The notes under the pieces were generated by a model that made no database searches, was not told where the DNA came from, and saw only the letters and a list, made by a program, of their open reading frames with translations. Below are positions 1 through 60,819 of a stretch of 60,819 nt of DNA, one piece after another. A program made the position numbers and the translations under genes. Within the stretch, counting starts at the first letter, position 1. Every line of letters begins with the position of its first letter. The stretch is from Acidobacteriota bacterium (lineage in GTDB: Bacteria; Acidobacteriota; Vicinamibacteria; Fen-336): positions 1 through 60,819 of the forward strand of contig QHVM01000058.1 of assembly GCA_003223555.1 (NCBI GenBank). Reading direction: 5' to 3'.

Positions 1-2
1 TC

Positions 3-338
3 GACGAGATCATCATCTTCGACGCCCTGACCGACCAGGACCTGTCCCGGATCACCCGCCTGCTCGTCGACCAGCTCAACGCCAACCTGAAGGAGAAGGG
101 CATCACGGTCGGCATCAAGGACGACGGCGTCGACTGGCTGTTGCAGAAGACGCTGCCCGACCGCTCCTACGGCGCGCGCCCGCTGCGCCGGGCCATCCAG
201 CGCCACATCGAGGACGCGCTCTCGGAGGCCTTCATCCGGGGCCAGATCCGTCCCCTGCGCCCCATCGAGATCGGGGTCCAGGACGGAGCGCTCTGGTACT
301 GGCAGGACGGGCGGGGCGGGGCCTCGCGGGTCGGACGG
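3..338 (+). CDS. ClpB/ClpC-type AAA+ ATPase, C-terminal fragment
   Basis: The reading frame is open from the left edge and encodes the last roughly 110 residues of a Hsp100/Clp ATPase, the small subdomain of the second AAA+ module. The stretch SYGARPLRRAIQRHIEDAL (about nt 165-221) is the classic ClpB/ClpC sensor-2 helix with the GARPLRR arginine. In the family this ATPase unfolds proteins, either for the ClpP protease (ClpC) or for disaggregation (ClpB); the part seen cannot separate the two. No stop codon occurs where the family normally ends: the frame runs on into Arg/Ser-rich, non-conserved sequence while BamA coding begins in another frame. The end given is therefore where similarity fades, and a small deletion at the junction is likely. 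Confidence 0.75.
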
Positions 339-361
339 CGGCGGCGCAGGAGGCCGCGCCG

Positions 362-2704
362 GAGGAGAGCGCGATCGTCGAGCGGGTCGACATCGCCAAC
401 AACCAGTTCATCCCCAGGGAGACGCTGCTCTTCTACGTCTCCACCAAGGCCGGCGACAGATACGACGAGCGGCGGCTGCGGGAGGACTTCCGGCGGCTGT
501 GGGACGCCGGCTTCCTCGAGGATCTGATCCTCGACGTGCAGGACGGCACCAAGGGCAAGATCGTGATCTTCCGGGTCGTGGAGCGGAAGCGGGTCCAGAT
601 CGTGGACTACCGGGGCAGCAAGGCGCTCACCACCACCAACATCGAGGACGAGCTGAAGAAGCGGGAAGCCACGCTCCGGGTGGACACGTTCTTCGACATG
701 GCCAAGGCGCGGCGGGTGGAGACCATCATCAAGGACATGCTGGCCGAGAAGGGGCGGCCCTTCGCGACCGTGAAGATCGACGCCAAGCCGATCGGGGCGG
801 CCGGGCAGCAGGTCTCCTTCATGATCGACGACGGGCCGAAGGCCAAGGTCCGGAAGATCGAGTTCACCGGCAACAAGGCCTTCTCCGGCGGCGCCCTGAA
901 GCGCCACATGAAGAACATCAAGCAGGCCGGCTTCTGGAACCTGAGCTGGCTGTCGGGGAAGAGCACCTACACCGAGGACAAGTGGTCGGGCCACCAGGGC
1001 GAGCCGGGCGACCAGGCCCGGCTCCAGGACTTCTACCTCAACCACGGCTACGTCACGGCCACGATCGGCCAGCCCAAGATCAGCTACACCGACGGCGGCG
1101 GCAAGGGCAAGAAGGCCAAGAAGTGGGCGAAGCTGGAGATCCCGGTCGTGGAGGGCGACCAGTACCGGGTGGGCGAGGTGAAGTTCGAGGGGCTCACCGT
1201 CTTCAAGGAGGTGGGGGTCCGGCCCCTCTTCAAGCTGCAGACGGGGGACGTCTACAACGAGTCGCGGCTCAAGAAGGGCTTCGACAAGCTGCGCGACGCC
1301 TACGGCGCCCAGGGGTATTTCCAGTTCACGGGATACCCGAAGCGCACCCCCGACCCCAAGCGCAAGGTCGTCGACGTCACCCTGACCATGGACGAGGACA
1401 AGCGCTACTTCGTCGGCCGGATCCTGTTCACCGGCAACGACACCACCCGCGACAAGGTGATCCGCCGCGAGGTGTACATGAACGAGGGCGACGTGTTCAA
1501 CACCGAGGCCCTCAAGCTGTCCATCCGGCGGATCAACCAGCTCGGCTACTTCAAGCCCATGGAGGGGCCGCCCAACATCGCGCCCAGCTCGCTCGGCGAG
1601 GACAAGCTCGACGTCACATTCAAGGTCGAGGAGCAGAACCGCAACCAGTTCACCTTCGGCGGCGGCGTGAGCGGGCTCGAAGGGACGTTCCTAAACGCGT
1701 CGTTCTCCACCGCCAACTTCCTGGGCCTGGGCGAGACGCTGCAGCTCTCGGCCCAGACCGGCGCCCGGACCAAGAACTACCAGCTCGCGATCAGCGAGCC
1801 CTACCTGTTCGACCGGCCGATCACGGCCGGCATCGACCTGTTCAAGACCCGCCTCATCATCCCCACCCTGGACAACGTCGTCGGCTACACCCAGGACTCC
1901 ACCGGGGCCAGCCTCATGCTCGGCGTGCGCCTGCAGCGCTTCAACCAGCTGTTCACCAGCTACGCGTACCGCATCGTGAACATCCAGGGCCTCTCGGCCA
2001 CCTCGACCGGGGTCATCGATCCCACCAGCCCGCTCTTCGACCCGTTCTTCTTCGGCCAGGAGGGCAGGCAGAAGGAAAGCACCCTCACCCCGTCCTTCGT
2101 CCACAACACCGTCGACAACCCGTGGACGCCCCGCAGCGGCGTGAAGTACACCTTCACCACCCCCATCGCCGGCGGCCCGCTCCGGGGCACGCTCGATTAC
2201 TTCCGGCCCGAGGCCGAGCTGATCTTCTACATCCCCCACACCCGGCGCACGGCGCTCGGGGTGCGGGCCGACGTGGCCATCATCATTCCCTACGCGAACA
2301 CGGCCAAGGTGGACCCGGCCACCGGCCGCAACACGCTGCCGCTCTACCAGCGCTTCTTCCTGGGCGGGGAGACGGAGATCCGCGGCGTGAACATACGCAC
2401 GGTGGGGCCGATCGACAGCGAGAACCACGCCCTGGGCGGGAACAAGAAGGCCCTCTTCAACGCCGAGTACTACATCGACATCGCGGGACCCCTGCGGGGC
2501 GTCCTCTTCTTCGACGCCGGCCAGGCTTTCCTGGAAGGGGAGAAGATCGACATCCGGAAGTTCCGGACCTCGACCGGGGCCGAGATCCGCTTCATCATGC
2601 CCGTGCTCAACGTGCCGTTCCGCCTGATCTACGCCTTCAACCCCAACCGCGATCATTTCCAGCCGAAATCGGCCTTCAAGTTCGCCGTCGGCACCACCTT
2701 CTAA
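362..2704 (+). CDS. bamA: Outer-membrane protein assembly factor BamA
   Basis: BamA is the central subunit of the outer-membrane beta-barrel insertase. Repeated POTRA domains fill roughly the first half; the barrel begins near nt 1645 (NQFTFGGGVSGLEGT) and carries the conserved loop-6 IRG motif (GGETEIRGVN, near nt 2367). The protein ends in phenylalanine, the usual barrel-insertion signal. The first POTRA (IVERVDIANNQFIPRETLL) is already in frame at about nt 374, but the first in-frame ATG/GTG/TTG is GTG 536, inside that domain. No signal peptide or normal start is visible, so 362 marks where coding similarity begins, not a start codon. The signal peptide and the clp stop codon appear to be missing from the sequence. 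It is followed 16 bp later by skp/ompH, a standard order. Confidence 0.93.
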   Translation, partial: EESAIVERVDIANNQFIPRETLLFYVSTKAGDRYDERRLREDFRRLWDAGFLEDLILDVQDGTKGKIVIFRVVERKRVQIVDYRGSKALTTTNIEDELKKREATLRVDTFFDMAKARRVETIIKDMLAEKGRPFATVKIDAKPIGAAGQQVSFMIDDGPKAKVRKIEFTGNKAFSGGALKRHMKNIKQAGFWNLSWLSGKSTYTEDKWSGHQGEPGDQARLQDFYLNHGYVTATIGQPKISYTDGGGKGKKAKKWAKLEIPVVEGDQYRVGEVKFEGLTVFKEVGVRPLFKLQTGDVYNESRLKKGFDKLRDAYGAQGYFQFTGYPKRTPDPKRKVVDVTLTMDEDKRYFVGRILFTGNDTTRDKVIRREVYMNEGDVFNTEALKLSIRRINQLGYFKPMEGPPNIAPSSLGEDKLDVTFKVEEQNRNQFTFGGGVSGLEGTFLNASFSTANFLGLGETLQLSAQTGARTKNYQLAISEPYLFDRPITAGIDLFKTRLIIPTLDNVVGYTQDSTGASLMLGVRLQRFNQLFTSYAYRIVNIQGLSATSTGVIDPTSPLFDPFFFGQEGRQKESTLTPSFVHNTVDNPWTPRSGVKYTFTTPIAGGPLRGTLDYFRPEAELIFYIPHTRRTALGVRADVAIIIPYANTAKVDPATGRNTLPLYQRFFLGGETEIRGVNIRTVGPIDSENHALGGNKKALFNAEYYIDIAGPLRGVLFFDAGQAFLEGEKIDIRKFRTSTGAEIRFIMPVLNVPFRLIYAFNPNRDHFQPKSAFKFAVGTTF

Positions 2705-2720
2705 GCTCTAAGGAGAAGAC

Positions 2721-3398
2721 ATGATCAAGACGTTTGTCCCCGTCATCGTCCTCGGTGCGGCCGCGCTGGCCGCGGCCCAGGACGCTCCCGCCGTCGCGGC
2801 CGGGGTGAGAACGCCGCGCATCGCCGTCATCAACATGGAAACCATCTCCTCCGAGAGCGTCCTCGGCAAGGGCTACGCGGCCCAGATCCAGGGCCTGGAG
2901 AAGGAGATCCAGACCGAGGGCACCAAGAAGCAGACCGAGCTGGCGAAGATGGACGCCGCGATCAAGGCCCTCCAGGACGAGCTGGACAAGCAGGCGGCCG
3001 TGCTCAGCCCCGAGGCCGCCGAGCGCAAGCGGCAGGACATCGTGAAGAAGACCCGGGACCGCCAGGCCTACGTCGAGGACGGCCAGCAGGAGCTGCAGCG
3101 GATGCGCGAGCAGGCCGAGGCCAAGGCCCAGGGGCTCAACAACGAGTTCCAGCAGAAGATCAAGCCGCACATCGACGCGGTCGCCAAGGAGAAGGGGATC
3201 GACATCATCCTGACGAGCCAGGTCGCGCTGACCATGAACCCGCAGTTCGACATCTCGCGAGAGGTGATCGCCAAGGCCGACGCGGCCGAGCGGGCCAGCC
3301 CCTCCGCCAAGCCCGCGGCGACCGCCTCGCCGCGGCCCTCGGCCGCCCCCCCCGCCCCCAAGCCGACCCCGACCCCGACGCCGAGCCCGAAGCCGTAG
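2721..3398 (+). CDS. OmpH/Skp family periplasmic chaperone
   Basis: Skp holds unfolded outer-membrane proteins in the periplasm before BamA inserts them. The 225-residue product has a signal peptide (FVPVIVLGAAALAAAQDA), the beta core start RIAVINMETI, and long charged helices (about residues 55-150) that form the Skp tentacles. The core then closes with DIILTSQVALTMNPQFDIS. An extra Ala/Pro-rich tail of about 35 residues ends in a Pro-Thr/Ser-Pro run, a low-complexity extension not part of the family fold. A good Shine-Dalgarno (AAGGAG, 2710-2715) precedes ATG 2721. The stop directly abuts the GTG of the next gene, so they are co-transcribed. Confidence 0.9.
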   Translation: MIKTFVPVIVLGAAALAAAQDAPAVAAGVRTPRIAVINMETISSESVLGKGYAAQIQGLEKEIQTEGTKKQTELAKMDAAIKALQDELDKQAAVLSPEAAERKRQDIVKKTRDRQAYVEDGQQELQRMREQAEAKAQGLNNEFQQKIKPHIDAVAKEKGIDIILTSQVALTMNPQFDISREVIAKADAAERASPSAKPAATASPRPSAAPPAPKPTPTPTPSPKP

Positions 3399-4667
3399 GT
3401 GGCCGAGCCGCCTCCCCCGACGGCCATCGACGTCGCGGGCCTGGTCCGCCAGATCCCCACCCACTATCCCTTCGTGCTCGTGGACCGGGTGCTGGAGCAC
3501 GACCCCCGGGGACGGCTGGTGGCGATCAAGAACGTCACCGGGTCCGAGGAGTTCTTCGAGGGCCATTTCCCCGGCGCGCCGGTCATGCCCGGGGTGCTGC
3601 TCATGGAGAGCCTGGCCCAGGCGGCCGGGATCTGGCTGCTCCAGGACGCCGCCGACCCGCGGCGGCTCGAGGTCCACGTGGTCGGCATCGACCAGGCGAA
3701 GTTCCGCCGGCCCGCCCTGCCGGGCGACCAGCTCCGCCTGGAGATCACGGTGCTCAAGCGGCGGGGACCGCTCTGCCGCGTGCGGGGCGAGGTGCGCTCG
3801 GGGGAGAACCGGGTCGCGGAGGCCAACCTGCTCCTGCGGGTGGCGGCGCTGGAGCCGCCCGGCGTCGATCCCACGGCCCGGGTCGCCCGCGAGGCGGTGC
3901 TGGGAGCCGGGGTGGAGATCGGCCCCTACTCCGTGGTGGGCCCCCAGGTGCGGATCGGAGCCCGCACCGTGCTCGCCTCCCACGTCGTCGTCGACGGCGA
4001 CACCGAGGTGGGCCGCGACAACCGCCTCTACCCGTTCTGCTCGGTCGGGCTGGCGCCCCAGGACAAGAAGTACCAGGGCGAGCACACGCGTCTCGTCATC
4101 GGGGACCGCAACGTCGTCCGGGAGTGCGTCACCATCCAGCCCGGCACCGCGGGCGGGGGCGGGTTGACCCGCATCGGCTCCGACAACCTCTTCATGGCCT
4201 ACGCGCACGTGGCCCACGACTGCCTGGTGGGCGACCACACGATATTCGCCAACGGGGCCACGCTGGCCGGCCACGTGGAGGTGGCCGACTGGGTGACGAT
4301 CGGCGCCTATTCCGGCGTGCACCAGTTCTGCCGGGTCGGCACCCACGCCTTCGTGGGCGGCTACACGGTGGCCACCAAGGACGTGCTGCCCTATTCGAAG
4401 ACCGTCGGCAACCGGGCCTGCATCTACGGCGTGAACACCATCGGCCTCACCCGCCGCGGGTTTCCCGCCGAGACGATCGCGGCCATCCGCCGGGCCTTCC
4501 GCGTCCTGCTGCAGAGCCGGCTCAACACCAGCGAGGCCGTGGCGCGGCTGGAGGCGGAAGGCTCGCCCCACGCCGAGGTGCGGCGCATCGTGGAGTTCAT
4601 CCGCAGCGCGCGCCGGGGCGTGATCCTCAAGCGCCACAGCCGCCACCGGATGACCGAAGACTCGTGA
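3399..4667 (+). CDS. FabZ-LpxA fusion: 3-hydroxyacyl-ACP dehydratase / UDP-GlcNAc acyltransferase
   Basis: This is one 422-residue protein with two enzymes. Residues 8-145 are a FabZ hot-dog domain with GHFPGAPVMPGVLLMES, giving catalytic His56 and Glu70; FabZ dehydrates 3-hydroxyacyl-ACP in fatty-acid synthesis. Residues about 152-415 are LpxA, a hexapeptide-repeat left-handed beta helix that puts 3-hydroxyacyl onto UDP-GlcNAc in the first lipid A step. His270 and His273 (AHVAHDC) match the E. coli His122/His125 pair. The two activities compete for 3-hydroxyacyl-ACP, so fusion may channel or balance it. The frame is continuous and both halves look intact. The usual lpxD between ompH and fabZ is absent. 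GTG 3399 abuts the upstream stop, and the 3' end overlaps lpxI by 4 bp. Confidence 0.92.
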   Translation: MAEPPPPTAIDVAGLVRQIPTHYPFVLVDRVLEHDPRGRLVAIKNVTGSEEFFEGHFPGAPVMPGVLLMESLAQAAGIWLLQDAADPRRLEVHVVGIDQAKFRRPALPGDQLRLEITVLKRRGPLCRVRGEVRSGENRVAEANLLLRVAALEPPGVDPTARVAREAVLGAGVEIGPYSVVGPQVRIGARTVLASHVVVDGDTEVGRDNRLYPFCSVGLAPQDKKYQGEHTRLVIGDRNVVRECVTIQPGTAGGGGLTRIGSDNLFMAYAHVAHDCLVGDHTIFANGATLAGHVEVADWVTIGAYSGVHQFCRVGTHAFVGGYTVATKDVLPYSKTVGNRACIYGVNTIGLTRRGFPAETIAAIRRAFRVLLQSRLNTSEAVARLEAEGSPHAEVRRIVEFIRSARRGVILKRHSRHRMTEDS

Positions 4668-5416
4668 GCCATCCGCTGGGGCTGATCGCGGGCAACGGGC
4701 GCTTCCCGTTCCTGGTCGCCGAGGCCGCCCGCCGGTCGGGACGGCGGGTGGTCGCGGTGGCGGTGGAGGAAGAGGCGGCCCCGGAGCTGGCGGCCAGCGT
4801 CGACGAGATCCACTGGGTGGGCCTCGGCCAGCTCGGCCGGTGCATCGAGGTCCTCAAGTCCGCTGGCGTGAGCGAGGCGGTCATGGCCGGGCAGGTCCAG
4901 CACCGGCGGATCTTCTCGGGCATCGTCCCCGACCTGAAGCTGGCCGGCGTCCTCCTCCGGCTGGCCGTGAAGAACACGGACAGCCTCATCGGCGGGGTCG
5001 CGGACGCGCTGGGGAGGGAAGGGATCCGGCTGCTTCCCTCCACCACGCTCCTCGCGGACCAGATGGCGAGCGCGGGGGCGATGAGCCGGCGGCGCCCCAC
5101 CGCCGCGGAGCGCCAGGACATCGCCTACGGCGTTAAGGTGGCGCGGGCCCTGGCCGCGCTCGACCTCGGCCAGACCGTCGTCATCAAGGACCGGGCCGCC
5201 GTCGCGCTCGAGGCGATGGAGGGGACCGACGAAGTGATCCGCCGGGCCGGCCGGCTGGCCGGCCCGGGCACGACGGTCGTGAAGCTGGCCAAGCCGCGCC
5301 AGGACATGCGGTTCGACGTGCCGGTCGTGGGGGCCCGCACGGTCGTCCTGGCCGCGGCCGACGAGGCGGGCGTGGCGGTATGGGGGCTCGATCCCGGCGA
5401 CGGTGAGGGCGGGTGA
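4664..5416 (+). CDS. lpxI: UDP-2,3-diacylglucosamine pyrophosphatase LpxI
   Basis: LpxI (DUF1009) hydrolyses UDP-2,3-diacylglucosamine to lipid X in lipid A synthesis and replaces LpxH in many bacteria. The 250-residue product shows the N-terminal LGLIAGNGRFPFLVAEAA motif, the central NTDSLIGGVADALGREGI segment, and the C-terminal domain ending in RQDMRFDVPVVGARTV, which holds conserved catalytic-region residues. GTG 4664 overlaps the stop of fabZ-lpxA (GTGA), and its own stop overlaps the GTG of the next oxidoreductase. Length and motif order are normal. lpxB and lpxK are not in the window. Confidence 0.9.
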   Translation: MSHPLGLIAGNGRFPFLVAEAARRSGRRVVAVAVEEEAAPELAASVDEIHWVGLGQLGRCIEVLKSAGVSEAVMAGQVQHRRIFSGIVPDLKLAGVLLRLAVKNTDSLIGGVADALGREGIRLLPSTTLLADQMASAGAMSRRRPTAAERQDIAYGVKVARALAALDLGQTVVIKDRAAVALEAMEGTDEVIRRAGRLAGPGTTVVKLAKPRQDMRFDVPVVGARTVVLAAADEAGVAVWGLDPGDGEGG

Positions 5417-6293
5417 CCGTCCGGGTGGGCGTCGTGGGCGTGGGCGCCCTCGGCCAGCACCACGCCCGGGTCTATGCGCAGTTGCCCGGGGCCCGCCTGG
5501 CCGGAGTCTACGACGTGGATCCCTCACGGGCCGCCGAGGTCGCCACCCGCCACGGCATCCCGGCCTTCGCCCGCCTCCGGGAACTGATCGGCGAGGCGGA
5601 CGCCATCTCAGTGGCGGTCCCGACCGTGGACCACCACCGGGTGGCCCGGGAGCTCCTGGAGGCCGGAAAGGACGTCCTCGTCGAGAAGCCCATGACCGCC
5701 CGCCTCGACGAAGCCGAGGACCTCGTCCGGCTGGCGGCGGAGAGGGGGGCGCTCCTCCAGGTCGGACACATCGAGCGGTTCAACCCGGCCGTGGACATCC
5801 TCCGCAAGGCCACGTCGGAACCGCGGTTCATCGAGGTCCATCGGCTCAGTCCCTTTTCCGCCCGGACGACATCGTCCTCTGCCTGGATGACTCGCCGGCC
5901 GTGCAGGTCGACGCGGTGGGTGTCCCTGTCCTGACCCCGAAGGTCGACATCGCCAACGTGCGGCTCCGTCTTGCATCGGGTCTCATCGCCAACCTTACCG
6001 CGAGCCGCGTCTCGGTCGAGAAGGTACGCAAATTTCGGGTATTTTCCCCGAAGTCTTATATATCCGTGGATTTCGCGGCTCGATCCGCCCAGGTCTGTCG
6101 TCTTATCGAGGGGGCGGACGGTCCCGAGATCGCCGTCGAGCGGACGGCCGCCCCCAACGAGGAGCCGCTCCGGAGGCAGCTCGCGGCCTTCATCGCTGCC
6201 GTCCGCGATCGCTCGGCGCCGCTTGTCACCGGCTCCGACGGCCTTCGCGCGCTGGCGCTCGCTCATTCGGTCCTGGCGCGGATGGCGGAGTAG
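5413..6293 (+). pseudogene. Gfo/Idh/MocA oxidoreductase, interrupted by a frameshift (GnnA-like candidate)
   Basis: The first part (5413 to about 5860) is an intact Rossmann half: VRVGVVGVGALGQHHARVYA, the EKP motif (VEKPMTARLDEA) and GHIERFNPAV. The second half continues in another frame from about 5862 (DDIVLCLDDSPAVQVDAVGV) to the stop at 6293. Roughly 12-15 residues that normally carry the conserved LDLMIHD-type motif are missing, with a net shift of one base, so the break looks like a deletion of about 40 bp. In Acidithiobacillus and Leptospira a Gfo/Idh enzyme, GnnA, beside lpxA makes the 3-keto sugar for amide-linked lipid A; position next to lpxA-lpxI makes that the best guess, but no GnnB aminotransferase is adjacent. 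It may be a sequence error rather than a dead gene. Confidence 0.8.
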
Positions 6294-6441
6294 AATAGGG
6301 CCTCGGTCCGGACATTTTTCGTCAACGGTTGATCCAACCTGTTGGGTCGTTCCGCCAGCCAGCCTCAATGAATTGGGGCGGTCCTGGCGTGGCGTGAATC
6401 ATGCTATGGTTTCTTGTCGGTTTTGGGGCCTGAGGTAGTCC

Positions 6442-7371
6442 ATGGGCCGCTTCGACCAGCGCCAGGGCTTCCTCATGTCCGCGATCGTGCACCTGATGAT
6501 CATGATGGCCCTCATCAACCGCGCCGAAAGCTGGCGGCCGAAGCAGGCTGCGCCCGAGCCCGCGCTACCGGTCCGCGAGCGGATCTTCCTGCCTCCCAAG
6601 GAGGTCCTGCGGCGCCTCGCGCCCCTGCCGGCGCGGCCGGCCACGCCGAAGCTGGCGCCACGGCCGACTCCGCCGCCGCCTCAACCGCGGGCCAAGGACC
6701 GGATCAGCATCGGGCCGCCGTCGGCCGAGCGGGCCAAGGTGATCGAGCTGCGGCGGGAGGACGACCTGACGAAGGCGCCCAAGGGCCGGCCCGACGCCGT
6801 TCCCTCGGCTCCGACGCCGACCATGGCCCAGGCCGCGTCCCCGGCCCCGGCGCCGGGAGCGGGTCCCGAGGTACGCAAGGCCGAAGGCCTCCGGCTTCCC
6901 AACGGGCCGGGGCCGGCGGCCGGCAAGGACGGTTCACGCCCGGGCGGAGCCAGCCCCCGGCCGACCCTGGCCGAATCGTTGCGTAACCTGGAGCAGCGGC
7001 TGGGGGAGGTCGGGCCGCGCGGGATCGAAAGTGGCACGGGCCGACAGATGGGGCCGCTCTTCTTCGACCCGGAAGGCGCGGACTTCACGCTCTGGATCAA
7101 CCATTTCAAGAATGAGATATACCGCAACTGGATCGTGCCCCAGGCCGCCCTGCTCGGCTTCCGGGGCCACGTGGACATCGAGTTCACCGTCGAGCGCGAC
7201 GGGTCGATGAAGGACCTCCGCGTCCTGAAGTCCTCCGGGACGCCCGCCCTCGACCGCGCCGCCCAGAACGCGCTGCTCGGCAGCCGATTCCTCCCTCTTC
7301 CCAGTGACTTCGGCCCTCCGCAGGTGACGATTCAAGTGATGTTCTTCTACAACCAGGGGCCGCAGGGGTGA
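6442..7371 (+). CDS. TonB-family energy-transducer-like protein
   Basis: The 309-residue protein has a short cytoplasmic start, one membrane helix (about residues 9-27, FLMSAIVHLMIMMALIN), a long Pro/Ala-rich periplasmic linker (about 55-215) and a C-terminal TonB domain. That domain reads WINHFKNEIYRNWIVPQAAL, then GHVDIEFTVERDGSM and SSGTPALDRAAQNAL. TonB proteins pass proton-motive force from ExbBD to outer-membrane transporters; no exbBD or TonB-dependent receptor lies nearby, so the partner is unknown. The membrane helix is only moderately hydrophobic. Its stop overlaps the GTG of the SpoIID-domain gene. The 148 bp upstream hold no gene. Confidence 0.8.
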   Translation: MGRFDQRQGFLMSAIVHLMIMMALINRAESWRPKQAAPEPALPVRERIFLPPKEVLRRLAPLPARPATPKLAPRPTPPPPQPRAKDRISIGPPSAERAKVIELRREDDLTKAPKGRPDAVPSAPTPTMAQAASPAPAPGAGPEVRKAEGLRLPNGPGPAAGKDGSRPGGASPRPTLAESLRNLEQRLGEVGPRGIESGTGRQMGPLFFDPEGADFTLWINHFKNEIYRNWIVPQAALLGFRGHVDIEFTVERDGSMKDLRVLKSSGTPALDRAAQNALLGSRFLPLPSDFGPPQVTIQVMFFYNQGPQG

Positions 7372-9416
7372 CCCCCGACGGGCTGAGTCGCCGCCCGCCG
7401 CGCGGCCCCTCCCCGCGGCGGGCACCGTATCGGGCCCAGCCGCGGTCGCTGGCCGCCGCCCTGGTGGCGCTGGTCGCCGTGACCATGGGCCTGGGCGCGA
7501 CCTGTCGCACGATGCCCGGCCAGCGCCCGGGGGCGGCGCCGTCGCCTCCGCCGGGGCTTGCGGCGCCTGCGGCCCCGGTCGCGATCGCGCCGCCCGTCAT
7601 CCGGGTCGGGATCCTCCCCGACGTGGCGCGCAGCTCCATCGGCGCCGACTCGGGCCTCTTCGTGCGCGCCCGAATGCTGAACGGCCGCCAGGTCGATCGC
7701 CAGCTCCCGCGCGCCACCTTCGTGGGCGCCGGAGAAGCCGTACGCCTGCTCGAAACGGGCGACGAGCTGACCTCGGCCACGCTCTTTCCAGTGCGCTCCG
7801 AGGAGTCGCTGCTCGTCGAGGCCACCCCCTACCGCGGGCTCCTGGAGGTGAGGGCGGGAACGCCCGGGACGCTGACCGTGGTCAACGTCCTCAACCTGGA
7901 AGACTACCTGAAGGGCGTGGTGCCCAACGAGCTGTCGCCGACCGCGTTCCCGGAGCTGGAGGCGCTGAAGGCGCAGGCGGTGGCCGCCCGCACGTATGCG
8001 CTGCGCAACATGGGGCAGTTCGCAGCCCGGGGCTACGACATCTGCGCCACCCCCGCGTGTCAGGTGTACCGCGGCAAGTCTAGCGAGAACGCGCTCTCGG
8101 ACCAGGCGGTCGAGGAGACCCGGGGCATGACCGCCGCCTACCGCGGCCAGCTCATCAACGCCCTCTACACCTCGACGTGCGGCGGTCACACCGAGGACGG
8201 GACGAACATCTTCGAGGGAGAGGAGCTGCCGTACCTGCGCGGAGTCGTCTGCGCTCCCGAGCAGACGGCCTGGGCGACCATCCGGACCGCGGCTCCGCCG
8301 GTGGCGCTCGGCGAAGAGCCGGGCCTCGCCCGCGACACGGCGCTGCTCGTGTCGCTGGACGTGCTGCCGGCGTCCCTGTACTCGGTCTCGGCGATCCAGG
8401 GCAACCTGGGCGAGGAAGAGGGCCGGGAGTGGGTCGCCCGGCTCGTATCGGCGCTGCACCGCAAGGGCTGTGACGTGGCCGATGAAGGCAGCCCGGCCCG
8501 CCGCGGCGGCTTCCTGCGTCTCCTGGTCGGCGCGCTGTGCTGGGACGAGCGGGCGCAGCGGCTCCTGGCGCCGGGCGATCCCGAGTACCTCCTGCGGCTC
8601 GAAGACCGGACCGAGCTGGGCGGGGACGCGCAGCGGATGGCCGCGGCGCTGCTCATCTCGGAAGGGGCCCTGACGCCCTTCCCGGACAACACGCTCCGGC
8701 CGTCGGCGCCGATCACTCGCGCGCAGGCCGTGCCGCTGCTGGCGCGGGTGGCCGAGCGCGCGGGAGCCCCCGAGATCGTCACCGCGGAATTCCGGGAGGC
8801 CCGGGCGGGCGCGCTCACGGTCGACGTCGGCGGGACGGCGGAGTCGCATCCGCTGGACCCGAACGTACGCCTCTTCCGCGACCTCGAAGGCGCCCGCGTG
8901 GCGGCCTCCGAGCTGAGCGTGGCCGCCGGGGACAAGGTCCGTTACGTCGTCCAGGGCGGGAGCGTGACGTTCCTGGAGGACGAGCAGAGCCGGATGGGCA
9001 CGGCCGCCGACAAGACCTCCCGGGTCTACCGGTGGGAGGTCCGCGAGAGCCCGGCCGAGCTGAAGTCCGCCCTGGCGCGGTACGGCGACGTCGGCACCGT
9101 GACCGATCTCCTTCCGCGGCGGCTGGGCGTGTCGGGCCGCGTCATCGAGATGGCCGTGACCGGCACGAGCGGCGAGCTGGTGCTGAAGGGCCTGCAGGTC
9201 CGGTGGGGCCTGGGCTTGCGCGAGAACCTCTTCGTCATCGACCGGGAACGCGACACCGCGGGGACAGTGGCGCGGTTCGTCTTCACCGGCAAGGGCTGGG
9301 GTCACGGCGTCGGGCTGTGCCAGGTGGGCGCCTTCGGCATGGCGCAATCCGGCTCGGCCTACGACGCCATCTTGCGGCATTACTACACGGGAATTCACCT
9401 CGACAAGGCGTATTGA
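7368..9416 (+). CDS. SpoIID/LytB-domain secreted protein with SLH-like insert
   Basis: The 682-residue protein has an N-terminal membrane or export segment (SLAAALVALVAVTMGLGAT) and a SpoIID/LytB domain starting near residue 160 (NLEDYLKGVVPNEL). Conserved features follow: ALKAQAVAARTYAL, YTSTCGGHTEDG and the C-terminal GKGWGHGVGLCQVGAFGMAQ. SpoIID-type enzymes cut glycan strands lacking stem peptides; in non-sporulators they act in wall remodelling or septum splitting. Between the two halves of the domain, around residues 422-470, lies a stretch resembling an SLH repeat (FPDNTLRPSAPITRAQAVPL), an unusual internal insertion. GTG 7368 overlaps the TonB-like stop, suggesting a shared transcript. 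Confidence 0.85.
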   Translation: MTPDGLSRRPPRGPSPRRAPYRAQPRSLAAALVALVAVTMGLGATCRTMPGQRPGAAPSPPPGLAAPAAPVAIAPPVIRVGILPDVARSSIGADSGLFVRARMLNGRQVDRQLPRATFVGAGEAVRLLETGDELTSATLFPVRSEESLLVEATPYRGLLEVRAGTPGTLTVVNVLNLEDYLKGVVPNELSPTAFPELEALKAQAVAARTYALRNMGQFAARGYDICATPACQVYRGKSSENALSDQAVEETRGMTAAYRGQLINALYTSTCGGHTEDGTNIFEGEELPYLRGVVCAPEQTAWATIRTAAPPVALGEEPGLARDTALLVSLDVLPASLYSVSAIQGNLGEEEGREWVARLVSALHRKGCDVADEGSPARRGGFLRLLVGALCWDERAQRLLAPGDPEYLLRLEDRTELGGDAQRMAAALLISEGALTPFPDNTLRPSAPITRAQAVPLLARVAERAGAPEIVTAEFREARAGALTVDVGGTAESHPLDPNVRLFRDLEGARVAASELSVAAGDKVRYVVQGGSVTFLEDEQSRMGTAADKTSRVYRWEVRESPAELKSALARYGDVGTVTDLLPRRLGVSGRVIEMAVTGTSGELVLKGLQVRWGLGLRENLFVIDRERDTAGTVARFVFTGKGWGHGVGLCQVGAFGMAQSGSAYDAILRHYYTGIHLDKAY

Positions 9417-9516
9417 GAGCGGCGGGAACCTCCCTGCCCTCCTGAGACAATAGGAGGTGCCCATCCGTGCGGGCCGGGCATGGGTGCGCGTTTTTCGGAG
9501 CCGGGGAGATGAGCTG

Positions 9517-10002
9517 ATGCTGCGTCGGACGGTCGTCGTGACGGTGGCGGCGCTTGCCGCGGGCGGCTGCGGGAACTCCTCGACCACCCCCACCACGTCG
9601 TCGAGCCCCACGACCACCCCGACGATCACGATCGTCTCCAACCCCGCCGACGCCACGGCGGCGCCTTCCAGCGATCCCAGCTACCAGTTCTCGACCTCCT
9701 TCGCGCTGACCCTCACCGAGAGCGCGGGGGTCGCGGTCACGATCCGGTCCATCGGCGCGAACCTCCAGCAGGCGGCGGGAGGCATCGTCGTCACGCCGCC
9801 CACAGGCCTCTCGGAGGCGTTCCGCTTCCAGGTCAGGGCCCCCGGCAACCGGCTCGAGGCCAATGGCACCATGCAGATCGGCTTCAGCTTCCTCTACACG
9901 CTCCCCCAGCCCGGCCAAGAGGCCCTCGTCACGGTCTCCTTCACGTTCGTCGACGACGCCGGCAACGTCTATCCGCAAACGGCCCAGGTCAAGGTCGTGT
10001 AG
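9517..10002 (+). CDS. Predicted lipoprotein of unknown function
   Basis: The start is ATG 9517, preceded by a GGGGAGA ribosome site. The 161-residue product opens with a lipoprotein signal, RRTVVVTVAALAAGGC, where the cysteine at residue 18 would be lipidated. A Thr/Ser/Pro-rich linker of about 25 residues follows, then a roughly 120-residue all-beta-looking domain. I recognise no family. It ends 1 bp before the next gene, a secreted FG-GAP protein, so the pair is probably co-expressed at the cell surface. Confidence 0.7.
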   Translation: MLRRTVVVTVAALAAGGCGNSSTTPTTSSSPTTTPTITIVSNPADATAAPSSDPSYQFSTSFALTLTESAGVAVTIRSIGANLQQAAGGIVVTPPTGLSEAFRFQVRAPGNRLEANGTMQIGFSFLYTLPQPGQEALVTVSFTFVDDAGNVYPQTAQVKVV

Positions 10003-10003
10003 A

Positions 10004-12172
10004 GTGAGGGCCGTGAGGGCCCTCCTCGCCGCCGCGCTTCTGCCGGTCCTGTCGGCCGCGTCCGGGCCTTCAGCCGGGCCGGCCGGCCCCTTCCGGGTCG
10101 CGGGCGGGCTGGCCGGCCTGGCCGGGCAGCCGCGGGCCGTCGCCGTCGGCGATTGGAACGGGGACGGCAAGCTCGACCTCGCGCTCGCCAGCGCGCAGCC
10201 GGACGGCGTGCAGGTCCTCATCGGCGCCGGCAACGGCGGCTACACGAGCGCGGGCACGCTGGCGGCGGGCCGCTCCCCGGCGGCGATCGTGGCCGCCGAC
10301 TTCAACTCGGACGGGAAAGTCGACCTCGCCGTCGCCAGCCACGACTCCAACAGCGTGACGATCCTGCTCGGCGACGGCTCGAGCTTCCAGCCGGGGGTGA
10401 CCGTGGACTCCGGCGGCGCCGGGCCGACGTCGCTGACCGCGGCCGACTTCAACGGCGACGGAGCGGTCGACCTCGCGGTCGTGAACGCGACGACGGGCGA
10501 GGTGGCGCTGCTGCTCGGCAACGGGGCGGGCGGCTTCGTGGCCGGCCCCCGGTACGCGGTGGGCCGGCAGCCGGTCTTCGTGACGACGGGGGACATGGAC
10601 AGGAACGGCCTGGCGGACCTGGTCGTCCTCAGCCAGGGGTCGAACGAGGTGTTCGTGCTGACCAACGCCGGGGGAGCGGCCTTCTCCTCGTCGGTGGGGT
10701 TCGGCACCGGGGACAGCCCGGCCTCCGCCGCGGTCGGCGACTTCAACCGGGACGGGCTGGCCGACATCGCGGTCGCGAACCAGGGCTCCAACGACGTCAC
10801 GCTCCTGCTGCGCAACGGCAGCGGCAGCTTCAACTCCCTGACCCTGCACACCGTGGGCTCCCGCCCGGTCTCGATCGTGGCCGGCGATTTCAACGGTGAC
10901 GCCAGCCTCGACATCGCTACCGCCAACTTCGACTCGGGCGACGTCTCGGTGCTGCTCGGCGACGGCGGGGGCGGCTTCGGGGTGGTGAAGAACTACCCGG
11001 TGGGCGCCAACCCCGTCGCCCTCGGCCAGGGCGATCTCAACCATGACGGCCGTCAGGACCTGGTGGCGGCCGACCTCGGGTCCAGCGAAGTCGCGATCCT
11101 GCTCAACAACGGGGTCGGGGTCTTCGGGGTGAGCGCGAGCTTCGGCGTGGGCACCCAGCCGCTCGCGGCGGGGCTCGGTGATTTCAATCGAGACGGCGGC
11201 CCGGATCTGGCCGTCGCCAACTACGCCTCGAACAACGTTTCCATCCTCCAGCGGGCCCTGCCCACGGGCTTCCTGGCCGCGAGCAACTTTCCGGCCGGCG
11301 GCACCAACCCGGCGGGGGTCGCGGTGGCGGACTTCAACGGGGACGGGAAGCTCGACATGGCGGTGGCGAACTTCGGCTCGAACAACGTCGCGGTGCTCCT
11401 CGGCGACGGGGCGGGCGGCTTCGGCGCCCCCACCACCCTGGACGCCGGCTTCGACCAGCCGGTCGCCATCGTCGCCGGCGACTTCAACGGCGACGGGCGG
11501 TCGGACCTGGCGGTCGTCAACGAGGGCTCGGAGCAGGTGACGGTGCTGCTCGGCGCCAGCGGCGGCTTCACCTCGGGCGGCACGTTCAAGGTCGGCAAGA
11601 GCCCGTTCGCGATCGTGGCCAGTGATGTGACCGGGGACGGCATCGCCGACCTCCTCGTGGTCAACGCACAGTCCAACGACCTCTCGGTGCTCACCGGCGA
11701 CGGCAGCGGACGGTTCGGCGCGGCCACGACGGTCTCGGTGGCCGCACGGCCGCTGGGGCTGGCCGTGGCCGACCTCAACCGGGACGGCCGGCCCGACGTG
11801 GTGGTGGCCAACGGCGGCGCCGACAGAGTCACCGTGCTCCTCGGCAGCGGCGGCGGGCGCTTCACGAAGGCCGAGGACGCCAAGGCCGGCTCGCAGCCGC
11901 GCGCGATCGTGGTCGATGATTTCAACGGGGACGGAAAGCCCGACCTGGCGGTGGCGAACCAGGGCTCGAACACCCTTTCGATCCTGATCGGCGACGGCAC
12001 CGGCCGGTTCGCCGCCCCCACGACCATCACGACCGCCGGCGGCCCGAGCGCGCTCGTGGGGGCCGATTTCAACGGGGACGGCAAGCTCGACCTCGCGATC
12101 GTGAACCAGAGCGCCAACACCGTCTCGGTCCTCTTCGGCCACGGCGACGGCACCTTCGGGACCACTCCCTAG
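10004..12172 (+). CDS. Secreted FG-GAP/VCBS repeat protein, 14 repeats
   Basis: The 722-residue protein starts at GTG 10004 (GTG 10013 is an alternative) with a signal peptide (RALLAAALLPVLSAAS). The rest is made of 14 repeats of about 48 residues, each with a calcium-binding-type Asp loop such as DFNGDGKLDLAVAN, followed by VLLGDGxGxF. Such repeats fold as integrin-like beta-propeller blades; 14 would make two seven-bladed propellers. No catalytic or anchoring domain is visible. Likely roles are surface adhesion or ligand binding, but this is family-level inference. Near-identical DNA across blades makes the locus prone to recombination and assembly errors. The gene follows the lipoprotein gene by 1 bp. 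Confidence 0.88.
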   Translation: MRAVRALLAAALLPVLSAASGPSAGPAGPFRVAGGLAGLAGQPRAVAVGDWNGDGKLDLALASAQPDGVQVLIGAGNGGYTSAGTLAAGRSPAAIVAADFNSDGKVDLAVASHDSNSVTILLGDGSSFQPGVTVDSGGAGPTSLTAADFNGDGAVDLAVVNATTGEVALLLGNGAGGFVAGPRYAVGRQPVFVTTGDMDRNGLADLVVLSQGSNEVFVLTNAGGAAFSSSVGFGTGDSPASAAVGDFNRDGLADIAVANQGSNDVTLLLRNGSGSFNSLTLHTVGSRPVSIVAGDFNGDASLDIATANFDSGDVSVLLGDGGGGFGVVKNYPVGANPVALGQGDLNHDGRQDLVAADLGSSEVAILLNNGVGVFGVSASFGVGTQPLAAGLGDFNRDGGPDLAVANYASNNVSILQRALPTGFLAASNFPAGGTNPAGVAVADFNGDGKLDMAVANFGSNNVAVLLGDGAGGFGAPTTLDAGFDQPVAIVAGDFNGDGRSDLAVVNEGSEQVTVLLGASGGFTSGGTFKVGKSPFAIVASDVTGDGIADLLVVNAQSNDLSVLTGDGSGRFGAATTVSVAARPLGLAVADLNRDGRPDVVVANGGADRVTVLLGSGGGRFTKAEDAKAGSQPRAIVVDDFNGDGKPDLAVANQGSNTLSILIGDGTGRFAAPTTITTAGGPSALVGADFNGDGKLDLAIVNQSANTVSVLFGHGDGTFGTTP

Positions 12173-12188
12173 GCCTGGACGGGCCCTT

Positions 12189-12240
12189 CAACGCAGAGCA
12201 CGCAGAGGACGCGGAGAACGAACACAAGGAGGCAAAGCAG
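12189..12240. repeat. CGCAGAG-type short intergenic repeat, copy 1
   Basis: Iterations of a 9-12 bp unit built on CGCAGAG (AACGCAGAGCACGCAGAGG, then degenerate copies CGCGGAGAACG and GGAGGCAAAGCAG) lie just after the FG-GAP gene stop. The same family recurs at five other intergenic places in this window. Function unknown. Confidence 0.75.
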
Positions 12241-12250
12241 CAATACCGGG

Positions 12251-12396
12251 CGCTCGGGTCGCCCGAAGCGCGGGGCGTCGGTCGGTGCATGGACTGCGAG
12301 ACACGCCCGACCGTCGAGCGAGCGAGAGAAGATACGCGCTCCTGTTGAAGCCCGAGCGAGCGTCCCCGCGTGAAGGGCGACCCGAGCGCCATGCAC
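12251..12396. repeat. Long-range inverted repeat in the 12173-12461 gap
   Basis: CGCTCGGGTCGCCC (12251-12264) pairs with GGGCGACCCGAGCG (12375-12388), a perfect 14-bp match. GTGCATGG (12285-12292) also pairs with CCATGCAC (12389-12396). The enclosed 110 bp has no open gene. It could be a degenerate mobile repeat or a structured transcript end. Together with the CGCAGAG repeat and a promoter it fills the 289-bp gap. Confidence 0.6.
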
Positions 12397-12409
12397 TGGA
12401 GCGGCATTT

Positions 12410-12438
12410 TTGACACTGGCGGGGCGGTCCCGTACTAT
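12410..12438 (+). promoter_or_regulatory. Sigma-70-type promoter for the DUF4388 gene
   Basis: TTGACA (12410-12415), a 17-bp spacer and TACTAT (12433-12438) form a near-consensus housekeeping promoter 24 bp before ATG 12462. The predicted leader is only about 17 nt and lacks a clear Shine-Dalgarno. Confidence 0.7.
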
Positions 12439-12461
12439 CTGGGCTGTCCCTCGCACGCCTG

Positions 12462-13577
12462 ATGACGACGACCCTTCCCAAGAGGTTCGAGCCGTTCGTC
12501 GTGCCCGGCGGCCTCAAGGGGCAGGTCTCCGATCTCCCCCTTCCCGACATCCTGCAGCACCTGCGGCTCGTCCGGGCGACGGGCATCCTCTCCCTCGTCT
12601 CCGGCGGCGCCCGCAAGGCGCTCTACCTGAGCGATGGCCGCGTCGTCTTCGCTTCCAGCAACCTGCCCAACGACCGGCTGGGCGAGATCCTGATCCGGGA
12701 GGGCAAGATCACGGTCGAGGAGTACGAAGCCTCGATCAAGGCCATCTCCAAGGGCAAGCGGCAGGGCAAGGCCCTGGTCGAGATGGGGGCCCTCAGCCCG
12801 AAGGACCTGTGGGAGGGGGTGCAGTTCCAGGTCAAGGAGATCGTCTACAGCATCTTCCAGTGGGACGACGGACAGTTCCACTTCGAGGAGTCGTCGCTGC
12901 CCGAGAAGGAGCGCATCACCGTCGACCTCGACATCCGTGACCTGATCCTGGCCGGCCTGCGCCGGGTCGACGCCGGGGGGCGGATCCAGTCGCGCTATCC
13001 CGAGGGCGACCTGCTGCTGGAGCGGGTGCCGGGGGAAGACGTCCACCTGGAGCCCTACGAGGCTCACGTCCTGAAGCTGGTGGACGGCGAGCGGAGCGTG
13101 CTCGAGATCTGCCGCGAGAGCGAGATCGGCGACAACGAGACCCTGAAGCTGCTCTACGCCCTGATCGCGGCGGGCGTGCTGCGGGCCAAGGGCAAGAAGG
13201 TCTACGCGCTCGACCAGGACTTCGTGCCCGAGGACACCCTCTACACCGTGGTCAACTCCTTCAACCAGATGTACGGCTTCGTCTTCCGCTACATGGTGCG
13301 GGAGGTAGGCCCGATCGCCGAGAACGTCCTCGAGAAGTACCTCAGCGCGCTGCGCGAGTCGCGCAAGGACGTCTTCAACGGGACCAAGCTGCTGAAGGAC
13401 GGCACGCTCGACGCCGCCCTGCTCGAGCGCAACTTGAACCGCGCTCCCGAGGATCGGCAGCGGCCGCTGCTCGTCGACGCCCTCAACGAGCTGCTCTACG
13501 CCGAGCTGCTGGCCGTCAAGCGCACGCTGGGCGCCGACCACGAGGCCAGCATCATCCGGGCGCTGAAAGAGCGATAG
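12462..13577 (+). CDS. DUF4388 (PATAN-like) domain protein
   Basis: The 371-residue soluble protein opens with a DUF4388 domain (about residues 18-150): GQVSDLPLPDILQHLRLVRA, then GILSLVSGGARKALYLSDGR and a predicted second module (GEILIREGKITVEEYEASIK). The family is found in delta-type and Rokubacteria-like genomes, often beside two-component or gliding-motility genes, and is thought to be a signalling adaptor. The C-terminal half is helical with no recognised motif; a winged-helix-like stretch (HVLKLVDGERSVLEICRESEIGD) lies near residues 205-235. It has its own strong promoter and is probably monocistronic. Confidence 0.8.
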   Translation: MTTTLPKRFEPFVVPGGLKGQVSDLPLPDILQHLRLVRATGILSLVSGGARKALYLSDGRVVFASSNLPNDRLGEILIREGKITVEEYEASIKAISKGKRQGKALVEMGALSPKDLWEGVQFQVKEIVYSIFQWDDGQFHFEESSLPEKERITVDLDIRDLILAGLRRVDAGGRIQSRYPEGDLLLERVPGEDVHLEPYEAHVLKLVDGERSVLEICRESEIGDNETLKLLYALIAAGVLRAKGKKVYALDQDFVPEDTLYTVVNSFNQMYGFVFRYMVREVGPIAENVLEKYLSALRESRKDVFNGTKLLKDGTLDAALLERNLNRAPEDRQRPLLVDALNELLYAELLAVKRTLGADHEASIIRALKER

Positions 13578-13632
13578 GGTCCGCAGGGTCGCGGAGCGGG
13601 CGCGTGCGGCCGGCCGAGGGCGCAGAGGGCTC

Positions 13633-13731
13633 GTGACTCTTCCGACGCGGCAGCAGGTCCGGGGGATGGTGATCCTGCTCGCGCTCGCCCTGGCCTGGAC
13701 CGTGTGGCGGCTGTGGCGCCTCCGCTCCTGA
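13633..13731 (+). CDS. Possible 32-residue single-helix membrane microprotein
   Basis: GTG 13633 opens a 33-codon frame ending at TGA 13731. It encodes a short basic head and one hydrophobic helix (MVILLALALAWTVWRLWRL) with a positive C-terminus. It overlaps the proposed miaA start by 28 bp in a different frame. The product looks like a real membrane microprotein, but no Shine-Dalgarno is obvious and it could be chance in GC-rich DNA. Confidence 0.35.
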   Translation: MTLPTRQQVRGMVILLALALAWTVWRLWRLRS

Positions 13732-14630
13732 TCGCCGTCGTCGGCCCCACCGCGGCCGGCAAGAGCGCGCTCGCGCTGCGGCTGGCCCGCGCGGAGGGCG
13801 CCGAGATCGTCTCCTGCGACAGCCTCCAGGTCTACCGCGGCCTCGACATCGGCAGCGCGAAGCCGACCGCCGACGAGCGGCGCCGCGTGCCCCACCACCT
13901 CGTCGATGTCGTCGACCCCGACCAGCCGTTCTCGGCCGCCGACTACGCCCGGCTCGGCCGGGCGGCGCTCGGCGCCATTCGCGGCCGCGGCGCCCTGGCC
14001 CTGGTGGTGGGGGGCACCGGGCTCTACCTTCGCGCGCTGCTCCACGGCCTCTTCGAGGGGCCCTCGCGCGACCAGGCAGTCCGCGCCCGGCTGGAAGCCA
14101 TGGCGGAACGACACGGCGAAGCGCGCCTGCACCGCTGGCTGGCGCGCGTGGACCCGCACGCGGCGGCCCGCATCGCGCCCGCCGACCGGGTGCGGGTCGT
14201 GCGCGCGCTGGAGGTCTTCCACAAGACCGGCCGCCCTCTCTCCGGGCACCACCTGGCGGGCGCGGAGCCGCTGCCCGGACATGACGTCCGCGTCCTGGGG
14301 CTCGCCCCGGCCCGGGAGGCCCTGCGGGCGGCGGTGGAGTCCCGGACCGAACGCATGCTCGCGGACGGGCTCGTCGAAGAGACGCGGCGGCTCGTCGCGC
14401 GCTACGGTCCCGACCTGCGGCCGCTTGGCGCCATCGGCTATCGGCAGGCGGCCGCGGTGGCGTGCGGAGCCGTCGGGGTCGACGAAGCGCGTCGTGATAT
14501 CGTCAAGGAGACCATGCGCTACGCCAAGCGGCAGATGACCTGGTTCCGCCACCAGGAGCAGGTCGCCTGGTGCGCCGACGCGGCCGAAGCCGAGGCCCTC
14601 GCCGCTCGCTGGCTCGCCGCCGCGCGCTGA
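13704..14630 (+). CDS. miaA: tRNA dimethylallyltransferase MiaA
   Basis: MiaA transfers a dimethylallyl group to A37 of tRNAs that read UNN codons. The 308-residue protein has the P-loop VVGPTAAGKSALA (about residues 12-24), the DSLQVYRGLDIGSAKPT substrate motif, the VGGTGLYLRALLHGL motif and the C-terminal GAIGYRQ plus YAKRQMTWFRHQE tRNA-binding signature. The start could be GTG 13704 or GTG 13713; neither has a clear ribosome site. Its stop overlaps deoB's ATG (ATGA pattern). Confidence 0.93.
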   Translation: MAAVAPPLLIAVVGPTAAGKSALALRLARAEGAEIVSCDSLQVYRGLDIGSAKPTADERRRVPHHLVDVVDPDQPFSAADYARLGRAALGAIRGRGALALVVGGTGLYLRALLHGLFEGPSRDQAVRARLEAMAERHGEARLHRWLARVDPHAAARIAPADRVRVVRALEVFHKTGRPLSGHHLAGAEPLPGHDVRVLGLAPAREALRAAVESRTERMLADGLVEETRRLVARYGPDLRPLGAIGYRQAAAVACGAVGVDEARRDIVKETMRYAKRQMTWFRHQEQVAWCADAAEAEALAARWLAAAR

Positions 14631-15802
14631 TGGGCCGCTTCCGGCGCGCCGTCGTGGTCGTCTGCGACGGCCTCGGGGTGGGAGAGGCTCCCGACGCGGC
14701 CGCCTTCGGCGACGCCGGCAGCGACACCCTGGGGCACGTCCTCGCCTCGCGGGACGTGAAGATCCCCCACCTGCGCGCGCTCGGCCTCGGCAACCTCACC
14801 CCGGGCTTCGGGGGGGCCCGCCATCCGCGGCCCGATGGGGCCTTCGGGAAGATGGCCGAGCGCAGCGCGGGCAAGGACACCGCCGCCGGCCACTGGGAGA
14901 TGGCCGGGCTGGTGACCGTGAAGCCCTTCCAGACCTATCCCGCCGGGTTCCCTCCCGAGCTGATCCGCCCCTTCGAGGAGCGCATCGGCCGGCGGGTCCT
15001 CGGCAACAAGGCGGCTTCCGGCACGGAGATCCTCAAGGAGCTGGGCGAGGAGCACCTGCGGACGGGCCGTCCGATCGTCTACACCTCCCAGGACAGCGTC
15101 TTCCAGGTGGCGGCCCACGAGGAGCTCATCCTTCCCGAAGAGCTCTATCGGATCTGCCAGGTCGCCTACGAGATCGCCTGCCTGCAGTTCGGCGTCTGCC
15201 GTGTGATCGCCCGGCCCTTCGTGGGCCGGACCGCGGCCGACTTCAAGCGCACCCCCAACCGTCGTGACTTCCCGGTCCCGCCGGGCGGCGTCACGCTCCT
15301 CGACCGCTTGTCCGAGAAGGGCCTGCCGGTGTTCGGGGTGGGGAAGATCGAGGACATCTTCACCGGCCGCGGGCTGAGCGGCGCCGTCCACACGAAGTCC
15401 GACGCGGACGGGATCGACCAGACGGTGAAGGCCATGCGCGAGCTGGAGGACGGGCTCGTCTTCACGAACCTGGTCGACTTCGACACCCTCTACGGGCACC
15501 GGAACGACGTGGCCGGCTATGCCCGGAACCTCGAGCTGCTCGACGAGCGCGTGCCCGAGCTGCTGGCGGCCCTGCGAGAGACGGACGTCTTCCTCCTCAC
15601 CGCCGACCACGGCTGCGATCCGGCCGACGCCTCGACCGACCACACGCGGGAGCACGTCCCGCTGCTCGTGCGAGGCCCCGCGGTACGGCCCGGGCGCGAC
15701 CTGGGCGTGCGGTCGACCTTCGCCGACCTCGGCCAGACGCTCGCCGACAACTTCGGCGTCGCCCCCCTCCCGGCCGGCACGTCGTTCCTCCGCGATCTCT
15801 GA
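14630..15802 (+). CDS. deoB: Phosphopentomutase DeoB
   Basis: DeoB interconverts ribose-1-phosphate and ribose-5-phosphate (and the deoxy forms) in nucleoside salvage. The 390-residue protein belongs to the alkaline-phosphatase superfamily with metal-site motifs VVVVCDGLGVGEAPDA near the start and LLTADHGCDPADASTDHTRE near residues 323-342. The phosphorylated Thr lies in the SAGKDTAAGHWEM segment. Length is normal. ATG 14630 overlaps the miaA stop, so the two are translationally coupled. Confidence 0.93.
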   Translation: MGRFRRAVVVVCDGLGVGEAPDAAAFGDAGSDTLGHVLASRDVKIPHLRALGLGNLTPGFGGARHPRPDGAFGKMAERSAGKDTAAGHWEMAGLVTVKPFQTYPAGFPPELIRPFEERIGRRVLGNKAASGTEILKELGEEHLRTGRPIVYTSQDSVFQVAAHEELILPEELYRICQVAYEIACLQFGVCRVIARPFVGRTAADFKRTPNRRDFPVPPGGVTLLDRLSEKGLPVFGVGKIEDIFTGRGLSGAVHTKSDADGIDQTVKAMRELEDGLVFTNLVDFDTLYGHRNDVAGYARNLELLDERVPELLAALRETDVFLLTADHGCDPADASTDHTREHVPLLVRGPAVRPGRDLGVRSTFADLGQTLADNFGVAPLPAGTSFLRDL

Positions 15803-15898
15803 CGCCTCGATGATCGTTCGACGCGAGCCCCCCGGCGCTTACGATGCGTGCTACGGTCGAAACAGGCGCATATCAAGCAGCGCTGAAGGGAGTCAACC

Positions 15899-16453
15899 AT
15901 GCGTACAACGGTGAAGGTCGCCCTGCTGGCCGCGGTCGTTGTCGCGGCGCCCACCGTCGCGAGCGTCGTCCGGGCCGACGACGTGAAGCACGCCGTCAAG
16001 AAGGACGCCAAGGATGCCTGGCTGGACATGAAGGTCAAGTACCACCTCATCACCGCCGACAACGTGCCTGCCGGCCCCATCGACATCGACACCAACAACG
16101 GTGTGGTGACGCTGCGCGGCAAGGTCGAGACCGAGGCCGAGAAGACCAAGGCCGAGGAGGTCACCCGGCGGATCGACGGCGTCAAGGAGGTCCACAACCT
16201 CCTGCAGGTCGTGCCCAAGTCCCGCAAGGAGGACGTGAAGGCCACCGACAAGGAGGTCAAGGACCGCGTGGAGCACACGCTGAAGGCGGACAAGCGCTTC
16301 GACGACATCCACCTCAAGTCGGTCGACAACGGGGTCGTGGTCCTCTCGGGCAAGGCCAGCATGGCCGGTGCGCTGCGGGCGGCCGAGACCGTCCGCGCGA
16401 TCCCGGGCGTGCGGCACGTGGCGAGCGAGATCGAGATCACGGACCGCTCCTGA
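15899..16453 (+). CDS. Periplasmic BON-domain protein (OsmY-like)
   Basis: The 184-residue protein has a signal peptide (VKVALLAAVVVAAPTVASVVRA) and two BON domains (about residues 50-112 and 118-183). Each has the glycine-containing core IDTNNGVVTLRGKVETEAEK or SVDNGVVVLSGKASMAGAL. BON proteins such as OsmY bind phospholipid or envelope surfaces and often respond to osmotic stress. AAGGGAG lies 7 nt before ATG 15899. Gaps of about 95 and 84 bp on either side suggest it is transcribed alone. Confidence 0.85.
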   Translation: MRTTVKVALLAAVVVAAPTVASVVRADDVKHAVKKDAKDAWLDMKVKYHLITADNVPAGPIDIDTNNGVVTLRGKVETEAEKTKAEEVTRRIDGVKEVHNLLQVVPKSRKEDVKATDKEVKDRVEHTLKADKRFDDIHLKSVDNGVVVLSGKASMAGALRAAETVRAIPGVRHVASEIEITDRS

Positions 16454-16502
16454 ATGCTCCTGAATTGAGACGCGCCGCCCGGCGGCCGGCCCGCGCCCTG
16501 TC

Positions 16503-16530
16503 TTGACAGTCCCGGACGGATCAGTAGGAT
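16503..16530 (+). promoter_or_regulatory. Sigma-70 promoter for the yceD-rpmF-plsX-fab operon
   Basis: TTGACA (16503-16508), a 16-bp spacer and TAGGAT (16525-16530) form a near-consensus promoter. The expected start point, near 16537, falls at the TTG that could open yceD, or 16 nt before its better ATG. Confidence 0.75.
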
Positions 16531-16552
16531 AGAGGGTTTGAGCGAGCGGCCG

Positions 16553-17098
16553 ATGCTGGTCATCAACGTCTCCCGGATCCCTCCGGAAGGCCTCGGGGTC
16601 GAGGAGAGCCTGGAGCCGGGGGAGGTCCACCTGGAGGGCGAGGAGAGCTTCACGCTGGCCCCGGGCGGCCGGCTGGAGAGCCGGCTCGAGCGCGCGGAAG
16701 ACGATTCCGTCCACGTGCGGGGGACCCTCTCCGCCCGCCTCCGGCTGCAGTGCGGCCGGTGCCTGGAGTCGTTCGAGCTGCCGGTCGAGCAGGACCTGGA
16801 CCTCTTCTACCTGCGCCGCCGCCACGACGACCAGGACGGGGAAGAGGACGAGGTGGAGCTTTCCGACCGCGACATGGTGGTCGCGTATTACGACGGCGAC
16901 CGGCTGGACCTGGGCGAGATGGTGCGGGAGCAGTTCTTCCTGACCGTGCCCCTGAAGCGCCTCTGCCGCGAAGAGTGCCGGGGCCTCTGCCCCGCCTGCG
17001 GCGCCAATCGCAACCAGGTCCGCTGCGCGTGTCCGCCCGAGCCGGCGGCCTCGCCGTTCGGGTCCCTGCGCAGCCTGTTCGAAGACAAGGACCGGTGA
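16553..17098 (+). CDS. YceD/DUF177 family protein (23S rRNA accumulation)
   Basis: YceD proteins precede rpmF in most bacteria and are needed for normal 23S rRNA levels; the mechanism is unknown. The product shows the family start MLVINVSRIPPEGL, the cysteine pair in LQCGRCLESFELPVEQDLDL and a C-terminal Cys cluster (CPACGANRNQVRCACPP). I chose ATG 16553 because the conserved family sequence begins there; TTG 16538 would add five residues and make the mRNA leaderless from the promoter at 16503-16530. Confidence 0.88.
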   Translation: MLVINVSRIPPEGLGVEESLEPGEVHLEGEESFTLAPGGRLESRLERAEDDSVHVRGTLSARLRLQCGRCLESFELPVEQDLDLFYLRRRHDDQDGEEDEVELSDRDMVVAYYDGDRLDLGEMVREQFFLTVPLKRLCREECRGLCPACGANRNQVRCACPPEPAASPFGSLRSLFEDKDR

Positions 17099-17187
17099 TC
17101 GGCGTCGGGCCGCGCGCGGCGCCGGACGCCCAGGGGTAGGACCCGAGGGTCCCCCCGCGGGATTCACTCGCGCGCGAGGAGCACGAC

Positions 17188-17370
17188 ATGCCCAATCCGA
17201 AACGCCGTCACTCGAAGGCGCGCGGCGCTCGCCGGCGCGCCCACGATCACCTGAAGGCGCCTGCCTTCAGCCTTTGTCCAAACTGTCACGAGCCGAAGCT
17301 GCCTCATCGGGTGTGTCCGCACTGCGGCTACTACAAGGGCAAGCCGGTGATGGAAGTGGAGGAGGTCTGA
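17188..17370 (+). CDS. rpmF: 50S ribosomal protein L32
   Basis: The 60-residue protein has the L32 start MPNPKRRHSKARGARRRAHD and a zinc-ribbon with two pairs of cysteines (CPNC and CPHCGYYKG). A GAGGAG ribosome site precedes ATG 17188. It sits in the conserved order yceD-rpmF-plsX, which links ribosome and membrane-lipid synthesis. Confidence 0.96.
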   Translation: MPNPKRRHSKARGARRRAHDHLKAPAFSLCPNCHEPKLPHRVCPHCGYYKGKPVMEVEEV

Positions 17371-17396
17371 GCCCAGACCCGCCCCGGCCGCCTCGG

Positions 17397-18410
17397 GTGG
17401 CCGTGGACGCCATCGGTGGCGACCACGGCCCGCGGGTGGTGGCCGAAGGGGCGGTGGCGGCCACTCGGGAGCTCGGCCTCCGCGTGCTCCTGGTGGGGCC
17501 GGACGCCATCGTGGCCGAGGAGCTCCGGCGGGCCGGGGGGCCCGCGGGCATCGAGATCGTCGACGCCCCCGACGCGGTGGGCATGGGAGAGAAGGTCACC
17601 CGGGCCACCCTGAAGAAGCGCTCGTCCATCCAGGTCGCGGTGGAGAAGGTGCGCGACGGCGCCGCCGACGCGTTCTTCTCGGCCGGCAACACCGCCGCCT
17701 GCTGGACGATCGCCAAGATGATGCTGGGCACGCTCGAAGAGGTGGACCGGCCGGCCCTCGCCGCGGTCGTGCCCCGGCCCGACGGCCGCACCGTGCTCCT
17801 CGACGTGGGGGCCAACGCCAACTGCAAGGCCCGCAACCTGGAGGAGTTCGCGGTGATGGGGCGCGTCTACACGAGCGCCGTCCTCCACACGCCCAACCCC
17901 CGGGTGGGCCTCATGAGCATGGGGGAGGAGGAGACCAAGGGCAACGAGCTCACCAAGGAGGTGCACGAGGTCCTGAAGGGCTCCAGCCTGAACTTCATCG
18001 GCAACGTGGAGGGGCACGACCTCTTCACGGGCAAGGTGGACGTGATCGTGATGGACGGGTTCACCGGCAACGTGGCCCTGAAGGCGAGCGAGACGCTGGC
18101 CGAGTCGATCATGCACCTCATCCGTGACGAGCTCCAGGCCACGCCGGTGCGCAGCCTGGGCGCGCTGCTCGCCCGGGGGGCCTTCCGGGCGGTCCGGCGC
18201 CGGATCGACCCTGCGGAGTACGGGGGAGCGCCGTTGCTGGGCGTGAAGGGCTGCTGCGTCATCGGCCACGGCAAGTCGAACGCCACCGCCATCAAGCACG
18301 GCATCCGGATGGCGGCCGAGTTCTTCGCCAGCGGCGTCAACGCCCGCATCGAGGCGGAGCTGAAGGCCCTGGGCGCGGCGCGCGAGGCGAGCGGCGTGGG
18401 CAGCTCGTGA
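17397..18410 (+). CDS. plsX: Phosphate acyltransferase PlsX
   Basis: PlsX makes acyl-phosphate from acyl-ACP for phosphatidic-acid synthesis. The conserved start is VAVDAIGGDHGPRVVAEGA, followed by SAGNTAACWTIAKMMLG, DVGANANCKARNLEEFA and the C-terminal GVKGCCVIGHGKSNATAIKH. GTG 17397 is the nearest standard start, but no ribosome site lies before it. A CTG at 17367 is in frame, overlaps the rpmF stop (CTGA) and has GGAGGAGG just upstream; it may be the real start. The 3' end overlaps fabD. The fabH gene normally found next is absent. Confidence 0.93.
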   Translation: MAVDAIGGDHGPRVVAEGAVAATRELGLRVLLVGPDAIVAEELRRAGGPAGIEIVDAPDAVGMGEKVTRATLKKRSSIQVAVEKVRDGAADAFFSAGNTAACWTIAKMMLGTLEEVDRPALAAVVPRPDGRTVLLDVGANANCKARNLEEFAVMGRVYTSAVLHTPNPRVGLMSMGEEETKGNELTKEVHEVLKGSSLNFIGNVEGHDLFTGKVDVIVMDGFTGNVALKASETLAESIMHLIRDELQATPVRSLGALLARGAFRAVRRRIDPAEYGGAPLLGVKGCCVIGHGKSNATAIKHGIRMAAEFFASGVNARIEAELKALGAAREASGVGSS

Positions 18411-19354
18411 GCGTCGCCTTCGTCTTCCCCGGCCAGGGCTCCCAGAGGGTCGGGATGGGGCGGACGCTGGCCGAGGCCTTCCCGGAGGCGCGGGCGGTCT
18501 TCGCCGAGGCCGACGAGGCCCTGGGCTTCCCCCTCTCGCGCCTGTGCTTCGAGGGCCCGGAGGCCGAGCTGCAGCTCACCGCCAACACCCAGCCCGCGAT
18601 GCTGGCCGCCAGCGTGGCCGCCCTGCGCGTGCTGGAAGCGAGGGGCGCGCGGCCGGACTGGGTGGCGGGTCACAGCCTGGGCGAGTACTCGGCCCTCGTC
18701 GCCGCCCGGGCGCTGGAGCTGAAGGACGCCGTGGTGGCCGTGCGCCGGCGGGGACAGTACATGCAGGAGGCGGTGCCGGCCGGGGAAGGGGCGATGGCCG
18801 CCATCCTCGGGCTCGACCTTCCGGCGGTCGAACGCTCGTGCCGCGACGCCGCCCAGGGGCAGGTCGTGAGCCCCGCCAACGTGAACGCGCCCAGCCAGGT
18901 CGTGATCGCCGGGCACGCGGCGGCGGTGGACCGCGCCATCCACGCGTGCAAGACCGCCGGTGCGCGCAAGGCGGTGCGGCTGGCCGTCTCCGCGCCGTTC
19001 CACTGCCGGCTGATGGCCCCCGCGCAGAGCCGGCTGGCCGCCGACCTGTCCCGGGTCCCGTTCCGGGACGCCGAGGCGCCCCTCGTGAACAACGTCGACG
19101 CCCGGGTGGTGCGGACGGCCGCCGAGTGCCGGGAGGGCCTCGTCCGCCAGGTCTCGGCCACCGTGCGGTGGCAGCAGGTCGTGGAGCTGCTGGCCCGCGA
19201 AGGCGCCTCCACCTTCGTGGAGGTCGGGCCGGGCACCGTCCTCTCCGGCCTCGTGAAGCGGATCGCCCGGGGCTCGAAGGTGTTGAACGTGGAGGATCCG
19301 GCATCGGCCGAGAGGACCCTGGCCGCGCTCTCGCCCGCGGCGCGGATGGCCTGA
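18407..19354 (+). CDS. fabD: Malonyl-CoA:ACP transacylase FabD
   Basis: FabD loads malonyl groups onto ACP for fatty-acid elongation. The 315-residue protein has [17 protein letters not shown] at the start, the nucleophile elbow [10 protein letters not shown] (Ser near residue 90) and the catalytic-His region SAPFHCRLM near residue 200. GTG 18407 overlaps the plsX stop and its own stop overlaps fabG's ATG, so translation is coupled through the operon. Confidence 0.95.
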
Positions 19355-20103
19355 TGGGCGAGGGCACGCTCGCCGGCCGCGTCTCGCTCGTGACCGGCGC
19401 CTCCCGGGGCATCGGGCGGGCCGTCGCCCGGGCCCTCGCCGGCCAGGGGGCCACGGTCTACCTCGGCAGCCGGGACTCGGCCCGGCTGGTCGAGGCGGTG
19501 GGGGAGGCCGCGGCGGCGGGCGGCCGGGCCGTCGCGGCGCCGGTCGACGTGACGGACCGCAGCTCGGTCAAGGCGGCGGTCGACGCGATCCTCCGCGCCG
19601 AGGGCCGTCTGGACCATCTCGTGAACAACGCCGGCGTCGCCCGCGACAATCTGCTCCTGCGCATGAGGCCGGAGGAGTGGGACGAGGTGCTGGCGGTGAA
19701 CCTGACCGGCGCCTTCCACTGCGCGCAGGCCGCGCTGCGGCCGATGCTGAAGCAGCGCTACGGGCGCATCGTCAACGTCACCTCCGTCGTGGGGCTGACG
19801 GGCAACCCGGGCCAGGCCAACTATGCCGCCAGCAAGGCCGGCCTCATCGGGTTCACGAAGGCCCTCGCCCGCGAGGTGGCGTCGCGCTCCATCACCGTGA
19901 ACGCGGTGGCGCCCGGGCTCATCGAGACCGACATGACGGCGGCCATGTCGGCGGAAGCCCGCGAGTCGATGGCGGCCGCCATCCCCCTCGGCCGGGCCGG
20001 GCAGCCCGCCGACGTCGCGGGTGTCGTGGTCTTCCTGCTCTCCGACGCGGCCGCCTACGTCACCGGCCAGGTGCTGTCCGTGGACGGCGGCTTTCATATG
20101 TAG
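19354..20103 (+). CDS. fabG: 3-oxoacyl-ACP reductase FabG
   Basis: FabG reduces 3-ketoacyl-ACP with NADPH. The 249-residue short-chain dehydrogenase has the cofactor motif TGASRGIG (about residues 15-22), NNAG near 93, catalytic Ser in [11 protein letters not shown] and Tyr/Lys in YAASKAG (near 157-161), with the C-terminal [15 protein letters not shown] 19354 overlaps the fabD stop. Confidence 0.95.
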
Positions 20104-20204
20104 AATCACCGGAGGGCCCTCGGCCCCCGGGGCTTCGTGGGACCCGGGGCGTTCGAGCACTCAAGTCAAACGGGATCCCGCGAGGGATTCCCCGGAGGAG
20201 CTTC

Positions 20205-20453
20205 ATGGAGCCTGTTGCCGATCGCGTGAAGAAGATCATCGTCGACCAGCTCGGGGTGGAGGAGGACCTCGTCACGCCCGAGGCGTCCTTCGTGGACGAC
20301 CTCGGTGCGGACAGCCTCGACACGGTCGAGCTGGTCATGGCCCTCGAGGAGGAGTTCGGGATCGAGATCCCGGACGAGGACGCCGAGAAGATCACGCGGG
20401 TCAAGGAAGCCGTCGACTACATCCAGAAGCACGCGGAGAAGGCCAAGAAGTAG
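20205..20453 (+). CDS. acpP: Acyl carrier protein
   Basis: The 82-residue acidic protein carries the phosphopantetheine site [18 protein letters not shown] with Ser37, and the usual acidic helix II. A strong GGAGGAG site (20194-20200) precedes ATG 20205. It is separated from fabG by 101 bp and from fabF by 47 bp, allowing the high separate expression typical of acpP. Confidence 0.97.
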
Positions 20454-20459
20454 GCCACC

Positions 20460-20479
20460 GCGCCGCCGCGCGGCGGCGC
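20460..20479. terminator. Perfect 20-bp GC palindrome between acpP and fabF
   Basis: A 20-bp perfect palindrome starts at 20460 (GCGCCGCCGC followed by its mirror). It could form a hairpin that trims or partly terminates the acpP message, explaining higher acpP than fabF output. There is no T-run, so termination is uncertain. Confidence 0.4.
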
Positions 20480-20500
20480 CATGAGCGCCGGAGTGGGAGA

Positions 20501-21748
20501 GTGGCTGACAAGCGCCGGGTGGTGATCACGGGGGTGGGCCTGGTGTCGCCCCTCGGGGTGGGCACCGAGCCCACCTGGAAGGGACTGCTCGCCGGGCAGT
20601 CCGGGGTGGCGAGCATCACGCTCTTCGACGCCTCCCGCCACTCCACGCGCATCGCGGCCGAGGTGAAGGGCTTCAATCCCCTGAACTGGGTGGAGAAGAA
20701 GGATGTCAAGAAGATGGACCGCTTCATCCAGTTCGCGGTGGCGGCGGCCGACTTCGCCGTCGCCGACTCCGGCCTGACCATCGACGCCGCCGAGGCCGAC
20801 CAGATCGGCGTCTACATCGGCAGCGGGATCGGCGGGTTCGCCACCATCGAGCGCGAGCACGAGACGCTGCTGAAGGACGGCCCCCGGCGCATCAGCCCGT
20901 TCTTCATCCCGGCCGCCATCGTGAACCTGGCCTCGGGCTGGGTCTCCATCCTCACCGGCGCCAAGGGGCCCAACTCCGCCACCTGCACGGCCTGCACGAC
21001 CAGCGCCCACGCGGTGGGCGACTCGTTCCGGCTCATCCAGCGCGCGGAGGCCGACGCGATGATCGCGGGCGGCAGCGAGGCCGCCATCACGCCCCTCGGG
21101 GTGGGCGGCTTCAGCGCCATGCGCGCCCTGTCCAGCCGCAACGAGGACCCCGCCCACGCGTCGCGGCCGTTCGACAGGGAGCGGGACGGGTTCGTGATCG
21201 GGGAAGGGGCGGGGATCGTCATCCTCGAGGAGCTGGAGCACGCGCGCCGGCGGGGCGCGCCCATATACTGCGAGATCGTCGGCTACGGCATGTCGTCGGA
21301 CGCGTACCACATCTCCGCGCCCTGCGAGGACGGGGACGGAGCGATGCGGGTCATGAACCGCACGTTGAAGGACGCGGGGGTCGAGCCGTCGGCGGTGGAC
21401 TACGTGAACGTGCACGGGACCTCGACGCCCCAGGGGGACAAGGTGGAGGTGGTGGCCCTGAAGCGCGTCTTCGGCGAGCACGCCCGGCGCTTCGCCGTCA
21501 GCTCCACCAAGTCGATGACCGGGCATCTGCTCGGCGCGGCCGGCGGCCTGGAGGCGGGGATCACCGCCCTCGCCCTCAAGTCGCAGATGATCCCGCCCAC
21601 CATCAACTACCAGCATCCCGACCCCGACTGCGACCTCGACATCGTGCCCAACGCGGCCCGCAAGGCCGACCTGCGCTACGCGCTCTCCAACTCCTTCGGC
21701 TTCGGGGGCACCAACGGGGCGCTGCTGTTCCGCCGCTACGAGGGCTAG
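20501..21748 (+). CDS. fabF: 3-oxoacyl-ACP synthase II FabF
   Basis: FabF condenses malonyl-ACP with acyl-ACP in chain elongation. The 415-residue ketosynthase starts RRVVITGVGLVSPLG, has active-site Cys near residue 165 (TCTACTTSAHAVGD) and the two catalytic histidines in NVHGTSTPQGD and KSMTGHLLGAAGG. GTG 20501 follows a GGGAGA site. It closes the fatty-acid operon; a CGCAGAG repeat follows. Confidence 0.95.
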   Translation: MADKRRVVITGVGLVSPLGVGTEPTWKGLLAGQSGVASITLFDASRHSTRIAAEVKGFNPLNWVEKKDVKKMDRFIQFAVAAADFAVADSGLTIDAAEADQIGVYIGSGIGGFATIEREHETLLKDGPRRISPFFIPAAIVNLASGWVSILTGAKGPNSATCTACTTSAHAVGDSFRLIQRAEADAMIAGGSEAAITPLGVGGFSAMRALSSRNEDPAHASRPFDRERDGFVIGEGAGIVILEELEHARRRGAPIYCEIVGYGMSSDAYHISAPCEDGDGAMRVMNRTLKDAGVEPSAVDYVNVHGTSTPQGDKVEVVALKRVFGEHARRFAVSSTKSMTGHLLGAAGGLEAGITALALKSQMIPPTINYQHPDPDCDLDIVPNAARKADLRYALSNSFGFGGTNGALLFRRYEG

Positions 21749-21755
21749 ACCGGCT

Positions 21756-21876
21756 CTTAACGCAGAGGACGCGGAGAACGAACGGAGAGAACGCAGAGAC
21801 GAAGGAATCATGAAAGGTACAACGTCTTTTCTTTCTCCGCGTCCTCTCTGTTCTCCTCGGCGGCCTCTGCGTTGAA
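21756..21876. repeat. CGCAGAG-type repeat, copy 2, with both arms of a hairpin
   Basis: The fabF-etfB gap holds forward units (TTAACGCAGAGGACGCGGAG, 21758-21777) and, about 80 bp on, the inverted form (CTCCGCGTCCTCTCTG and GCGGCCTCTGCGTTGAAAGG). Transcribed RNA could fold into a long imperfect hairpin, so it may act as a terminator for the fab operon. Confidence 0.7.
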
Positions 21877-21889
21877 AGGCTTGCGCTAG

Positions 21890-22666
21890 ATGAAGATCGC
21901 GGTCTGCGTCAAGCAGGTGCCGGACACCGAGACGCGAATCCGGATCGCCCCCGACGGCAAGGGCATCGTCGAGAGCGACCTCAACTGGATCGTGTCCCCC
22001 TACGACGAGTTCGCGATCGAGGAGGCGCTGCGCATCAAGGAAGCCAAGGGAGGCGAGGTCGTCCTCGTCTCGCTCGGTCCCGACCGCGTCCAGTCGGCGC
22101 TGCGCAGCGGCCTCGCCATGGGCGCCGACTCGGCGCTGCACCTGAAGGACCCGCTCTTCGACCAGGCCGACACCCTCGCCACGGCGTGGGCGCTCGCGAC
22201 CGCCCTCAAGCCGCTCGCCGCCGACCTCATCCTCATGGGGCAGCAGGGGGTAGGGGGCGACAACAGCCAGGTTCCGGGGCTGGTGGCGGAGATCCTGGAC
22301 CTGCCCCAGGTCACGACGGCGGTGAAGATCGAGCTGCAGGACGGCAAGGCCACGATCGAGCGGGAGATCGAAGGGGCGCACGAGACCTGGGAGGTCACGC
22401 TGCCGGCGGTCGTGTCGGCCCAGAAGGGCCTCAACGAGCCGCGGTATGCGAGCCTGAAGGGCATCATGGCCGCCAAGAAGAAAGTGATCGAGACCCGGAG
22501 CGCGGCCGACCTCGGCCTGTCCGCCGAGCAGCTCGCGCCGAAGACCGGGGTGGTCGCCCTGGAGCTGCCGCCGGCGCGCTCGGCGGTGAAGATGATCGAG
22601 GGAGACGCCGACCGCCAGGTGAAGGAGCTGCTGCGGCTGCTTCACGAGGAAGCCAAGGTCATCTGA
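21890..22666 (+). CDS. etfB: Electron transfer flavoprotein subunit beta
   Basis: EtfB and EtfA form the FAD/AMP-binding electron carrier that links acyl-CoA and other dehydrogenases to the quinone pool. The 258-residue protein starts MKIAVCVKQVPDTETRIRI and shows the AMP-site stretch LILMGQQGVGGDNSQVPG and ETRSAADLGL. Length is normal. Its stop overlaps etfA's ATG (TGATG). Confidence 0.95.
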   Translation: MKIAVCVKQVPDTETRIRIAPDGKGIVESDLNWIVSPYDEFAIEEALRIKEAKGGEVVLVSLGPDRVQSALRSGLAMGADSALHLKDPLFDQADTLATAWALATALKPLAADLILMGQQGVGGDNSQVPGLVAEILDLPQVTTAVKIELQDGKATIEREIEGAHETWEVTLPAVVSAQKGLNEPRYASLKGIMAAKKKVIETRSAADLGLSAEQLAPKTGVVALELPPARSAVKMIEGDADRQVKELLRLLHEEAKVI

Positions 22667-23646
22667 TGCCCACGATCGTCACCTATGCCGAGCATCGGGA
22701 CGGCCGGCTGCGCCGTCCTTCCCTGGAGGCCGTCTCGGCGGCCAAGCGCCTGGCCGAGCCCCTGAAGGCCACCGTGCAGGCCGTCGTCATCGGCTCGGAG
22801 GGGGAGGCCTTCATCGGGGACCTGGGCGCCCACGGCGCCGACGTGGTCCACCTCTTCGACCAGCCCGAGCTGGCCGCCTACGCCACCGAGCCCTACGCGC
22901 GCGCGGTGGCCCAGGTGGTCTCGGGCGAGAAGCCCTCGGCCGTGCTGGTGCCCTTCACGGCCATGGGCAAGGACCTGGCGCCGCGGGTGGCCGCCCGCGT
23001 CGGCGCGGGGCTGGTATCCGACTGCATCGCGCTCGAGGTGAAGGAAGGCCGCTTGCAGGCGCGCCGGCCGATGTACGCCGGCAAGGCCTATGCGACGGTG
23101 AGGTGGGAGGGCGAGCCCCAGATGGCGACGCTGCGCCCGAACGTCTTTCCCGTCGGCAGCCCGGACGCCGCCCGCAAGCCGGAGGTGAGGAAGGGCACCG
23201 TCGACACGACCGCGCGGGCGAAGGTCGCCGCCCTCCATGCCACCGCGGCCGGCAAGCTCGAGCTGACCGAGGCCCAGATCATCGTGTCCGGGGGGCGCGG
23301 GTTGAAGGGGCCGGAGAACTTCCACCTCGTCGAGAGCCTCGCCGCGGCCATGGGCGCCGCGGTGGGCGCCTCGCGGGCGGTCGTGGATGCGGGATGGGTC
23401 GACCACCAGTACCAGGTCGGGCAGACCGGCAAGACCGTCTCGCCATCCCTCTACGTCGCCTGCGGCATCAGCGGCGCGATCCAGCACCTGGCCGGGATGT
23501 CGTCCTCGAAGTACATCGTGGCCATCAACAAGGACGCCGACGCGCCGATCTTCAAGGTGGCCAACTACGGCGTGGTCGGGGACCTGTTCGAGTTGCTGCC
23601 CAAGCTCACCGAAGCGGCCAAGGCCTACTTCGCCGGCAAGCGCTAG
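22666..23646 (+). CDS. etfA: Electron transfer flavoprotein subunit alpha
   Basis: The 326-residue protein has the N-terminal ETF domain and the C-terminal FAD domain with [40 protein letters not shown] and [12 protein letters not shown], followed by the [17 protein letters not shown] signature. ATG 22666 overlaps the etfB stop, giving a two-gene unit. No ETF dehydrogenase or acyl-CoA dehydrogenase is adjacent, so its electron donor is elsewhere. Confidence 0.95.
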
Positions 23647-23726
23647 CGCTGGACGGTTGTGGCCGGTTGTGGCGGGCGCTGGAGGGTGCGCCCTGCGCGG
23701 GGGACGCTCGCTCGGGCTTCCTCATC

Positions 23727-23803
23727 GAGCAAGGGGGTGCTGCGGCGCGCCCCCTTGAACCCCCGCTCGCGTCTTCCGCGGCGGCGAAGTAATTCGCCGC
23801 CGC
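23727..23803. repeat. REP-like element and GTAA-loop hairpin after etfA
   Basis: The etfA-downstream gap (23647-24112) has no gene. At 23727-23770 lies a member of the two-hairpin REP-like family (AAGGGGGTGCTGCGGCGCGC then CCCCCTTGAACCCCCGCTCG). At 23778-23803 an 11-bp perfect stem (GCGGCGGCGAA with TTCGCCGCCGC) closes a GTAA tetraloop, a GNRA-type stable hairpin likely to stop or protect the etfBA message. Confidence 0.65.
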
Positions 23804-23834
23804 TCATCGAGCGGGTCCGCTTAGCGGCCCCGAG

Positions 23835-24009
23835 GGGAGTGAATCCCGCTCCGGTCCTCTTTGAGCTGGGGGGTGCTAGCCGCGCACCCCCCAGACCCCC
23901 CGCTCGCTCCGCGGGAGTGAATCCCGCTCCGGTCCTCTTTGAGCTGGGGGGTGCTAGCGGCGCACCCCCCAGACCCCCCGCTCGCTCCGCGGGAGTGAAT
24001 CCCGCTCCG
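23835..24009. repeat. 78-bp tandem repeat (2.2 copies) of the REP-like element
   Basis: Units begin at 23835, 23913 and 23991 (exact 78-bp period); the third is partial. The two full copies differ at one visible base (CTAGCC versus CTAGCG). Each unit has the small palindrome GCGGGAGTGAATCCCGC and a second hairpin GGGGGGTGC...GCACCCCCC. Related single copies lie at 23727 and, inverted, at 40484-40566; partial ones near 39468 and 42059. Confidence 0.85.
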
Positions 24010-24021
24010 CTCGCAGCTGTT

Positions 24022-24092
24022 GTTCCTTGCTCTTCGTCCTTCTTTCTCTGCGTCCTCTCCGTTCGTTCTCTGCGTCCTCTGCGTTAAGATGC
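24022..24092. repeat. CGCAGAG-type repeat, copy 3 (inverted orientation)
   Basis: TCTCTGCGTCCTCTCCGTTC and TTCTCTGCGTCCTCTGCGTT are successive inverted units lying between the 78-bp tandem repeat and the end of the minus-strand phosphatidyltransferase gene. Confidence 0.75.
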
Positions 24093-24112
24093 AACGTTTC
24101 GAGCCTGGGTCG

Positions 24113-24886
24113 TCACCTCTCCGGGGCGCCCGCCCGCAGGCGGAGGGAGATCCAGATCGTGCGGTGGGCGGCGGTCACGAACGTCGTCACCGCCATCAGG
24201 CCGAGCATCCACTCGGCCGGAGTGCCGACCGGCCGGCCCAGCCGAGCGCTGAGCGCAGGGTCGACCAGGCACACCAGGCACGTGATCACGAGCCGCTCGC
24301 CCCGCTGCATCAAGCCGCCCGAGCACGTGACGTTCAGGGCCTCGCCCCGCGCCCTCGTGTAGCTCACGAGGAGCGAGCCGCCCATCGCCGCCGCGGCCAG
24401 GAAGGCGCCCGCCTCGCGGTCGCGGAAGAAGACCACGAAGCCCAGGAACGCGAACACCTCCACGAAGCGGTCGAACGTGCTGTCGACGAAGTCGCCGTAG
24501 GCGGAGGCCACGCCCGTCAGCCGGGCGATGCGGCCGTCCAGGATGTCGCAAACGCCTCCCAGCGCGATCGCCCAGCCGCCGAGCGGCAGATCTCCCCGCG
24601 CGATGAAGACGCCGCTCACGACGCCCAGGACGAGGCCGGCGAAGTTGTAGAAGTCCGGAGTCAGCCCCAGCCGGAGGGAGAATCCCACCAGCGGGTCGAT
24701 CGCCCACAGGAACCAGTGGAGCAGGAAGTCGCCGAAGCCGAGGAAGAACTGCGCGCCCTTGCCCGTGGCGTCGGCGTCCGGCCGCCGGCTGCTCAGGGCG
24801 TAAACGCCCATGGAGACGAGCGCGGCCGCGACGACCGTACCCAGGACGATCAGGCTGGATGCCGTCTCAGGCGGTGACGGGACCAT
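24113..24886 (-). CDS. CDP-alcohol phosphatidyltransferase, PI-phosphate-synthase-like
   Basis: These enzymes join a polar alcohol to CDP-diacylglycerol to make a phospholipid. The 257-residue multi-pass membrane protein has the full catalytic motif D-x2-DG-x2-AR-x8-G-x3-D-x3-D at residues 114-139 (DILDGRIARLTGVASAYGDF, then VDSTFD). The later SYTRARGEALN...GGLMQRGERLV pattern resembles the region that binds the phosphorylated polyol in actinobacterial PIP synthase and archaeal inositol-lipid synthases. PgsA-type glycerophosphate transfer is the alternative. It overlaps the upstream oxidoreductase-flippase gene by 20 bp, so it is the last gene of a three-gene minus-strand operon with an aminotransferase. 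Confidence 0.85.
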   Translation of the reverse strand: MVPSPPETASSLIVLGTVVAAALVSMGVYALSSRRPDADATGKGAQFFLGFGDFLLHWFLWAIDPLVGFSLRLGLTPDFYNFAGLVLGVVSGVFIARGDLPLGGWAIALGGVCDILDGRIARLTGVASAYGDFVDSTFDRFVEVFAFLGFVVFFRDREAGAFLAAAAMGGSLLVSYTRARGEALNVTCSGGLMQRGERLVITCLVCLVDPALSARLGRPVGTPAEWMLGLMAVTTFVTAAHRTIWISLRLRAGAPER

Positions 24887-26924
24887 CGGCCGCGCGGCCG
24901 GCGAACAGGATCCCGAGGATGCCGATGGGGACCATCTGCAGGACGTGATAGATGAGGCCGAAGGCCAGCGCCTGCTCCTTGGCGACCCCGAAGCCCACGA
25001 GCGCGAGGGTGGCGCCCACCTCGAGCGTGCCGAGGTTGCCGGGGGGAGCGAAGGGGAAGGCGAGGGCGAGGTTCACGGCCAGCAGCACGAGGAAGGCCGC
25101 CGAGAGAGGCAGGTGGAGGCCGACGGCCCTCATGGCGATTGCGGTGACGTTGACCTCGAGGGCCCAGGAGACGAGCGAAGCGCCGAGCGACAGCCCGAGG
25201 GCGCTCGGCCGGTTGGCCGCGGCCAGCCCCTGCCGCGCGCTGGCCAGGAAGGCCCCCACGCCCTTGACCGGCAGCGAGGCCGGGGGCGGGCCGGCGTCGA
25301 GGGGCCACAGCGCGTACACGAGCATCGCGCCCACCGTGAAGAGGGCCAGGGCGAAGGCGGCGCCGGGACGGATCCAGAGGGGGACGTGGGCGACGAAGGG
25401 CAAGAGGGCGAGGCCGAGCAGCAGGCCCGTGGCGTTGACGAGATGGTCGAGCACGATCGAGCTGAAGATGGACGCCGGGGGAAGCCCGGTCCGGCGGCCG
25501 AGGAAGTTCATGCGCGCCAGCTCGCCCGCCCGGGCCGGGACGACCGTCGATACCGCGAAGCCGACCACCAGCGACTTGAAGGCCTGGGCGAGCGTCGCCA
25601 GCGGCGACAGCGGCCGGACGAGGGCCAGCCAGCGCACGGCCTGGAAGCCGACGGCAGCCAGGTTGACCGCGGCGGCGAGCGCGATCCATCCCGGATGGGC
25701 GGCCATCAGCGCGCTGCCGAGGTGCGCCCACCCCATGTCGTGGAAGGTCCACGCCCCGGCGCCCAGCAGGGCCGCGGCGACCCCCGCGCGGAGGACCCGC
25801 ACGCGCCGGCGCCGCTCCACCGCGGCCCGGCTGTCCGCGCGCTCGCCGTCGGGTCCCGCGCCCAGCGAGGCCACCAGCGCCTCCGCGGGCGCTTCCAGCT
25901 CCTCGGCGGGGGAGGAGATGAAGGGCAGGGTCCGGCCTTCGAGAGACGACTCGTAGGCCCGGGAGATGAGCCGGGTGACGTAGACGGCCTCGTCGAGGGG
26001 GGCGGGGTCGAGGTCCTGGCGGCGCACCCGCTCGGTGAACCTCAGGAAGAGGGGCGAGTACCACTCGGAGTGGCTGGAGTTCCGGCTCATCCCGTCCGCG
26101 AAGCGGATCTCCTGAGAGGTGTCGGCGTGGATCCGCACCGACTCGTCGTCGCCCACGAGCTCGCCGCGCTCTCCCACGAAGCGAAACCGGATCTGCCGGC
26201 GGCGGGCGGCCCAGGTCAGCCTCACCTGGGCCAGGCACGCGCCGAAGTCGAGGACGACGAGCGCGGTGTCTTCGACGCGGTAGTTGTGCTGGAGCGTCCG
26301 CACGGTCGCCTGCACCGTCCGGGGATCCCCGAGCACCGAGCGGAGCTGATAGAAGATGTGGGCCCCGTGGTCGACGAGGATCCCGCCCCCGGCGAAGGCG
26401 CGGTCGGTGCGCCAGGCCGGCGACCAGTGGGGGTTTCCCTCGTTGGCCTCGGTGCGGTGGACCTCGTATTCGGCCAGGTAGATCCGCCCGAGGCCGAGGA
26501 GCAGCCGCTTGACCGCCTGCCACTGGGGCGAGAAGTGATACTGGTGGCAGGCCTCGAACACGATGGCGGACCGCCGGACTGCCTCCGAGATGCTCTCCGC
26601 GTCGGGCAGGCCCGGCGCCAGCGGCTTCTCGCAGATCACGTGCACGCCCCGCCGGGCGGCTTCTTCGACCAGGCCGCGATGGCTGAACGGCGGCGTGCAG
26701 ACGTCGCAGAAATCCAGCGCCTCCCGCTCCAGCGCCTCTTCGGCGCGGGCGTAGGCCGCCGCTCCCGGGAAGAAGGCTCGCGCCGCTTCGAGGTTGGACG
26801 GCGACAGGTCGGTCACGGCGACGATGTCCACCGCCTCCCGCAAGACGGGGTCCTCCGCCCACTGCGGGGCATGTCCCCGCAGGGCGATGTTGCCGGCGCC
26901 GAGGAGGGCCCCCCGCAGCCTCAC
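24867..26924 (-). CDS. Fusion: Gfo/Idh/MocA oxidoreductase + flippase-like (LPG-synthase TM/UPF0104) membrane domain
   Basis: The 685-residue protein starts at GTG 26924, overlapping the aminotransferase stop. Residues 1-330 are an NAD(P)-dependent sugar or cyclitol dehydrogenase of the Gfo/Idh type: Rossmann GALLGAGNIALRGHAPQW, the EKP motif (ICEKPLAP, 98-105), CHQYHFSP and GGGILVDHGAHIFY. From about residue 375 to 680 it is a multi-pass domain with the hallmark VVPARAGELARMNFLGR and PPGNLGTLEVGATLALVGFG, as in the MprF flippase part and UPF0104 proteins. The reading frame is continuous across the junction with no internal start resembling a gene boundary. The pairing suggests oxidation of a lipid-linked or lipid-bound head group coupled to transbilayer movement. 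Substrate unknown. Confidence 0.88.
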   Translation of the reverse strand: MRLRGALLGAGNIALRGHAPQWAEDPVLREAVDIVAVTDLSPSNLEAARAFFPGAAAYARAEEALEREALDFCDVCTPPFSHRGLVEEAARRGVHVICEKPLAPGLPDAESISEAVRRSAIVFEACHQYHFSPQWQAVKRLLLGLGRIYLAEYEVHRTEANEGNPHWSPAWRTDRAFAGGGILVDHGAHIFYQLRSVLGDPRTVQATVRTLQHNYRVEDTALVVLDFGACLAQVRLTWAARRRQIRFRFVGERGELVGDDESVRIHADTSQEIRFADGMSRNSSHSEWYSPLFLRFTERVRRQDLDPAPLDEAVYVTRLISRAYESSLEGRTLPFISSPAEELEAPAEALVASLGAGPDGERADSRAAVERRRRVRVLRAGVAAALLGAGAWTFHDMGWAHLGSALMAAHPGWIALAAAVNLAAVGFQAVRWLALVRPLSPLATLAQAFKSLVVGFAVSTVVPARAGELARMNFLGRRTGLPPASIFSSIVLDHLVNATGLLLGLALLPFVAHVPLWIRPGAAFALALFTVGAMLVYALWPLDAGPPPASLPVKGVGAFLASARQGLAAANRPSALGLSLGASLVSWALEVNVTAIAMRAVGLHLPLSAAFLVLLAVNLALAFPFAPPGNLGTLEVGATLALVGFGVAKEQALAFGLIYHVLQMVPIGILGILFAGRAADGPVTA

Positions 26925-28261
26925 CGCCAGCCGCCTTCGCGGGCGACGAGGCCGAGGACCTCGTCGAGGATGCCGAGCGCCGATTCCGCCGTCTCGCGGT
27001 CGATCGAGAGGGCGGGGTTCACGCGGAAGTGCGGGTTGTAGATCATGCTGATGAGCCCGCGCCTCAGGCACTCCTGGAAGATGCGGACGCAGACCTTCTT
27101 GTCGAGCGGCTCCTTGCTCTGGCGGTCCTTCACCAGCTCGACGCGGACGAGCAGCCCCTTGCCGTCCACGTGCCCGATGAGCTCGTGGCGCTCCTGCATC
27201 TCGCGCAGCCGGCCGAGCATCCATTCGCCGACGCGGGCGGCGTTGTCGACGAGATGCTCTTCCTCGATGACGCTCACCGACGCGTAGGCAGCGGCGCCGG
27301 CCAGGGGGTTGCCGCCGTAGCTGGAGCTGGAGCCGGACGGGTTGCCCCACGGCGCGGCCCGGGTGATCACGTCGGTGGAGACGAGGCCGGAGACGGGAAA
27401 GCCCGCGCCGACCCCCTTGCCGATGGTCATCACGTCGGGCCGCACGCCGGAGTGCTCGCAGCCGAACCAGCGCCCCGTCCGGCCGAACCCCGTGATCATC
27501 TCGTCGCTGATGAGCAGGGCCTCGTTCTCGCGGGCGATGTCGCGGATCGCGGGCAGGAACTCCGGCGGGGGGACGATGTTGCCGGCGGTGCCCTGGACCG
27601 GCTCCACGAGGATGGCGGCCAGGGCCCCGGTCGTGGAGCGCTTCACCACCTGACGGGCGAACTGCGCGCACTCGACGCCGCAGGAGGGGTAGGTGAGCTT
27701 CAGCGGACAACGGTAGCAATCAGCGTAGGGGGTGTGATAGGTCCCGGGGAGCGAGGGCCCGAAGCCGACCTTCGTCTCGTCCCCGATGAGGGACAGGGTC
27801 CCCGCCGTCTTTCCGTGGAACCCACCCCAGAAGGACAGGAACTCGTACTTCTTCGTGTACGACTTGGCCAGGCGCATGGCGGCCTCGACCGCCTCCGCTC
27901 CGCTGGAATAGAGCTGGACCTTGCCCAGCCCTTCCGGCGCATGGGCGGCGATCTTCGAGAGCGCGCGCGCCCGGCGCTCGGTGGTGAAGGAGCCGACCGT
28001 CACCTCGTCGATCTGGTCCTTCAGGATCTGGCGATAGCGGGGATGGGAGTGACCCAGGGCGTTGACGCAGATGCCGGCCGCCAGGTCCAGGTAGCGGTTC
28101 CCGTCGAGGTCCTCGACGACCGAGCCCTCGGCCCGCGCCACCGCCAGGCCGGACAGGCTGGCGATCGACTGGATGCCCGGCGCGAGACTGCGGCTCTCCT
28201 CGGCCACCAGGGCGCGGCTCCGGGGCCCCGGCACCTCCGTGACGATTCTCGGTCCTTTCAG
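26921..28261 (-). CDS. Class III PLP-dependent aminotransferase
   Basis: The protein is a fold-type I aminotransferase of the GABA/ornithine group: YLDLAAGICVNALGHSHPRY, SFWGGFHGKTAGTLSLIG, AILVEPVQGTAGNIVPPPEF, the PLP-Asp motif LLISDEMITGFGRTGRWF and the Schiff-base Lys in MTIGKGVGAGFPVSG. Product range for the subgroup is broad (omega-amino acids, amino sugars, cyclitols). The first standard start is GTG 28234, but in-frame sequence KGPRIVTEVPGPRSRALV begins upstream as in family members. CTG 28261 sits there with GAGG six bases before it, so I place the start at CTG. It overlaps the oxidoreductase-flippase gene by 4 bp and heads that operon. Confidence 0.88.
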   Translation of the reverse strand: MKGPRIVTEVPGPRSRALVAEESRSLAPGIQSIASLSGLAVARAEGSVVEDLDGNRYLDLAAGICVNALGHSHPRYRQILKDQIDEVTVGSFTTERRARALSKIAAHAPEGLGKVQLYSSGAEAVEAAMRLAKSYTKKYEFLSFWGGFHGKTAGTLSLIGDETKVGFGPSLPGTYHTPYADCYRCPLKLTYPSCGVECAQFARQVVKRSTTGALAAILVEPVQGTAGNIVPPPEFLPAIRDIARENEALLISDEMITGFGRTGRWFGCEHSGVRPDVMTIGKGVGAGFPVSGLVSTDVITRAAPWGNPSGSSSSYGGNPLAGAAAYASVSVIEEEHLVDNAARVGEWMLGRLREMQERHELIGHVDGKGLLVRVELVKDRQSKEPLDKKVCVRIFQECLRRGLISMIYNPHFRVNPALSIDRETAESALGILDEVLGLVAREGGWR

Positions 28262-28315
28262 CGACGACCTCGCCTTCCCTGCCGCCTCCGTGGGCGGACG
28301 GCTCGACAGACGGGC

Positions 28316-28321
28316 ATTATA
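28316..28321 (-). promoter_or_regulatory. Possible -10 box for the aminotransferase operon
   Basis: TATAAT reads perfectly on the minus strand, about 50 bp upstream of the aminotransferase start, in the divergent gap 28262-28423. No good -35 lies 16-18 bp away, so an activator may be needed. Confidence 0.4.
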
Positions 28322-28423
28322 GGCGAGGTCGCGCCTTCCCCCGCGCGGCCACGACGCGCCTCAGCAAGGACCGGGCATCCACGGCGGGATCACATCCGGG
28401 AGGGTGGGCCCGGCGGGCGGTCG

Positions 28424-29560
28424 CTGCGCATCGCGATCGTCGTTCCCTACGACGTCGACCGCGAGGGCGGCGTCAAGCGCCACGCGGTCCACCTCGCCCG
28501 GACGCTCCGCGGCGGGGGAGACGAGGTGACGCTGGTGGGCCCCTCGAGCGGCGGGCAGCCCGGGCCGGGGGTCCGCGGCTTCGGCGGCGTCGTCAACGTC
28601 CCCGCCAACGGGGCCGCCAACTACCTCGGCCTCTTCACGTCTCCCCTCGCCGTGCGCCGCTTCTTCCGGGCGGCCGCCTTCGATGTGGTCCACGTCCACG
28701 AACCGCTCGTGCCGATGCTGCCTCATTACGCGCTGTGGTTCTCTCCCCGCGCGGCCCACGTCTGTACCTTCCACATGTACACGGAAGACGAGCCGGCCGC
28801 CTGGCGGGCGGTCCGGACGACGCTGGGCCGGCTACTTTTGCCCCGGTTCGAGCGCGGCATCGCCGTCTCTCGTCCCGCCGCCGCTTATGCCGCGGCGACC
28901 TGGCGGGGGCCGCTGTCCGTGATCCCCAACGGCGTACCGACCGGAACGTTCCGGCCGCCGGAGGATGGCGAGGAAGACGGTTCCGGGCGTCCCTTGCGGG
29001 TGCTGTTCGTCGGGAACTGGCGCGACCCGCGCAAGGGTCTGCCCTACCTGCTCGAAGCCCACTCCCGGCTCCGCGCGAAAGGGCTCGCCGTGGAGGTGGA
29101 CGTGGTGGGGGAGGGACCGTCGCCGGTCCCGGAGCAGCCCGGGGTCAGCTTCCATGGCGCGATCGCCTCCGAAGCGGCGCTGGCCGAGCGCTACCGCCAC
29201 TGCGACCTGTTCGTGGCGCCGGCCACGGGCCAGGAATCCTTCGGCATCGTGCTGCTCGAAGCCATGGCCAGCGGCCGGCCGGTCGTGTGCTCCGACATCG
29301 CCGGCTACCGCGAGGTCGCCGACCGCGAAGGCGCCCGCCTCGTGCCGCCGGGCGATGCGGAGGCGCTGGCCGGCGCCATCGCCGCGCTGGCCGGCCAGCC
29401 GGAGCGCCGCCGGCGGATGGGAGCGGCGAACCGCCGGCGCGCCGAGGCCTACGACTGGGCGAGCCTCGTCAGCCGGGTCCGCGATGAGTACGTGGCCGCC
29501 GTCGCTGCGCGCGCGGGAGCGGCGCCCGCCGCGCTGGGCCGCTCGATCGCGGCCGGCTGA
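28424..29560 (+). CDS. GT4 glycosyltransferase, PimA-like
   Basis: The protein resembles phosphatidylinositol mannosyltransferase PimA along its length: LRIAIVVPYDVDREGGVKRH at the start (PimA-type glycine loop), DVVHVHEPLVPMLPHYAL, VIPNGVPTGTF, GNWRDPRKGLPYLLEA and the E-x7-E donor motif GQESFGIVLLEAMASG. PimA glycosylates a phospholipid head group at the inner membrane. No ATG/GTG/TTG occurs near the conserved beginning; CTG 28424 sits exactly where PimA has its initiator methionine, and the frame is open far upstream. It is divergent from the phospholipid operon and its stop overlaps the next gene (TGATG). GT4 substrate cannot be fixed from sequence. Confidence 0.85.
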   Translation: MRIAIVVPYDVDREGGVKRHAVHLARTLRGGGDEVTLVGPSSGGQPGPGVRGFGGVVNVPANGAANYLGLFTSPLAVRRFFRAAAFDVVHVHEPLVPMLPHYALWFSPRAAHVCTFHMYTEDEPAAWRAVRTTLGRLLLPRFERGIAVSRPAAAYAAATWRGPLSVIPNGVPTGTFRPPEDGEEDGSGRPLRVLFVGNWRDPRKGLPYLLEAHSRLRAKGLAVEVDVVGEGPSPVPEQPGVSFHGAIASEAALAERYRHCDLFVAPATGQESFGIVLLEAMASGRPVVCSDIAGYREVADREGARLVPPGDAEALAGAIAALAGQPERRRRMGAANRRRAEAYDWASLVSRVRDEYVAAVAARAGAAPAALGRSIAAG

Positions 29561-30615
29561 TGGAGGCCCGTACGGTCATCGCCGGGCTGGCCCTCTTCCT
29601 GGCCTGCTTCCCCAGGCTCGCCGCCGATGCCTCCCTCGCCGACGGCGAGTCGGGCGTGCTCGTCCGGGACCCGGTCGCGTTCCTGCGCGCCGAGATCGGC
29701 CTCACCGCCACGGAGCTGGGGACCCTCGAGCGCGGCGGGGACGTGGCCAGGGTGATCGACACCGGCGACCGGCGGGAGGTCCTCTCCTTCGCGGTCATGC
29801 GGGTGCGGACGACGCCGGCCCGGGTGCTGGAGCGCCTGCGCGACCTCGAGGGGCGCCGGCAGGCGCCGTGGGTCCTGCAGATCGGCCGCCTCGGTCCGGC
29901 GCCCTCCGCGCCGGACTTCGAGGCGCTGACCCTGGACCAGGGCGACGTCAAGCACCTCGCCAAGTGCCAGGTCAACGACTGTGACATGCGGCTGCCCGCC
30001 GACGCCATCGAGCGCTTCCGCACGCAGGTCGACTGGTCCTCCGCGTACCGGACGGGACGCGCGAACAAGCTCTTCCGGGACATGCTCCAGTCCGGCACGG
30101 CGGCCTACCTGAAGCAGGGCAACCCGGCCCTCTTCGAATACGTCAACAACAACGACCCGGTCCGGATCGCGGACAGCCTCGAGGAGCTGCTCCGCCGGTC
30201 GCGGTTCCTGTACGACGCGGCTCCGGATCTCTTCACCTTCCTGCAGAGGTTCCCGGAAGCGCGGCCCGCCGACGCCGAGGACTTCGTCTACTGGATCAAG
30301 GAGAGGTTCTGGCTGCTGAACGTCCTGAGCGTGAACCACGTCGTCCTCGTCAACCGCGCCACCCCGTCGGGCTGGCTCGTCCTGGCCGTCTCCAAGCAGC
30401 TCTATGCGAACCACTACTACGAGTCGTCGCTGGGAGTGACGGCGTTCGTGGGGGGCAAGGAGTCCGGCTCGTATCTCGTCTTCATCAACCGGACGCGGGC
30501 CGACATCCGCCGCAGTGGCTTCACCTGGCCGGAGCGCACGCTGCTCAAGTACCTCGTGCGGGGCCGGCTCGAGGGACAGCTCAAGTACCTGCGGCCCCAG
30601 CTCGAGTCGCCCTGA
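29560..30615 (+). CDS. Conserved-looking exported protein of unknown function
   Basis: The 351-residue protein has an N-terminal signal peptide (ARTVIAGLALFLACFPRLAA) and no later membrane helix. A Cys pair lies in KCQVNDCDMRLPADAIERF, then VDWSSAYRTGRANKLFRDML and NHVVLVNRATPSGWLVLAVS. I do not recognise a characterised family; the pattern of a periplasmic lipid- or START-like fold is only an impression. ATG 29560 overlaps the glycosyltransferase stop, which ties it to that operon. Confidence 0.75.
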   Translation: MEARTVIAGLALFLACFPRLAADASLADGESGVLVRDPVAFLRAEIGLTATELGTLERGGDVARVIDTGDRREVLSFAVMRVRTTPARVLERLRDLEGRRQAPWVLQIGRLGPAPSAPDFEALTLDQGDVKHLAKCQVNDCDMRLPADAIERFRTQVDWSSAYRTGRANKLFRDMLQSGTAAYLKQGNPALFEYVNNNDPVRIADSLEELLRRSRFLYDAAPDLFTFLQRFPEARPADAEDFVYWIKERFWLLNVLSVNHVVLVNRATPSGWLVLAVSKQLYANHYYESSLGVTAFVGGKESGSYLVFINRTRADIRRSGFTWPERTLLKYLVRGRLEGQLKYLRPQLESP

Positions 30616-30625
30616 GGCGAGGTCC

Positions 30626-31681
<1,056 letters not shown>

Positions 31682-31684
31682 AGC

Positions 31685-32329
31685 ATGTTCCGAGACCGGG
31701 AAGAAGCAGGACGGGCGCTCGGCGAGCACCTCCAGAGGCGGCTGACCGGGGAGTCGGTCGTCCTCGCCATTCCTCGCGGAGGCGTGATCATCGGCGAGTA
31801 CGTGGCGGCCGCGCTCGGCGCGCCCCTTGACGTGATCGTGCCGCGCAAGCTGGGCGCGCCCGGCAACCCCGAGCTGGCGGTCGGGGCGCTGGCCGTCGCC
31901 GACGGCGAGGAGATCGCCCTGGTGGACGACCGCACCGTGATCGCGCTCGGCGTCCCCTCCTCGTACCTGCAGGCCGAGATCGAGCGCCAGCGGCGCGAGA
32001 TCGAGCGGCGGGAGGCGGCCTACCGCGAGGGCCGCACGCCGGCGAAGCTCGAGGGCCGGGTGGCGGTGCTCGTCGACGACGGCATCGCCACCGGGCTCAC
32101 CGCGCGCGCCGCCGCGCGGGCGGTCTCGCGGCACTCGCCGCGGGAGGTCGTGGTGGCGGTGCCGGTGGCTCCTCCGGAGACCGTGCGGGAGTTCGCGGCC
32201 GAGGGGCTTCGACTCGAGACGCTGGAGACCCCTTCGCCGTTCGGCGCCGTCGGCCGCTTCTACCTCGACTTCCGCCAGGTCGAGGACGACGAAGTGAAAG
32301 CCGTCCTCCGCCGCCACGGCAACGGCTAA
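31685..32329 (+). CDS. Phosphoribosyltransferase-domain protein
   Basis: The 214-residue protein has the type I PRTase fold: VLAIPRGGVIIGEYVAAALG, LDVIVPRKLGAPGNPELAVG and the PRPP loop VAVLVDDGIATGLTARAAAR. This subfamily occurs alone or with hydrolases near dienelactone-hydrolase-like or stress genes; the acceptor is not known. It ends the operon that begins with the PimA-like gene, followed by CGCAGAG and MITE-like repeats. Confidence 0.85.
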   Translation: MFRDREEAGRALGEHLQRRLTGESVVLAIPRGGVIIGEYVAAALGAPLDVIVPRKLGAPGNPELAVGALAVADGEEIALVDDRTVIALGVPSSYLQAEIERQRREIERREAAYREGRTPAKLEGRVAVLVDDGIATGLTARAAARAVSRHSPREVVVAVPVAPPETVREFAAEGLRLETLETPSPFGAVGRFYLDFRQVEDDEVKAVLRRHGNG

Positions 32330-32345
32330 CCCACAACTGCTTTCG

Positions 32346-32391
32346 AACGCAGAGGCCGCAGAGAACGCGCAGAGGCCGCAGAGAGCGAGCG
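32346..32391. repeat. CGCAGAG-type repeat, copy 4
   Basis: Four units: AACGCAGAGGCCGCAGAGAA followed by CGCGCAGAGGCCGCAGAGAG. They start 16 bp after the phosphoribosyltransferase stop. Confidence 0.8.
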
Positions 32392-32410
32392 GACGGAATG
32401 GACAACGGAT

Positions 32411-32522
32411 GGCGCGCGCGTCTCGCGGAGCGCGCGCCTCGTTGATGGACCCGATATCGACCGCGACTTCCGGGAAGTCGCGGTCGATCAGGACGGAGCG
32501 CGCGAAGCGGTGACCGCGCGCC
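32411..32522. repeat. MITE-like palindromic repeat, copy A, with an extra 33-bp hairpin
   Basis: It shares CGGAGCGCGCG, CTCGTTGATGGACCCGAT and CAGGACGGAGCGCGCG with copies at 40666-40742 and 49612-49685. Between GACCCGAT and CAGGACGG it carries a perfect inverted repeat, ATCGACCGCGACTTCC at 32456-32471 and its complement at 32473-32488. Without that insert the element would be 79 bp, like the others. It lies directly upstream of leuS. Confidence 0.8.
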
Positions 32523-32570
32523 TCACAACGGGGCAACAAGGCTCGTGTGCTAACATTTCCGGTTCAGGTC

Positions 32571-35037
32571 ATGGCGGACTACGACTTCGAGGGCATCGAG
32601 ACGCGCTGGCAGCGGCGCTGGGCCGAGGCGGCGGCCTTCGAGGCCGCCGAGGACCCCCGGCGGCCCAAATACTACTGCCTCGAGATGCTCCCCTATCCCT
32701 CGGGGGACATCCACGTAGGCCACGTCCGCAACTATTGCATCACCGACGTCGTCGCCCGCTTCAAGCGGATGCGCGGCTTCAACGTCATGCATCCCATCGG
32801 CTGGGACGCGCTGGGCCTGCCGGCCGAGAACGCCGCCATCCAGCGGGGAGTCCATCCGGAGAAGTGGACCCGCCAGAACATCGCGGGCATGAAGCGCCAG
32901 CTCCAGCGCCTCGGCTTCAGCTATCCCTGGAGCCGCGAGATCGCCACCTGCGACCCCGAGTACTACCGCTGGAACCAGTGGTTCTTCCTCCGCATGCTCG
33001 AGCGCGGCATCGCCTACCGCAAGAAGGCGGCCGTCAACTGGTGTCCCTCGTGCCAGACCGTCCTCGCCAACGAGCAGGCGGAAGGGGGGGAGTGCTGGCG
33101 CTGTCACAGCAAGGTGGAGGAGCGCGAGCTGGACCAGTGGTTCCTCCGCATCACCGCCTACCAGGACCAGCTCGTCGACGACATGGAGGAGCTGGCGGCC
33201 TGGCCGGAGCGCGTCCTCGCCCAGCAGCGGAACTGGGTCGGCCGCTCTCCGGGGGCCGAGGTGGACTTCCCGGTGGACAGCGCCCCTCCGCTTCGCGTCT
33301 TCACGACCCGCATCGACACGATCTACGGGGCCACTTTCATGGTCGTGGCCCCCGAGCACCCGCGGGTGGACGCGCTCGTGACGGGTTCGCCCAACGAGGC
33401 CGAGACCCGGAAGGCCGTGGAGCGGCTCCGCGGCCAGGACCGGCGGGCGCGGCAGGCCGGCCAGGTCGAGAAGGAAGGCGTGTTCACCGGCCGCTACGCC
33501 ACGAACCCGTTCAGCCAGGAGCGGATCCCCATCTGGGTCGGCAACTTCGTCCTCATGGGTTACGGCACGGGCGCGATCATGGCCGTGCCGGCCCACGACC
33601 AGCGCGACTTCGAGTTCGCCCGCCAGTACGGCCTGCCCGTCCGCGTCGTGATCCAGCCGGAGGGCCTGGCCCTCGACGGCGCCACGATGGCCGCGGCCTA
33701 CGAGGGCCCGGGCCGCACCGTGGCGAGCGGGCCCTTCAGCGGGCTGGGATCGCAGGACGCCATCCAGAAGATGACCGCGCACGCCCAGGCGAAGGGGTTC
33801 GGCCGGCCCACCGTCACGTATCGTCTCAAGGACTGGCTCATCAGCCGCCAGCGCTACTGGGGCACGCCGATCCCGGTCGTCTACTGCGAGAAGGACGGTG
33901 TCGTCGGCGTGGCGGAGAAGGACCTCCCGGTGCTCCTGCCTCCGGATGCGCCCTTCACCGGCGAGGGGGGGAACCCCCTGGAGAAGGTGCCGGCGTTCGT
34001 GAACGCCCGCTGCCCGCGCTGTGGCGGACCGGCCCGGCGCGAGACCGACACGATGGACACGTTCGTGGACTCGTCCTGGTATTTCTACCGGTATCTCTCG
34101 CCGCACGACGCGGAGCGCCCCTTCGACCCGGCCGCGGTGCGCTATTGGTTCCCCATCGAGCTCTACGTGGGCGGGATCGAGCACGCCATCCTGCACCTCG
34201 TCTACTCTCGCTTCTGGACGAAGATGATGCGCGACCTCGGCCTGGTCGGCTTCGACGAGCCGGTGACCCGCCTCTTCCCGCAGGGGATGGTCCACAAGGA
34301 CGGCGAGGTGATGTCCAAGTCGAAGGGAAACACCGTGGCGCCCGACGACGTGGTGCGCGAGTACGGGGCCGATACGCTGCGTCTCTACGTCCTCTCGGTC
34401 GCCCCTCCCGAGCTGCACATGGAATGGAGCACGGAGAACATCGCCGGCTCCCATCGTCTCGTGCAGCGGGTGTGGCGCTTCGTGGACCGCCACGCCGAGG
34501 GGCTGGCCCGCGAGCCGCGCGCGCCCGTCCCGGGGGCGCTGCCGGAGGCCGCGCGCAGCCTTCGCCGCAAGGTCCATCGGACGATTCTCAAGGTCACCGA
34601 AGACGTCGACGAGCGCATCCACCTGAACACCGCGGTGGCCGCCTTCCACGAGCTGGCCAACGAGATGGGCCGCCTGGAGGCGGACGTGGCGGCCGGCGCG
34701 GGACGGCCGGTCTGGCGCGAAGCCGTCGAGACGCTCGTCCTCCTGATGAGCCCCTTCACGCCCCACGTCTGCGAGGAGATGTGGCAGCGGCTCGGGCACG
34801 CGGACAGCCTCGTCCATCATCCGTGGCCCGTGGCCGACGCGGAAGCGGCCCGCGAGGACGCCGTCGAGCTGGGGGTCCAGGTGAACGGCAAGGTGCGGGG
34901 CCACATCGTCGTCCCCCGCGAGGCGCCGGAGGCCGACATCCGCCGGCTCGCCGAAGGTGCGGGAGCACCTGGATGGGAAGCAGGTATTGAAGGTGGTCGT
35001 GGTGCCGGGGCGCCTGGTGAGCCTGGTGGTCAGATGA
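32571..35037 (+). CDS. leuS: Leucyl-tRNA synthetase, frameshifted near the C-terminus
   Basis: LeuS charges tRNA-Leu. From ATG 32571 the protein shows the HIGH-type motif (PYPSGDIHVGHVRNY, residues 41-55), a zinc-ribbon (CPSCQTVLANEQAEGGECWRC), the CP1 editing domain with TRIDTIYGATFMVVAPEHPR and the KMSKS loop VMSKSKGNTVAPDDV near residue 580. At about 34960 the frame breaks after DIRRLAE; the true end, KVREHLDGKQVLKVVVVPGR then LVSLVVR, is in another frame and stops at TGA 35035-35037, overlapping lptE's ATG. About 11 bp seem missing. As an essential gene it is probably intact in the organism. The unbroken frame otherwise runs falsely into lptE. Confidence 0.93.
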
Positions 35038-35558
35038 GGGCGCCCACCATCGCCCTGCTGATGGCCCTGCTTTCGTCCGCGTGCGGCTATGCGCTGGTCG
35101 GCAAGGGCACCGTCGTCGACCCCACGATCAAGCGCATCGGGGTCCCGCTCTTCCGGGACGCCAGCGGCAAGCCGGGCCTCGACCAGAAGGTGACCCAGAA
35201 GGTCATCGAGGAGCTGCTGAAGCGCGGCCGCTTCGACGTGGTGCAGGAGGCCACCGGCGTCGACGCGCTCATCGAGGGCGAGATCACGGCCTACACGCCG
35301 CACCTGGTGGGGGTCGGCGAGCAGTCGACCGGCCGGAGCCAGGCCAACCGCTACGAGGTGACGCTCACCGCCCGCGTCAGGTACTCCAAGGTCGGCGCCA
35401 AGGAGCCGATCTGGGCCAACGACGCCTTCACGTTCCGCGACGAGTACGACGTGGGCGACAACCCGCAGGCGTTCTTCGACCGCGAAGACCAGGCCGTCGA
35501 CCGCCTCGCCACCTCGTTCGCCCGGAGCCTGGTGGCGGCGATGCTTGAAGCCTTTTAA
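35034..35558 (+). CDS. lptE: LPS-assembly lipoprotein LptE
   Basis: LptE plugs the LptD barrel that delivers LPS to the outer leaflet. The 174-residue protein starts at ATG 35034, overlapping the real leuS stop (ATGA). It has a lipoprotein signal, IALLMALLSSACGYALVGKG, with lipidated Cys at residue 17-18, and the family patterns IKRIGVPLFRDASGKPGLDQ and ANDAFTFRDEYDV followed by the C-terminal RLATSFARSLVAAML helix. leuS-lptE-holA is the conserved order. Confidence 0.9.
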   Translation: MRAPTIALLMALLSSACGYALVGKGTVVDPTIKRIGVPLFRDASGKPGLDQKVTQKVIEELLKRGRFDVVQEATGVDALIEGEITAYTPHLVGVGEQSTGRSQANRYEVTLTARVRYSKVGAKEPIWANDAFTFRDEYDVGDNPQAFFDREDQAVDRLATSFARSLVAAMLEAF

Positions 35559-35592
35559 AACGCAGGGATCGCAGAGGGCGCAGAGAAAAAAG
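35559..35592. repeat. CGCAGAG-type repeat, copy 5
   Basis: Units AACGCAGGGATCGCAGAGGG and CGCAGAGAAAAAAG lie in the 36-bp lptE-holA gap, so the repeat is inside an operon and just before the holA start. Confidence 0.7.
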
Positions 35593-35594
35593 AA

Positions 35595-36545
35595 GTGAAA
35601 GCGGCAGGAGGCGTCTATGCGGTGGTGGGGGGGAAGGCGTTCGACTCCTTCCTGGCGGACCAGGCGGTCGAGAAGATCGTCGCGGCCGCGATCGGAGACG
35701 ATCGCGGCGACGCCCTCGAGGTCCTGCGCGGTGACGAGACGGGCTGGGCGCGCGTGGTCGAAGCCGCCCGCACCGGCTCGCTGTTCGCGCCCCGTCGGGC
35801 GGTCGTCGTCCGGGGAGCCGAGGCGCTGAAGGGCGAGGGCGCCGAGATGGCCGACAAGCGGCGCGCGATCTGGAAGACGATCCTCGACCGGGCGGCAGTG
35901 GTGCTGGCCGAGCCGATGAAGGAGGCGGCCCTGCGCCGACACGTGACCGAAGAGGTCCGCCGGCGGAAGCTGCTTGTCACCCAGGACGGCATCGCGGAGC
36001 TGGTGGAGCGGGTGGGCCCGGACCTGCGGCGCCTGATGGGAGAGTTGGAGAAGCTGGAGGCCTTCGCCGAGGGCGGCCGGAACCTCACCGCCGAGGAGGT
36101 GGCCGCGGTGCTGGGGCGGGGCCGGGCGCGGCCGCTCTACAAGCTGGGTGACGCGGTGGCCATGCGGCAGGCCGGCCGGGCGCTCGGCTTCATGGAGGAG
36201 CTGCTCGAGGAAGGGGAGGATGCGCTGCGCATCCTGGGGACTCTCCACCGCTCGCTGCGCCAGGTCCGCGGCGCCCTCGGTCTGCAGGCCGCCCGGGCGA
36301 CCCGGGAGCAGATGCTGGCGGCGCTCCGCCTCAACGGGCCGTTCGCGTTCAAGCTGAACGGCCTGCTCGACGCCGCGGGGGGCTGGTCCGACGAAGAGCT
36401 GGCCGGAGCGCTGGCGGCGTTGGAGCGGGCCGACGGGCGCCTGAAATCAGGCGCGGAGCCGCGCTCGACGCTGGCCGCCGCGTTGCTGGAGGGCTGCGGG
36501 CCGAAGAAGGAAGGGGCTAGGTCCGCGGGGCGGACACGGCGTTGA
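35595..36545 (+). CDS. holA: DNA polymerase III delta subunit HolA
   Basis: HolA opens the sliding clamp during loading. The 316-residue protein has the AAA+-like fold with GGKAFDSFLADQAVEKIVAA, the interaction region SLFAPRRAVVVRGAEAL and the LVERVGPDLRRLMGELEKLE motif, then the C-terminal collar domain. The start is GTG 35595 in the shadow of a CGCAGAG repeat. Its 3' end overlaps the convergent rpsT gene by 29 bp. Confidence 0.9.
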   Translation: MKAAGGVYAVVGGKAFDSFLADQAVEKIVAAAIGDDRGDALEVLRGDETGWARVVEAARTGSLFAPRRAVVVRGAEALKGEGAEMADKRRAIWKTILDRAAVVLAEPMKEAALRRHVTEEVRRRKLLVTQDGIAELVERVGPDLRRLMGELEKLEAFAEGGRNLTAEEVAAVLGRGRARPLYKLGDAVAMRQAGRALGFMEELLEEGEDALRILGTLHRSLRQVRGALGLQAARATREQMLAALRLNGPFAFKLNGLLDAAGGWSDEELAGALAALERADGRLKSGAEPRSTLAAALLEGCGPKKEGARSAGRTRR

Positions 36546-36792
36546 GCCGGCGCGAGAGCCGGCTCTTGTACCGGGCGGCGGCGTTGTCGTGGATGACGCC
36601 CTTCCGGGCCGCGCGGTCGATCTCACCGGCCGTCTCGTCGAGGAGCTTGCGGGCCTCATCGGTCTTGCCCGCGCCGAGGGCTGCGCGCAGCCGCTTGATC
36701 TGGCTCTTGAGCCGGGAAAGGCTGCGGCGGTTGCGTTCCCGGTGCCTGAGGCTCTGCCTCATCTGCTTCAGGGCCGAGGCGTGTTTGGCCAA
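36517..36792 (-). CDS. rpsT: 30S ribosomal protein S20
   Basis: The 91-residue basic protein begins at TTG 36792 (AKHASALKQMRQSLRHRERN), which matches the normal S20 start; a GGAGG site lies 8-12 bp upstream. The family C-terminus GVIHDNAAARYKSRLSRRLN is clear. An upstream in-frame extension to 36819 is unlikely. Convergent overlap with holA is common for this pair. Confidence 0.95.
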   Translation of the reverse strand: MAKHASALKQMRQSLRHRERNRRSLSRLKSQIKRLRAALGAGKTDEARKLLDETAGEIDRAARKGVIHDNAAARYKSRLSRRLNAVSAPRT

Positions 36793-36837
36793 TGACGTCC
36801 CTCCTCCAAAAGACGGCAAAACAGGAGCTTAGCGGAT

Positions 36838-38457
36838 TTGGCGGACCCGGTCAAGAGAGGGGAAACGACCCCCGAGCGGGGTCCCGCCCGGGGGCTCGTG
36901 CGCAGCACGGGCCTCATCTCCGGCCTCATCTTCCTCTCCCGCCTCCTCGGCGTCGTGCGGGAGACGGTCTTCGCCGCGCTGCTCGGGGCGGGCGTCTATG
37001 CCGACGCCTTCCAGGCCGCCTTCCGGATCCCCAACCTGCTGCGCGACCTCTTCGCGGAAGGCGCGCTGTCGGCCGCGTTCATCCCGACCTACGCGCGCGC
37101 GCTGGCCGAAGGAGGACCCGATCGCGCCTACCGGCTCGGCAGCCGGCTGATGACGGCGCTCGCGGTCCTGCTGGGCGCCCTCGTGGTGCTGGGCTTCGTC
37201 TTCGCCGGACCCCTGGTGCGTGCGCTGGCGCCCGGCTTCGGCCAGGTGCCCGGCAAGACGGAAGCGACCGTCCAGCTCACGCGCGTCATGCTGCCCTTCC
37301 TTCCCCTGGTCTCCTTCGCGGCGGTGGCCATGGGCATCCTCAACGCGCACGAGCGCTACGGCACGCCGGCGTTCGCGCCCGCCGTCTTCAACCTGGTGAC
37401 CATCGTCTGGGCGGGAGGGCTGTGGGCGCTCGGCTTCCCGCCGGCGAAGGTGGCGCTGGGATGGGCGGTCGGCACGCTCTTCGGCGGCCTGGCGCAGTTC
37501 CTCATCCAGGTTCCGGGGCTGTGGAGGGTGGGCTGGCGCCCGCGTCCCGAGTGGGGCCCGTCCGATCCCGACCTCCGGGCCGTCGCGTCCCTCATGGCCC
37601 CGGCCACGGTCGGCCTGGCCGCCGTGCAGGTGAACATCTTCGTCGGGACCAACTTCGCTTCCCACGAAGCCGGCGCGGTGGCCTGGCTGCAATACGCCTT
37701 CCGCATCCTCTACCTGCCCATCGGCATCTTCGGGGTCGCGGTGGGGACGGTGGCCACGACGGGCCTGGCCCGCCGGGCCGCGGCGGACGACATGGAAGGC
37801 GTGCGCGACACCGTGCGGCGATCGCTGCGCTTCCTGTGCTACCTCACGCTGCCGGCCACTGCCGGCCTGATGGCCCTGAGCGTGCCGGTGGTCCGCCTCC
37901 TCTTCGAGCGCGGCAAGTTCCACGCCGGCGACACGCAGGCCACCGCGGCGGCCCTGGTGCTGTACTCGACCGGCCTCGTGTTCTACACCGGCGTGAAGGT
38001 CCTGGCCCCCGCCTTCTATGCGCTGGGCCGCCCGCGCGTACCGCTCCTGGCCAGCGCGGGCGCGGTCGCCACCAACCTGATCGTGATATTGACGCTGCAC
38101 GGGCGGCTGGGCTATCGCGCCATCGCGCTCGGCACCGCGCTCGGCTCCGTCATGAACGCCGCGGTGCTCGTGGCCGTGTTCGAGTCGCGGGTCGGGGGCC
38201 TGCTGCGGGCGCTCCGCTCGTCCGCGATCGTCAAGATGACCGCGGCGGCGGCGATCATGGCGCCCTTCGCGTGGTGCGCGGCGCGCCTTCTAGAAAGCCA
38301 TGTGGGTGCGCACGGCCTTCACGCCCAGCTCGTCACGGGCCTGCTTCCGGTGTGCCTCGGCGGCACGGCGTATCTCGCCTTCACGGGCCTGCTCCAGGTG
38401 CCGGAGGCGGGCCTGCTGCTCGGCCTCCTGCGTCGCGGCGCCAGACTCAAGCCCTAG
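36838..38457 (+). CDS. murJ: Lipid II flippase MurJ
   Basis: MurJ moves lipid II across the inner membrane for peptidoglycan synthesis. The 539-residue MOP-superfamily protein has about 14 membrane helices, with the family start STGLISGLIFLSRLLGVVRE, FQAAFRIPNLLRDLFAEGAL, SAAFIPTYARAL and the RRSLRFLCYLTLPATAGLMA region. TTG 36838 follows an AGGAG site. It is divergent from rpsT. Confidence 0.95.
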   Translation: MADPVKRGETTPERGPARGLVRSTGLISGLIFLSRLLGVVRETVFAALLGAGVYADAFQAAFRIPNLLRDLFAEGALSAAFIPTYARALAEGGPDRAYRLGSRLMTALAVLLGALVVLGFVFAGPLVRALAPGFGQVPGKTEATVQLTRVMLPFLPLVSFAAVAMGILNAHERYGTPAFAPAVFNLVTIVWAGGLWALGFPPAKVALGWAVGTLFGGLAQFLIQVPGLWRVGWRPRPEWGPSDPDLRAVASLMAPATVGLAAVQVNIFVGTNFASHEAGAVAWLQYAFRILYLPIGIFGVAVGTVATTGLARRAAADDMEGVRDTVRRSLRFLCYLTLPATAGLMALSVPVVRLLFERGKFHAGDTQATAAALVLYSTGLVFYTGVKVLAPAFYALGRPRVPLLASAGAVATNLIVILTLHGRLGYRAIALGTALGSVMNAAVLVAVFESRVGGLLRALRSSAIVKMTAAAAIMAPFAWCAARLLESHVGAHGLHAQLVTGLLPVCLGGTAYLAFTGLLQVPEAGLLLGLLRRGARLKP

Positions 38458-38471
38458 ACATCTCCGCGACT

Positions 38472-38495
38472 GGCACCACAAAGTATTGTGGCGCC
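38472..38495. terminator. Hairpin between murJ and the outer-membrane protein gene
   Basis: GGCACCACAA (38472-38481) pairs with TTGTGGCGCC (38486-38495), nine of ten bases, around an AGTA loop. It lies 14 bp after the murJ stop. There is no T-run, so terminator function is possible only. Confidence 0.4.
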
Positions 38496-38565
38496 GGACG
38501 GTTTCGTGCTACCTTTCGCCGAATCGTCCCGCCCGAGGGAAAGCGGGCGTCAGGAGGGCCGCCGA

Positions 38566-39369
38566 ATGAACAGACCCACGCAGGCCTGCGCCGCCGTCTT
38601 CGTCCTGGCCCTCCCCGCGGGGGCCTTCGCCCAGATCCGGTCCACCTCCCCCGGACGCGAAGGACTGCCCAGCCAGGAGCGCTACGGGCTGCGGCTGGAG
38701 TATCGGGAGTTCCTGCCCGACCTCACGGGCACGATGCAGAAGGGCTCGCGCGACGGGGACGGCACGATCATCGACGTGAACGACGACCTCGCCCTCGAGA
38801 AGAAGCGCACCTTCGAAGCACGGGGCGCCATCCAGTTCCACGCCGGGCAGAAGATCCGCGGGTCGTACACCCGGCTCAACTACCACGGCGACACGACGCC
38901 CACCCAGACCTTCAACTTCGGGGCGAGCCGGTTCTTCCGCGACAACCGGGTCGTCTCGACCGTGAAGGGCGCCTATTACTCGGCCGACATCGAGTGGGAC
39001 TTCGTCAAGGGCCCGGGCGGCTTCCTGGGCGGCCTGGTCGGCGCGCGGATGCTCGACGTCGACCGGGTGCTGGTCTCGCCCGTGGACGGGCAGCGCGAGG
39101 AGGACACGCTCCGGCAGCCTCTGCCGGTCGTCGGGGTGGTCGGCCGGGCCTATGCCGGCCGGCTGAGCGTCGAGGGAGAATTCGCCGGCTTCAGCTTCGG
39201 GGACCGCGGCAGCGTCTACGAGTTCGACAGCGGAGCGCACTTCCACCTCTCCGACCGGCTGGCCGTCCAGGCCGGCTACCGGGTGGTCTCGGCCAAGCCG
39301 AAGGACGGCTCCAACCTGGTGAACTTCCGGCTGGGCGGATGGCACTTCGGAGTCGAGCTGAGTCTTTAA
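38566..39369 (+). CDS. Predicted outer-membrane beta-barrel protein
   Basis: The 267-residue protein has a signal peptide (AAVFVLALPAGAFAQ) and alternating amphipathic strands such as IRGSYTRLNYHGDTTP, FNFGASRFFRDNR and VVSTVKGAYYSADIEWDF. It ends GWHFGVELSL with the hydrophobic C-terminal pattern of barrel proteins. No functional family is recognised. AGGAGG lies 9 bp before ATG 38566. It could be a small pore or a lipid-exposed barrel such as OmpW- or PagP-like types, but motifs for these are lacking. Confidence 0.7.
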   Translation: MNRPTQACAAVFVLALPAGAFAQIRSTSPGREGLPSQERYGLRLEYREFLPDLTGTMQKGSRDGDGTIIDVNDDLALEKKRTFEARGAIQFHAGQKIRGSYTRLNYHGDTTPTQTFNFGASRFFRDNRVVSTVKGAYYSADIEWDFVKGPGGFLGGLVGARMLDVDRVLVSPVDGQREEDTLRQPLPVVGVVGRAYAGRLSVEGEFAGFSFGDRGSVYEFDSGAHFHLSDRLAVQAGYRVVSAKPKDGSNLVNFRLGGWHFGVELSL

Positions 39370-39370
39370 G

Positions 39371-39438
39371 CCGGATGCGGCGCGCTGCGTAAACCGAATG
39401 CGGCGCGCTGGGTGAACCGAATGCGGCGCGCTGCGCTG
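39371..39438. repeat. Triplicated 23-bp repeat before xerD
   Basis: Copies of CCGAATGCGGCGCGCTG start at 39371, 39394 and 39417 with an exact 23-bp period. The same AATGCGGCG word occurs again inside the first codons of the recombinase gene at 39550. Confidence 0.75.
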
Positions 39439-39539
39439 CGCACGAGGCTTCATCAATGGGCGCTCGCGGGAGTGAATCCCGCTTCGCGCCGTGACGGAGG
39501 AGATGCTCCGCTCCGCGCGCCGGACGCTCGGGCCGCGAC

Positions 39540-40478
39540 ATGAAGACAAATGCGGCGCTCCGTTCCGCGCGCCGGACGCTCGCGCAGGGTGACCCTCTGA
39601 TCATCGAAGATTATCTCGACCACCTGCGGGTCGAGCGCGGGCTGGCCGAGAACTCCCTCCTCGCCTACGGCCACGATCTCTCCCGCCTCGCCGCCTACGC
39701 TCGCGCCCGGCGCAAGGACGTGCTCGCGCTGCGGCAGCGCGACCTGACGGACTTCTTCGCGCGGCTGCGGGAAGAGGGGCTCTCCGCCCGCTCGGTGGCC
39801 CGCGCCGTCCACGCGCTGCGGGGGATGTACCGGTTCGCGGTGCGGGAGGACCGCCTGGCCGCCGACCCCATGGAGAACCTGACCGCGCCCCACGCGTTCC
39901 ACGCGCTGCCGCGGTACCTGACCACGGCCCAGGTCGACGCGCTGCTGGCCGCCCCCGACGTGGCCACGCCGCTCGGGGTGCGTGACCGCGCCATTCTCGA
40001 GGTGCTGTACGCCACCGGCCTGCGCGTTTCGGAGCTCATCGGCCTCAAGCCGGAGGAGGTCGACCTGCAGGTGGGACTGCTGCGGTGCTTCGGGAAGGGA
40101 CGCAAGGAGCGCCTGGTGCCGCTCGGCCGGACGGCGCGGAAGTGGGTGCAGCGCTACCTGGACGAGGTGAGAGGCGCCCTCGGGAGGAAGCGGCCTCCGG
40201 GAGCGGAGCTGTTCCTCAACAACCGCGGCGGCCGGCTCTCGCGGATGGGGCTGTGGGGGATCGTGCGGCGCCACGCGGTCGCGGCCGGTGTCGAGCGCAC
40301 GCTGACCCCGCACGTGCTGCGGCATTCCTTCGCGACGCACCTGCTCGAGCGCGGCGCCGATCTGCGCGCGCTGCAGGCCATGCTCGGGCACGCCGACATC
40401 TCGACCACCCAGATCTATACCCACGTCACCCGCGAGCGCCTCCGCAAGGTGTACGACCAATACCACCCCCGTGCATAG
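39540..40478 (+). CDS. xerD: Tyrosine recombinase XerD/XerC family
   Basis: XerC/D resolve chromosome dimers at dif. The 312-residue protein has the N-terminal SAM-like domain (YLDHLRVERGLAENSLLAYG), catalytic Arg in ATGLRVSELIGL, Lys in GKGRKERLVPLG, the HVLRHSFATHLLERG box, the GHADISTTQIYTHV box and nucleophile Tyr. Its first 17 codons (39540 to about 39590) are made of dispersed-repeat sequence, and the conserved part begins at DPLIIEDYL, so the start codon was apparently supplied by the repeat. The last codons (DQYHPRA) are duplicated downstream at 40567-40590. XerD is likelier than XerC, but not certain. Confidence 0.88.
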   Translation: MKTNAALRSARRTLAQGDPLIIEDYLDHLRVERGLAENSLLAYGHDLSRLAAYARARRKDVLALRQRDLTDFFARLREEGLSARSVARAVHALRGMYRFAVREDRLAADPMENLTAPHAFHALPRYLTTAQVDALLAAPDVATPLGVRDRAILEVLYATGLRVSELIGLKPEEVDLQVGLLRCFGKGRKERLVPLGRTARKWVQRYLDEVRGALGRKRPPGAELFLNNRGGRLSRMGLWGIVRRHAVAAGVERTLTPHVLRHSFATHLLERGADLRALQAMLGHADISTTQIYTHVTRERLRKVYDQYHPRA

Positions 40479-40590
40479 CAACGGCTGCGAGCGGAGCGGG
40501 ATTCACTCCCGCGTAGCGAGCGGGGGTTCAAGGGGGCGCGCCGCTAGCGCCCCCTTGCTCACTGATGACCAATACCACCCCCGCGCGTAG
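40455..40590. repeat. Direct duplication of the xerD 3' end flanking a REP-like element
   Basis: GACCAATACCACCCCCG at 40455-40471 (xerD end) recurs exactly at 40567-40583, and the next seven bases (TGCATAG versus CGCGTAG) are alike, so both copies encode DQYHPRA and a stop. The offset is 112 bp. Between them lies the inverted REP-like element. Confidence 0.85.
40484..40566 (-). repeat. REP-like two-hairpin element, inverted copy
   Basis: Read on the minus strand it gives GAGCAAGGGGGCGCTAGCGG, then CGCGCCCCCTTGAACCCCCG, then GCGGGAGTGAATCCCGCTCC, closely matching the tandem units at 23835-24018 including the downstream GCTCGCAGC. It carries the same two hairpins. Confidence 0.8.
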
Positions 40591-40665
40591 CCAGCCAGGC
40601 GCTGCTCTTCAACGCCAAGGCCGCACCGGCCGGCCTTTCACCGGCGCGGGACGCTTGCAAGGGAA

Positions 40666-40742
40666 GGCGCGAGCGTCGTGCGGAGCGCGCGACTCGTTGA
40701 TGGACCCGATCAGGACGGAGCGCGCGGGCACGACCTCGCGCC
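40666..40742. repeat. MITE-like palindromic repeat, copy B
   Basis: A 77-bp element with imperfect terminal inverted repeats (GGCGCGAGCGTCGTGC and GCACGACCTCGCGCC) around the core CTCGTTGATGGACCCGATCA. It matches copy C at 49612-49685 in inverse orientation over nearly its whole length. It fills much of the 375-bp xerD-metK gap, which has no gene. Confidence 0.85.
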
Positions 40743-40778
40743 ATGCCAGGAGCGTCCCGCGACCGTGTCACTCCATCA

Positions 40779-40808
40779 TTGACCCTCGACGCGGGCGGGT
40801 GATAACCT
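40779..40808 (+). promoter_or_regulatory. Probable promoter of metK
   Basis: TTGACC (40779-40784) is followed by GATAACCT (40801-40808); -10 candidates give 16-18-bp spacing. The leader to ATG 40854 is under 45 nt, too short for a SAM riboswitch; it includes the small palindrome CTCCCGGGAG. Confidence 0.55.
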
Positions 40809-40853
40809 CCCGTTCTTACGGCGACCGCACCCTCCCGGGAGGCGAAGTCAGGA

Positions 40854-42005
40854 ATGGCAAAGAACGGCCGGCATCTCTTCACGTCCGAGTCGGTGACCGA
40901 GGGACACCCCGACAAGATCGCGGACCAGATCTCCGACGCCGTGCTCGACGCCCTCCTCGAGCAGGACGCCACCAGCCGGGTGGCGTGCGAGACGGTCGTG
41001 ACGACCGGACTGGCCTTCATCGCGGGGGAGATCACGAGCCGGGCCTACGCGGACCTGCCCGCGATCGTGCGCGACACGATCAAGGGCGTGGGCTACACGC
41101 GGGCCAAGTACGGCTTCGACTACGAGACCTGCGCCGTGATCTCCGCCATCCACGAACAGTCGCCCGACATCGCGATGGGGGTCGACCCCGGGGGGGCGGG
41201 GGACCAGGGGCTGATGTTCGGCTACGCGTGCAACGAGACCGAAGAGCTGATGCCGCTTCCCATCATGCTCGCCCACAAGCTGACCCGCCGGCTGACCCAG
41301 GTCCGCAAGGAGGAGATCCTCGACTACCTGCGCCCCGACGGAAAGAGCCAGGTGACGGTCGAGTACGACGGCGAGCGGCCCGCGCGCGTCGAGGCCGTCA
41401 TCATCTCCGCCCAGCACTCCAGCCTGGTGAAGATCGAGACGATCCGCGAGGACATCCTGGAGAAGGTGATCCACGCCGTCATCCCTTCGAGCCTGCTGGA
41501 CTCGAAGACGAAGTACTTCATCAATCCCACCGGGCGCTTCGTGGTCGGCGGCCCCCAGGGCGACTGCGGGCTCACGGGCCGGAAGATCATCGTGGACACC
41601 TACGGCGGGGTGGGCAGCCACGGCGGGGGCGCGTTCTCGGGCAAGGACCCCACGAAGGTGGACCGCTCGGCCTCCTACATGGCCCGCCACGTGGCCAAGA
41701 ACATCGTGGCCGCCGGCCTGGCCGACCGGCTGGAGCTGCAGATCGCCTATGCCATCGGGGTCCCGGATCCCGTCTCGGTCATGACCGACACCATGGGCAC
41801 GGGCAAGGTGGACGAGGCGCGCCTCGTCGAGGCCATCCGCGAGATCTTCCCCCTCACCCCCAAGGGCATCATCGAGTACTTGAACCTGCGCCGCCCGATC
41901 TACAAGAAGACCGCCGCCTACGGCCACTTCGGCCGGTCCGAGCCCGAGTTCACCTGGGAGCGCGCCGACAAGGTCGAGGCCCTGCGCGGCTTCGTGAGAC
42001 GCTGA
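40854..42005 (+). CDS. metK: S-adenosylmethionine synthetase MetK
   Basis: MetK makes SAM from methionine and ATP. The 383-residue protein shows [20 protein letters not shown], the P-loop [33 protein letters not shown] and [23 protein letters not shown] 40854 follows a GGAGG and AGGA stretch. With the ahcY unit at 47151-49600 it makes up most of the SAM cycle in this window. Confidence 0.96.
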
Positions 42006-42083
42006 GTCGAGCCTGACGTCCGGGCGAGCGAAGGGGAGCATTTCCTCCGCTGCGCGAAGCGGGATCCACTCCCGCCAGCGCGT

Positions 42084-43850
42084 ATGACGAAGACTCATGC
42101 GGAGCGAAGCTCGCCTGCATCCGCGTCGACGCCCCGCCGCCGGCCTTTCTTCGCCCTCCTTCTCGTCGCCGGCGTCCTCGCGGTCCTGACGTTCCGCGTC
42201 GCGCGATGGCGGCCGCTCGCCGTCGAGGGAGCGGCCCCCGCGGACGGCTACACGCGCGTCAGCGGCATCGTGCACGTGCACACCACGCTTTCCGACGGCG
42301 GCGGGACGCCGGAGGCGGTGGCGGCGGCGGCCAGGCGGGCGGGGCTGCGCTTCGTCGCCATCACCGACCACAACAACCTCGACGCCAAGCCCTTCGAGGG
42401 CGAGCACGACGGCGTCCTCGTGCTCGTGGGCACGGAGATCTCGACGACCGCCGGCCACGTCGTCGGCCTCGGCATCCCCGATCCCGTCTTCCGCTTCTCG
42501 GGCGACGCCCGCGATGCGCTCGACGACGTGCGCGACCTGGGGGGAGTGGCCTTCGCCGCCCATCCGCTGAGCCCCCGCGAGGATTTCCGCTGGACGGGGT
42601 GGGACCTGCCCGGGCCGTGGGGGATCGAGGTCATGAACGGCGACAGCCAGTGGCGCTCGGCGGGGTGGCCACGCCTGATGCGCACCGCGGCCCTCTACCC
42701 CCTGAGCGCGCGCTACGCGCTCCTCGGCAGCCTCACCCCGCCCGACGAGACGCTCGCCCGCTGGGACGCGCTCCTTGTCCGGCGGGACGTCTCCGCCGTC
42801 GCGGGGGCCGACGCCCACGCCCGGCTCGTGATGTGGAAGGACCGGGCGGTGAGCTTCCCCTCCTACGAGTCGCTCTTCGCGCTCGTGCAGGACCACGTGG
42901 TCCTGGACCAGCCACTGACCGGACAAGCGGAGACCGACGGCCGGACGATCGTGGACGCGCTGGCCCGGGGCCGCTCATACGTGGGCCTGGACGCCCTCGC
43001 CCCCGCCGGCGACTTCTCGTTCGTGGCCGAGACGGCCGGGCGACGCTTCACGATGGGGGACACGGTCGCGCCTGACGCGGATCTCCAGTTACGCGCGCAG
43101 GGGCGGATGCCCGCCGGCGCGCGCGTGAGGATCCTCCGGAACGGCGGGGAGGCGGTGGAGGGGGAAGGCTCCGTCGCGCGGACGGCGCCCGAGCCGGGCG
43201 TGTACCGGGCCGAGGTGCGGATCCCGGGATGGGCCACGCCGTGGATCGTGAGCAACCCGATCTACGTCTTCGGCCCCGTCGCCGCCGCCGGCCGCGCGCG
43301 CCAGGCGGCATGGCCGGAACCCCCGCCCGCGCCGCAGGCCGCCGAGCGGATCGACGGGTTCGAGGGCGCCTCGAGCTTCGCCGCCGAGTTCGATCCCTCC
43401 TCCGCGATGGAGCGGGACGTGGTCGCGCCCGGCGCCGGCCCCGACGGCAGCGCGGCGGCCCGCCTCTCGTTCCGCCTCGGCCGGCCGGGCCCGGGCCGGC
43501 CCTTCGTCTGGTGCGCCCTCGTCAACCGCCAGCCCCGCAACCTGGCCGGCCGGCAGGGCCTCGTCTTCTCCATCCGGGCCGACCGGGAGTACCGGATCTG
43601 GGTCCAGGTGCGCGACGCCAACCCGGCCTCGGCCGACGAGGGCATCGAGTCCTGGTTCGCCTCGGTGCGCACGTCGAAGCGGTGGCAGCGGCTTGCCGTC
43701 CCGTTCGCGCGGCTGCGCTCGATCAACCGGCGCAGCGACGGCCGGCTGGACCTCGACCAGGTGCGCCAGCTCGTCTTCGTGCTCGACCAGGGGGCGGTCA
43801 AGCCGGGCACCCAGGGCACCATCTGGATCGACGACGTGGGGGCCTACTGA
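42084..43850 (+). CDS. Membrane-anchored PHP-domain metal hydrolase with C-terminal beta-sandwich
   Basis: The 588-residue protein has one N-terminal membrane anchor (FFALLLVAGVLAVLTFRVA), then a PHP domain: HVHTTLSDGGGTPEAVAAAA, ITDHNNLDA, GTEISTTAGHVVGLGI, VAFAAHPLSP and AGADAHAR, all standard metal ligands. After about residue 300 comes an Ig-like part, and residues 425-588 look like a CBM11/CIA30-type sandwich ending GTIWIDDVGAY. PHP proteins hydrolyse phosphoesters; the exported, carbohydrate-binding-like arrangement suggests a periplasmic phosphoesterase. Its first codons resemble the repeat-derived xerD start. It overlaps the next gene. Confidence 0.85.
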   Translation: MTKTHAERSSPASASTPRRRPFFALLLVAGVLAVLTFRVARWRPLAVEGAAPADGYTRVSGIVHVHTTLSDGGGTPEAVAAAARRAGLRFVAITDHNNLDAKPFEGEHDGVLVLVGTEISTTAGHVVGLGIPDPVFRFSGDARDALDDVRDLGGVAFAAHPLSPREDFRWTGWDLPGPWGIEVMNGDSQWRSAGWPRLMRTAALYPLSARYALLGSLTPPDETLARWDALLVRRDVSAVAGADAHARLVMWKDRAVSFPSYESLFALVQDHVVLDQPLTGQAETDGRTIVDALARGRSYVGLDALAPAGDFSFVAETAGRRFTMGDTVAPDADLQLRAQGRMPAGARVRILRNGGEAVEGEGSVARTAPEPGVYRAEVRIPGWATPWIVSNPIYVFGPVAAAGRARQAAWPEPPPAPQAAERIDGFEGASSFAAEFDPSSAMERDVVAPGAGPDGSAAARLSFRLGRPGPGRPFVWCALVNRQPRNLAGRQGLVFSIRADREYRIWVQVRDANPASADEGIESWFASVRTSKRWQRLAVPFARLRSINRRSDGRLDLDQVRQLVFVLDQGAVKPGTQGTIWIDDVGAY

Positions 43851-45070
43851 TCACGGCTGTCCCGGCGATCGTCGCGGTGACGATCGCGGCGCCGTTCGCG
43901 GTCGGCGTGAGCCCGGCGGCCGCCGCGGAGCTGCCCTCGGGAGCGGAACTCCAGGTCCGCCTGCTCGCCCCGGTCTCGAGCCGCCATTCGCGTCCGGGAC
44001 AGGCGGTGGCCGCCCGGCTGATCGCCCCCGTCGTCGCGGGCGGCCACACGCTGCTCCCGGCGGGAAGCGAGCTGCGCGGCGAGGTGCGGGTGGCCGGCGT
44101 CGGGCCCGACCATCGGGCGCAGCTCCGCCTCGAGTTCTCGGTGCTGGTGCCGGGCCCGGGCGTGGACCCGCTGAAGATCGACGGCCGGGTCGTCAGCGTC
44201 GACAACGCGCGAGACGGTGGACGCGGCGGGGCGGATCGTCGGCCTGCCCCCCCCGCGCCTCCGTCCGTCGAAGGTCGAGGTCTTGCTGCTGCTCGCGGCC
44301 CACGCGCACCCGGTGGTGCTCGGCCTCGCCGAGGCGGGCAAGCTGGCCCGGAGGCAGGCGGGGCCTCCGGCCATCGCCTATGGAGCCGGGGTGGAGATGA
44401 CCCTGCGCCTCCTCGAAGCCGTCCGCCTGCCGGCGGAGGCTGCCGTGGCCCCGGCGGTGGGGGAGGACCTCGCCGCCGACGTGGACCTCGTCCGCCTCGC
44501 GAGCGCTCCGCCCTTCCGGGCGGTAGCGGCCCGGCTCCGCGCCCCGTGCGACCTCATCAACATCATGTTCGTCGGCTCCGGAGCCGACCTGCACGCGGGC
44601 TTCGTCCAGGCGGGCTGGTCGTCCGCGGCGGCCGGGGCGCGGCCGACGTCATGACCTTCCTGGCCTTCGGCCTCCGGCACGGCTACAAGCCGGCCCCGGT
44701 CTCGCTCCTCGAGCTCGAGGGCCGCCGCCCCGACGCGGTCTTCGAGAAGCAGAACGACACCCTGGCCAAGCGCCATCATGTCCGCATCTGGCGCAGGCCT
44801 TCGCTCTTCCGCGGGCGACCGGTCTGGCTGGCGGCGGCGACCCACGACGTCGACATCACGTTCTTGCGCAAGCAGCGCACCTTCACCCATCGCGTCGACC
44901 CGCGGATCGACCTCGAGCGCGGCAAGATCGTCGACGACCTCGCCTTCACCGGCCAAGTGGCCGCGTGGGGACTCATCGACCGGCCACCGGCTCCCCGCGA
45001 CGCGGCCACTTCCACCGGTGATCGGATCGAGACCGATGGACGGATCGCCGTGGTCCTGTTTCGCCCTTGA
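43847..45070 (+). pseudogene. LssY C-terminal-like exported protein, two compensating frameshifts
   Basis: The N-terminal part (signal-like ITAVPAIVAVTIAAPFAVGV, then GAELQVRLLAPVSSRHSRPG) is in one frame. From about 44207 the sequence continues in a second frame (ARETVDAAGRIVGL, PCDLINIMFVGSGADLHAGF), and from about 44635 it returns to the first frame (ADVMTFLAFGLRHGYKPAPV, KQNDTLAKRHHVRIWRRPSL, ATHDVDITF). The joined product resembles the LssY C-terminal family, found near secretion and PAP2 genes; function unknown. The first break fits loss of GC from a GCGCGCG run. Start is CTG 43847 overlapping the PHP stop, or GTG 43877. Two compensating indels point to sequence error. Confidence 0.75.
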
Positions 45071-45112
45071 GCGACCGCCCGACCGGAGCCGGCCACCTAT
45101 ACTGAAAAGGGA

Positions 45113-47080
45113 ATGGTCAGGAAGACAGCTCCGTCCACGCTCCCGATGGCCAAGGCGCGGGAGGACTTCCTCCGTCTCGTCGAGCATGTCGAGGACTACG
45201 CCATCTTCCTGCTCGACGCCGACGGCCGCATCGCCAGCTGGAACGTCGGCGCCGAGTGCATCAAGGGCTACCGGGCGGACGAGGTCGTCGGCCAGCACCT
45301 GTCGCGCTTCTACACCCCGGAGGACGTCGCGGCTGGCCGGCCGGCCCACGCGCTCGACGTGGCCCGCCGGGAAGGCGTCTACCGCGATGAAGGCTGGCGC
45401 CTCCGCAAGGACGGCTCGCGCTTCTGGGCCAGCATCGTGCTGAACGCGTTGCGCGAGCCTGACGGGACCCTCATCGGCTTCCTCAAGATCACCCGCGACC
45501 TCACCCAGCGGCGGGAGGCGGAGGACAAGCTGCGGCAGAGCGAGGAGCGCTTCCGCCTCCTGGTGGAAGCGGTCACCGACTATGCGGTCTTCATGCTCGA
45601 TACCTCCGGCCACGTCGTGAGCTGGAACCCGGGCGCCGAGCGCATCAAGGGCTACCGCGCCGGCGAGATCATCGGCAGCCACTTCTCCCGGTTCTACCCC
45701 GACGCGGACGTGAAGGCGGGCAAGCCGGCCCGGGAGCTGACCATCGCGGCCGCCGAGGGCCGGTACGAGGAGGAGGGCTGGCGGGTCCGCAAGGACGGCA
45801 CGCTCTTCTGGGCCAGCGTCATCATCACTCCGCTGCGCGACGAGGGCGGTCGGCTACGGGGCTTCGCGAAGGTGACCCGGGACCTCACCGGACGCCACGA
45901 GGCGGAGGAGCAGCGGCTGGCCCTCGCCCGCGAGCAGGCGGCGCGGGTCGAGGCGGAGAAGGCCAACCAGATCAAGGACGAGTTCATGGCCGTGCTCTCC
46001 CACGAGCTGCGGACCCCGCTGAACGCGATCGTCGGCTGGGCCCAGGTGATCCGCTCCTCACCCGGCCTGCCGGCCGACCAGTTCCAGCGCGGGCTGGACG
46101 CCATCCACCGCAACGCCGCCGTCCAGGCCCAGATCGTCGGCGACGTCCTCGACATCTCCCGCATCACCACCGGCAAGGTCCGGATGTCTCCGCGGCGCGT
46201 GGACGCGCGGGAAATCGTGGCCGCCGCCGCCGAGACCCTGCGGCTCGCCGCGGAAGCCAAGCGGCTCGACCTGCGGGCTTCGACGCCCGGCGAGCCGGTG
46301 TTCATCTGGGCCGACCCCGACCGCATCCAGCAGGTCGTATGGAACCTGCTGTCGAACGCGGTGAAGTTCACGCCGCCGGCCGGGCGGGTGGAGCTGACGC
46401 TCGCCACGCGGGACGCCCACGCCGAGATCACCGTGACCGACACCGGGGCCGGCATCCGCCCGGAATTCCTGCCCCACGTCTTCGAGAGCTTCCGCCAGGC
46501 GGACTCCTCCAGCAGCCGGGCCCACGGGGGGCTCGGGCTGGGCCTGGCCATCGTGAAGCAGCTCGTCGAGCTGCACGGCGGCGAGGTGGAGGCCCACAGC
46601 GAAGGCCAGGGCCGGGGGGCCACGCTGCGCGTCCGCCTGCCGCTGTCGCCGGACGAGACGATCGTTCCCGCGCGGGGACCAGGCGCAGTGCGCCTGGACG
46701 GCGTCTCGGTCCTGGTCGTCGAGGACAACGACGATGCCCGGGAGCTGGTCACGGTCATGCTCGGCCAGCTCGGGGCGGCGGTCCTCTGCGCGTCCGGCGC
46801 CGCCGAAGGCCTGGCCCTGGTCCGGGAGAAGCGGCCCGACGTCATCGTCAGCGACATCGAGCTGCCCGCGGGGAGCGGCTACGAGCTCATGCAGATGATC
46901 CGGGCGATGCCGCCCGCGATCGGAGGCCTGACCCCGGCGGTGGCCCTGACCGCGTATGCCCGGGCCGAGGACCGTGTCCGCGCGCTCGGGGCCGGCTTCG
47001 ACGCCCACGTGGCGAAGCCGGCGCGGTCGGACGAACTGGCGCTGGCGATCGCGAGCCTGGTCGGCCGGGATCGCCGGTAA
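45113..47080 (+). CDS. Hybrid sensor histidine kinase: PAS-PAS-HisKA-HATPase-receiver
   Basis: The 655-residue soluble kinase has two PAS domains (about residues 17-130 and 145-260), each with DYAIFLLDADGRIASWNVGA-type sequence and the PAC end RKDGSRFWASIVLNALREPDG. A dimerisation helix with His in FMAVLSHELRTPLNAIVGWA follows, then ATP-binding boxes (VVWNLLSNAVKFTPP, DTGAGI, GGLGLGLAIVKQLVELHGG) and a receiver domain (VLVVEDNDDARELV; phospho-Asp in VIVSDIELPAGSGYE). No membrane segment, so it senses a cytoplasmic cue such as redox or a ligand. No DNA-binding partner is adjacent. Confidence 0.93.
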   Translation: MVRKTAPSTLPMAKAREDFLRLVEHVEDYAIFLLDADGRIASWNVGAECIKGYRADEVVGQHLSRFYTPEDVAAGRPAHALDVARREGVYRDEGWRLRKDGSRFWASIVLNALREPDGTLIGFLKITRDLTQRREAEDKLRQSEERFRLLVEAVTDYAVFMLDTSGHVVSWNPGAERIKGYRAGEIIGSHFSRFYPDADVKAGKPARELTIAAAEGRYEEEGWRVRKDGTLFWASVIITPLRDEGGRLRGFAKVTRDLTGRHEAEEQRLALAREQAARVEAEKANQIKDEFMAVLSHELRTPLNAIVGWAQVIRSSPGLPADQFQRGLDAIHRNAAVQAQIVGDVLDISRITTGKVRMSPRRVDAREIVAAAAETLRLAAEAKRLDLRASTPGEPVFIWADPDRIQQVVWNLLSNAVKFTPPAGRVELTLATRDAHAEITVTDTGAGIRPEFLPHVFESFRQADSSSSRAHGGLGLGLAIVKQLVELHGGEVEAHSEGQGRGATLRVRLPLSPDETIVPARGPGAVRLDGVSVLVVEDNDDARELVTVMLGQLGAAVLCASGAAEGLALVREKRPDVIVSDIELPAGSGYELMQMIRAMPPAIGGLTPAVALTAYARAEDRVRALGAGFDAHVAKPARSDELALAIASLVGRDRR

Positions 47081-47103
47081 CCCGGTCAGGCCCATCTTTG
47101 TGC

Positions 47104-47133
47104 TTGACGAGCGGGGGCCGAAGCATCTATCTT
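47104..47133 (+). promoter_or_regulatory. Probable promoter of the ArsR-methyltransferase/ahcY operon
   Basis: TTGACG (47104-47109), 18 bp, then TATCTT (47128-47133) lie 17 bp before ATG 47151. The stretch CATCTATCTTTCCATC overlaps the -10 box and could be the operator of the ArsR-type regulator encoded next; this is inference. Confidence 0.45.
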
Positions 47134-47150
47134 TCCATCCGGATCGAGAG

Positions 47151-48140
47151 ATGGCTGCGCCCCCGGTCGTCGCGGTTCGCCGCTCCCCGGTCGCCTCCCT
47201 GCTGGAGTCGCTGGAGACCCTCGCCGACCCGACCCGCCTCCGGCTCCTGCGGCTCCTCGAGCGCCACGAGCTGGAGGTGGCCGCCCTGTGCGACATCCTG
47301 CAGCTTCCGCAGTCCACGGTGAGCCGCCACTTGAAGCTCCTGTCCGGCCAGGGATGGCTGGACAGCCGGCCGCGGGGCACCACCCGGCTCTACCGCACGA
47401 GGGCCGAGCCGGACCCGGCGGCCCGCCGGCTGTGGCTGGTCTCCCGCGACCAGACCGCCGGCTGGCCGACCGCGCGCCAGGACGACTTGCGGCTGCAGCG
47501 CCGGCTCTCCCGGCGCTCGCCGGCCGAGGCGTTCTTCGCCGGGGCGGCCGGGCGCTGGGACCGGATGCGCGAAGAGGCCTACGGCCGCGCGTTCACCGAC
47601 GCGGCGCTGCTGGGCCTGCTGCCGGGCGGGTGGGTAGTGGCCGACCTCGGTTGCGGCACGGGTCACGCCGCGGCCGCGCTCTCGCCCCACGTCGGCCGCG
47701 TCGTGGGGGTCGACCAGTCGGCGGCCATGCTGAAGGCGGCCCGGAAGCGGGTGGCGGGGCTGGCGAACGTCGAGCTACGCCCGGGGCGTCTGGAGGCGCT
47801 CCCGATGGAGGACGGCACCTGCGACGGGGCGCTGCTCCTGCTCGCGCTCACCTACCTCGAAGAGCCGGCCGCGGCGCTGCGCGAGATGGCCCGCATCCTC
47901 CGCCCGGGCGGCCGCGGGGTGGTCGCCGACCTCCTCCGCCATGACCGGGACGACTTCCGGCGGCGGATGGGGCAGCGCGGCTTCGGCTTCGCGCCGGAGG
48001 AGCTGAAGCAGATGATGGAGGCGGCCGGCCTCGAGGGCGCCGCCTGCCGCGAGCTGCCCCCCGAGCCGGGCGCGAGAGGCCCGGCGCTGCTGCTGTCGAC
48101 GGCCCGACGGCCACTCAAACCACAAAAGGAGCGCTCATGA
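47151..48140 (+). CDS. ArsR-family regulator fused to a class I SAM methyltransferase (SahR-like candidate)
   Basis: The 329-residue protein has an N-terminal winged-helix ArsR domain ([40 protein letters not shown]) and a C-terminal Rossmann methyltransferase ([55 protein letters not shown]). No metal-binding CxC of ArsR is seen. It overlaps ahcY by 4 bp. In Proteobacteria the ArsR-type SahR senses S-adenosylhomocysteine and represses ahcY; here the methyltransferase fold could be the SAM/SAH sensor. Function as a real methyltransferase is the alternative. Confidence 0.88.
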
Positions 48141-49600
48141 CGACGACGACCGTCCCCGCCCGGGGAAAGCTCGAGTTCAAGGTGAAGGACCGCGACCTGG
48201 CCGAGTGGGGCCGCAAGGAGATCCGGCTCGCCGAGGACGAGATGCCCGGCCTCATGGCGCTCCGCAAGGAGTACGGCGCAGCCCAGCCGCTGCGCGGCCA
48301 GCGCATCACCGGCAGCCTCCACATGACGATCCAGACCGCCGTGCTGATCGAGACGCTGAAGTCGCTGGGCGCCGCGGTGCGCTGGGCCTCGTGCAACATC
48401 TTCTCGACCCAGGACCACGCGGCGGCGGCGGTGGCGGCGGGCCCCGACGGCACGCCGGAGAGCCCGAAGGGCGTGCCGGTCTTCGCCTACAAGGGCGAGT
48501 CGCTGGAGGACTACTGGACGTTCACCGACCGGGCCCTCGACTTCGGCGGCGGGAAGGGGCCGACCCAGATCGTCGACGACGGCGGCGACGCGACGCTGCT
48601 CCTCCACAAGGGCGTGGAGTACGAGAAGGCCGCTCGGGTGCCCGATCCCTCGGCCGCGGAGAGCGAGGAGCTGGCGATCGTGCTGAAGCTGCTCGCCCGC
48701 GTCCAGAAGGAGCAGCCGGGCCGGTGGGCGAAGGCGGCCGACGAGTGCCACGGGGTGAGCGAGGAGACGACGACCGGCGTGCACCGCCTCTACGAGATGC
48801 AGAAGAGCGGGACCCTGCTGTTCCCGGCCATCAACGTCAACGACAGCGTGACCAAGAGCAAGTTCGACAACCTCTACGGCTGCCGGCACAGCCTGGTGGA
48901 CGGGCTCATGCGCGCCACCGACGTCATGCTGGCCGGGAAGGTCGCGGTGGTGTGCGGGTACGGCGACGTCGGCAAGGGCTGCGCGCAGTCGCTGCGCGGC
49001 CAGGGCGCGCGGGTCATCGTCACCGAGATCGATCCCATCTGCGCCCTGCAGGCGGCCATGGAGGGCTACCAGGTGCTGACCCTGGAGGACGTGGTCGCGA
49101 CCGCCGACATCTTCGTCACCGCCACCGGCAACACCGGCATCGTCACCGCCGCCCACATGGCCCGCATGAAGGACAAGGCGATCGTGGGCAACATCGGCCA
49201 CTTCGACGACGAGATCGACATGGCCGGCCTGAAGAAGGTCCGCGGGATCAAGAAGATGGGCATCAAGCCCCAGTACGACATGTGGACCTTCCCCGACGGC
49301 CACAGCGTGCTGATCCTGGCCGAGGGCCGCCTGCTGAACCTGGGCTGCGCGACCGGCCACCCGAGCTTCGTGATGTCGACGAGCTTCACCAACCAGGTGC
49401 TGGCCCAGATCGAGCTGGCCACCAACCGGGACACGTACGAGAAGAAGGTGTACGTCCTGCCCAAGAAGCTCGACGAGCGGGTGGCCCGGCTGCACCTCGA
49501 CAAGCTGGGGGTCAAGCTCACGACGCTGACCCCGCAGCAGGCCAGCTACATCGGCGTCAGCCCCGACGGCCCGTTCAAGTCGGAGTGGTACCGGTATTAA
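48137..49600 (+). CDS. ahcY: Adenosylhomocysteinase AhcY
   Basis: AhcY splits S-adenosylhomocysteine into adenosine and homocysteine. The 487-residue protein shows [34 protein letters not shown], the NAD-dependent core [20 protein letters not shown] and [20 protein letters not shown] near residue 275, with C-terminal FKSEWYRY. It contains the usual bacterial insertion relative to human. GGAG precedes ATG 48137, which overlaps the ArsR-methyltransferase stop. Followed by repeats and the convergent lptFG gene. Confidence 0.96.
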
Positions 49601-49611
49601 GCCGTGACCGG

Positions 49612-49685
49612 GGCGCGAGGTCGTGCACGCGCGCTCCGATATCGGGTCCATCAACGAGTCGCGCGCTCCGCACGACGCTCGCGCC
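49612..49685. repeat. MITE-like palindromic repeat, copy C
   Basis: A 74-bp element, inverse orientation to copy B, with GATATCGGGTCCATCAACGA in the core and the same imperfect terminal repeats. It sits between the convergent ahcY and lptFG genes. Confidence 0.85.
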
Positions 49686-49697
49686 CTATAGTTCCCT

Positions 49698-49752
49698 GCT
49701 CTTTATATTCTCTGCGCCCTCTCTGTTCCTCTCTGCGGCCTCTGCGTTAAAA
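49698..49752. repeat. CGCAGAG-type repeat, copy 6 (inverted orientation)
   Basis: Units TTCTCTGCGCCCTCTCTG and CTCTGCGGCCTCTGCGTTAA lie next to the lptFG stop codon. Confidence 0.75.
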
Positions 49753-49759
49753 GGCAGCG

Positions 49760-52118
49760 CTACGTCTCGAGGTTGAGCACGAGGTACAGGGCCAAGGCGC
49801 CGAAGATGATGTTCGGGGCACACGCGGCGAGGGCGGGAGGCAGGCGGGCGGTGTTGCCGAGCGTCCCGAAGACGGTGAGTAGACGATCGCGATGACGATG
49901 CTGGCGCCGATGCCGTAGAGGGCCCCGCGGCGGGCGACCACGAACGAGAACGGGATCCCGAGCAGGGTCATCACCACGCACACGAAGGGGTAGGCCAGCT
50001 TGTGGTGGAGCTGCACCCGCAGCGGAATCACGTCGACCCCCAGCGCCTCCAGCGAGGCGATGTGGGCCTGCAGCTCGCGGAAGCGCAGCGTGTCGGCGGC
50101 CCGCTCCTCCTGGCCGAAGTAGCTGGGCGGCTCGATCTCGCGGGTACGGGCCCGGCTCAGCTCGTGGAAGGAGGCCCGGTCGCCGAAGGCGCGGCGCCAG
50201 CCCCGCTCGACGTCGTAGCTCATCCCGTTCCAGGCCGCGCTCGCCACGTAGAGCACGTCGCGGAGCTGCCAGCGCTGCGAATCGACGTCGTAGATGGAGA
50301 GGCCGTAGAGGGTGATCCGCCCAGGTAGTCGTAGTTGTAGAGCCGGCCGTCGCTGCCCAGCACCCAGCGGTGGCTCTCGACGCTCGAGGCCTGGACCGGA
50401 CGGCCCTTGATCATGTTGAGGTAGCGGGTGGCTTCGCGGCTCATCGGCGGCAGCACGTACTCGGAGGCGCCGAACATGGCCAGGCACACCGCCGCCCCCA
50501 GCGCCATCACCGGCCCCGCGGCCCGGTAGACGCTGATACCGCCCGCCTTCAGCGCCGTGATCTCGTTCCGCCGGCTCATCACGCCGTAGGTGATGAGCAC
50601 CGCCACCAGGACCCCCACCGGCGTCAGCAGGTGCAGGATGCCGGGGCTGAAGAACGCGTAGTAGCGGAAGACCGTGACGCCCTTGATGTGGTTGGTCTGG
50701 ATCTCGTCGAAGAGGTCCATGAAGTTCACGAGCACGAAGAGCGACCAGAACGCGGCGAGCACAAGCAGGAAGTGGCCGGCCCAGCTGCGGGCCACGTAGC
50801 GGTCGAGGATCCCCGGCAGGGGCAGGCGCATCCGCGGGATGCGCACGACCACCACCGGCCGCGCGCCGCGGCGGGGAACGGACCGGAGGGCGGGGGCCGG
50901 CCGCCGGCGGACGCCGGGAACGATGGCATACCGCTTGGTCAGCAGGATCGCGTAATGCGACGGGTCCAGGGGGTCGAAGGCCGCCTCGCGATGGTTCAGG
51001 TAGAGCAGCACCAGCGCGATCGCCCCCAGCAGGATGTTCGCCCCCCACATGGACAGGAAGGGCGAGAGCAGTCCCGTGTCCCCGGCCTGCTCGCCGAGGC
51101 GGATGAGGACGTAGTAGACGAAGATGACCAGGATCGAGAGCCCGAAGGCCGCCGACCGCGCCTCCTTCTTGCTTCCCAGCGACAGGCCGAGGCCGAGCAG
51201 CCCGAAGACCACGCACGCGAAGGGGATCGCGAACTTCTTGTGGTACTCGACCTCGTAGCGCCCCCAGTCCACGCGCCCCTTGCCCCGGGCCTGGAGCCGC
51301 CGCACCATCTCCCGCAGCTCGGCCAGGCTCATCTCGCGGTCGCCCTTGGCCAGGGCCACGTTGGGGAAGAACTGCTCGTAGGGCAGCGGCTGGTAGCCGC
51401 TGCCCATGCGCTCCAGGTGGAAGTCGGCCGGATCGATCTGGTTGAAGGAGTAAACGGTCGCCTCGGTGAGGTCGAGCCCGACCGACTTGCGCGCCTCCTC
51501 GACGTGCAGCCGTCCGGTGCGGGCCAGGATCACCTGCGGCTTGGAGGCGACCCGTCCGTCGAAGATGAAGACGTCCCTCCACTCCCCGCTGCGGGCCGGG
51601 ATGTCGGAGATGTAGAAGACCATGCCCGGCACCAGGTCGTCGTTGAAGACGCGGGCCGCCATCTGGGTACGGGCCTTGCTGATCACGAGCTTGAAGATCA
51701 GCTCGCGGTAGGCCTGGTTGGCCGCGGGCAGCGCGACGCCCACGACGTAGAATGTGACGAGGCCGGCCACGACCGACAGGGCCACGACCGGCCGCAGGAG
51801 GCGGGCGGGGCTCACGCCGCTGGCGCGCAGGGCCACGATCTCGCTGTCGCTGGCCAGGCGCCCGAACGCCAGCAGCACGCCGAGCAGGAACGCCATGGGT
51901 ATGGTCACGGAGAAGATGCTCGGGAGAAGATAGAGGAACGCGCGGAGCACGGTGCCGAGGTCGGCCCCTCTCGACACCAGGATGCGCATGAGGTTCGAGA
52001 TCGTGTCCAGGAGCAGGATGAACGTGAAGAGGAGCAGGCCGAGCGCGGTGGGAGGGACCATCTCGCGGACCACGTACCGGTCCAGCAGCGTGGGCCGCAG
52101 CGCGCCGGTGGCCTTCAC
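49760..52118 (-). CDS. LptF-LptG fusion (LPS export permease), frameshifted in the LptG half
   Basis: LptF and LptG are the membrane subunits of the LptB2FG transporter that lifts LPS toward the outer membrane. From ATG 52118, residues 1-395 are LptF (LLDRYVVREMVPPTALGLLL; LRASGVSPARLLRPVVAL; KKFAIPFACVVFGLLGLGLS). The frame continues with no stop into LptG (MRLPLPGILDRYVARSWAGH; NEITALKAGGISVYRAAG). LptG then breaks at about 50322 after LYNYDYLG, continues in a second frame (ITLYGLSIYDVDSQRW to IAIVY), and breaks again near 49880 before TVFGTLGNTARLPPALAACA. The two breaks look like small deletions. If the frame across the LptF-LptG junction is right, this is a single-chain permease. Confidence 0.85.
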
Positions 52119-52155
52119 CGATGAATCCTAGCATGCGGCCCGCGGGGCGCCGGTA

Positions 52156-54309
52156 ATGGTGCGGGTCGCGTTCCTCTGGCACATGCACCAGCCCCCGTAC
52201 CGCGATCCGCTCGACGGCTCGGTGGTCCTGCCCTGGGTGCGCCTGCACGCCCTCAAGGACTACCTCGGGATGCTGCGGGTGCTGGAGGAGACGCACGAGG
52301 TCCACGCCACGTTCAACCTCGTCCCGGTGCTGCTCGACCAGCTCGAGGCCTGCGCGCGGGGCGAGGCCGACGATCCCCACCAGCGCGCCTCGATGGTCCC
52401 CGCCGCCGACATGGACGAGGCGCAGCGGCTCTCCGCGCTCAAGTGGCTCTTCATGGCCCAGGAGCAGAACGTCCTCGGCCGCCACCCGCGCTTCAAGGAG
52501 CTGCTCGGCCAGCGGGGGCCGCGCCGGGACGAGGGCGGGCTGCGGGCGGCGGCTCCCCATTTCTCGACCCAGGACATGCTCGACTTGCAGGTCCTGGGCA
52601 AGCTCGCCTGGTTCGACCTGGAGTGGCAGGAGAAGGACCCCGTCGTGCGCGGACTGGCCGAGAAGCAGCGCGGCTTCACCGAGGCCGACAAGGCCGCCTT
52701 GGCCGAGCGGGAGAGAGCGCTGCTCGGCGAGATCCTTCCCGCCTACCGCCGCGCCGGGGAAGGCGGGCAGGTCGAGCTGTCCGCCTCGCCCTACTACCAT
52801 CCCATCCTGCCGCTCCTGTGCGACACCGACGCCCACCGCGAGGCCCATCCCGAGGCGTCCGTCCCCCGCCGGTTCCGCCATCCGGAGGACGCCCTCGACC
52901 AGGTCCAGCGCGCGCTGGCCCGCCACGCCGCGGTCTTCGGCCGGCCGCCCTCCGGGATGTGGCCCTCGGAAGGCTCAGTATCGGACGAGGCCGTGCTGCA
53001 GATGGCCCGGACCGGGCTGCGCTGGACGGCGTCGGACGAGGCCGTGCTCGAGCGCAGCCTGGGCGGCACCCTGCAGCGCGACCCGGGCGGGATCGCCCAG
53101 CCGGTCGACCTGCTGTACCGGCCGTGGATGCGGGACACCGAAGCGGGCCCGATCGCGCTGCTCTTCCGCGACCACGTGCTCTCCGACCTCATCGGGTTCA
53201 CCTACTCGCGCCAGGCGCCCGAGCCGGCCGCGGCGGACTTCCTGCAGCGCCTGCGGAAGGTGGGGGAGTCGTGGCGGGGGACGGGGCTGGCCGGCGAGCC
53301 GGTGGTGGGCGTCTTCCTCGACGGCGAGAACGCCTGGGAGCACTACCGCGACGGCGGGCGCGTGTTCCTCCGCGCCGTCTACCAGGGCATCGCGCGCGAC
53401 CGCCACCTGAAGGGCGTGAGCGTGAGCGAGGCCCTCGAGGGCCAGGCGCCGCGGGCGCTCCCGCGCGTGTTCGCCGGGAGCTGGATCCACGCCGACTTCT
53501 CGGTCTGGATCGGCCACGCCGACGACCGCCGGGCGTGGGACCTGCTCGGCGACGCCCGCGACGCGCTGGCCGCCCACGAGGCCTCCGGGCCGCCCGAGAA
53601 GGGCGAGAAGGCCTGGGAGTCGTACCGCGCGGCGTGCGCGAGCGACTGGTGCTGGTGGTACGGCGACGACCGGCACTCGGAGAACGACTACGAGTTCGAT
53701 CGCCTGTTCCGCCGCCACCTGCAGGCCGTGTACCTGGGCCTCGGCCTCCCGGTGCCGGACGCGCTCCTGGAGACGGTCATCACCACCCGCCATCTCGAGG
53801 CCGCCGCCCGGCCCCCGCGCGGGCCGCTGAGCCCCTCGATCGACGGCGCGGTGAGCGATGGAGAGTGGGACCCGGCCGGCATCCACCACGCGCCGCGCGC
53901 GGGGTCGATGGGCCGGTCCGGCCACGGCGTCGAGACGATCCGGTTCGGCCTCGGCGAGGGTACGCTGTACCTTCTCGTCGAGACCTCCACTCCCGCCCAG
54001 ACGCTGCTGGCCGAGATGGAGGTCGTCGTGACCTTCGGCACGGCCGTGCGGTACCGGCTGGGAGCGGCGGGGGGCACGCTCGCCGTCCACCGTGAGCGGC
54101 GCAACGGCGACGGCTGGACGGCCTTGCCGTCGGAGACGAAGGCGGCCGCGGGCGCGGTGCTGGAGGTGGGCATTCCGGTCGCCGAGATCCCCGGCCGGGA
54201 ACGGGGCCGGCTGGAGTTCCGCGTCCTGCTGCGCCAGGGCGAGACCGAGCTGGAGCGGCACCCCGAGGTGGCGCCCTTGAGGATTCCCCTCGAGGAGAAG
54301 AAGCGATGA
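52156..54309 (+). CDS. Glycoside hydrolase family 57 protein
   Basis: GH57 enzymes act on alpha-glucans (amylase, amylopullulanase, branching enzyme types). The 717-residue protein starts [20 protein letters not shown] with the family HQPP motif, has [13 protein letters not shown], the nucleophile region [14 protein letters not shown] (catalytic Glu near residue 276) and [20 protein letters not shown] with a later acidic motif. About 150 C-terminal residues are beta-rich. It lies 37 bp from the divergent lptF and overlaps the next small gene. A role in glycogen turnover is inferred. Confidence 0.88.
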
Positions 54310-54548
54310 GCGGCATCGACCCCGAGCGCTATGTCGAGCAGTACTGGAAGCGCTTCCCCGGCACCTACTTCACCGGTGACGGCGCGCGCCAGGACAAGGA
54401 CGGCTACTTCTGGATCATGGGCCGCGTGGACGACGCCATCAACGTGGCCGGGCCCCGCCTGGGGACGATGGAGGTGGAGAGCGCGCTCGTCTCCCATCCC
54501 CAGGTGGCCGAGGACTACTCGGTCCTGGCCCGCGAGGAAGAAGAGTAG
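54306..54548 (+). CDS. 80-residue fragment of acetyl-CoA synthetase (hinge/A8-type region only)
   Basis: The whole product matches an internal piece of acetyl-CoA synthetase: [20 protein letters not shown], then [18 protein letters not shown] and [19 protein letters not shown]. The family motif INVSGHRLGT reads [10 protein letters not shown] here, and the last 11 residues are unrelated. The adenylation core and C-terminal catalytic lysine domain are absent, so it cannot be an active synthetase. ATG 54306 overlaps the GH57 stop (ATGA) and thrB follows by 1 bp, so it is translated in the operon. It may be a deletion scar or a small regulator; I cannot tell. Confidence 0.7.
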
Positions 54549-54549
54549 G

Positions 54550-55470
54550 TTGGGCGAGGTCGCCGTCTTCGCGCCCGGCACCGCGTCGAACATCGGTCCC
54601 GGTTTCGATTGCCTGGGCATCGCCTTCACCGGCCTCGGCGACACCGTGCGGGCCTCGCGCGCGGGCCAGCCCGGCGTGCGGGTGGCCGCGGTCTCCCTCG
54701 AGCGGATCCCCACCGATCCCCTGCGCAACACGGCCGCCCTGGCCGCGGCGGCCGTGCTGAAGCGCGCCGGCCTCGAGCGCGAGGCCGGCCTCGAGCTGCG
54801 GGTCGAGAAGGGCCTGCCCCTCGCCGCCGGCATGGGGGGCAGCGCGGCCTCCGCGGTCGCCGGCGCCCTGGCGGCCCACGAGGTGCTGAAGACCCGCCTC
54901 ACCCGCATCGACCTGCTGGTGGCCGCGGTCGAGGCGGAGGCGGTCGTCTCGGGCCGCCATGCCGACAACGCCGCGCCGTGCCTGTTCGGCGGGGCGGTGA
55001 TCGTGGCCGGCCTCGATCCGCCCGAGGTCACCCCGGTCCGGGTCCACGAGAGCCTGGGGCTCGTGTTCGTGACGCCCGCCTACGAGGTGGCCACCGCCGA
55101 GGCGCGCAAGGTGCTGCCCGCCGAGGTGCCGCGCGCCGACGCGGTCGGGCAGGCCGCCCGCCTGGCCCTGCTCGTCCTGGGCCTGGAGCGCGGCGACGCC
55201 GACCTCGTCAAGCGAGCCATGTGGGACCACATCGCCGAGCCTCGCCGGGCGCCGCTCTATCCCGGCTACCCGCAGGCGCGCACGGCCGGCCTGGAGGCGG
55301 GGGCCCTCGGTGTGGCGGTGAGCGGGGCCGGACCGACGCTGGTCGCCCTGGCCCTGCGCGAGACGCGGAAGGCGGTGGCGGCGGCGCTCGTCGACGGCTA
55401 CGCCAAGGCCGGAGTGGAGGCCCGCGCCCACGTGGCGGAGGTCGATACCGTCGGGGCGCGGGTGGTTTGA
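54550..55470 (+). CDS. thrB: Homoserine kinase ThrB
   Basis: ThrB phosphorylates homoserine for threonine synthesis. The 306-residue GHMP kinase has VFAPGTASNIGPGFDCLGIA, the ATP loop GLPLAAGMGGSAASAVAGAL and C-terminal GVAVSGAGPTLVALA. The start is TTG 54550, 1 bp after the upstream fragment's stop. It overlaps thrC. Confidence 0.94.
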   Translation: MGEVAVFAPGTASNIGPGFDCLGIAFTGLGDTVRASRAGQPGVRVAAVSLERIPTDPLRNTAALAAAAVLKRAGLEREAGLELRVEKGLPLAAGMGGSAASAVAGALAAHEVLKTRLTRIDLLVAAVEAEAVVSGRHADNAAPCLFGGAVIVAGLDPPEVTPVRVHESLGLVFVTPAYEVATAEARKVLPAEVPRADAVGQAARLALLVLGLERGDADLVKRAMWDHIAEPRRAPLYPGYPQARTAGLEAGALGVAVSGAGPTLVALALRETRKAVAAALVDGYAKAGVEARAHVAEVDTVGARVV

Positions 55471-56693
55471 GCCCCCGCCTCGTGTGCGGGACCTGCGGCC
55501 TGCGCCTGCCCCGGGGCTCCCTGCGCCTGCAATGCTCGTGCGGGGGCCTGCTCGAGGCGCACCCGGCGCCTTCGCTGCGGGGCGTGCGGCTGCGCGCCGC
55601 CTTCGACCGGCGCCGGGAAGGCGATCCGGCGGGGGAGGGGAGTGGCGTCTGGCGCTTCCGCGAGCTGCTCCTGCCCGGGCGCGGCCCCCTTGTCTCCCAC
55701 CCCGAGGGCAACACGAACCTCTACCGCCGCGACGCCGTCGCGCGCTGGGCGGGCGTCGCCGACCTGGCCTTGAAGCACGAGGGCGAGAACCCCACCGGCT
55801 CGTTCAAGGACCGCGGCATGACCGTCGCGGTGACGCAAGCGGTGCGCGCGGGCGCGACCGCGCTGGCCTGCGCCTCCACCGGCAACACGTCGGCTTCGCT
55901 GGCCGCCTACGCGGCCCAGGCCGGACTGCCCGCGCTCGTGTTCATGCCGCGGGCCAAGGTGGCCGCGGGCAAGCTCGCCCAGGCCCTCTGCTACGGCGCC
56001 CGGGTGCTGGAGGTGCGGAGCGACTTCGACGAATGCCTGCGCCTGGCGCGCGAGGCCTCCGACGAACTGGGGCTGACGCTGCTCAACTCGGTCAACCCCT
56101 GGCGCATCGAGGGGCAGAAGACGATCGTGCTCGAGCTGCTGCAGCAGCGGGGCTGGGAGCCGCCGGACTGGATCGTGGTGCCGGCGGGGAACCTCGGCAA
56201 CACGGCCGCCTTCGGCAAGGCGCTGCGGGAAGCCCGCGAGCTGGGCCTCATCTCCCGCCTCCCGCGCCTGGCCGCGATCCAGGCCGCGGGCGCCGCGCCC
56301 TTCTACCACTCCTTCCGCGCCGGCTTCCGGCGCCGCTTCCGCGTGCGCGCGGAGACGATCGCCACCGCGATCCGCATCGGCGACCCGGTGAGCTACGAGC
56401 GGGCCGCCCGCGCCATCCGCCAGACGCGGGGGGTGGTGGCGGCGGTCTCCGACCGGGAGATCCTCTCCGCCAAGGCGGTCGTCGACGGGGCCGGCATCGG
56501 CTGCGAGCCCGCCTCGGCCGCCTCGCTGGCCGGCCTGCGCCAGCTCGTCCGGCGCGGCATCGTGGGCCCGCGCGACTCGGTCGTCGCGGTCCTCACCGGA
56601 CACCTGCTGAAGGACCCGCGGGTGGCGCGCGGCGCGCCGGTCGTGATCGCTCCCCGCGTCTCGGAGGTGGAGCGGGTGCTGAAGGATCTTTAG
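55467..56693 (+). CDS. thrC: Threonine synthase ThrC
   Basis: ThrC converts O-phosphohomoserine to threonine with PLP. The 408-residue protein starts at TTG 55467 (TTGA overlap with thrB) and has an N-terminal Cys cluster (CGTCGLRLPRGSLRLQCSCG), the PLP Lys in KHEGENPTGSFKDRGMTVAV, phosphate loop ACASTGNTSASLAAYAAQAG and VVPAGNLGNTAAFGKA. The Cys-rich head is typical of many archaeal and bacterial ThrC. Homoserine dehydrogenase is not in the window. Confidence 0.94.
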   Translation: MSPRLVCGTCGLRLPRGSLRLQCSCGGLLEAHPAPSLRGVRLRAAFDRRREGDPAGEGSGVWRFRELLLPGRGPLVSHPEGNTNLYRRDAVARWAGVADLALKHEGENPTGSFKDRGMTVAVTQAVRAGATALACASTGNTSASLAAYAAQAGLPALVFMPRAKVAAGKLAQALCYGARVLEVRSDFDECLRLAREASDELGLTLLNSVNPWRIEGQKTIVLELLQQRGWEPPDWIVVPAGNLGNTAAFGKALREARELGLISRLPRLAAIQAAGAAPFYHSFRAGFRRRFRVRAETIATAIRIGDPVSYERAARAIRQTRGVVAAVSDREILSAKAVVDGAGIGCEPASAASLAGLRQLVRRGIVGPRDSVVAVLTGHLLKDPRVARGAPVVIAPRVSEVERVLKDL

Positions 56694-56704
56694 GCAATCG
56701 CTGC

Positions 56705-58372
56705 TCAGGCCTTCGAGGCGCTGCGGGCCGCGCCCGTGTTGTCGCTCCGCGACGGCGTCGTCGCGGCGCGCGCGTCGACCGGCAGCAGGATGGAGAAGGT
56801 GCTGCCCCGGCCGGGCTCCGACTCCACCCAGATGCGCCCCCCGTGGCCCTCCACGATGCGACGGCAGATGTAGAGGCCCAGCCCGGTGCCGGAGACCCGC
56901 AGGTGATCGTCGGTCCGGACCCGCTCGAACTTCTGGAAGAGGCGTCCCACCTGGTCGGCGGGGATGCCCAGGCCCTGGTCGGCGATCTCGATGACCAGGT
57001 GCTGGTCCCCCCGCTCGCGCACCCGCACCGTGATGGCCCCGCCCTCGGGAGAGTACTTGACGGCGTTGTTCAGCAGGTTCGTCACCACCTGCTTCAGCCG
57101 GTCGGCGTCGGCCACGATTGCCGGCAATCCCGCCGGCACGTCGGTGACCAGGGAATGGCGGGCGAGGCCGAGGGGCACCGCCTCCAGGACGAGCGGGGCC
57201 AGCTCCGTGTCCTGCCAGTTGTACTCGAGCTGCCCCGTCTCCAGCCGGCTGATGAGCAGCGTGTCGTTGGCCAGCCGGGCCAGGTCGTCGGTCTGGTCCA
57301 TGATCGTCTGCATGAACTCCTGGCGGCTGTCGAGAGGGAGGTCCGCGTCCTCGAGGACGAGCTCGGCGAAGCCGCGGATGGCCATGAGCGGGCTGCGGAA
57401 GTCGTGGGCGATGATGGCCACGAACTCGCTCTTCATCCGGTCGTATTCGTGCAGCCTGATGTTGGCCTCCTTGATCTCGTCGTGCAGCCGGTGGTTCTCG
57501 ATCGCGACCGCGGCCTGCGCGGCCACTCCCTGGAGCATCCCCAGGTCCTCGTCCCGGAAGGGGGCCGGCCCCGGCCGGTCGCCCACCAGGAGCAGACCGG
57601 TGATCTGCGGCCCGAGGGCCAGCGGCACGACCATCACCGAGCGCAGGCCGAGCGCGCCCACCACCTCGGGCAGCAGGTGCGGGTCGGAAGCGGCCTGGTT
57701 GGAGACGAGCGGGCCGTTCATGCGGAAGTTCCAGCGGTCACGCGGCTCGCCGTCGACCGGGTAGCGCACGCGGGCGATCTGCTCGCGGGTGAGGCCGAAG
57801 CCGGGGACCTGGGCCTCCATCTCGCGCCGCTCGGGGTCGTAGAGCAGCACCAGGCCCTTCTCGGCGCGGAGCGCCTCCGCGCTGTAGCGGGCGATCTGGC
57901 CGAACAGGGCCTCGGCCCCGCCGGCGAGCGAGAAGACCCAGGACGTGCGGTTGAGGCCGGCGAGCTGGTCGATCTTCTTCTGGAGGGCGCGGCGCTCGGC
58001 CTGCCGGGCGACGAGCGACCCCACCCGCAGGCCCAGCTCGCCGGCGTCGACGGGCTCGCGGACCACCTCGTGGGCGGCCACCACCGCGTCGGCGTCCTCG
58101 CGGCCGAGGACGATCACGAGCGGGAGCTCGGGGTCAAGCGCGCCGCGGGCGAGCGCCATCGTCTCCTTGAGCGGCTGGTCGCCGAAGTACAGCGTGCCCA
58201 GGACGAGGTCGGGCGAGGCGGCGAGCAGCGTCGAGAGCGCCCCGGGGCCGGGCCGCACCACCGTGACCTGGTGGCCGGCCGGGCGCAGCATCCGGGCCAG
58301 CGCCTCACCGCGTTCGACGCTCGCGTGCAGGATGGCGACCTGGCCCGGCGGCGCCGACCCCGCCGCGATCAC
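56705..58372 (-). CDS. Sensor histidine kinase with pseudo-receiver and GAF domains
   Basis: The 555-residue cytoplasmic kinase starts at GTG 58372, overlapping the response-regulator stop. Residues 8-125 look like a receiver that lacks the normal phospho-Asp pocket (SPDLVLGTLYFGDQPLKE). A GAF domain follows (about 150-310; VMVVPLALGPQITGLLLVGD), then a short coiled coil, the His box EFVAIIAHDFRSPLMAIRGF and the ATPase boxes VVTNLLNNAVKYSPEGG, ADQGLGIP and GTGLGLYICRRIVEGHGG. It is the probable partner of the upstream single-domain regulator. Confidence 0.93.
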   Translation of the reverse strand: MIAAGSAPPGQVAILHASVERGEALARMLRPAGHQVTVVRPGPGALSTLLAASPDLVLGTLYFGDQPLKETMALARGALDPELPLVIVLGREDADAVVAAHEVVREPVDAGELGLRVGSLVARQAERRALQKKIDQLAGLNRTSWVFSLAGGAEALFGQIARYSAEALRAEKGLVLLYDPERREMEAQVPGFGLTREQIARVRYPVDGEPRDRWNFRMNGPLVSNQAASDPHLLPEVVGALGLRSVMVVPLALGPQITGLLLVGDRPGPAPFRDEDLGMLQGVAAQAAVAIENHRLHDEIKEANIRLHEYDRMKSEFVAIIAHDFRSPLMAIRGFAELVLEDADLPLDSRQEFMQTIMDQTDDLARLANDTLLISRLETGQLEYNWQDTELAPLVLEAVPLGLARHSLVTDVPAGLPAIVADADRLKQVVTNLLNNAVKYSPEGGAITVRVRERGDQHLVIEIADQGLGIPADQVGRLFQKFERVRTDDHLRVSGTGLGLYICRRIVEGHGGRIWVESEPGRGSTFSILLPVDARAATTPSRSDNTGAARSASKA

Positions 58373-58794
58373 TTCTCGGTCAGCTCCGCCTGGTCCTTGG
58401 GCTTCCCCGCCGTCCGCTCGATGCTGGTGAACAGGCCGACGATCGACCGCAGGCTGGCGCGGGCGATGGGCTTGACGAGGTAGGAATCGGCCCCGGCCGC
58501 CCGGCCGGCCGCGTAGTCCTTCATGTCCCCCTTGGCGGTGACGAAGACGATGGGGACCTTGGCCTCGACCGTGCGCAGGGCCCGGCACACGCTGTAGCCG
58601 TCCATGTCGGGCAGGGTCACGTCGAGGAGGATGAGGTCGAAGGGGCCCTTCTTGTCGACCGCCTTCAGGCAGTCGGTGCCGGTCGCCGCCTCCACGAGCT
58701 CGAAGTTCTCGTACTTCTCGGCCTCCAGGATGGTGCGGATGAGGGCTCGCGTCGGGGCGTGGTCGTCGACGACGAGGATCTTCTTCTTGGCCAT
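58369..58794 (-). CDS. Single-domain response regulator (CheY-like)
   Basis: The 141-residue protein is a receiver: KKKILVVDDHAPTRALIRTI, phospho-Asp in FDLILLDVTLPDMDGYSVCR (about residue 58), VPIVFVTAKG with the Thr, and Lys in ADSYLVKPIARASL. There is no output domain, so it relays to another protein. It is translationally coupled to the histidine kinase. Confidence 0.93.
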   Translation of the reverse strand: MAKKKILVVDDHAPTRALIRTILEAEKYENFELVEAATGTDCLKAVDKKGPFDLILLDVTLPDMDGYSVCRALRTVEAKVPIVFVTAKGDMKDYAAGRAAGADSYLVKPIARASLRSIVGLFTSIERTAGKPKDQAELTEK

Positions 58795-58833
58795 GGATCA
58801 CGCGGCGAGGGCTGCCGGGCGACGGTACGCAGT

Positions 58834-58862
58834 ATTTTAACCGAGGCCGGCCAGTCCGCCAA
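58834..58862 (-). promoter_or_regulatory. Promoter of the response-regulator/kinase operon
   Basis: On the minus strand TTGGCG (58862-58857), 17 bp, then TAAAAT (58839-58834), about 40 bp before ATG 58794. Between here and 59047 the gap contains no gene that I can see. Confidence 0.55.
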
Positions 58863-59046
58863 GTGGACCGCTGATCGACCCCCGGAAGAGCCGTTTTCCG
58901 AGCTCAACCTTCTCGCTTCGGCCGGGCCAGCCGCGAGAGCCGGGCGATCAAGGTTCCGAGCCTCCGGGCACGCGCGGAACGCGCACCGCTATGGGCTCGT
59001 CCCGGCGAAAGTAGGGGACGGCCGACGCGTCGTCGAGCTCCTGCTC

Positions 59047-59080
59047 TTGCCGCGTATGTCGGAATGTCAGATAATCTGAC
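59047..59080 (+). promoter_or_regulatory. Promoter and palindromic operator of the AbrB-PIN pair
   Basis: TTGCCG (59047-59052), 17 bp, GATAAT (59070-59075). The -10 box lies inside a perfect palindrome GTCAGATAATCTGAC (59066-59080, 7-bp arms), which ends 2 bp before the antitoxin ATG 59083. The expected transcript starts at about 59082, so the mRNA would be leaderless and the operator would block the polymerase. Confidence 0.6.
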
Positions 59081-59082
59081 GA

Positions 59083-59376
59083 ATGGCACGGATGGGCGGA
59101 GCGGCCAGGGTGGGCAGACGGGGGGCGATCGTGATTCCGGCGATGCTTCGTCGGAAATTCGGCATACGCGAAGGCTCATCGGTTCTCGTCGAAGAGGGTC
59201 CGGACGGCGTGCTCATCCGTCCCGCGGTGACGGTACCCGTGGAGACGTGGACGAGAGAGCGAAAGGCGGCCTTTCTGCTCGAGAACGCCGTCGACCCGAA
59301 GGATTACGCATGGGCGCGCCGAGAGGTGCGCCGGCTGGGGCTCGATCCGGACAAGATTCCGCACGGGAAGCCCTAG
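59083..59376 (+). CDS. AbrB/SpoVT-type antitoxin
   Basis: The 97-residue protein starts MARMGGAARVGRRGAIVIPA followed by MLRRKFGIREGSSVLVEEG, the swapped-hairpin AbrB DNA-binding fold of VapB-type antitoxins. The C-terminal 45 residues (VETWTRERKAAFLLENAVDP) should wrap the toxin. It precedes a PIN toxin by 9 bp and has a palindromic operator overlapping its promoter, fitting autoregulation. There is no Shine-Dalgarno; see the promoter entry. Confidence 0.85.
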   Translation: MARMGGAARVGRRGAIVIPAMLRRKFGIREGSSVLVEEGPDGVLIRPAVTVPVETWTRERKAAFLLENAVDPKDYAWARREVRRLGLDPDKIPHGKP

Positions 59377-59385
59377 ACCTGACGC

Positions 59386-59805
59386 TTGGATCGACTCTTC
59401 CTCGACGCGAACGTGCTCTTCTCGGCGGCCTATCGTGAGGATGCTCCGTTGCAGCGTTTCTGGAGCTACCCGGCGGTCGAGCTCATCAGCTCCGCTTACG
59501 CAGTGGCCGAGGCGGAGCGCCACCTCGATGCCGTCCAGCAGATACGGTTATCGAAGCTGTTGACGACGGTCAGGGTGGTGCCCAACGTGCCTGCGAGCGA
59601 TCTTCCCGAGATCAAGCTGCTCCGAGGCAAGGATGCCCCGATTCTCGCCGCCGCCATCGCGGCTCGCGCACCGCACCTGGTCACGGGCGACCGGCGGGAT
59701 TTCGGCGCCTACTTTGGAAAGCGTCTCGGCGGCGTGCTGGTGTTGCCGCCGCGCGACTATCTTGGCCGCCGAACAGCACGCCGCCGTCGCCGCTCCAAGC
59801 GGTAG
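59386..59805 (+). CDS. PIN-domain ribonuclease toxin (VapC-like)
   Basis: The 139-residue protein begins at TTG 59386 with DRLFLDANVLFSAAYREDAP (first acidic residue Asp8), has SAYAVAEAERHLDA (Glu), then LLRGKDAPILAAAIAARAPH and LVTGDRRDFG, giving the four-acid PIN site. VapC toxins cut RNA when the antitoxin is lost. Pairing with the AbrB-type gene just upstream makes a complete type II system. The tail is very basic (RRTARRRRRSKR). Confidence 0.85.
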   Translation: MDRLFLDANVLFSAAYREDAPLQRFWSYPAVELISSAYAVAEAERHLDAVQQIRLSKLLTTVRVVPNVPASDLPEIKLLRGKDAPILAAAIAARAPHLVTGDRRDFGAYFGKRLGGVLVLPPRDYLGRRTARRRRRSKR

Positions 59806-59895
59806 GCCGCCGGCGGTGGCGGCAAGGCATCCGTCACCCGCTCAGCATCTCATCGCCCTACGGGCGCAGGGGCGCTCTTGCCCATGGCCACGGCT

Positions 59896-59924
59896 GTATT
59901 ACCATGATCGCATCGAGGTAATAC
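59896..59924. promoter_or_regulatory. Inverted repeat, likely operator of the RHH remnant
   Basis: GTATTACC (59896-59903) pairs perfectly with GGTAATAC (59917-59924) across 13 bp. It ends 3 bp before the RHH antitoxin reading frame, the place expected for an autoregulatory site. Confidence 0.5.
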
Positions 59925-59927
59925 GCC

Positions 59928-60176
59928 ATCACGAGCCGGACGCGCACGATCACGGTCAAGCTTCCCGAGACCCTTGCGGCGAGGCTCCAGCTGACGGTGA
60001 GGAAGCGCGGCCGCACCCAGTCCGCCGTGGTACGCGAGGCGCTCGAAGCATACCTCGACCAGAGCTCGGCCGCTGGCGCCAGCTCGGGTCTCGATCTCGT
60101 CCGCGATCTTGCGGGATCCGTCAAGGGCCCGCCAGACCTGTCCACGAGCCGGCCGCCGCCGTCAAGACCCTGCTAG
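59928..60176 (+). pseudogene. Ribbon-helix-helix (CopG-type) antitoxin remnant with lost start codon
   Basis: The frame from ATC 59928 encodes TSRTRTITVKLPETLAARLQ, then LTVRKRGRTQSAVVREALEA and YLDQSS, a clean ribbon-helix-helix antitoxin. No ATG/GTG/TTG precedes it: an in-frame stop lies two codons upstream, and ATC stands where ATG would be expected. The C-terminus (GSVKGPPDLSTSRPPPSRPC) ends in sequence shared with the truncated PIN gene. One base change and a deletion likely inactivated it. Confidence 0.65.
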
Positions 60177-60358
60177 CTCGCTATCGGGACGTCCCGATGG
60201 ATCTGGCCGAGGCCTGTCTTGTCAGGCTTTCGGAGATTCACGCCGACTGCGTCCTGGTGACCGCCGGCTCCGACTTCCGCGACGTGTACCGGCGGTATGG
60301 TCGCCGGGCGACTCCGACCATGATGCCGTCCGGGGTGTGGCGCCGCTCGCGGCGCTAA
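60146..60358 (+). pseudogene. Truncated PIN-domain toxin remnant
   Basis: Only the C-terminal half of a PIN toxin remains: AVKTLLARYRDVPMDLAEAC, LVRLSEIHADCVLVTAGSDF and RDVYRRYGRRATPTMMP. The N-terminal strand with the first catalytic Asp is missing; the join with the antitoxin sequence lies near 60150, implying loss of about 200-250 bp. It has no start codon of its own. Confidence 0.65.
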
Positions 60359-60360
60359 CT

Positions 60361-60658
60361 TTAGGCCAGCTTCCAGAGGGATGTCGGCGACCGCAAGGAG
60401 CGGGGCGCGCGCCGAGCAGGACCCCTTAAAAGGGAGGCCTCTGATCGGCACAGGCCAGAAGGGCCGTTTTCCACGGCCAATCCAGAAGCCGATAATGAGT
60501 ATTCTAGCAGTCGGCATCTAGCTTCCTATAAGAGATCTTATGTAAGATACGCCGCCTTGCCTGCTGGTCGCAAGACTGCGCTACTGATCTGACCGTGGCT
60601 TGACCCCATTCAACGTCGCCGAAAGACGCGGCATGTCTTGCTGCCTCATCGCCGACCG
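60361..60658. other. Non-coding, AT-richer stretch
   Basis: No convincing gene is seen. Base composition is clearly less GC-rich than the rest, especially 60480-60560. A small inverted repeat ATAAGA-GA-TCTTAT lies at 60528-60541. It may be part of an acquired segment together with the toxin-antitoxin genes. Confidence 0.5.
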
Positions 60659-60819
60659 TTACGGTTTCTTCGATTGCCTTCGCAGCCTGTCGACGAACTT
60701 ACGGACCCCGGCGTCATACGGCTCGCTCGGCGGCGTTGTCGAGGGCGGAGATAGCGAGACAAGATCATGAACAAGCAGGATCAGCCCAATGACTAGTCGC
60801 TGAGTCTCTTGCCGATCGA
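60659..60819 (-). CDS. C-terminal fragment of an unidentified protein, running off the right edge
   Basis: A minus-strand frame is open from the window edge to TAA at 60661-60659 (about 52 codons). It reads RQETQRLVIGLILLVHDLVS, then a Ser/Pro/Thr linker and VRKFVDRLRRQSKKP: one hydrophobic helix with a basic tail. Codon use is plausible but the family is unknown and the start is outside the window. Confidence 0.35.
   Translation of the reverse strand, partial: DRQETQRLVIGLILLVHDLVSLSPPSTTPPSEPYDAGVRKFVDRLRRQSKKP

Follow-up and report, generated by a model that had tools for sequence, protein, structure and literature searches.

A candidate inositol-phospholipid modification locus with a conserved aminotransferase-dehydrogenase pair in an Acidobacteriota genome

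The balance of evidence tips slightly towards a compact gene block in an Acidobacteriota genome being a dedicated inositol-phospholipid modification pathway, which would yield an inosamine-type phospholipid, possibly glycosylated, that is then flipped. The evidence is genomic, comprising gene content, protein families, retained catalytic residues, gene linkage in other genomes and an inositol-phosphate synthase (MIPS), and from it we infer the substrate, product and flipping direction of the pathway. At this genomic level, the results support an earlier sequence-only reading of the same DNA, which had proposed a phospholipid with an oxidised, aminated and possibly glycosylated head group that is flipped.

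The window analysed here is the whole 60,819-nucleotide stretch of contig QHVM01000058.1, which is contig C84 of the genome (G000; 5.39 Mb, 98% complete). The nearest relatives with a name are the MAG 'Acidobacteria bacterium AA35' and, from a sister family, 'Vicinamibacteria bacterium SSF20'. A minus-strand operon runs from 28234 to 24113 and encodes, in order, a class III PLP aminotransferase (AT; 26921..28234), a Gfo/Idh/MocA dehydrogenase (GFO) fused to an LPG_synthase_TM (MprF-type flippase-like, LPTI) domain (24867..26924), and a PIPS-type CDP-alcohol phosphatidyltransferase (PT, type A; 24113..24886), with overlaps of 4 nt between GFO and AT and 20 nt between PT and GFO. Divergent from it, on the plus strand, is a PimA-like GT4 glycosyltransferase (about 28424..29560; PF13439/PF13692), the start codon of which is uncertain; its homologue in locus L073 starts at a position matching CTG 28424 of the window. 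Coordinates and Pfam domains thus confirmed the overlapping operon and divergent GT4 that had been described from sequence alone. A conserved plus-strand protein follows the GT4 (29560..30615), for which Pfam and NCBIfam profile searches returned no match. Its homologue adjoins the block in G001 and G010, and it may be an accessory part.

Several other features of the window were recorded. Tandem units of ~78 bases (GGAGTGAATCCCGCTCC...) occupy 23836-24000, between ETF genes and the operon, and, with both strands counted, the window has four copies of the 18-base core of this unit. A single open frame at 3399-4667 appears to be a fusion in which a FabZ-like domain precedes an LpxA-like one, and is followed by an LpxI-like gene (4664-5416; all named by eye). 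After the latter, a Gfo/Idh-type gene is split across two reading frames (5413-6293), reflecting either an assembly frameshift or a broken gene. A short open frame at 54306-54548 looks by eye like part of an acyl-CoA or acetyl-CoA ligase and is probably a remnant.

The PT (PF01066 and PIPS/AIPS-type NCBIfam models) is of the PIP synthase (PIPS) type, and is predicted from its sequence and modelled structure to transfer inositol phosphate to CDP-diacylglycerol. Its best PDB sequence matches are the PIPS of Mycobacterium and Renibacterium, and a Foldseek comparison of the predicted structure (mean pLDDT 86) placed PIPS in all of the top 14 positions (best E 1.5e-7), with PGP synthase (PgsA-type) at E 0.01. 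The motif Dx2DGx2AR...Gx3Dx3D retains all four Asp, and G118, A121, R122 and G131 are conserved. The inositol-phosphate pocket of Mycobacterium tuberculosis PgsA1 comprises R94, S132, K135, R137, R152 and R155 (PMC6506517), for which the equivalents here are R/S/R/R/R/R, forming a positively charged pocket. The genome encodes four further CDP-alcohol transferases (L001-L004), which lack these pocket residues. By sequence, fold and pocket, the PT thus does not cluster with PgsA, in keeping with its earlier description as PIP-synthase-like. Scores against NCBIfam models fell short of equivalog level, at 122 bits (cut-off 180) for the best model, archaetidylinositol-phosphate synthase (NF040950), and 95 bits (cut-off 170) for PIP synthase (NF045883). 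A PgsA or PssA identity was ruled out by the pocket residues, the PT tree and the Foldseek ranking.

In the PT tree, the AT-linked (type-A) PTs of the window's lineage form one clade (support 98/97), the nearest kin of which are PTs within an SPT-type sphingolipid-like cluster. In G000 this cluster lies on contig C138 (L038:4376-10561) and holds an alpha-oxoamine synthase (SPT-like), an SDR, DAGK-like and PlsC-like proteins and a PIPS-type PT. By eye it is likely a sphingolipid cluster, and it is conserved across the order, often including the PlsC-like member. A further PIPS-like protein is encoded on contig C17. That the genome has a third, AT-linked copy besides this C17-type enzyme and the sphingolipid-cluster paralogue suggests that this copy serves a distinct product. 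MIPS in G003 adjoins a PIPS-like protein with 37% identity to the window PT.

The dehydrogenase carries PF01408, PF02894/PF22725 and PF03706 (149 bits) within one open frame, and the same fusion is common to G001, G005 and L073, which bears out the earlier claim of a Gfo/Idh-flippase-like fusion. The catalytic-type K100 of GFO is present in 68/68 aligned rows, and D185 and H189 in all 66 ungapped rows. GFO scored 53.5 bits against the inositol 2-dehydrogenase (IolG) equivalog (cut-off 355), and is hence no more than a distant relative of known inositol dehydrogenases. The flippase-type PF03706 domain is shared with MprF, the lysyl-phosphatidylglycerol (PG) synthase/flippase, but the lysyl-transferase domain of MprF is replaced here by a dehydrogenase. 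Pfam and NCBIfam searches found no aminoacyl-PG synthase domain in the fusion protein (NF033480, 17.6 versus 600 bits), ruling out MprF membership. An AlphaFold model of the fusion built with four sequences was set aside (mean pLDDT 45.6).

The class III assignment of the AT also stood, with 322 bits for PF00202 and K273 and R404 invariant across 81 aligned sequences. Its nearest solved relatives in the PDB are GABA aminotransferases and racemases. Its score for 4-aminobutyrate aminotransferase (TIGR00700) was 284 bits, under the cut-off of 507, and it fell under the cut-offs of all NCBIfam models listed. Where GABA aminotransferase 3oks has the Arg of an HGR motif, the AT has Lys142, and so lacks the GABA-type Arg; this Lys is present in 81/81 sequences, an invariance that is partly selected because the scan pattern contained it. 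Four cysteines (C173, C176, C185 and C189) are likewise kept in 81/81 aligned sequences, with three missing in L068 and L069, and are possibly a metal site.

The block was found again, whole or partial on short contigs, in six other genomes. AT, GFO, LPTI and PT occur together in G001, G005 and L073, and pieces lie on short contigs in G002 and G010. In G014, from another family, AT, GFO and PT are together and the opposite strand carries LPTI as a gene of its own; this LPTI is only 30% identical, and therefore may be a different partner from the fused domain. The genes of the block are thus linked in relatives, apart from GT4 near the G005 block. GFO homologues (E < 1e-30) occur in 8/193 genomes of the class. 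The most distant of these (G051 and G056) keep the AT-GFO pair, in clusters with CDP-alcohol PTs, an NTP transferase and, as named by eye, an alpha-oxoamine synthase and an acyl-CoA ligase.

Beyond the class, a scan with the AT alignment yielded 80 loci, the neighbours of which were counted by tblastn. Their labels include Acidobacteria, Rokubacteria, Deltaproteobacteria, Myxococcales, Binataceae, Bdellovibrionales, Planctomycetota and Nitrospirae, among others. A same-strand GFO lies ≤4.5 kb from AT in 66/80 loci, and the AT and GFO identity matrices are strongly correlated (Mantel r 0.81, shuffled maximum 0.11), to which shared genome descent contributes. An inositol-lipid-type gene (PIPS-like or DIPPS-like PT, MIPS, or inositol-phosphoceramide-synthase-like) is nearby in 63 loci; contig ends probably account for some of the 17 without one. 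PIPS-like PTs were counted in 20 loci, inositol-phosphoceramide-synthase-like proteins in 16 and HpnL-like LPTIs in 28. No hopanoid genes, considered since the LPTI is HpnL-like, were noticed among the translations of related loci viewed.

Two layouts recur among these loci. In Myxococcota, Bdellovibrionota and the window's lineage, AT-GFO is found with a PIPS-like PT and, outside the window's lineage, usually also with a phosphoinositol-dihydroceramide-synthase-like protein (NF052609, 165 bits, cut-off 480); the two co-occur in 15 loci. The second layout (Rokubacteria, Desulfobacterota and others) begins with a HAD phosphatase and an NTP transferase. Next come an ATP-grasp-like protein that is unclassified, AT, GFO and a DIPPS-like CDP-alcohol transferase, in many cases with an HpnL-like LPTI as well. 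The DIPPS-like PT, NTP transferase and ATP-grasp-like protein (by eye) suggest that the product may differ in some loci. The ATP-grasp-like protein, directly before AT (e.g., L079:9144-9983, without a match in Pfam or NCBIfam searches), has homologues in 51/80 loci and could attach an amino acid to the amine.

The earlier observation that no inositol-phosphate synthase was visible holds for the window but not for the genome, which encodes one MIPS on another contig (G000:C5:25278-25616; PF01658, 118.8 bits). Because of this gene, the head-group alcohol, previously left unknown, is most likely inositol, as is also supported by the MIPS inside many related loci, the PIPS pocket and the PimA-like GT4. 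MIPS was found in 17/80 AT loci, against about 0.26 expected by chance placement; binomial statistics for this linkage take no account of kinship among the genomes and are indicative. One of these is an inositol-3-phosphate synthase (TIGR03450, 380 bits), and the others were called by similarity to it or to the G000 MIPS. MIPS is also encoded in 23/26 genomes (25 relatives plus G000), including 19/19 good-quality ones. Among 195 Myxococcota genomes, 19 carry the AT subfamily, and 18 of these 19 encode MIPS, versus 111/176 of the others (Fisher p 0.003), with MIPS ≤10 kb from AT in four genomes. Since genomes of these groups commonly encode MIPS whether or not they carry AT, the presence of MIPS in a genome is by itself weak evidence.

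The closest solved relative of the GT4 is PimA (152.7 bits over the full length, residues 1-358), followed by MshA (59.9 bits), which upholds the earlier designation of a divergent PimA-like enzyme; the N-terminal half diverges in part. If it works as PimA does, its donor would be GDP-mannose and its acceptor phosphatidylinositol (PI). The GT4 is linked to the block in G001, G010 and L073, and a search near the block in G005 did not find it. It lies beside the AT-GFO pair in two of the 80 AT-related loci, its linkage being confined to the window's lineage. An SGNH-hydrolase-like gene (by eye) lies beside GT4 at L073:9168-9668, L040:5115-5615 and L046:3026-3526; in L040 and L073 it separates GT4 from AT, a position in which the window has no such gene.

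In the proposed pathway, MIPS, encoded elsewhere in the genome, would supply inositol phosphate. The Gfo/Idh domain would oxidise a single ring hydroxyl of inositol, and the class III aminotransferase would aminate the resulting ketone, giving an inosamine (amino-inositol). The PIPS-type PT would join inositol phosphate or inosamine phosphate to CDP-diacylglycerol or a similar activated lipid, and oxidation and amination could take place before or after this transfer. That GFO is fused to a membrane domain argues for the lipid as its substrate, and the presence of a PT copy specific to the locus argues for modification of soluble inositol phosphate ahead of the transfer. The fused flippase-like domain would then carry the product to the outer leaflet, and in the window's lineage a sugar may be attached by the PimA-like enzyme. 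Two points count against this scheme: the inosose aminotransferases known so far belong to the DegT type rather than to class III, and GFO is a distant relative of the known inositol dehydrogenases.

Other explanations account for parts of the same evidence. GFO and AT could make an amino sugar, with GT4 adding this amino sugar to ordinary phosphatidylinositol in which the inositol is left unmodified. Gfo/Idh and aminotransferase pairs make amino sugars elsewhere (GnnA/GnnB, NtdC/NtdA), GT4 is PimA-like and adjacent, and an NTP transferase and a HAD phosphatase are encoded in part of the related loci. We nonetheless consider this explanation unlikely, given that the sugar aminotransferases known from such pairs belong to the DegT type, that GT4 accompanies so few of the loci and is absent near the G005 block, and that inositol-type genes accompany most of them. 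The wider conservation of the AT-GFO pair relative to GT4, together with the two other PIPS-like enzymes that the genome encodes, also makes it very improbable that PT, the flippase-like domain and GT4 produce a plain mannosylated PI (PIM-like), with GFO and AT being minor or unrelated to the head group, even though PIPS and PimA-like genes are present here and PIPS and PimA form the start of the mycobacterial PIM pathway.

Alternatively, AT and GFO may be a separate metabolic pair, of amino acid, GABA or sugar metabolism, that happens to adjoin inositol-lipid genes. The AT falls under all listed NCBIfam cut-offs and therefore has no assigned substrate, which together with its GABA aminotransferase and racemase relatives suits such a role. 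The genes overlap, however, GFO is fused to a membrane flippase-like domain, and linkage to MIPS and PIPS-like genes recurs in distant phyla, so we regard a separate pair as quite unlikely. We regard as decidedly unlikely an open-chain amino-polyol phospholipid, for which class III aminotransferases provide some grounds, as they often take terminal aldehydes and the PDB relatives of the AT fit the fold common for such substrates. However, some class III enzymes, BioA among them, act on ketones as well, and the PIPS-type pocket, MIPS and inositol-phosphoceramide-synthase-like genes indicate inositol. Lipids of the open-chain kind do exist, in the form of aminopentanetetrol phospholipids (PMC6423904).

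If the inosamine-phospholipid reading is true, many soil and sediment bacteria would have a zwitterionic or cationic inositol lipid, which, differing from PI by only 0.984 Da, routine lipidomics could overlook. The AT-GFO pair would gain a function and the lipid a gene marker. In outer-membrane bacteria, inositol lipids would also become connected with flipping and the control of charge, functions already known from lysyl-PG and MprF. The broader proposition, that the conserved AT-GFO pair marks an undescribed bacterial class of inosamine phospholipids, and possibly also sphingolipids, across several phyla (Acidobacteriota, Myxococcota, Bdellovibrionota, Rokubacteria, Desulfobacterota and others), is more tentative, and we place it somewhat short of probable. 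Descriptions of inosamine or aminoinositol lipids were not found among open-access papers, to which the search was confined.

Compared with known systems, the locus proposes the same types of reaction, oxidation followed by amination, as aminocyclitol antibiotic pathways, but those pathways have no lipid transferase or flippase, and their aminotransferases are of the DegT type. Aminopentanetetrol phospholipids share an amino-polyol head group with the proposed product, but theirs is an open-chain polyol. Relative to the mycobacterial enzymes, the window PT resembles PgsA1 in fold and pocket, yet scores under the PIPS equivalog cut-off, and the GT4 matches PimA over its full length; here, however, the host is LPS-bearing, and genes for amination and flipping adjoin. 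The closest known system is the inositol lipid pathway of Bacteroides thetaiotaomicron, with MIPS (BT_1526), PIPS (BT_1523), PIP phosphatase (BT_1525) and PI-dihydroceramide synthase (BT_1522) (PMC9246714). Like G000, it combines a genome-encoded MIPS with a PIPS-type transferase, and genes similar to its PI-dihydroceramide synthase occur in AT-related loci, with a PAP2_3 protein in G000. Relative to it, the locus here adds the AT-GFO pair and a flippase-like fusion, and the word "aminotransferase" does not appear in the main text of that paper (PMC9246714). Ceramide phosphoinositol has also been reported in Myxococcus xanthus (PMC9246714). The earlier suggestion that such a lipid would be unusual in an LPS-bearing bacterium hence does not hold, as inositol lipids are known in both Bacteroides and Myxococcus (PMC9246714); the unusual part is the amination, not the inositol lipid.
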